Source: a virus. From it: 25,257 bases of DNA. Position 1 is the first letter of the stretch; each line of letters begins with the position of its first letter. Below, one piece after another: positions 1 through 25,257 of the stretch. The stretch spans positions 1 through 25,257 of IMG/VR virus record IMGVR_UViG_3300028027_000222, one strand, 5' to 3'. The notes beneath the pieces were generated by a model. It did no database searches, was not told the origin of the DNA, and worked only from the letters and a program-made list of their open reading frames with translations. The translations under genes were made by a program, and so were the position numbers.

Positions 1-2
1 GT

Positions 3-434
3 ACTTTAACTAATACATATAATAATATTTCAATTATACCTGACGAAGTTTCTACAAGTCAAATGGTTGGCATTTTTAACTCACATCACTGTTTGATCTA
101 TCCATCTTGGGGGGAAGGTTTTGGTTTCATTCCGCTTCAAGCACTTGCCAGTGGCATGCCAGTAATTTGTACTGAGGAATGGGCACCATATAAAAAATTC
201 TTAGGACCACTAGCTTTAAAATCTCAATATGTGGAATCACCTTGGCAACACCCTCACCCTGGACTAATGGTTGAGCCTTCATACGAAGATCTTTGTAATT
301 TGCTAAGAAAGACTGCTAACGAGTATAATACTATTGCGGACTATTATTATGAGCAGGCTGCGGAAGTTGGAAAAGCATATGATTGGTTACAGTTGACTGA
401 TAATGCTTTCTCAAGAATAAAAGAAAAATTTTAA
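3..434 (+). CDS. Glycosyltransferase, GT4/GT-B type, C-terminal part (5' end outside window)
   Basis: The reading frame is open from base 3 back to the window edge, so this is the C-terminal piece of a longer gene; the first internal ATG is at 63. The segment PSWGEGFGFIPLQALASGMP matches the nucleotide-sugar-binding part of the second Rossmann domain in GT-B enzymes of family GT4. These enzymes move a sugar from an activated donor to an acceptor. The usual E-x7-E pair is altered: the first Glu (codon 114-116) is present but the second position (codon 138-140) is Gln, which may tune or weaken activity. The last 60 residues look helical and lack further motifs. Phage glycosyltransferases may modify phage DNA, virion proteins or host surface glycans; nothing here decides which. 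The family call is firm, the substrate unknown. Confidence 0.8.
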   Translation, partial: TLTNTYNNISIIPDEVSTSQMVGIFNSHHCLIYPSWGEGFGFIPLQALASGMPVICTEEWAPYKKFLGPLALKSQYVESPWQHPHPGLMVEPSYEDLCNLLRKTANEYNTIADYYYEQAAEVGKAYDWLQLTDNAFSRIKEKF

Positions 435-480
435 AAGTTTCTTTTCTTTAAAAAAAAGTCACTATACTTAGTATTACCAA

Positions 481-490
481 TAAAATTAAA
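481..490 (+). promoter_or_regulatory. Possible promoter element (variant of the TATAATTAAG motif)
   Basis: TAAAATTAAA lies in the 88-bp gap before the reductase gene, 42 bp upstream of its preferred ATG. It differs from the motif at 21098 at two positions. A second AT-rich candidate, TATACTTAG, lies at 463-471 in the same gap. No clear -35 box is visible. This is the weakest of the five occurrences. Confidence 0.25.
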
Positions 491-522
491 CCCAACATGT
501 GGGACTAGAGGAGTATTCTAAA

Positions 523-2454
523 ATGCAAGATGTAATTAAAAATCCATACGAGAACTTTATCGCTCTGAGCCGTTATGCAAGATGGCTACCAGAAGACAAC
601 CGTCGTGAAACTTGGGGAGAGACAGTAGATCGATTTGTGCTATACATGACAAATCACCTTAAGAACGATTATAACTATGAGCCTTCTGCTAGCCTCACTC
701 TAGAAATCCGTGATGCAATTTTCAATCGTAATATCATGCCTTCTATGAGAGCTGTAATGACAGCAGGGTCTGCGTTAGATAGAGACAACGTTGCAGGATA
801 CAATTGTTCTTTCTTGCCAGTAGATTCACTACGTTCTTTTGATGAAGCAATGTATATTTTGATGTGCGGTACAGGTGTTGGATTCTCAGTAGAGTCAGTA
901 TATGTTGATAAGTTGCCAGCAGTTAACGAACACTTTGAAAAAACAGATACAACTATTGTTGTTGAAGATTCAAAGGCTGGTTGGGCAAAAGCACTTCGTG
1001 AGTTACTTGCTTTGTTATGGCAAGGACAAATTCCTACATGGGATGTTTCACAGGTACGTCCTGCGGGTGCAAGACTAAAGACATTTGGTGGACGTGCATC
1101 TGGTCCAGAGCCACTTGTTAATCTTTTTGAGTTCTGTGTTACAACTATTAAGCATTCAGCAGGAAGAAAACTTCGCCCACTAGAAGCTCACGATATCATG
1201 TGCAAGATTGGTGAAGTTGTTGTAGTTGGAGGAGTTCGTCGTTCTGCATTAATCTCACTTTCCGATCTTCGTGATAATGATATGGCAAAAGCAAAAGCGG
1301 GTGCTTGGTGGGAAGCAACTGGACATCGTGCACTTGCAAATAATTCTGTAGCCTATCAAGATCGTCCATCAATGTCTGACTTTATTGCAGAGTGGAAAAA
1401 TCTTTATGATTCAAAATCAGGAGAGCGTGGCATTTACAATGTTAAGGCTGCTCAAAAGCAAGCCGCTAAGTATGGTCGTAGAGATGAAACAATTCGTTAT
1501 GGAACTAATCCATGTTCTGAAATTATTTTGCGTCCTTATCAGTTCTGTAATCTTTCAGAGATTATTGTTCGTGAAGAAGATGACGAAAAGACATTAACAC
1601 GTAAAGTTGAACTAGCCACAATCCTTGGAACATGGCAGTCAACACTTACTAACTTTAAGTATCTCCGCAAAATTTGGAGAGAGAACACAGAAGAAGAAAG
1701 ATTACTTGGCGTTTCTATCACTGGACAATTCGGAAATGAACTTATGTCTGGAAAGAAGGGCATGGATAAGCTTTCTAAGGTTTTGAATTCACTAAGAGAG
1801 ACTGCTGTCTCTACAAACGTTGAAGAGGCTGGAAAGATTGGTATTAATCCTTCCGCAGCAGTTACTTGTGTTAAGCCTTCAGGAACTGTTTCACAGCTCA
1901 CTGGAGTATCTTCTGGAATGCACCCATGGCATAACGAATATTACATTCGTACAGTTCGTGGAGACAAGAAAGATCCACTAACTCAATTTCTAATGGAGGC
2001 AGGAGTTCCAGCAGAAGATGACTTTATGAATCCTACTCAAACAAAGGTATTCTCATTCCCTATTAAGGCTCCAAAGGGTGCTGTATTAAGAAATGATCTT
2101 ACTGCTATTGAGCACTTGAACATTTGGCTAACATATCAAAGAGATTGGTGTGAGCATAAACCTTCTATTACAGTTTCAGTCCGTGAAGAAGAGTGGATGG
2201 AAGTTGGTTCATGGGTATGGGAGCACTTTGATGAAGTTTCAGGAATCTCATTCTTACCTTATTCTGACCACACTTATAAGCAAGCTCCATATCAGGATGC
2301 TACAGAGCAAGAATACTTAGATGCAGTTGCAAAGATGCCAGAAGAGATTCATTGGTCAATGCTAACTCTTTATGAGACAGAAGACTCAACTACTGGAAGT
2401 CAAAATCTAGCATGTTCAGCTGACGCTGGATGCGAAGTGGTAGACATTAACTAG
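523..2454 (+). CDS. nrdJ: Ribonucleoside-triphosphate reductase, adenosylcobalamin-dependent (class II)
   Basis: Makes deoxyribonucleotides for phage DNA synthesis using a B12-generated thiyl radical. Start chosen at ATG 523 (643 residues) because GAGGAG at 508-513 sits 9 bp upstream; an in-frame GTG at 499 lacks this. Numbered from ATG 523, NPCSEI carries the presumed radical cysteine C331 with E333, and C342 follows 11 residues later. This is the same spacing as C408/E410/C419 of the Lactobacillus leichmannii enzyme. C95 in GYNCSF matches its C119 disulfide partner, and GTGVGFSVE follows. C631 and C637 near the C terminus fit the pair that re-reduces the active site. The protein is about 100 residues shorter than the 739-residue Lactobacillus enzyme, partly between C95 and C331. 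Arg codons are mostly CGT, unlike many neighbours. No separate small subunit or activase is visible, as expected for class II. Confidence 0.93.
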   Translation: MQDVIKNPYENFIALSRYARWLPEDNRRETWGETVDRFVLYMTNHLKNDYNYEPSASLTLEIRDAIFNRNIMPSMRAVMTAGSALDRDNVAGYNCSFLPVDSLRSFDEAMYILMCGTGVGFSVESVYVDKLPAVNEHFEKTDTTIVVEDSKAGWAKALRELLALLWQGQIPTWDVSQVRPAGARLKTFGGRASGPEPLVNLFEFCVTTIKHSAGRKLRPLEAHDIMCKIGEVVVVGGVRRSALISLSDLRDNDMAKAKAGAWWEATGHRALANNSVAYQDRPSMSDFIAEWKNLYDSKSGERGIYNVKAAQKQAAKYGRRDETIRYGTNPCSEIILRPYQFCNLSEIIVREEDDEKTLTRKVELATILGTWQSTLTNFKYLRKIWRENTEEERLLGVSITGQFGNELMSGKKGMDKLSKVLNSLRETAVSTNVEEAGKIGINPSAAVTCVKPSGTVSQLTGVSSGMHPWHNEYYIRTVRGDKKDPLTQFLMEAGVPAEDDFMNPTQTKVFSFPIKAPKGAVLRNDLTAIEHLNIWLTYQRDWCEHKPSITVSVREEEWMEVGSWVWEHFDEVSGISFLPYSDHTYKQAPYQDATEQEYLDAVAKMPEEIHWSMLTLYETEDSTTGSQNLACSADAGCEVVDIN

Positions 2455-2478
2455 TCTGCCTTTAGCGTTTATATATGC

Positions 2479-2488
2479 TAAAATTAGA
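2479..2488 (+). promoter_or_regulatory. Possible promoter element (variant of the TATAATTAAG motif)
   Basis: TAAAATTAGA, preceded by TGC, lies in the 54-bp gap between the reductase and the first tail gene, 30 bp before the ATG at 2509. A small inverted repeat (TTTAGC at 2461-2466, GCTAAA at 2477-2482) overlaps its left end but has no T-run, so it is not a convincing terminator. The position suggests that the structural cluster starts its own transcript here. Confidence 0.3.
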
Positions 2489-2508
2489 TTAATACCACTG
2501 GAGCGTAA

Positions 2509-2859
2509 ATGCCATTTTTAACTAAGAATTTTAATGTAGACGAAGGCGCTACACTGAATTTCACTATCTTTTGGAAAGATCCAAATGATGTTCCTATTAA
2601 TATAACTGGCTATACAGCAAAAATGCAGGCAAGAGACAAGCAGGGTGGAAAAATACTTTGCTTCACTCTTACCCATACAGATGGAATCTCCATAAATGGT
2701 CCCCTGGGAAGAATTAGTGTAACAGTGTCTGCAGAGAGAACAACTAAGCTTGTTTATCCAAAGTCATTTTATGATCTAGTTCTCACCGCTCCAGATGGAG
2801 TTACAAAAACACGTATTCTTGAAGGAACACTTAGTGTTTCAAAGGCGGTTACAGTTTAA
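2509..2859 (+). CDS. Small beta-rich tail/baseplate protein, resembling BppU-type N-terminal domains
   Basis: 116 residues, with GGAG at 2500-2503 five bases before the ATG. The pattern GATLNFTIFWKD, then NITGYTAKMQARD, then a TLT..DGISI strand and a closing KTRILEGTLSVS strand is a compact sandwich. From memory it recurs in many phages, often as the N-terminal domain of baseplate upper or fibre-anchoring proteins. Here it stands alone without a fibre extension. It overlaps the next gene by one base (TAATG), with AAGGCGG just upstream, suggesting coupled translation and a shared assembly. It is a likely virion component near the baseplate; the exact position is unknown. Confidence 0.6.
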   Translation: MPFLTKNFNVDEGATLNFTIFWKDPNDVPINITGYTAKMQARDKQGGKILCFTLTHTDGISINGPLGRISVTVSAERTTKLVYPKSFYDLVLTAPDGVTKTRILEGTLSVSKAVTV

Positions 2860-3335
2860 TGGCTGAAATTACAGTTGTTGATAACTCAAACATCATTAAT
2901 GTCACACAAGTTGACAATCAAGTAATCCTTTCAGACTCTGGAATTCAAGGTCCTTCTGGAAGAACTATTCTTAATGGCTCTGGTGCCCCTGCAGATGGAG
3001 TTGGAGTAACTGGAGACTTCTACTTTGACGTAGTTTTAAATAAGTTTTACGGACCCAAGCTCACAGATAACTCTTGGCTAAACGCCAAATCTATAATTCT
3101 TACACAAGAGGTTTCAGAAAAGATTTCCTGGAGCCTTGCTCAAGTTAGTTCTACCCCTGATGCAGATGGCTATTACACAGTCACTCTTACTACATCTTTA
3201 CTTTTCCAGCCAAATGTCACAGTTATTGATAGCGGTGGCAATGCATTCGAAACTGGAGTACAGTATAATGAGAGTAATAAAACTGTGAAGCTTTTCATGA
3301 CTTCTAGGTTTTCTGGGACAGCCTACCTGTCCTAA
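2859..3335 (+). CDS. Short tail fibre-like protein
   Basis: 158 residues. An N-terminal strand-rich stretch leads into GIQGPSGRT (residues about 28-36), a minimal collagen-like turn. This is followed by GVGVTGDFYFDVVLNKFYGP, the 'GDFYID..NxxYGP' hairpin common in phage fibre proteins. The C-terminal 65 residues alternate short hydrophobic strands (YYTVTLTTSLLFQPNVTVI, TVKLFMTSRFSGTAYL), consistent with a tip or knob. The start overlaps the stop of the upstream gene by one base. A role as an adhesin or fibre tip is an inference from composition and context; no catalytic motif is seen. Confidence 0.6.
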   Translation: MAEITVVDNSNIINVTQVDNQVILSDSGIQGPSGRTILNGSGAPADGVGVTGDFYFDVVLNKFYGPKLTDNSWLNAKSIILTQEVSEKISWSLAQVSSTPDADGYYTVTLTTSLLFQPNVTVIDSGGNAFETGVQYNESNKTVKLFMTSRFSGTAYLS

Positions 3336-3348
3336 AGGGAGATAAAAA

Positions 3349-4644
3349 ATGGCTAGACAGTTTCTTATAGACATTGATCTAAAGCAAAATGAATTACGCA
3401 ATGCCGTAATCCATAATCTTGGTACAGCCCCATTAAGCGGAAAAGCTGGTCAAGTTTATTACAATACTGGATCAAATCAACTATTCTTCCACAATGGAAC
3501 TAGCTGGCAATCAGCTGGACAAGTCAGCATCACACTTGGCGGAGACCTAAGTGGTACAGCCTCAACAGATGCTTCAGGTGCAATTACCCTTAACGCAACA
3601 ATTAATGCTAATGCGGTAGCTTTAGGAACAGATACTTCTGGTAACTATGTTGCAACACTTTCTTCAACAGACTCACATCTTACAATTGCAAACTCTGGCA
3701 CAGAAACTGCTGCAGTAACAATTGTTACAGATGCTACAGCACTAAATACAGCATCAGCAATAGTATCTAGAAACTCAAACGGAGACTTTGCAGCAGGAAC
3801 AATTACTGCTAACTTAACTGGAAATGTAACTGGAAATCTAACTGGAGACATTAAGAATACAGACGGAACTGTAATATTAGATTCTGGTAATTCAAATGCC
3901 GTAGCAGTATTTACAGGTAATGTTGTTGGAAATGCTTCTACAGCAGATACCTTATTAGTAGCACGTAAAATTGAACTTGATGGTGACGTCAAGGGAGAAG
4001 TTAATTTTAATGGATCTCAGAATGTAGTAATTACAACAGCAATCCAGCCAAACTCTGTTGCGCTTGGAACAGATACAACTGGAAATTATGTAGCTGGAAT
4101 TTCTGGCACAACAAATCAAATTACAGTAACTGGTTCAGGGTCTGAGTCAGCATCAGTAACAGTAGGTTTGCCAGATAACGTAGAAGTTGTTGGCAATTTA
4201 AAGGTTGGCGGAAATCTTAATGTTGTTGGAACAGTAAATTCTGTTAATACAACACAGGTTAATATCGAAGATAATAAGATTAACCTTAACACAAACTTTA
4301 CTGGTGTCCCCACAACAGATGCTGGAATTCGTGTAGAGCGTGGAGATGCCGCAGATGTTGAAATTTTATGGAATGAAACTGATGACAAGTGGACACTTAC
4401 AAATGACGGATCTGCTTATCATCACATTGTTAGAAAGTATGCAGAAACACTTTCAACGTCACTTGCAACTTATACTATTTCACACATGTTAGGTTCAGAG
4501 GATGTTGTAGTTCAAGTATTTGAAACAGGCGGTTCTAAAGAGCAAGTAGAAGTTGGAGTAGAGCATTTTTCTCCAACACAAGTTAAACTACAATTTGCTA
4601 CCGCACCAACAGCTGGAGCTTACAGAGTCGTAATCACTGGATAA
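3349..4644 (+). CDS. Tail fibre protein
   Basis: 431 residues; AAGGGAGA at 3335-3342 gives a strong ribosome site 6 bp before the ATG. Residues 1-27 form an anchor-like segment. Next come the hairpin AGQVYYNTGSNQLFFHNGTSW (about 34-54) and GGDLSGTAS, then a long Thr/Asn/Ala/Gly-rich stalk. Phrases such as ALGTDTSGNYVA (about 91-102) and ALGTDTTGNYVAGISG (about 238) repeat in the stalk. Residues about 360-431 form a tip domain of a type common in phage fibres (STSLATYTISHMLGSEDVVV through QLQFATAP-like KLQFATAPTAGAYRVVITG). Cysteine is absent. It is predicted to be an elongated trimer on the virion. Receptor and baseplate position cannot be read from sequence. Confidence 0.75.
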   Translation: MARQFLIDIDLKQNELRNAVIHNLGTAPLSGKAGQVYYNTGSNQLFFHNGTSWQSAGQVSITLGGDLSGTASTDASGAITLNATINANAVALGTDTSGNYVATLSSTDSHLTIANSGTETAAVTIVTDATALNTASAIVSRNSNGDFAAGTITANLTGNVTGNLTGDIKNTDGTVILDSGNSNAVAVFTGNVVGNASTADTLLVARKIELDGDVKGEVNFNGSQNVVITTAIQPNSVALGTDTTGNYVAGISGTTNQITVTGSGSESASVTVGLPDNVEVVGNLKVGGNLNVVGTVNSVNTTQVNIEDNKINLNTNFTGVPTTDAGIRVERGDAADVEILWNETDDKWTLTNDGSAYHHIVRKYAETLSTSLATYTISHMLGSEDVVVQVFETGGSKEQVEVGVEHFSPTQVKLQFATAPTAGAYRVVITG

Positions 4645-4655
4645 GGAGTGGGTAG

Positions 4656-4910
4656 ATGTCATCTGTAAAAAGACTAGTACCACTTCACGCAGTAGAATTA
4701 TCTGCAGACCCAACGAATGGACGTATAGGCGATATTTATTATAATAGCGCTGTAAAAGAATTAAGATTTTTTGATGGAGTTTCATGGCAACCAACTGGTG
4801 GAGCTCTTAGTGGTATTTTAGATCACGTACATACTTATGACGGAGAAATTTACTCTGTAGAAAATATTCAAATTCCAAACCCAGGATTTATTGACGGCGG
4901 AGACGCATAA
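4656..4910 (+). CDS. Small fibre-associated protein with a single hairpin module
   Basis: 84 residues, with AGGAG at 4644-4648 seven bases before the ATG. It is little more than one copy of the hairpin module seen in larger fibres here: GRIGDIYYNSAVKELRFFDG then VSWQP (residues about 22-46), with a DHVHTYDGEIY tail. Its N terminus, KRLVPLHAVELSADPTNG, resembles the start of fibre anchor regions. The stop overlaps the next start (TAATG). It could be a connector or cap for the adjacent fibres, or a decayed fibre gene. Length and clean coding signals argue for a real gene. Confidence 0.6.
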   Translation: MSSVKRLVPLHAVELSADPTNGRIGDIYYNSAVKELRFFDGVSWQPTGGALSGILDHVHTYDGEIYSVENIQIPNPGFIDGGDA

Positions 4911-6112
4911 TGTCATCAGTTATAAGATTACGAAGAGGAACATCTGCTCAATGGGCTACATCTACTTTAGTTTTAGCTCCTGCTGAATTAGGGTTAGATA
5001 CAACATTAAATAAGCTAAAAGTTGGTAACGGTTTATACACTTGGCCGAATCTTCCTTTTATAAATGTACTTCCTTCTGAACTTGCTGAGCTATCTCAAGA
5101 TGCAATAAATAGTGCATTAGTAGTAGGCCTACATCTTACAAAAACATACGATGATGCTGCAAATACAATTACAATTGCTTCTACTCTTACAAATGTAGAT
5201 AATACATCTGATGCAAATAAACCAATTTCTACTGCTACTGCATCAGCACTAGCACTTAAAGCACCATTAGCAAGCCCTTCTTTAACTGGAATTCCAACCG
5301 CTCCAACCGCCTTATCTTCAGTAAATACAACACAGATTGCAACTACAGAGTTTGTTCAAACAGCTATATCTAGTCTTGTAAATTCTGCACCTGAAGCCCT
5401 TAATACTTTAAAAGAATTATCAGATGCACTAGGTGCTGATTCAAATTATGCAACTACAATATCTACTGCTTTAGGGTTAAAAGCTCCATTAGCATCACCA
5501 ACTTTTAGCGGAACAGTATCTCTACCAGGAACAACTTCTATAGGAGATGTTTCAAGTACAGAAATATCATATTTAAATAATGTTACTAGTGCCATTCAAA
5601 CACAAATAGATCTTAAGGCTCCATTATTAAGTCCAACTTTTACTGGGACAGTAACTGGCATTACAAAAACAATGGTTGGTTTAGGAAATGTTGATAATAC
5701 TTCAGATCTAGATAAGCCAGTATCATCTGCAGCATCACTTTTGCTTGGACAGCTTCAAACATCATTAACAGACGGACTTGCAGCTAAAGTTGATAAAGCA
5801 ACTATTCCATCTTTAAAGTCTGATACTGCATATACAATTAACAATCAAACAGACAGATACAATAGACTTGAGTTTGATGCTTCAACACCAATAACTGTTA
5901 CTATTCCTACAAATTTAAATGATCCTTGGCCAGTTGGGTCTAGCTGTGAAATCATGCAGGCTGGAACTGGGAAAATTACTGTAGTTGGGCAATCTGGTGT
6001 AACTCTAAATGCACCAGACAATCAATTTAAAACTAGAGTACAGTGGAGCACACTTATTCTTGAAAAAAGAAGCCAAAATAGTTGGCTAGTATCTGGAGAC
6101 TCTGATCTATAA
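4910..6112 (+). CDS. Tail fibre protein with RRGT-type N-terminal domain
   Basis: 400 residues. The N-terminal 50 residues (RLRRGTSAQWATS, ELGLDTTLNKLKVGNGLYTW) match the small beta domain that opens many phage fibre and tropism-determinant proteins. Next is an SQDAIN..LTKTYDDAANTITI stalk module (about 62-90). Repeats follow: NVDNTSDANKP (about 95-105) and NVDNTSDLDKP, KAPLASP..TGT, and SIGDVSSTEISYLNNVTSAI. A NSAPEALNTLKELSDALGA helix-like segment is shared with the 986-residue fibre downstream. Residues about 305-400 form a tip (NRLEFDASTPITVTIP, CEIMQAGTGKITVVG, ILEKRSQNSWLVSGD) found in many phage tail proteins. One-base overlaps on both sides suggest coupled translation of 4656, 4910 and 6112. 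Confidence 0.8.
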   Translation: MSSVIRLRRGTSAQWATSTLVLAPAELGLDTTLNKLKVGNGLYTWPNLPFINVLPSELAELSQDAINSALVVGLHLTKTYDDAANTITIASTLTNVDNTSDANKPISTATASALALKAPLASPSLTGIPTAPTALSSVNTTQIATTEFVQTAISSLVNSAPEALNTLKELSDALGADSNYATTISTALGLKAPLASPTFSGTVSLPGTTSIGDVSSTEISYLNNVTSAIQTQIDLKAPLLSPTFTGTVTGITKTMVGLGNVDNTSDLDKPVSSAASLLLGQLQTSLTDGLAAKVDKATIPSLKSDTAYTINNQTDRYNRLEFDASTPITVTIPTNLNDPWPVGSSCEIMQAGTGKITVVGQSGVTLNAPDNQFKTRVQWSTLILEKRSQNSWLVSGDSDL

Positions 6113-7461
6113 TGGGACTATCAAGAAAAAAAAGAAATATAGTATCTTCAAGATTAAAAGCTTTTGTTTTTTTTCAAGATAGCTTTAATAATTATTTTAA
6201 GGGCGGATGGAAGTTTAGAAGAGGAGAGTGGGTAGCTCAATCTGCTACCGCAAGTACAGCATATAGCTCATCCCTTTATCCAATGGCTTCAGTTCCAATG
6301 AAAGATCCAAATGTAACTATTTCTATTAAAAACCCAGGAATTGGATCAGGTGCTGCACTGTGGGTAACAGATGAAGGCAACTGGTATGGACTAGTTTCAT
6401 CACAAACATTAAGTCCAGGATCTGGTGCATGTTTATCAGTAAACCCATATAATCCTTGTGGTGCAACAAATGGTTGCGAAGGAACTGGAGGAAACTGTTA
6501 TGGAAGTGGCGGTTGTTCAGGTACTGGAGGCAACTGCGTTGCAACTGGTGGAAATTCTGCTGGATGGCAACAACAATGTGTAGCAACAAATCCAAGTTGT
6601 AATACAGAATATGCAAACTGTGTGGCAACTGGTGGAAACTGTAATCAGGGTGGGTTTAATTGCAATACTAGTGGTGGAAATTGCAATACTGGTGGTGGAA
6701 ATTGCATTGCTAGCGGTGGAAATTGCAGAACACAGGGTTGGTGCGGAATTCCATTTGCTGCAAGCTATTGGTGCTGTAATGCCTATAATGCTTATAATCC
6801 ATGCTCTAGCCGTAACCCATATAACCCATGCGTAAGCAGAAATCCGTATAACCCATGCGTAAACATAAATCCATACTACTACTGCGGAAGTATAAATCCG
6901 TATAACCCCTGCGGATATACAAACCCATATAACCCATGCGTAAATGTTAATAGCTATGATCCATGTGGATATACTATGTTTGTAGAACAATTTAACCCAG
7001 TAAATCCTTGTGGTTCAGCAAATCCATATAACCCTTGTGGATCTGTAAATCCATATAACCCATGTGCTGGAGTAAACCCATATAATCCATGTGGCGCAGG
7101 AGGAAACTGTGCTGGAACTGGAGGATCTTGTAGCTCTTATGCAACTACATATCCAAGATATTTGAGATTAATTAAATTTACATCAAATGTGGCAACAGCC
7201 GTATATACTTTTACACTAGATGCAGTAACAAGCTACGTTCAAATGAAAGGTCTAAAAATTCAAATATCAAATGCCACTAGAGGTGGGACTACGGCTACAA
7301 TAACCGCTAAAGCTTACTCAGATACAGCCATGGTGACCCAAATTGGAAGCGACTTGATATATAACGCAACAGGTGTTAATATTGTAGCTAACTACGGAAT
7401 AGTTGTTTCTCCAAGCAGCTATAACGAAAACAATTCCCTTGGAGAAATTACAATATCGTGA
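6112..7461 (+). CDS. Cysteine-rich repeat adhesin with a split lectin-like domain
   Basis: 449 residues. Residues about 20-98 (DSFNNYFKGGWKFRRGEW to AALWVTDEGNWYGLVSS) resemble a LamG/concanavalin-like sandwich. Residues about 345-449 (YPRYLRLIKFTSNVATAVYT to a C-terminal GIVVSPSSYNENNSLGEITI) look like the rest of that sandwich or a second domain. Between them lies a 234-residue insert (C107 to C340) with 30 cysteines, while the flanks have none. The insert holds GGNCxxx repeats (7-residue period, residues 126-205) and NPYNPCxxx repeats (9-residue period, residues 226-327), with WCC between. No signal peptide or catalytic motif is seen. Position and size suggest a virion adhesin. The cysteines could form disulfides after release or bind metal; both ideas are inference. 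The ATG overlaps the upstream stop by one base. Confidence 0.75.
   Translation: MGLSRKKRNIVSSRLKAFVFFQDSFNNYFKGGWKFRRGEWVAQSATASTAYSSSLYPMASVPMKDPNVTISIKNPGIGSGAALWVTDEGNWYGLVSSQTLSPGSGACLSVNPYNPCGATNGCEGTGGNCYGSGGCSGTGGNCVATGGNSAGWQQQCVATNPSCNTEYANCVATGGNCNQGGFNCNTSGGNCNTGGGNCIASGGNCRTQGWCGIPFAASYWCCNAYNAYNPCSSRNPYNPCVSRNPYNPCVNINPYYYCGSINPYNPCGYTNPYNPCVNVNSYDPCGYTMFVEQFNPVNPCGSANPYNPCGSVNPYNPCAGVNPYNPCGAGGNCAGTGGSCSSYATTYPRYLRLIKFTSNVATAVYTFTLDAVTSYVQMKGLKIQISNATRGGTTATITAKAYSDTAMVTQIGSDLIYNATGVNIVANYGIVVSPSSYNENNSLGEITIS
6487..6726 (+). repeat. Coding repeats of GGNC type, about 7 residues per unit
   Basis: Residues 126-205 of the 6112 gene. Exact GGNC occurs six times here (C129, then five more up to C205), with degenerate copies GGC, GGNS and GFNC between. 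The clearest regular run is SGGNCNT, GGGNCIA, SGGNCRT (about 6670-6732), a 7-residue period. A seventh GGNC lies later, just before C340. Confidence 0.8.
6787..7092 (+). repeat. Coding repeats of NPYNPC type, 9 residues per unit
   Basis: Residues 226-327 of the 6112 gene. Seven exact NPYNPC copies plus four variants (NAYNPC, NPYYYC, NSYDPC, NPVNPC) occur here; an eighth exact copy lies at 6442-6459. Most are spaced 9 residues apart with three variable residues after the Cys. Among the eight exact copies there are seven different codon spellings (AAC/AAT, CCA/CCG/CCT/CCC, TGC/TGT). The protein motif is therefore kept while the DNA drifts. Confidence 0.85.
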
Positions 7462-7471
7462 GGAGTACATT

Positions 7472-7690
7472 ATGACAAATAACATTCCAGCCTGGGAAAG
7501 AGTGTCGCCAGGAGATCCCGCACCAACGGTAAACTTTGCATTAATTTTAGATGGTATAGTCCAGCAAGTTATGTCTACAAATACATCAACAGCATCTCTT
7601 TTATTAGAGAATCCAAAAATTATAAGATGCAAGTATGAGGCTGAAGTCGGAATGACTGAGGCCGAAGCCGCATTTGTTCAGCCATCCTAA
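7472..7690 (+). CDS. Small phage protein, 'LDG' family, first of two paralogs
   Basis: 72 residues. Start placed at ATG 7472 because AGGAG at 7461-7465 lies 6 bp upstream; an in-frame upstream extension would overlap the adhesin without a ribosome site. The core FALILDGIVQQVMSTNTSTA then SLLLENPKIIRCKYEAEVG aligns with SIAIVLDNEVQDIIRTEERL then WAMLMSNPVIVDITDN in the 8381 protein. Both have an LD(G/N)xV strand, a helix with polar start, and (E/S)NPxI. From memory, similar short proteins sit beside fibre genes in aquatic myoviruses. Function is unknown. The gene forms the first half of a duplicated two-gene unit with 7707. Confidence 0.7.
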   Translation: MTNNIPAWERVSPGDPAPTVNFALILDGIVQQVMSTNTSTASLLLENPKIIRCKYEAEVGMTEAEAAFVQPS

Positions 7691-7706
7691 TAGAATAGAG
7701 AAGTAA

Positions 7707-8384
7707 TTGAAAATAATAAAGTTTATTCCGTTCGGCGGAAGGAAAAACCTTATGCCTCCATCTGTGTCAAAAATACCACAATGGTGGAAAGATGGGGAAA
7801 CTGTAATATCGTCTGGCACTCCAGGAATCAAAGCATGTGTTCCATTTATGGAAATAATGAAATCTGGATATACAATAAATTTACCATTTGATATATTCGT
7901 TTCTAAAAATGAAGATGGCACAACTAATTTAAAATGGAATGCTCCAAAAGAAGCTGGATGGCCAACCTTTATTGAAGAAAGACCACCAGACCTTGGGGCT
8001 ACAATTCCAAGACCAGCTGGACATCTTCCAAATGGATTTGTATGGTCATCACAATGGTCGTGGAAAACCCCAAAAGGATATAGTGTTATAGTAACTCATC
8101 CATTTAATAGATTTGATTTACCATTCACTACAGTATCTGGAACAATTGATTCAGATAAATTTCAAGGTAACGGCAACATACCATTTTTTATAAAAGAGGA
8201 TTTTCAGGGTGTAATTCCAGAAGGAACACCAATAGCTCAGATATTTCCTTTTAAAAGAGATAAATGGAAGTCTTGGGTTGATGACTCTGTATTAGATAGT
8301 ATATATAAGAATCAAATATCTAAATTAAGAGAGCCAGATGGATCATATAAAAAAGCATTTTGGGTAAGAAAGGTTTATGAATGA
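7707..8384 (+). CDS. Conserved phage protein, DUF6065-like superfamily, copy 1
   Basis: 225 residues from TTG 7707, with AGAG at 7697-7700 six bases upstream. An internal ATG at 7752 would remove the KIIKF segment that aligns with the paralog at 8661, so TTG is preferred. Visible in order: IPQWWK (23-28), CVPFMEIMKSGYTINLPFD (44-62), WKTPKGYSVIVTHPFNRFDL (119-138), SGTIDSD (144-150), FQGVIPEGTPIAQIFPFKRD (166-185). The last stretch resembles the dUTPase-type motif pattern (GxIDxDY, then IxxGDRIAQ), but the usual RSS/RSG motif is replaced by HPFNR and no C-terminal glycine-rich motif is present. Activity as a dUTPase is therefore doubtful. All seven Arg codons are AGA or AGG. It overlaps the next gene by 4 bp (ATGA). 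Confidence 0.75.
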   Translation: MKIIKFIPFGGRKNLMPPSVSKIPQWWKDGETVISSGTPGIKACVPFMEIMKSGYTINLPFDIFVSKNEDGTTNLKWNAPKEAGWPTFIEERPPDLGATIPRPAGHLPNGFVWSSQWSWKTPKGYSVIVTHPFNRFDLPFTTVSGTIDSDKFQGNGNIPFFIKEDFQGVIPEGTPIAQIFPFKRDKWKSWVDDSVLDSIYKNQISKLREPDGSYKKAFWVRKVYE

Positions 8385-8689
8385 TATTTAAGAGAAAAAA
8401 TAAGATTGAAAAGATAAATCCAAAAACAGATAATTTTAAACAGCCAAAGGATTATCATGAGCCTAAAAAGATATACTCAATTGCTATAGTTTTAGATAAT
8501 GAGGTACAAGACATTATTAGAACGGAAGAAAGACTTTGGGCAATGTTAATGAGCAATCCAGTAATAGTAGATATTACGGATAATGAAACAAGACCACAAT
8601 TAAACTGGGAATACAACGAAGAAACAGGAGAGTTCACAAATCCAAATGCAATTCAACCCAATGACAAAGAAGATCAAAGCTCTATCTGA
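8381..8689 (+). CDS. Small phage protein, 'LDN' family, second paralog
   Basis: 102 residues. A lysine-rich, likely flexible N terminus (residues 1-30) precedes the shared core SIAIVLDNEVQDIIRTEERL (33-52) and WAMLMSNPVIVDITDN, then an acidic tail (NWEYNEETGEFTNPN). The core is homologous by eye to the 72-residue protein at 7472. The ATG overlaps the stop of the 7707 gene (ATGA), and its own 3' end overlaps the next gene by 29 bp if that one starts at 8661. This is the second half of an apparent duplication of the small-plus-large pair. Function unknown; no membrane segment or metal motif. Confidence 0.72.
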   Translation: MIFKRKNKIEKINPKTDNFKQPKDYHEPKKIYSIAIVLDNEVQDIIRTEERLWAMLMSNPVIVDITDNETRPQLNWEYNEETGEFTNPNAIQPNDKEDQSSI

Positions 8690-9326
8690 AGATATTAGAG
8701 TAGACTGGGAAAAACCTTCCCCAGCTTCAAAAGAAATACCAGCTTGGTTTAAAAAAATTGAAGCGGTAAATGAAGAGCAGCATGATATGACAATAAAAAG
8801 ATGTATCCCCTTTTTAGATACGCTTACAACAGGGTATATGTTTAAGACTTCTGCCGATGTCATATATGACGAAGAATATAATAGATTTATTGATAATGGC
8901 GTGTCTGATATTGTAACTCACCACCCATCATTTCAAATTGAAAATATGGACCTTGATAGCAATTTACACCCAATGCCGTATAAATGGATTAATAAGTTTA
9001 TGTGGCAAACACCAAAAGGATACAGCACAATGTTCTTGCACCCATTAAACAGAACAGATCTTCCTTTTCAATCTATATCTGGAATTGTAGATACAGATGA
9101 TTTTCCACTTTCAGTACAGTTTCCATTTTTTATGAAAAAAGGATTCTCTGGGCTTATTCCAGCAGGTACACCAATTATTCAAGCAATACCATTTAAAAGA
9201 GATGATTGGGATCTTAAATTTCCAGAACAACAAGAGTCTTATGAATACGAAGGTTTTTGGAATTGGTTTCAGCCGCCAATGGCAAAGTATAAGAGACAGT
9301 TTTGGAAAAGAAAGCGTTATCAGTGA
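8661..9326 (+). CDS. Conserved phage protein, DUF6065-like superfamily, copy 2
   Basis: 221 residues from ATG 8661, chosen because MTKKIK and the distance to IPAWF (26-30) match the 7707 paralog. ATG 8646 is an alternative with AGGAGAG 13 bp upstream. Shared blocks with copy 1: CIPFLDTLTTGYMFKTSAD (48-66), WQTPKGYSTMFLHPLNRTDL (115-134), SGIVDTDDF (140-148), FPFFMKKGFSGLIPAGTPII (154-173), IPFKRDDW (176-183). The C terminus (QFWKRKRYQ) parallels AFWVRKVYE of copy 1. As in copy 1, the GxVDxD and IPxGTPIxQ blocks resemble dUTPase motifs, but the RSS-type motif is missing. A 4-bp overlap (GTGA) joins it to the next gene. Role unknown. Confidence 0.75.
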   Translation: MTKKIKALSEDIRVDWEKPSPASKEIPAWFKKIEAVNEEQHDMTIKRCIPFLDTLTTGYMFKTSADVIYDEEYNRFIDNGVSDIVTHHPSFQIENMDLDSNLHPMPYKWINKFMWQTPKGYSTMFLHPLNRTDLPFQSISGIVDTDDFPLSVQFPFFMKKGFSGLIPAGTPIIQAIPFKRDDWDLKFPEQQESYEYEGFWNWFQPPMAKYKRQFWKRKRYQ

Positions 9327-10168
9327 AAAACAATAAGACTCCATGGGATATATTTAAAGATAAAAAGATCCCAAAAGTCTCCTTTGAGGATGAAGTAAAA
9401 AAAGACTATATAAATGATGATAATTTTTTAGTTCCAGAAAATACTTTAGCTTTTTATGCAACTAAAGATACTAGACATAATTTGTCAGATGTAATAGAAA
9501 GTTTAATTGGGCACCCTAACAGAGACTGGTTTGCCGTAACTGCATTTTCCTTTTGTCTGCCACTAACAATAGCAAATCAGTATGGATTTGTTGTAAAATC
9601 AAATTGGGATATGGAAATAGTCTGGGACGGTAAACCAGAAAGCTCTCCACAAATAAAGTCAGATGGTTGGCAAAATCATGAGTCAATTCAGCCTATCATA
9701 GGAGACTTTGCAAATGGGATAATTAGCTTAGAAAATAAATTTATAGTAAGAACACCAAGAGATACAAATCTAATGATTATGCAGCCTCCAAATTACTTTA
9801 TACCAGGCTTGCACACAATGTCTGCTGTAGTTGAGGCAGATAACCTTAGAAGGAATTTTACTTTTAATATAAAGGTAACTGAGCCAAATAAAGTTATAAA
9901 TATTAAAAAGGGTGACTGGCTTGCGGCTTTTATTCCTATACCAAGATTTTATGTAGATAGCTTTGAGCTGAAGGATGCATTTAAGCTTTTTGGCGATGAG
10001 GTAATAAAAAACGAGCTAGAATCTATGCACAAGCTTGGTTGGGAAAGAAATAACCAGGACTATGATAAAATTAATGGTTCAGGAAGAAGATACTTTAAGG
10101 GTAAGCATGTAAATGACACATCTTATAGAAATCATCAGAAGAGGGCAGGGTTAAAAGATGGACAATAA
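9323..10168 (+). CDS. DUF6065-like protein, third relative in the cassette
   Basis: 281 residues from GTG 9323, which overlaps the upstream stop as GTGA; an upstream in-frame TTG at 9302 is less likely. Residues 6-21 (TPWDIFKDKKIPKVSF) resemble the start of the zinc protein at 10158. FSFCLPLTIANQYGF (75-89), WDGKP, and RTPRDTNLMIMQPPN (143-157) match what I recall of DUF6065 proteins (RxxLPLNIANxxGW, RTPPGYNL..PPN). Residues 168-206 read AVVEADNLRRNFTFNIKV then INIKKGDWLAAFIPI, parallel to the SGxxDxD..IPxGTPIxQ stretch of the two preceding proteins and to the dUTPase pattern. The C-terminal 70 residues are charged and helical. Function unknown. All Arg codons are AGA or AGG. Confidence 0.75.
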   Translation: MKNNKTPWDIFKDKKIPKVSFEDEVKKDYINDDNFLVPENTLAFYATKDTRHNLSDVIESLIGHPNRDWFAVTAFSFCLPLTIANQYGFVVKSNWDMEIVWDGKPESSPQIKSDGWQNHESIQPIIGDFANGIISLENKFIVRTPRDTNLMIMQPPNYFIPGLHTMSAVVEADNLRRNFTFNIKVTEPNKVINIKKGDWLAAFIPIPRFYVDSFELKDAFKLFGDEVIKNELESMHKLGWERNNQDYDKINGSGRRYFKGKHVNDTSYRNHQKRAGLKDGQ

Positions 10169-10427
10169 CGATATTCCTAAATGGAAAAATGTTCCAGCTA
10201 GACCGTGGGACTTATTTAACAAAAAGATAGGTAGAGTCTCTGTAGAGACAGCGGCAGAAAGATTTGATATATGTAAGGCTTGTCCAAGATATGTTAAGTC
10301 TACACATCAATGCTTGGAGTGCGGATGTATTATGAATTTAAAAGTTAAGCTGCCAAATGCAGAGTGCCCATTAGGTCATTGGGGCCAAGTTGACCTAGAA
10401 GAAGATCTAAACACAAAAGAAGAGTAG
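10158..10427 (+). CDS. Small zinc-binding protein with PWDLF N-terminal segment
   Basis: 89 residues, overlapping the upstream gene by 11 bp; AGGG at 10147-10150 lies 7 bp before the ATG. Cysteines C39, C42, C52, C55, C57 and C70 sit in ICKACP, CLECGC and AECPLGHW, a treble-clef or ribbon-like zinc site. KVKLPNAECP is the usual spacer. From memory, short proteins with this CxxCP..CxxCGCxMxxKxKL..CPxxxW layout are common in T4-like and other myoviruses, without an assigned role. N-terminal PWDLFNKKIGRVSVE parallels PWDIFKDKKIPKVSFE of the preceding protein. It could be a virion assembly or DNA/RNA-binding factor; nothing in the sequence decides. Confidence 0.8.
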   Translation: MDNNDIPKWKNVPARPWDLFNKKIGRVSVETAAERFDICKACPRYVKSTHQCLECGCIMNLKVKLPNAECPLGHWGQVDLEEDLNTKEE

Positions 10428-10448
10428 CGATTTATGCTTTATTTAAGG

Positions 10449-10458
10449 TATAATTAAA
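10449..10458 (+). promoter_or_regulatory. Probable promoter element TATAATTAAA directly before the 10461 start
   Basis: The element ends 2 bp before the ATG, in a 33-bp gap. If TATAAT (10449-10454) acts as a -10 box, transcription would begin about at the start codon, giving a leaderless mRNA. AAGG at 10445-10448 is too far upstream (12 bp) to be a good ribosome site. No -35 hexamer at normal spacing is visible. Confidence 0.45.
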
Positions 10459-10460
10459 GT

Positions 10461-13421
10461 ATGGCTACGTCATTCCCAACCTCAAAAGACACTCTGATTA
10501 ATCCACAACCTACGGATTCACCAGAACTAGTCTCACATGCCGCCCAGCATGCTAATGCAAATGACGCAATAGAAGCCCTTGAAACTAAAGTTGGAGTAAA
10601 TAACTCCGCCGATGCTACATCCCATGATTATAAGATTAGAACCCTTGAGTCCTATGCAATTAGCTATGAGACTGCTCAGGATGCCGCAGGAGCCCTTTTA
10701 GGACATACAAACCATACAAACCTTATAGCTACCTATGATGACGTTTTAAATGAAGTTAGACTATCAGTAGCCGCTCCAGATGTTGCAAGAACAATTTATC
10801 AAACGGCAAAAAATGAAACAGGTAGCGCCTTAGCAAAAGGAAAGCCAGTATATGTAACTGGAGCAGTAGGCGCATCAGGTAAGATTAAAGTTGGATTGGC
10901 TTCAAACGTAGCAGAATCACAATCAAGCAAAACATTTGGATTTACCGCAGAGTCTATTTCTAATAATGGCGAAGGTCAAATAATTACTGAAGGTCTTCTT
11001 TCTGATATTAATACAGTTGGCGGAGCTGACGGAGATCCAGTATGGTTAGGAGCAAGCGGTAGTCTAATATTTGGTCTTGCTAATAAGCCAAAAGCACCAC
11101 AGCACCTAGTATTTCTTGGAATAGTTGTACGTGGAGAAAACGCTAATAATGGTTCTATTTTTGTTAAGATACAAAATGGGTTTGAACTTGAAGAGCTGCA
11201 CAATATATTAATCAAGACTCCATCCAACAGCCAAGCACTTGTATACGATTCAGCTTCAGGGTTATGGAAAAATATAAACATAAATGCTGGAACTGGTATA
11301 ACAAAGACATATACTTCTACCCCGCCAAATTATCGTGGAGACTATGATAACGGTGCATATTATGCAATAGATGATGTTGTTAGCATTCCAGCAGGAAGTC
11401 CATATGGAATAGTTGGATCATACTTTATAAGATCTGGAAATCCAGGAAATCCAGGATATCCTCCAGAGCCAGGCGGAGCAACAAATGCATCGTGGACCCT
11501 ATATAATTTTTCATCATCAATTACACTAGGTGTTGATACGTCAGTAATAGCAACACAAACTTATGTAACTACAGCAATATCTAATCTTTTAGATGGAGCT
11601 CCTGCCGCATTAGACACTCTAAATGAATTGGCAGCAGCAATTAATGATGATGCTTCATACGCAGCAACAATAACTACAGCATTAGGTACAAAATTAAATT
11701 CAACAACAGCCGCATCTACGTACCTTGCACTTGCAGATACAGATGAAAGAATTCAAGATGTTGTCGGCGGAATGGTGTCAACAAATACAGAAGGCGGAAT
11801 TGAGGTTACATATGATGACCCAACAGGAAAACTTAATTTCAGTGTTACACCAACTCTTATAACTGAATTTGTAGAATCAGCTCAAGACGCTTCCGCCGCA
11901 TTATTAAATCACTCTGACCATAATAAAATTACAGCAACCTATAACGATGAGACAAACAAGGTTATTCTTAATGTTGATGAACCAATCAAAGTTAGCGTAT
12001 CAGCTCCAGCAAATCCGTTAAATGGAGATAGCTGGTTTGACCATCAAACTGGAGTGCTATATGTTTATGATGGATCATATTGGATTGAAGTGTCAGGTGG
12101 AACTGGATTTACTGCAAGCGGAATAAATGATTTGCCAGATACAATTAATTATTTAAATGGTGTTACTAGTAATGTGCAAACACAATTAAATGCTAAAGCG
12201 CCTCTTTCATCTCCAGCATTAACTGGAACTCCAACATCGACGACAGCAGCAGTTGATAATAATACAACACAGATTGCAACAACTGCATATGTAGTTGGTC
12301 AAGGATATGCTAAATCTGCTTCCCCAACATTTACTGGAACAGTAACACTTCCATCAACAACATCAATTGGCACTATAACTTCCACAGAATTAGGATATGT
12401 AGACGGAGTAACATCCTCAATACAAACTCAAATAAATACAAAAGCACCATCGGTATCTCCGACATTTACTGGAACGGTATCATTACCAGGTACAACATCA
12501 ATAGGAGCAGTAGATTCAATAGAGATAGGATATCTTGATGGAGTTACTTCATCTATTCAAACTCAAATAAACTCTAAGTTAGCTACTACAGCATTTACAT
12601 ATGCAAACATAGCAAAAACTTCATATGCGAATGTTGGCTCACTTCCAGCATCTGCAACAAATACTGGAAAAGTTTTATATGTTCAAGCGGACGGATATAT
12701 TTATTATTCGACTGGATCTACATGGGTAAAACTTGCAAAGTTTAATGATACAACATCTTTGTCATATAACATTAATGCTCTAACAGATGTTGATACTGGA
12801 ACTGTAGCACCATTAGTAAATCAAGTTTTGGGGTGGGATGGAACAAACTGGGTACCAGTAAATCAAAACTCATCTACACCACAGATAACACTTGCAGATA
12901 TTACAAATGTTAATCTTTCTCAAGCACCAGAAATTGATGATGTTCTTACATATGATGGAACAGAATGGGTTGCTCTTCCTGCAGGAGGAACAGTAGTAAT
13001 AACACCAGCATTTGCAGACTTAGCTGATATTTACATAACAGCAGATAAAGTTACATATCAAGCAATAACAAGATTAGATGTAACAGCATTTGGAACATCA
13101 GGGTATAGATTTGGAGATCAATATAACAATACTGTAAATCCAGCAGTATATGCTATTTCTGGAACAACAATTGCATTTAGCTTAAATGTTCCAGGACATC
13201 CATTTTTAATTCAAACATCTGGCGGAGCTAACTATAATACTGGTCTTGTACATGTTGCTCCAGATGGAACAGAAAGTATTGGCGGAAATGCACAAGGAAA
13301 GACAGACGGTACACTTTACTGGAGAATACCATTTAATACAACTGGTAACTATAAATATCAATGTTCTATACACGTAGCTATGAATGGTATTATTACAATT
13401 AAGGATATTGCAGCAATATGA
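10461..13421 (+). CDS. Large tail fibre protein ending in a cupredoxin-like domain
   Basis: 986 residues. The N terminus MATSFPTSKDTLINP...SHAAQHANANDAIEALETKVG (1-45) is a fibre anchor seen in many phages of aquatic and actinobacterial hosts, and it fixes the start. AQD..H..TYDD stalk modules lie at about 70-104, 430-462 and 471-505. Residues 564-707 hold tandem repeats (SIQTQIN.KAP, SPTFTGTVSLPGTTSIG). Hairpin modules occur around 515-550 and 725-755. Residues about 885-986 look like a cupredoxin: H913 (in PGHPFLIQTSGG), C968, H971 and M974 (in YQCSIHVAMNG) occupy the type-1 copper ligand positions, preceded by TLYWRIPFNTTGNY. Copper binding is an inference. The fibre is predicted to be an extended trimer; the C-terminal domain is likely the exposed tip. 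It overlaps the next gene by 4 bp. Confidence 0.85.
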   Translation: MATSFPTSKDTLINPQPTDSPELVSHAAQHANANDAIEALETKVGVNNSADATSHDYKIRTLESYAISYETAQDAAGALLGHTNHTNLIATYDDVLNEVRLSVAAPDVARTIYQTAKNETGSALAKGKPVYVTGAVGASGKIKVGLASNVAESQSSKTFGFTAESISNNGEGQIITEGLLSDINTVGGADGDPVWLGASGSLIFGLANKPKAPQHLVFLGIVVRGENANNGSIFVKIQNGFELEELHNILIKTPSNSQALVYDSASGLWKNININAGTGITKTYTSTPPNYRGDYDNGAYYAIDDVVSIPAGSPYGIVGSYFIRSGNPGNPGYPPEPGGATNASWTLYNFSSSITLGVDTSVIATQTYVTTAISNLLDGAPAALDTLNELAAAINDDASYAATITTALGTKLNSTTAASTYLALADTDERIQDVVGGMVSTNTEGGIEVTYDDPTGKLNFSVTPTLITEFVESAQDASAALLNHSDHNKITATYNDETNKVILNVDEPIKVSVSAPANPLNGDSWFDHQTGVLYVYDGSYWIEVSGGTGFTASGINDLPDTINYLNGVTSNVQTQLNAKAPLSSPALTGTPTSTTAAVDNNTTQIATTAYVVGQGYAKSASPTFTGTVTLPSTTSIGTITSTELGYVDGVTSSIQTQINTKAPSVSPTFTGTVSLPGTTSIGAVDSIEIGYLDGVTSSIQTQINSKLATTAFTYANIAKTSYANVGSLPASATNTGKVLYVQADGYIYYSTGSTWVKLAKFNDTTSLSYNINALTDVDTGTVAPLVNQVLGWDGTNWVPVNQNSSTPQITLADITNVNLSQAPEIDDVLTYDGTEWVALPAGGTVVITPAFADLADIYITADKVTYQAITRLDVTAFGTSGYRFGDQYNNTVNPAVYAISGTTIAFSLNVPGHPFLIQTSGGANYNTGLVHVAPDGTESIGGNAQGKTDGTLYWRIPFNTTGNYKYQCSIHVAMNGIITIKDIAAI
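12150..12581 (+). repeat. Tandem coding repeats of about 40-45 residues in the fibre stalk
   Basis: Residues 564-707 of the 986-residue fibre. The cycle is YLDGVTSSIQTQIN, then KAPSVSPTFTGT, then VSLPGTTSIGAVDSIEI. It occurs as three YxxGVTS..QTQ(I/L)N units with interleaved TFTGTV blocks. Similar units occur in the 4910 fibre (about 5480-5680), so the two genes share a stalk block. Confidence 0.75.
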
Positions 13422-13657
13422 TAATGGAAACAGTAGGTAATTTTCAATGGAAAGCAGAAGATAGCGATAATGCTCCATTCTTAAATCTTACTATTAAGAA
13501 TATATCTGAGGATAAAACAGTATATATCTCCGATGTAGTTTGGGCAACTGGCCGTGAGGATTTCTTGTCTGGAGTCTATACTGCTGCAATTGAAACTTTA
13601 AATGGAGCAGATCACTGCTGCTATGAAGGTAAAGTATGTTTAGTGGAGGGCATTTAA
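13418..13657 (+). CDS. Small hypothetical protein between fibre genes
   Basis: 79 residues, beginning at an ATGA overlap with the 986-residue fibre; a second in-frame ATG lies at 13424. It begins with a strand-rich half (GNFQWKAED, APFLNLTIKNISEDKTVYIS). The C terminus contains three close cysteines in HCCYEGKVC. I do not recognise a family. It has no signal peptide or membrane span. Its place between two fibre genes, with no gap on the left and one base on the right, suggests a fibre chaperone or minor virion part, but this is only context. Confidence 0.55.
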   Translation: MIMETVGNFQWKAEDSDNAPFLNLTIKNISEDKTVYISDVVWATGREDFLSGVYTAAIETLNGADHCCYEGKVCLVEGI

Positions 13658-13658
13658 T

Positions 13659-14858
13659 ATGGCAACATTTTTCCCAGCAAATCCAACCGTAAACCAAGAA
13701 TATAATGGTTACAAATGGAACGGAGAAGCATGGCGCATTATCAATGTTGAAAGAGAAACAGCTCAAGATGACGTTGCAGCAATGCTTACTCATACAGATC
13801 ATCAAAATATAACTGTAACATACGATGACGCTAATAATAAAGTAATATTTACAGGATTTCCACAGCTTACTCAAGAGCAGGTTCAAGATTATTTAGCCCC
13901 ACTATTTACTCATGGTACAAACTCTAATATTACAGCAACTTATGATGACGTATCTAATAAGATGATGCTTGAGGCAGTTATTCCTCCATCAAAAGCATAC
14001 ATGTCTGTTATGGCTCCTGTTAGCCCAATTGATGGTCAAATATGGTTTGATACAGATGAGGCAAGGGCTGGTGTAACTGGAGCATTAAAAATATGGAATG
14101 CTTTAACATCACAGTGGGTATTTCTAAATCCAGATTTATCTAAGTCTACAACAAATACGTGGACAGCAAATAATACATTTAATAATGGTGTAATTATTGG
14201 ATTAGGTGCAGCACCAACTTCACCAGTTGCTGGACAAATTTACTATAACTTAACATTAGAAAAACTTAAAATATTTGACGGTGAGCTTTGGCAAGATGTT
14301 CAGGGTTCAGGTGGTGGCGGTGGCCTTAGCTTAACTGCTACAGACCTTACAGTTCCACCAAGCACATTCTTTGTTGGATTAATTGCTCCTCCAAGCGGTG
14401 CCACAAATACTGGTGACTTATGGATTGATATTGATGATGACGCTGGAGAAACAGAATTTATTTATGCGGGTCCAGAAGCTCCAACAAATTATGGAACAGA
14501 TACACTTTGGATTGACACAGATGAGCCAATCACAGAATTAATTTATAGTGCAAATGAGCCAGCAACTCCATCTTATACAGGAGAGCTTTGGATAGATTTA
14601 GATGATACTTCAGGACAATCAATATTGTCTTCAACTACTGCTCCCTCTCCATCAGAAACAGAATTTTGGTTAGACTTAACATCAGAAGAAGGTTCAATAT
14701 CTTATACAAACGTATCAGACCTGCCTTTAGCATCAGCATCTTTAGGTGTTTTAGCTTATGTTACTTCAAATCAATCTTTATATATTGGAACAAGTCAAGG
14801 CTGGAAGAAATTTTATCCAAACTATGATTCGGAAGCATTAGTCTGGATGGGCTTTTGA
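13659..14858 (+). CDS. Tail fibre protein with acidic GDLWID repeats
   Basis: 399 residues; GGAGGG at 13645-13650 lies 8 bp before the ATG. N-terminal PANPTVNQEYNGYKWNGEAW (6-25) is a typical anchor/hairpin. Two AQD..H..TYDD stalk modules follow (residues 35-63 and 76-104). Next are hairpins PIDGQIWFDTDEARAG and PVAGQIYYNLTLEKLKIFDG, then a GGGGG linker (about 219-223). Residues 243-350 hold four tandem acidic units of about 28 residues (GDLWIDIDDD, TLWIDTDE, GELWIDLDD, EFWLDLTSEE). The C-terminal LAYVTSNQSLYIGTSQGWKKF is another hairpin. It is predicted to be a virion fibre. The aspartate clusters might bind calcium, but this is speculative. Confidence 0.75.
   Translation: MATFFPANPTVNQEYNGYKWNGEAWRIINVERETAQDDVAAMLTHTDHQNITVTYDDANNKVIFTGFPQLTQEQVQDYLAPLFTHGTNSNITATYDDVSNKMMLEAVIPPSKAYMSVMAPVSPIDGQIWFDTDEARAGVTGALKIWNALTSQWVFLNPDLSKSTTNTWTANNTFNNGVIIGLGAAPTSPVAGQIYYNLTLEKLKIFDGELWQDVQGSGGGGGLSLTATDLTVPPSTFFVGLIAPPSGATNTGDLWIDIDDDAGETEFIYAGPEAPTNYGTDTLWIDTDEPITELIYSANEPATPSYTGELWIDLDDTSGQSILSSTTAPSPSETEFWLDLTSEEGSISYTNVSDLPLASASLGVLAYVTSNQSLYIGTSQGWKKFYPNYDSEALVWMGF
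14385..14708 (+). repeat. Four tandem coding units containing (G)xLWIDxD
   Basis: Residues 243-350 of the 13659 gene. Cores: NTGDLWIDIDDDAG, GTDTLWIDTDEPI, YTGELWIDLDDTSG and SETEFWLDLTSEEG. Each is followed by a strand (EFIYAG, ELIYSAN, SILSST, SISYTN) and a Pro-rich turn. The last unit has lost the Asp triad. Confidence 0.75.
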
Positions 14859-14871
14859 TAACTAATTATAG

Positions 14872-14881
14872 TATAATTAAG
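14872..14881 (+). promoter_or_regulatory. Probable promoter element TATAATTAAG
   Basis: Lies in the 37-bp gap before the collagen-like gene, 24 bp from its ATG, and is identical over 10 bp to the element at 21098. GAGG at 14884-14887 is the ribosome site, so a transcript starting 7 bp after TATAAT would have an extremely short leader. TTGATA at 14855-14860 is only 11 bp away, too close for a standard -35. Confidence 0.45.
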
Positions 14882-14895
14882 GCGAGGTATCAAAC

Positions 14896-15516
14896 ATGTC
14901 ATTAAAACGTTGGAACGGCTCAGCTTGGGTTGTAGTCGCAGGATCACGTCCTGGAGCACAAGGTCCTCAAGGACTTCCTGGTGCTGCAGCAACTATTTCT
15001 GTTGGTACAGTAACAACATTACCTTCAGGATCAACACCAACTGTTGTAAACAGCGGAACATCAGCAGCAGCAGTTTTAAATTTTAGTCTTCCAGCTGGCA
15101 CAGCTGGTCCAGCAGGTACTCCAGGAGCCGCAGGACCTCAAGGAACGGCAGGACAGAGAGGTTCCTATAACTATACTGGAATAGCAAATCCAACTGGCTT
15201 AAATCCAGCCTCACCACTTGGCTTGGATAATTATTTAAATACAACAACTGGAGACTGGTTCCAATATAATGCTGGAACTACAACTTGGACATTGCAGGGT
15301 AACATTAGAGGCCCACAAGGTCTTCAAGGTATTAAGGGTGATACTGGAGCGGTAGGTCCTTCTGGTAATGAACTAGCAAATGCTATACTAGAGGAGACTA
15401 CAGTGGCTAGAGTTGATGCTATGCTAAATCTTGGCTTGTATTATCCAAAATATACAAGTACCGTTACACAAACACAGCTTAACAGTAGATTCGCAGCATC
15501 AAGTTATTTATTTTAG
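14896..15516 (+). CDS. Collagen-like tail fibre protein
   Basis: 206 residues, with GAGG at 14884-14887 eight bases before the ATG. The N terminus SLKRWNGSAWVVVAG is the short aromatic hairpin found at the start or end of many phage fibres. Three Gly-X-Y runs follow: residues 20-29, 68-89 and 139-157. The first two are separated by TVTTLPSGSTPTVVNSG, a common linker in collagen-like phage proteins. Such runs form triple helices and act as stalks. The C-terminal 45 residues (ARVDAMLNLGLYYPKYTSTV onward) have no recognised domain and may be a trimer-forming tip. It likely begins a new transcript with the large structural gene downstream. Confidence 0.8.
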   Translation: MSLKRWNGSAWVVVAGSRPGAQGPQGLPGAAATISVGTVTTLPSGSTPTVVNSGTSAAAVLNFSLPAGTAGPAGTPGAAGPQGTAGQRGSYNYTGIANPTGLNPASPLGLDNYLNTTTGDWFQYNAGTTTWTLQGNIRGPQGLQGIKGDTGAVGPSGNELANAILEETTVARVDAMLNLGLYYPKYTSTVTQTQLNSRFAASSYLF

Positions 15517-15525
15517 GGAGAAAAA

Positions 15526-18500
15526 ATGGCAAGAAGACAAATAGAAGAAACATACTATACATTTAACCCAGCAACAAATACTATTGTTGTCCCTAGAATT
15601 ATCCTTCGTGATCGCTTAATGCTTATTACAAACACCACTTCTGGCACAGTAATTTATAATTTTTCAGATCCAACTATTAATGCTTATAGCTTTACAGTAG
15701 ACAATGAAATTGGATACGACCCAAAAACTACAATTGTTTTAAAGTATAATTGTAGCGGAATGAATGCTAATGACAAGTTAGCAATTATTGTAGATGAAGT
15801 TGCAGAAACAGTAACATTTACAGAGCCACTATTAGATGCGGTAAATAAACTTCGTGTGGCACCACCACAATCACTTATTGATACAGACTTTGAGTATGGT
15901 GTTCAGGGGTCTAAGTGGGAAGCTTTAGTTCTTACAGCAAATTATCCATCATTCTTCTCAAGAGCAACTGGAGGAAACTCATTTGACCTTGCATCTATGG
16001 TTGGAGATGGAGCATCACCAAGATCATTAGTCACAGTTAACGTTGTTTCTCCAGCTACAGATTTAGCTGCAGGAGATGTAATCTCTGTTCAAGACTCACT
16101 TAATCCTCTATCAGAAGGAACATATCCCATTCAATCAGTGTCTGCTGATGGATTCACATTTACATTTAGAGCTTCTGGCGTAGTAAGCGGAAACTTAAGA
16201 GATGGAACACTTACTGCAGTAACAGGTGGAGGAATCTATGACAATGCTCATATTCCAGGAGGAAATGCAGCATCTGGTCTAAATGGATGGTCAGCATACT
16301 CTGATGAAGCAACAGAGTCTACTATTACAGTAACAACGAGCAACCCTCACGGATTACTTCCAGGAACACCAATTCTTATTGGAAACCAGAACGCCGCTTG
16401 CCCAATTTCTGGTACATGGAGAATATTTAACGTATCTACTCCAAATCAATTTAAATTTAAGATGACATCAGCTGTAACAAACTCTTCAATGGTTACCTCT
16501 GGTGTAGGGCTTTATGCTAAACCAAATGGCTACGTACAGCACCGCCCATTTGATGGCGGAGTTATTCTTTCTACAACAGATAACGTTTGTGGAGTTAGAG
16601 TAATTCGCCAAACACGTAGATATTTTAGATACCAGTCAGGTAAGGCAATGCAGTTCTCTACTGGTGTAAAGTTTACACCTACCTTTGATATTGATGGTAT
16701 TACTGTTGCTGGTGTTCTTCCAGGAAGCCAAACAGTTACAGTACAAACAATCCAAGACCACGGTTTGCAGCCAGGAGCTAAAATTAAGATTGAGGGTGTT
16801 GTAACAGCTGGTTCATACAACCCATGGAATGGAAAATTTGTAGTTACTAATATTCTTGGAACTAACTCATTCCAATATAATATGGTATTAACACAAGGAC
16901 TTCAAGCAACAGATCAGTTCCCAGGCGGTATTGACGTAAAGGCTACTGTTTATGAGTGGGACGGAGCAGCAACACGTTGTGGTCTTTATAACGACCAGAA
17001 CGGATTCTTCTTTGAGTATGATGGAACTTATCTATATACAGTAAGAAGATTTACAAAGAAAGAACTATTTGGAAGACTATCTGTAACACAAAACTCAAAT
17101 GTTATTACAGGAACTGGAACAAGATTTAGAAAGCAGCTGTTGGTCGGAGAGCAAATTGTTATTAAAGGTGCCAACTATACTGTTGCAGAAATATCTAGTG
17201 ATACAAGGCTAGTAGTTACTCCAGCATACAAGGGTGCAACAAACGCAACATCAAGATATCTTATAACCCAAGAAATTCGTGTCCCTCAAACAGAGTGGAG
17301 CATGGATAGAATGGACGGAACAGGTCCTTCAGGATACACACTTGATACAACTCAGATGCAGATGGCCTATATTGACTACACTTGGTATGGAGCAGGATTT
17401 ATTAGATTTGGATTTAGAACTACTGAAGGTAATATTACATATTGCCACAGAATGCCTAATAATAATACAAATACAGAAGCATATATGCGCTCTGGTAACC
17501 TTCCAGCTCGTTATGAAGCAATTAACTCCCCATTCTTTAATACTAAATTAAAGGCTGGAGGAAACGGAATTGTAGGTTCAGCATTAGCGGCATCAGAAAT
17601 TCTTATGTATGTAGATAGCATTAAGTTCTGGCCAACAGAGGGATGGCTAATTATTAAAGATTCTTCAGCCGTAGAACTCTGCTCATATACAATTACAAAC
17701 CCTGTTTATAATCAAACAGCTCAAGGATATGCTGTAAATATTAATCGTAGACAGCCTATGACATCATTCTTTGGTGGAACTCCATGGGCCTTGAGTGGAA
17801 CTCAAAATCAAATTACATTTACTCCAGACTCAACAATCACAAATGGCTCTGGAACATCTCAAGTATCAATCCAAACTATTACTAATACATGTGCTCCAGT
17901 TATTTCACACTGGGGATCATCGGTAATTATGGATGGAAGATTTGATGATGATAAGAACTTTATATTTACTGCTGGTATGCAGAGATTTATGAATATTGCA
18001 GGTTCTGGTACAGTAACAGCAAAGGTTACAACTAAAGCATCAAATGCTGGAACAGTAACATTGACAACAGCCGCAAATCATGGACTTCAAGCAGGATATC
18101 CAGTATCTGTCTCTGACGTTAACACAAGAGCAGTTATTACAAATGTTACAAGAGACTCAGCTACACAACTTACATTTACTACTTCTGGTGCACACAATTT
18201 CGTAGCAGGATACAATGTAACTATAGCAAACGTACTTCTATCAAATAAATCTTCTACTGGCACAGTAGTAACAAATGCAGTATTAAACGTTGCAAATGGT
18301 GTAAGAAGCATTACAGCAGTTCCAACAGCTAATACTTTTACAATAACATTTGCTGGCGCTTATGGATACTTTGGACAAGTTCAGGGAGCTACAGCGCTAG
18401 CAACCGAAAACACAACATTTAATGGAACATATACTGTATCTGCAGTTACATCAAACACAATTCAGTATACAATTCCTAACTCTACAACAATTCCAGCATC

Positions 18501-19089
18501 TATTGTTACTCCAAATGGAAGCGTACAGCAGTCATTTGGTTCAGCAGCCGTTCCAAGGCCTCTGATTTCAATTAGAATTGCCCCTTCTGCAGATAATGGA
18601 ATTGGTAGAAACTATGGTATTCGTGAACTTATTAATACCATGCAGCTTCAACTTTCTTCACTAGGAATCTTGGCCCAAGGAACGTTCCTTATCCAGGGCC
18701 TATACAACGTAGCAAAGTTTCCAACAGGAGTTAATATTCCTTCAGACTGGGAGTTAAAGAGAGTGCCAGGTGGATCACTAGCTCAGGTAATTTACCATGA
18801 TGGAACAGGTGACATCGGAACTACTATCACTACTCCACTATCAACTGTTCAAGGCGGAGATCAGGCGTTTGCTTTCTACGTATCTGGTACAGCAACAGAA
18901 TATAATACAACCACATTTGATCTCGGTAAGGTTAGAGATCTTGGAACATCTATTCTTTCTGGAAATGGTAACTCTACTGCTCCAGGATTCCCAAATGGTC
19001 CAGATATCCTAACAATTGTGGCAACTAACTTAGGTTTAACATCTTCAGATATTTCAGCTCGTCTTTCATGGACTGAAGCTCAGGCGTAA
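15526..19089 (+). CDS. Large virion structural protein of the marine T4-like (cyanomyovirus) type
   Basis: 1187 residues; AGGGAG at 15515-15520 is 5 bp before the ATG. Segments that I recall from large structural proteins of T4-like cyanophages and related marine phages: RQTRRYFRYQSGKAMQFSTG (about 361-380), VPQTEWSMDRMDGTGPSGYT, AYIDYTWYGAGFIRFGFRT, NNNTNTEAYMRSGNLPARYE, and HWGSSVIMDGRFDDDKNFIF (about 795-814). It also carries at least four 'xHGLxxGxxVxI...NGxxxVxxV' beta modules, at about 265-315, 403-455, 843-875 and 881-960. It is probably a baseplate wedge or long-fibre attachment component, inferred from resemblance and size. It uses CGT as well as AGA for Arg, unlike the 7707-10427 cassette. 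Confidence 0.82.
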   Translation: MARRQIEETYYTFNPATNTIVVPRIILRDRLMLITNTTSGTVIYNFSDPTINAYSFTVDNEIGYDPKTTIVLKYNCSGMNANDKLAIIVDEVAETVTFTEPLLDAVNKLRVAPPQSLIDTDFEYGVQGSKWEALVLTANYPSFFSRATGGNSFDLASMVGDGASPRSLVTVNVVSPATDLAAGDVISVQDSLNPLSEGTYPIQSVSADGFTFTFRASGVVSGNLRDGTLTAVTGGGIYDNAHIPGGNAASGLNGWSAYSDEATESTITVTTSNPHGLLPGTPILIGNQNAACPISGTWRIFNVSTPNQFKFKMTSAVTNSSMVTSGVGLYAKPNGYVQHRPFDGGVILSTTDNVCGVRVIRQTRRYFRYQSGKAMQFSTGVKFTPTFDIDGITVAGVLPGSQTVTVQTIQDHGLQPGAKIKIEGVVTAGSYNPWNGKFVVTNILGTNSFQYNMVLTQGLQATDQFPGGIDVKATVYEWDGAATRCGLYNDQNGFFFEYDGTYLYTVRRFTKKELFGRLSVTQNSNVITGTGTRFRKQLLVGEQIVIKGANYTVAEISSDTRLVVTPAYKGATNATSRYLITQEIRVPQTEWSMDRMDGTGPSGYTLDTTQMQMAYIDYTWYGAGFIRFGFRTTEGNITYCHRMPNNNTNTEAYMRSGNLPARYEAINSPFFNTKLKAGGNGIVGSALAASEILMYVDSIKFWPTEGWLIIKDSSAVELCSYTITNPVYNQTAQGYAVNINRRQPMTSFFGGTPWALSGTQNQITFTPDSTITNGSGTSQVSIQTITNTCAPVISHWGSSVIMDGRFDDDKNFIFTAGMQRFMNIAGSGTVTAKVTTKASNAGTVTLTTAANHGLQAGYPVSVSDVNTRAVITNVTRDSATQLTFTTSGAHNFVAGYNVTIANVLLSNKSSTGTVVTNAVLNVANGVRSITAVPTANTFTITFAGAYGYFGQVQGATALATENTTFNGTYTVSAVTSNTIQYTIPNSTTIPASIVTPNGSVQQSFGSAAVPRPLISIRIAPSADNGIGRNYGIRELINTMQLQLSSLGILAQGTFLIQGLYNVAKFPTGVNIPSDWELKRVPGGSLAQVIYHDGTGDIGTTITTPLSTVQGGDQAFAFYVSGTATEYNTTTFDLGKVRDLGTSILSGNGNSTAPGFPNGPDILTIVATNLGLTSSDISARLSWTEAQA

Positions 19090-19101
19090 AAGGGAGAAAA
19101 A

Positions 19102-19770
19102 GTGCCAGACTATAGCACACTCAATGATGAAATCGCAGTCTTAAAATCTAAGATTGATGGATTAACATCTCAGACTCTTACAGCAGAGAGCATTATGTAT
19201 GTTGCTGAATCTCTGACAATCCTTGGAGAACTTTTAGGTGTAAAGGATATTGTTGGCGCTACAGCGGCAGCTATTGATGATGTAAACGCTGCAGCAGTTG
19301 CTGCAATAGCAGTGGTAAGCGGAACTGCAAATGGAACAGCAGTTTCAAATTTGCAAACACAATATACTAATCTTCAAGCATCATATAATAATATTCAACC
19401 AAGAACAGCATCTCTTGAAAGCCAAATTAATTCACAGTCTTCAGCAATTGCTACAGCATCTGCTCAGGCAGCAGCAGCATCATTTAATCCATGGCAAATT
19501 ATTACAGGAACCTCCTATCAAGCATTTAGCAAAGATAGATTAATGGTAGTGCCAGTTGCTACACAAGTTATTACGTTGCCACCTGGACCATCAATTGGAG
19601 ATGTAGTTGAAATTATTGATATTGCAGGAACAGCAGCTACAACAAACTTTACAGTAAATAGATCTGGAGAAAAAATTCAGGGTGCTGCAGAAAATCTTGT
19701 GTTTAACGTTAATGGAAAAAGAATTAAATTGCTATACTCAAATACAACATACGGCTGGAGGATCATCTAA
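19102..19770 (+). CDS. Tail fibre/tip protein with DYSTL anchor
   Basis: 222 residues from GTG 19102, with AGGGAG at 19091-19096 five bases upstream. Residues 1-54 (DYSTLNDE, SKIDGLTSQTL, LGELLGVKDIVGAT) align without gaps with the 21129 protein: 28 of 54 identical by hand count. A helical Ala/Gln-rich segment (55-135) suggests a coiled-coil trimer stem. The C-terminal domain (about 142-222: SKDRLMVVPVATQVITLPPG, VEIIDIAGTAATTNFTVNRS, KRIKLLYSNTTYGWRII) is a fibre tip common in phages. It overlaps the next gene by one base (TAATG). A fibre part anchored to the same site as the 21129 protein is plausible. Confidence 0.75.
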   Translation: MPDYSTLNDEIAVLKSKIDGLTSQTLTAESIMYVAESLTILGELLGVKDIVGATAAAIDDVNAAAVAAIAVVSGTANGTAVSNLQTQYTNLQASYNNIQPRTASLESQINSQSSAIATASAQAAAASFNPWQIITGTSYQAFSKDRLMVVPVATQVITLPPGPSIGDVVEIIDIAGTAATTNFTVNRSGEKIQGAAENLVFNVNGKRIKLLYSNTTYGWRII

Positions 19771-20708
19771 TGCCAGATTTAAATTCCGTTCTTACTTTAG
19801 GGTCAGGGCTTAAAGCAGCAGACCTAGCAACTATTGGTGTTACTGGATCATCTCTAGGAATTACACCAGCGTCACTTGGCGTTAAGTCAATGCTCGACAA
19901 TGAATTTAGAGAAGTAACTGATGGAACAAGATTCCCGTACCATATTCCAACAATTTATACTATTAATGATAGAACCCCAATTTGGTCAGGAGCATGGAAT
20001 ACTGGTGATGGTTGGGGAGCATATTATAACTATATGAACTCTACTACAGACCATGAAAGAAACTTTCACATGGCACTTGGCCGACACAATAGACAAAATA
20101 CAACTTCTTACTCATCAGTAAATAATAGAGCTCATAACGTTCTTCAGTATGCAAAAGGAAACGTAGTAGGTGGAGGTCAAGTACATAACCATATGGAAGA
20201 TTCTTCATATCAAGGATTTTCAATGAGATCCATGTTTATTAGAAACTTTCACCCAACACTATCAAAAACTATAACCCTTTCAGGCTGGTATGCAAATTAT
20301 TGGGCACAAGGATATGAGGGTTCTGCAATGTATTATGGAATTCCAACTAATTCATCTGGAACAGCTTATTCAACAGCCAATGGAATGACATGGACAACAA
20401 TGGCTAACCGTTCTGGTGGAAACTCTAACTATACATGGACTGGAACAATGACAATTCCAGCTCAGAAGACAGCATTCTTTTGCCAGACATCTACATACTT
20501 ATGGTGGCAGGGTGGTTATGGCGGTAAGGCTTTAGAAGTAAATAAGCTTTATGATTTAAACGTTACATTCTCAGACTATTGGGTACAGCCAGATATGAGA
20601 ATGACTATGACTGCACATAACTATGCAGACCTAGATGACACGACATTCAACGGATACACATCTCATAGACTTTGGAACAGATGCGCTACAATTTACGGAG
20701 ATAGATAA
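19770..20708 (+). CDS. Putative receptor-binding tip protein
   Basis: 312 residues. A short N terminus (LGSGLKAADLATIGVTG) precedes a long aromatic- and Asn/Gly-rich body (WSGAWNTGDGWGAYYNYMNS, YANYWAQGYEGSAMYYG, STYLWWQGGYGG). This is the composition typical of phage adhesin heads with surface aromatics. It is His-rich at about 90-145 (FHMALGRHNRQ, GQVHNHMED) and has only two cysteines. It is joined to both neighbours by TAATG overlaps, so it probably forms a unit with the 19102 stem and the chaperone-like 20708 protein. I do not recognise a named family. The receptor-binding role rests on composition and context. Confidence 0.6.
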   Translation: MPDLNSVLTLGSGLKAADLATIGVTGSSLGITPASLGVKSMLDNEFREVTDGTRFPYHIPTIYTINDRTPIWSGAWNTGDGWGAYYNYMNSTTDHERNFHMALGRHNRQNTTSYSSVNNRAHNVLQYAKGNVVGGGQVHNHMEDSSYQGFSMRSMFIRNFHPTLSKTITLSGWYANYWAQGYEGSAMYYGIPTNSSGTAYSTANGMTWTTMANRSGGNSNYTWTGTMTIPAQKTAFFCQTSTYLWWQGGYGGKALEVNKLYDLNVTFSDYWVQPDMRMTMTAHNYADLDDTTFNGYTSHRLWNRCATIYGDR

Positions 20709-21082
20709 TGTATTACATTAAATTTAATGAAGATGGAATTCAAGAGGAATCAAGACTATCAGAAGAGTCTCCTGGAACAGATTGGCATCCAGTTGGAGAA
20801 GATATAGAAAATAAGTTCTATAAGCTGTCAAATGGTGCTCCAGTTCCAATGACAAAAAAGCAATTAGAAGATTATAGATCTGGACTAAGAAAAGCTTGGG
20901 TCATTATGGATGCAAGAGTTAGAAGAGATAGAGCTTTAATGGAGTCAGATTGGACACAGCTATCTACATCTCCATTATCTGATGTAAAAAAGGCAGAGTG
21001 GGAAACCTATAGACAGGCCCTACGTGACTTTCCATCAGTTGTAGAAAACGATTTAGAGGCAGCATTTCCAGTACAACCGTAA
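20708..21082 (+). CDS. Protein with phage tail assembly chaperone-like C terminus
   Basis: 124 residues. Residues 70-109 (RVRRDRALMESDWTQL then WETYRQALRDFP) match the 'RxxRDxLLxxSDWTQLxDxPL..W..YRQALRDIP' signature of the small domain known as Phage_tail_APC (Pfam PF16778, named from memory). The N-terminal 45 residues (MYYIKFNEDGIQEESRLSEE) resemble the beta-strand start that often precedes this domain. Such proteins usually lie directly after a fibre or adhesin gene and are thought to help fold or assemble it, which fits the one-base overlap with the 19770 gene. It is the last gene before a 46-bp gap with a promoter-like motif. Confidence 0.75.
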   Translation: MYYIKFNEDGIQEESRLSEESPGTDWHPVGEDIENKFYKLSNGAPVPMTKKQLEDYRSGLRKAWVIMDARVRRDRALMESDWTQLSTSPLSDVKKAEWETYRQALRDFPSVVENDLEAAFPVQP

Positions 21083-21097
21083 TAATAACGGACATGC

Positions 21098-21107
21098 TAT
21101 AATTAAG
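21098..21107 (+). promoter_or_regulatory. Probable promoter element TATAATTAAG with extended -10
   Basis: TGCTATAATTAAG reads as an extended -10 (TGnTATAAT) in the 46-bp gap, 31 bp before the ATG at 21129. GAGGTGG at 21113-21119 follows at a distance compatible with a short leader. No -35 box is evident. This is the best of the five occurrences. Confidence 0.5.
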
Positions 21108-21128
21108 ACAAAGAGGTGGTAGTAAAAA

Positions 21129-21461
21129 ATGACTGACTATTCAACACTTGGCACCCAAGTAACACTGGCCAAAAATAAGATTGATGCTTTAACAAGCTCA
21201 ACTCTTGATGCCCAGGACCTAGTATTCTTAGCTAAGGCTTTAGAGACACTAGGAAACTTGCTAGGAGTCAATGATATTCTTGGAGTAACAAATAGCTCTA
21301 TTCTAAGCGTTCAAAGCGCTGCAGCAGGTCAGGTCAACCTTGTTACTGCCGCTGGAGCAACACAGATTGCAGCAGTAAACACATCTGGTACAACACAGAT
21401 CGCACTCGTCGCAGCAGCAATTAGCAATTATACTTTATACGCAAACATGGGAGTAATATAA
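21129..21461 (+). CDS. Short fibre-anchor protein, N-terminal paralog of the 19102 protein
   Basis: 110 residues, with AGAGGTGG (21112-21119) nine bases before the ATG. Residues 1-54 (TDYSTLGTQ, NKIDALTSSTL, LGNLLGVNDILGVT) align without gaps with the 19102 protein. After that comes a short Ala/Thr/Gln repeat (ATQIAAVNTSGTTQIALVAA) that looks like a helical or stem segment, with no tip domain. It therefore resembles an anchor whose tip is supplied by another polypeptide, perhaps the 21463 or 21806 protein. The stop lies one base before the next ATG. It begins the last transcript-like group in the window. Confidence 0.7.
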   Translation: MTDYSTLGTQVTLAKNKIDALTSSTLDAQDLVFLAKALETLGNLLGVNDILGVTNSSILSVQSAAAGQVNLVTAAGATQIAAVNTSGTTQIALVAAAISNYTLYANMGVI

Positions 21462-21462
21462 A

Positions 21463-21780
21463 ATGGCTACAATTAGCTTACCAGCAAGACTATACAGCGG
21501 CGTAGTACCAAACACATCAACACAGATTTGGACATGCCCAGCAGGTGAAACAGATGTTATTACATCAGTTACAGTTGCTAACTTAACAAACGTTGCAAAC
21601 CAGTGCACACTGAGTTTTGCAGGAACAGAATTCTTCAAGAACCTAGATTTGGCTCCACGTCAAATCACAGTGCTTGATTTTAAGCAAGTATTAAACGCAG
21701 GAGATGCAATCTCAGTATCAGCATCAGTAGCAAGCGCAGTAAGCTTGTTCATCTCTGGCGTAAAAGTAACAAATATCTAA
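21463..21780 (+). CDS. Small beta-sandwich virion protein
   Basis: 105 residues, starting 1 bp after the previous stop. The order IWTCPAGETDVITSVTVANL, CTLSFAGTEFFK, ITVLDFKQVLNAGDAISVSA, SLFISGVKV is a compact all-beta pattern. From memory it occurs in short proteins beside fibres in many tailed phages (PAGxxxVVTSIxVAN ... LxAGDxI...SGVxV). A role as adaptor, decoration or fibre collar is possible. No enzyme motif is present, and the start has no strong ribosome site, suggesting coupling to the upstream gene. Confidence 0.6.
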   Translation: MATISLPARLYSGVVPNTSTQIWTCPAGETDVITSVTVANLTNVANQCTLSFAGTEFFKNLDLAPRQITVLDFKQVLNAGDAISVSASVASAVSLFISGVKVTNI

Positions 21781-21805
21781 TAATAGAAATTTAGGAGAAA
21801 TTTAA

Positions 21806-23305
21806 ATGGCAGTAGCAAATAGCACGATACAGCTAATCATTCCAGGTATTGATAAGCTTATTGCAGATAGCTTTACAACAACTCTAGCCTCTAATGCAAC
21901 TGTTGCTGCTATTCAAACTAACTTACAAAATGCTGGATCTCTAACCGATATTAATGCGGCACTAGCAATTTTAACCGCAGATATAGATGCTTTGCCAAAT
22001 AAAGAGCCATTGCCATACTTTGCTACATTTTCAAACTTTAATAATGATCCTAGAGCATCTATTTACAATAGCGATATGCGTGAAGTGTATAATTGCAAGC
22101 CAGATACAAATGCTGAAATGTGGTCAACTTGGACTGGAAACAATTATACAAATGGTAACATTGGTGGAAACGGCTGGACGTCATATTGGATGGGATCAAC
22201 ATCATTTTATCAAGCAGATACTCACTGGTACTTTAAGTTAAATGAAGGCTATAATAATTATGTAGCAAGTAATCCAGACGGACAAGATTCATTCATGCCT
22301 TTCTGGGGTGTAATTGTTGGAAATACTGGAAAAAGACAAAAGATATCTTTATTTACAAGCAACAGCACAATGCGTGTGTATCCGAGAGGAATCCAGAATG
22401 GATGGCTTGAAGGTTTAGATTTAAACTCAACAACCTATGCAACATGGTTTGGCGGAACAAACTACGGAATGAACTCTTATAATGAAAGAACAGGAACATT
22501 AGTTGTTATCGAAGCTAAAGACGGATCTAATAACTACCGCCTACATAGATGGATAAATACTGGTACAAATAGATCAATTAACCAATCAAACTATAAAGCT
22601 GGAATGCTTCATAGATTTTTATCAGAAGCTAAAGCTGGTATTACTATAGGTGGAGTTGCCTCATACAACTTCTATGATTTCCAATGGCAAGCAAGCGCTT
22701 CTCAAAACTATAACGAGTCAAGATACCGCATGCGTATTGTTGTAGGAGATAATGGAATTATTGGAATGCAAAGATTTGTGCCTTCTAATATTACACACTA
22801 TGCCACATACAACCCATCTTCACAAACATTAAATACATCATTTAATACAATTTCAAATACAACATCTTATGGTATTGAGCAGGGTAACAAGTACGGCGCA
22901 AGACACATGATTACCTGGGACAATTACTGGGTAGCAGCATTTAATGTGTACTACTACTATGGTTGCGGAATGAACGTATTCTTTATTGACACCAGAGATC
23001 CAAGAAATTACTTTACTGGTCAGTATGGAGATACAACCAATGGGTGTGCACTTGTACCATTTGATAAAAATAAGTTTATGTGGTCATACCACGTATCAAA
23101 CTCAGATGGAACATCTGGACAGAGACTTGCAATTGTTGATCTTGAGGGTCCATTAAAGTATGGAAGAACACTTTCTGGTACAATTGCTAATGGTAGCAAT
23201 ATCGATCTTTCAAAGAACATAATGAACGGTATCTTTGATACAAAGTACACAAGCACAAACTATACGTGGCTAATGCCAGTACAACGCTGGCCTAGAAATA
23301 TTTAA
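21806..23305 (+). CDS. Large adhesin/fibre protein, paralog A
   Basis: 499 residues; AGGAG at 21793-21797 lies 8 bp before the ATG. Residues 1-62 are helix-forming (IIPGIDKLIADS, TNLQNAG, LTADIDA), probably a trimer stem. At residue 63 LPNKEPLPYFATFSNFNN opens a long aromatic- and Asn-rich body. It shares many blocks with the 24069 protein: MPFWGVIVGNTGKRQ, TYATW, VVIEAKDGSNNYRLH, HRFLSEAKAG, FQWQ, NESRYRMRIVVGDN, RFVPSNITHYATYNP and ITWDNYWVAAFNVYYYYGCG. Later segments (MNVFFIDTRDPRNYFTGQYG, ALVPFDKNKFMWSYHVSNSD) suggest repeating blade-like units, possibly a propeller, but this is a guess. It is a likely receptor-binding protein. Confidence 0.7.
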   Translation: MAVANSTIQLIIPGIDKLIADSFTTTLASNATVAAIQTNLQNAGSLTDINAALAILTADIDALPNKEPLPYFATFSNFNNDPRASIYNSDMREVYNCKPDTNAEMWSTWTGNNYTNGNIGGNGWTSYWMGSTSFYQADTHWYFKLNEGYNNYVASNPDGQDSFMPFWGVIVGNTGKRQKISLFTSNSTMRVYPRGIQNGWLEGLDLNSTTYATWFGGTNYGMNSYNERTGTLVVIEAKDGSNNYRLHRWINTGTNRSINQSNYKAGMLHRFLSEAKAGITIGGVASYNFYDFQWQASASQNYNESRYRMRIVVGDNGIIGMQRFVPSNITHYATYNPSSQTLNTSFNTISNTTSYGIEQGNKYGARHMITWDNYWVAAFNVYYYYGCGMNVFFIDTRDPRNYFTGQYGDTTNGCALVPFDKNKFMWSYHVSNSDGTSGQRLAIVDLEGPLKYGRTLSGTIANGSNIDLSKNIMNGIFDTKYTSTNYTWLMPVQRWPRNI

Positions 23306-23323
23306 AGGAATAAGGAGAAGAAT

Positions 23324-23617
23324 ATGAAAATAAGCTTTATTGGTGAAGGTTTTGCAGGACAGTTTCTTGAAAATGGTGAGTACGACTTGCCAATTGAGTC
23401 TGACCTCCCACACCGCTTTGAGCTAAAAGATGGCGTAGTACTAGATAAGTACAACGGAGTATCTGATGACGAAGTAAAAAGAATTGACCATGAAGCAGCT
23501 ATTGCTGCTCGTGAAGCAGTAATAGCTGCAGTAGAAGTAGGGGATGAAGTAGAAGCAAATATTCCAGCAGAACTTCCTCCTTTAGACTATGTAGCCCCAG
23601 CAGAGGATAACGAGTAA
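23324..23617 (+). CDS. Small acidic hypothetical protein between adhesin paralogs
   Basis: 97 residues; AGGAG at 23313-23317 is 6 bp before the ATG. The N-terminal 45 residues (MKISFIGEGFAGQFLENGEY, LPHRFELKDGVVLDKY) look like a small beta domain. The middle (DDEVKRIDHEAAIAAREAVI) is a predicted helix, and the C terminus is acidic and Pro-rich. I do not recognise a family. Small acidic proteins next to fibre genes often serve as assembly helpers, and the position between two adhesin paralogs fits, but this is context only. Confidence 0.6.
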   Translation: MKISFIGEGFAGQFLENGEYDLPIESDLPHRFELKDGVVLDKYNGVSDDEVKRIDHEAAIAAREAVIAAVEVGDEVEANIPAELPPLDYVAPAEDNE

Positions 23618-23618
23618 T

Positions 23619-24056
23619 ATGCCAATAACACAGACACCTTCATCCATAGTACCAGCTTTATGGACATATACATATGTTCAAGCTCCTATTGATGGCCAAG
23701 GAAACCCATACTTCAACATTCCTTCACAGTTCACAGATCTTGGAACAAAGACATCTGGAACTCTTACGCTAGATCTAAAGACATCAAATGTATTTAAGGT
23801 AACTGCAGGCGGAGCATTTACAGTAGCATTCTCAAATATTGCTGCAACTGCTAATACTGCACAGTTTTGGCAGCTAGAAATTAAATCTGGTGGAAGCTAT
23901 GTTCAAACATGGCCAGCATCAGTTATCTGGGACGGCGGAGGAGCTTCAAATATCTCTCCAGTACTCTCACTTGATACAACAGTACTAAACTTTTACACAA
24001 GAAATAACGGAACAACCGTTTACGGATCATACGCATATTCTGATTTGAAGATATAA
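23619..24056 (+). CDS. Fibre tip-type domain protein
   Basis: 145 residues, starting 1 bp after the previous stop. FTDLGTKTSGTLTLDLKTSN then GGAFTVAFSNIAATANTAQF and YVQTWPASVIWDGG, with an FYTRNNGTTVYGSY end, match the common phage domain (xFTVALANxPA..VTWPxSVxWxGG..TxDGGTTWYG). That domain usually ends a fibre or tail protein. Here it stands alone with a short N terminus (MPITQTPSSIVPALWTYTYV). It could be a separate tip subunit assembling on one of the neighbouring adhesins. Confidence 0.65.
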   Translation: MPITQTPSSIVPALWTYTYVQAPIDGQGNPYFNIPSQFTDLGTKTSGTLTLDLKTSNVFKVTAGGAFTVAFSNIAATANTAQFWQLEIKSGGSYVQTWPASVIWDGGGASNISPVLSLDTTVLNFYTRNNGTTVYGSYAYSDLKI

Positions 24057-24068
24057 GAGGAGCAATAA

Positions 24069-25257
24069 ATGGCAATTTCAACTAGCAGCACATCAATAGA
24101 CCTTCCTGGCATTGGAGCCACAATGGTATCCAATTTGGATGCCGCTTTAAATGCTAGCCCAACAATGCTAAACATCCTTTTAAACTCAAGCCTTTCAACA
24201 GGCTTAAGCTCAGTAAATACAACAATTACTTCAATTAGATCAAAGGTAACTGATCTTCCAAATAAATACCCACTACCTACATTTGCAACATATTCGAACT
24301 TTAACAATACTCCAGGGTGGACTATTTATGATAGCGAAATGCAACCAATTGGCGGAGCAAATGGTTCAACAGACTTTGAAATTCAAAATGATTACACTGG
24401 ACAAAACTATACAACAAACAACTGGTCATCAAGCAGCATAACAAACAGCTGGTCTGGAGCAACACCAATGCACCAGCAAGACGGAGATTGGTACTGCAAT
24501 ATTCCAGGAAGAGGCTTTGGCCCAGAAGGAATTTTTGCCCGTAACCGTGGAACAATGGATTCTCACATGCCTTACTTTGGCACAGTAATTGGAAACCGTG
24601 GTTTAAGACAGCAAATGTCTTTAAGATCAGGAGATGCTGGTATTCAGATTATGCCTAGAGGTGCGTCAAATTATCTTGAATCATTAAACTTGGCTACATC
24701 TACATATGCAACATGGGGTAATGGAGTAACTTACGGTTCAGCTTCATATAATCAAAGACAAAGAAAACTTATTGTTATTGAAGCTTTAGATGCCTCAAAT
24801 AACTATCGTATGCACGTATGGCGCAATACAAACGCAGGAAGAGACCTAAACTCAGAAACACATGATGTCGGAACTCTTCATTTATTCTTATCAGAAGCTA
24901 AGACTGCTGGAACACCAGCGGCAACAACAACTGGTGTTTACTACTACTATAACAATTTTCAATGGCAGCAAGATAACTCACAGAGCTATACAGAGTCACG
25001 CTATAGATTGCGTGTAACTGCTGGAGATAATGAGCATGTAGGTATAGCACGATTTGTGCCATCAACTATTACACATTATGCAACATTCCTTCCTAACATT
25101 GCAGGAACTACTGGTACTCTAACAACTAGAGGCGGAATTACAAACACAACTTCATATGGTTGGGACCAAGGTGTTCAATACGGAATTAGAAGTAATATAA
25201 CATGGGATAATAACTGGTTAGTTTCATATTCTCCATATTATTACTATGGCTCAGGAA
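24069..25257 (+). CDS. Large adhesin/fibre protein, paralog B (3' end outside window)
   Basis: The frame is open from ATG 24069 to the window edge, giving at least 396 residues. AGAGGAG at 24056-24062 is the ribosome site. The N-terminal helical stem (1-62) differs in sequence from paralog A, but LPNKYPLPTFATYSNFNN starts at the same residue, 63. Shared blocks include MPYFGTVIGNRGLRQQ, TYATW, IVIEALDASNNYRMHVW, LFLSEAKTAG, FQWQQDNSQSYTESRYRLRV, RFVPSTITHYATF and ITWDNNWLVSYSPYYYYGSG. The region corresponding to about residues 90-150 of paralog A is strongly diverged and may hold specificity. It is probably a second receptor-binding protein with a different target. Confidence 0.7.
   Translation, partial: MAISTSSTSIDLPGIGATMVSNLDAALNASPTMLNILLNSSLSTGLSSVNTTITSIRSKVTDLPNKYPLPTFATYSNFNNTPGWTIYDSEMQPIGGANGSTDFEIQNDYTGQNYTTNNWSSSSITNSWSGATPMHQQDGDWYCNIPGRGFGPEGIFARNRGTMDSHMPYFGTVIGNRGLRQQMSLRSGDAGIQIMPRGASNYLESLNLATSTYATWGNGVTYGSASYNQRQRKLIVIEALDASNNYRMHVWRNTNAGRDLNSETHDVGTLHLFLSEAKTAGTPAATTTGVYYYYNNFQWQQDNSQSYTESRYRLRVTAGDNEHVGIARFVPSTITHYATFLPNIAGTTGTLTTRGGITNTTSYGWDQGVQYGIRSNITWDNNWLVSYSPYYYYGSG

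Follow-up and report, generated by a model that had tools for sequence, protein, structure and literature searches.

Trimeric dUTPases (Dut, PF00692) have related viral proteins at least among the herpesviruses, in which dUTPase-related proteins (DURPs) have been multiplied by duplication and at least one has lost the dUTPase function (PMC11599850). In staphylococcal phages, trimeric dUTPases which keep the conserved motifs bind the Stl repressor (PMC4914113); a dUTPase fold encoded by a phage, and perhaps acting in regulation, is what they have in common with the family described below. The dCTP deaminases (DCD, PF22769) belong to the same dUTPase superfamily. The proteins considered here make up the family listed as DUF6065 (PF19541) and phrog_7084, to which the libraries searched assign neither fold nor function, and neither a solved structure nor an assay of any member was found in the literature and databases searched. 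As far as can be judged from predicted models, its members resemble the DURPs in being relatives of dUTPase by fold that have probably lost its catalytic function and have multiplied through duplication in viruses (PMC11599850). However, DURPs are predicted multi-domain fusions from eukaryotic viruses, while members of the present family are single-domain proteins, each with a gene of its own, and come from bacterial genomes as well as from tailed viruses that infect bacteria or archaea. By analogy, we read the family as a prokaryotic parallel to herpesvirus DURPs, which would be its closest precedent.

The window, i.e. the entire 25,257-base IMG/VR virus record that was analyzed, contains a ribonucleotide reductase gene (positions 499-2454), tail-fibre genes, three family members which we call P1, P2 and P3 (Table 1), and then further tail genes. 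The original prediction described three tandem genes with a dUTPase-like motif order in their C-terminal halves. Its three ORFs and the sequence strings quoted from them are indeed present, and the genes are paralogues residing at the same locus, but they are not strictly adjacent, as a short ORF separates P1 from P2. The genes are tightly packed, with overlaps at the P1 stop (ATGA, 8381), the P2 stop (GTGA, 9323) and the P3 end (10158), and the GTG overlapping the P2 stop is a likelier start for P3 than the listed one at 9302. A late-promoter-like motif (TATAAATA) was also considered, and its frequency in the window does not exceed that expected by chance.

Table 1. Positions of the family genes, their motif-bearing stretches and neighboring small ORFs in the window
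Feature	Position	Strand	Description
P1	7707..8384	+	225 aa, starting with TTG; member of clade A, which is the first copy in other phages as well
P2	8646..9326	+	226 aa; clade B, second copy; predicted dUTPase fold
P3	9302..10168	+	288 aa as listed; clade C, third copy; only one matching Pfam DUF6065; predicted dUTPase fold
P1 stretch TPKGYS..HPFNR..GTIDSD..GTPIAQIFPFKR	8070..8261 (approximate limits)	+	Corresponds to dUTPase motif II-IV positions
P2 stretch TPKGYS..HPLNR..GIVDTD..GTPIIQAIPFKR	9009..9200	+	N135, D149 (catalytic-base position), D151, Q179, R185
P3 stretch TPRDTN..PPNY..AVVEAD..IKKGDWLAAFIPIPR	9752..9946 (approximate limits)	+	E at catalytic-base position
72-aa small protein	7472..7690	+	ATG at 7472; directly upstream of P1; paralogue of 8381-8689 ORF
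102-aa small protein	8381..8689	+	Between P1 and P2; start overlaps P1 stop (ATGA)
89-aa cysteine-rich protein (phrog_13558)	10158..10427	+	Overlaps P3 3' end; N-terminal PWD[LI]F peptide in common with P3

All three proteins match the phrog_7084 profile (E-values of 2e-32 for P1, 5.4e-39 for P2 and 1.7e-9 for P3), and are therefore paralogues from a single family. The DUF6065-like grouping suggested earlier applies, by the Pfam model, to P3 only, which matches PF19541 at 4.5e-30 with 105.3 bits against a curated cut-off of 26.6, while P1 and P2 lie outside the Pfam model, yielding no match to it at E-values up to 10; in the alignment A5, 42 of the 64 members match DUF6065 at E-values up to 1. 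A single-sequence search of the PDB with P1 returned only chance matches, the A5 profile had no matches among PDB sequences, and searches of NCBIfam and PADLOC yielded nothing useful.

We obtained AlphaFold2 models from alignments built with the window sequences and their relatives from public contigs; all structures of the family described here are such predictions. The model of P2 has a pLDDT of 94.4 and a pTM of 0.88, and that of P3 82.6 and 0.75, respectively. In Foldseek comparisons with the PDB, the best 50 matches listed for each of the two proteins were all dUTPases with a probability of about 1.00, the best E-value being 1.7e-5 for P3 and 1.2e-3 for P2 (just above 0.001, at a probability of 1.00). 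The best 50 matches listed by VIA-align were likewise all dUTPases in both cases, with a top Z of 10.5 for P2 and 10.2 for P3, in alignments to one dUTPase that include 128 and 127 of its 129 residues at an rmsd of 4.9 and 4.7, respectively. Among viral predicted structures, uncharacterized phage proteins came first (the top one being 44% identical), followed by named dUTPases. The match spans residues 7-201 of P2 and 46-232 of P3, so that the dUTPase-like region covers almost the whole protein rather than the C-terminal half to which it had been assigned. Relative to the trimeric dUTPase fold, the predicted fold carries an insertion of ca. 45 residues before the TPxGY strand. With these models at hand, it is nearly certain that the DUF6065/phrog_7084 family has the trimeric-dUTPase (beta-clip) fold, in agreement with the original prediction; for P1, the assignment is extended by homology, on the basis of its 33% identity to P2.

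By sequence alone, the similarity to dUTPase is weak: it is sub-significant, but in register. Comparison by hhalign with a proteobacterial dUTPase profile gave a score of 21.15, ranking second out of 130 (one of the 129 decoy profiles scored higher) at a probability of 2.8%, and the alignment followed the motif register and extended further than that of any other top scorer. When 191 members of the family were scored with a dUTPase HMM alongside 1160 decoy ORFs taken from the same loci, the 12 best scores all belonged to family members, with P1 in second place and the best E-value overall at 1.1; since the ranked family sequences are not independent, no formal probability is given. PF00692 (best E-value 0.063) and DUF6065 were the only two families matched by more than one of the 64 members. 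The dUTPases used in comparisons were collected from genome sequences, with the E. coli Dut sequence as seed. A closer relationship to dCTP deaminase was unsupported, as its hhalign score of 13.2 over 28 columns provides no useful signal against a decoy mean of 12.8. The weak sequence-only signal to dUTPase would fit a fold shared without shared ancestry, in which case AlphaFold would have reproduced a common arrangement of beta strands and the order of the motifs would be a coincidence. However, the structural matches listed are exclusively dUTPases and extend over nearly the full length of two divergent members, and the sequence alignment falls on the same motif register, making such a coincidence highly improbable.

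An ordered loose pattern, P-x-G-[aromatic] ... G-x-[IV]-[DE] ... G-x-x-[IV]-x-Q, is found in 74 of the 191 family members and in none of 1917 decoy ORFs, although it was written after the family had been seen, and these counts show sharing within the family rather than a formal probability. While P1 and P2 fit the pattern, P3, which had been credited with the same motif order, does not, as its copy has diverged (TPRDTN..AVVEAD..IKKGDWLAA). The five dUTPase motifs in their strict form are virtually absent: motif I, [AS]GxD[LIV], occurs in 1/191 family members vs. 37/37 dUTPases; motif II, PRS[SG], in 0/191 vs. 36/37; motif III, Gx[IV]Dxx[YF]xG, in 0/191 vs. 37/37; motif IV, G[DEQ]R[IVL][AGC]Q, in 0/191 vs. 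28/37; and motif V, the C-terminal RGxxGFG, in 0/191 vs. 31/37. The loss is thus wider than that of the RSS and C-terminal motifs which had been proposed. In their place, 155 of the 191 members display a shortened motif III (G/A-x-[IVF]-[DE]-x-D), and 120 an Arg-less motif IV (G[TSD]x[ILVF]xQ).

When residues are matched to motifs by sequence alignment and secondary structure, 98.9% of the 191 sequences have D or E where dUTPase has its catalytic base. Four other residues, W34, C53, G63 and D151 in P2 numbering, are near-invariant at 98-100%, and N135 is present at 95%; this set (W, C, G, N, D) spans bacteria, haloviruses, cyanophages and the phage clades A, B and C described below. As to the binding or structural work for which these proteins were originally proposed to have been recruited, the retained acid and the five near-invariant residues suggest that the family maintains a conserved site and is more than a bare scaffold. 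One may go further and view the Cys, the Asp pair and the Asn as a new catalytic site on the old fold, i.e. regard the family as an active enzyme with new chemistry. The near-invariance of C53, G63 and D151, together with the acid at the base position, speaks in favor of such an enzyme, but R185, initially thought to be fully invariant, is not conserved once core bacterial members are added, and no cofactor or metal motif was recognized in the family, leaving the enzymatic interpretation rather doubtful.

In comparison with trimeric dUTPase, the family shares the predicted fold over nearly its full length, the block order TPxGY, GxVD, GxxIxQ, and the acid at the catalytic-base position, but differs in the absence of the five strict motifs, in the insertion, and in having other near-invariant residues. 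Family carriers that were tested also have a normal dUTPase: a canonical gene was found in 7/7 bacterial genomes, so that the family is unlikely to serve as the dUTPase of those bacteria. Overall, it is very probably a remodelled dUTPase-fold protein, and not a dUTPase. We also observed a 129-kb viral contig (L169/G015) carrying a canonical dUTPase gene along with two DUF6065-family genes.

Relatives of P1-P3 were found in 444 viral-contig stretches, in haloarchaeal Hafunaviridae and cyanophages, and on plasmids and in genomes of Alphaproteobacteria and some other bacteria. In a quick maximum-likelihood tree, for which support is limited to SH-aLRT and in which long branches may mislead, the phage copies cluster by gene order into clades A (first copy), B (second) and C (third, on a long branch), to which P1, P2 and P3 belong, respectively, and this clustering far exceeds that obtained with shuffled labels. 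At least two family copies lie within 2 kb of each other in 72/81 viral loci, a share biased upward by a query built from such multi-copy loci, and the copies are on one strand in all 81. The phage copies, two or three per locus, represent old clades which are co-inherited in a fixed gene order.

Genomic environments of the family differ between its carriers. In the window, P1-P3 are located on one strand between tail-fibre genes, preceded by an Mtd_N tail-fibre gene and followed by one matching a baseplate/fibre connector, and in the closest relatives of the window the family genes are likewise found among tail-fibre genes. Tail fibres are trimeric, and this placement could mean that P1-P3 are virion components, such as trimeric tail-fibre adaptors or collars, which employ the dUTPase fold as a mere C3-symmetric scaffold. 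The HF2 gene is also consistent with a virion role in that it lies close to a tail-fibre gene (the HrrHF2_490 group, described as tail-fibre-like; PMC7230728). Its location is at the edge of the tail module and near ribonucleotide reductase. In HF2 and HSTV-2, however, the family gene and the structural genes are on opposite strands; in cyanophages it is found in metabolic-gene regions; bacterial genomes harbor it as free-standing single copies; and one would not usually expect a scaffold to keep an invariant set of Cys, Asp and Asn. We therefore consider a virion function unlikely.

In HSTV-2, the family gene directly follows thymidylate synthase, and in cyanophage S-RIM4 it lies near nrdAB, with the second ribonucleotide reductase gene ending about 0.8 kb before it; across the viral loci, ribonucleotide reductase is present in 18/81. 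In rhizobia, the family gene is preceded by genes for a sigma and a likely anti-sigma factor, not by nucleotide genes. The HF2, HSTV-2, S-RIM4 and rhizobial contexts disagree on a single function, and the core bacterial neighborhoods revealed no common functional partner that would explain the family. Upstream of the DUF6065 gene, the likely anti-sigma factor, named by the look of its sequence, is seen in 58 of 80 bacterial loci (L021-L100), and on the two plasmids checked an annotated sigma factor and an S8 serine peptidase are also upstream. In L289, one of the loci L281-L291, a gene for a YbaK-like aminoacyl-tRNA editing protein adjoins the core bacterial DUF6065 gene on the other strand, and ORFs at this position have relatives in about 10 of 17 loci.

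Glycosyltransferase and methyltransferase genes are close by in many viral relatives, which would fit a regulator of host takeover or counter-defence acting through binding to a host protein, in the manner of the staphylococcal phage dUTPases acting on Stl. Phage dUTPases are indeed known as regulators (PMC4914113); the Stl-binding enzymes keep their motifs, and no Stl-like partner is known for the present family. PADLOC returned no match, which weighs little against this role as the library is composed of defence rather than counter-defence proteins; the single-copy relatives that are widespread in bacteria point to an ordinary role in the cell, and a regulatory function of this kind is improbable.

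The explanation that we favor is that of a remodelled dUTPase-fold trimer, with pockets at its interfaces accommodating a nucleotide-type ligand in the infected cell; as a whole, we would assign it a probability of roughly 50%. Points against it are the sub-significant sequence similarity to dUTPase, the tail-fibre surroundings in the window and its closest relatives, which would suit a virion role equally, and the sigma/anti-sigma neighbors of the rhizobial copies. The family would have descended from a dUTPase-like ancestor, and its members may still assemble as trimers with ligand pockets at the subunit interfaces. Within the infected cell, a ligand of nucleotide type, though not dUTP, could be bound or processed in these pockets, an intracellular setting proposed from the ribonucleotide reductase and thymidylate synthase genes near the HF2, HSTV-2 and S-RIM4 copies; for the ligand-pocket role of the family, the chances appear about evenly balanced. 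In phages, the two or three co-inherited paralogues (A, B and C) probably build mixed trimers. A more specific version, in which a mixed phage trimer would carry a new Cys/Asp/Asn site in its interfacial pockets, with a chemistry or ligand new to the fold, and the same site would operate in single-copy bacterial relatives, seems to us a long shot. Complementary loss between clades, with A losing what B keeps, was looked for in connection with mixed trimers and was not seen, as A and B keep the same set of residues.

This reading provides a predicted fold and an evolutionary origin for a family devoid of assigned function whose members come from bacterial genomes, archaeal viruses, cyanophages and phages of freshwater and other environments. 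It suggests that viruses of prokaryotes have redeployed the dUTPase fold via duplication and loss of catalytic motifs, as herpesviruses have done, and that an enzyme fold of long standing now seems to serve a new purpose. The conserved residues named above are targets for mutation, and ligand and assembly become testable questions for this unannotated family.

A few other features were observed around P1-P3. Upstream, the 449-aa product of positions 6112-7461 contains numerous NPYNPCG repeats and matches neither PHROG nor Pfam families. The two small paralogous proteins in Table 1 share an A-x-x-x-D-x-x-V-Q core, and each directly precedes a DUF6065-family gene; their family is found in 62 viral loci, and in 0 bacterial, halovirus or cyanophage loci among those searched. 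The N-termini of P3 (9323-9400) and of the next protein (10158-10240) have in common the peptide PWD[LI]F..KKI..VS, which recurs across viral loci in 43 ORFs belonging to the cysteine-rich family cluster and within glycosyltransferase fusions in two of the loci (L122 and L131).
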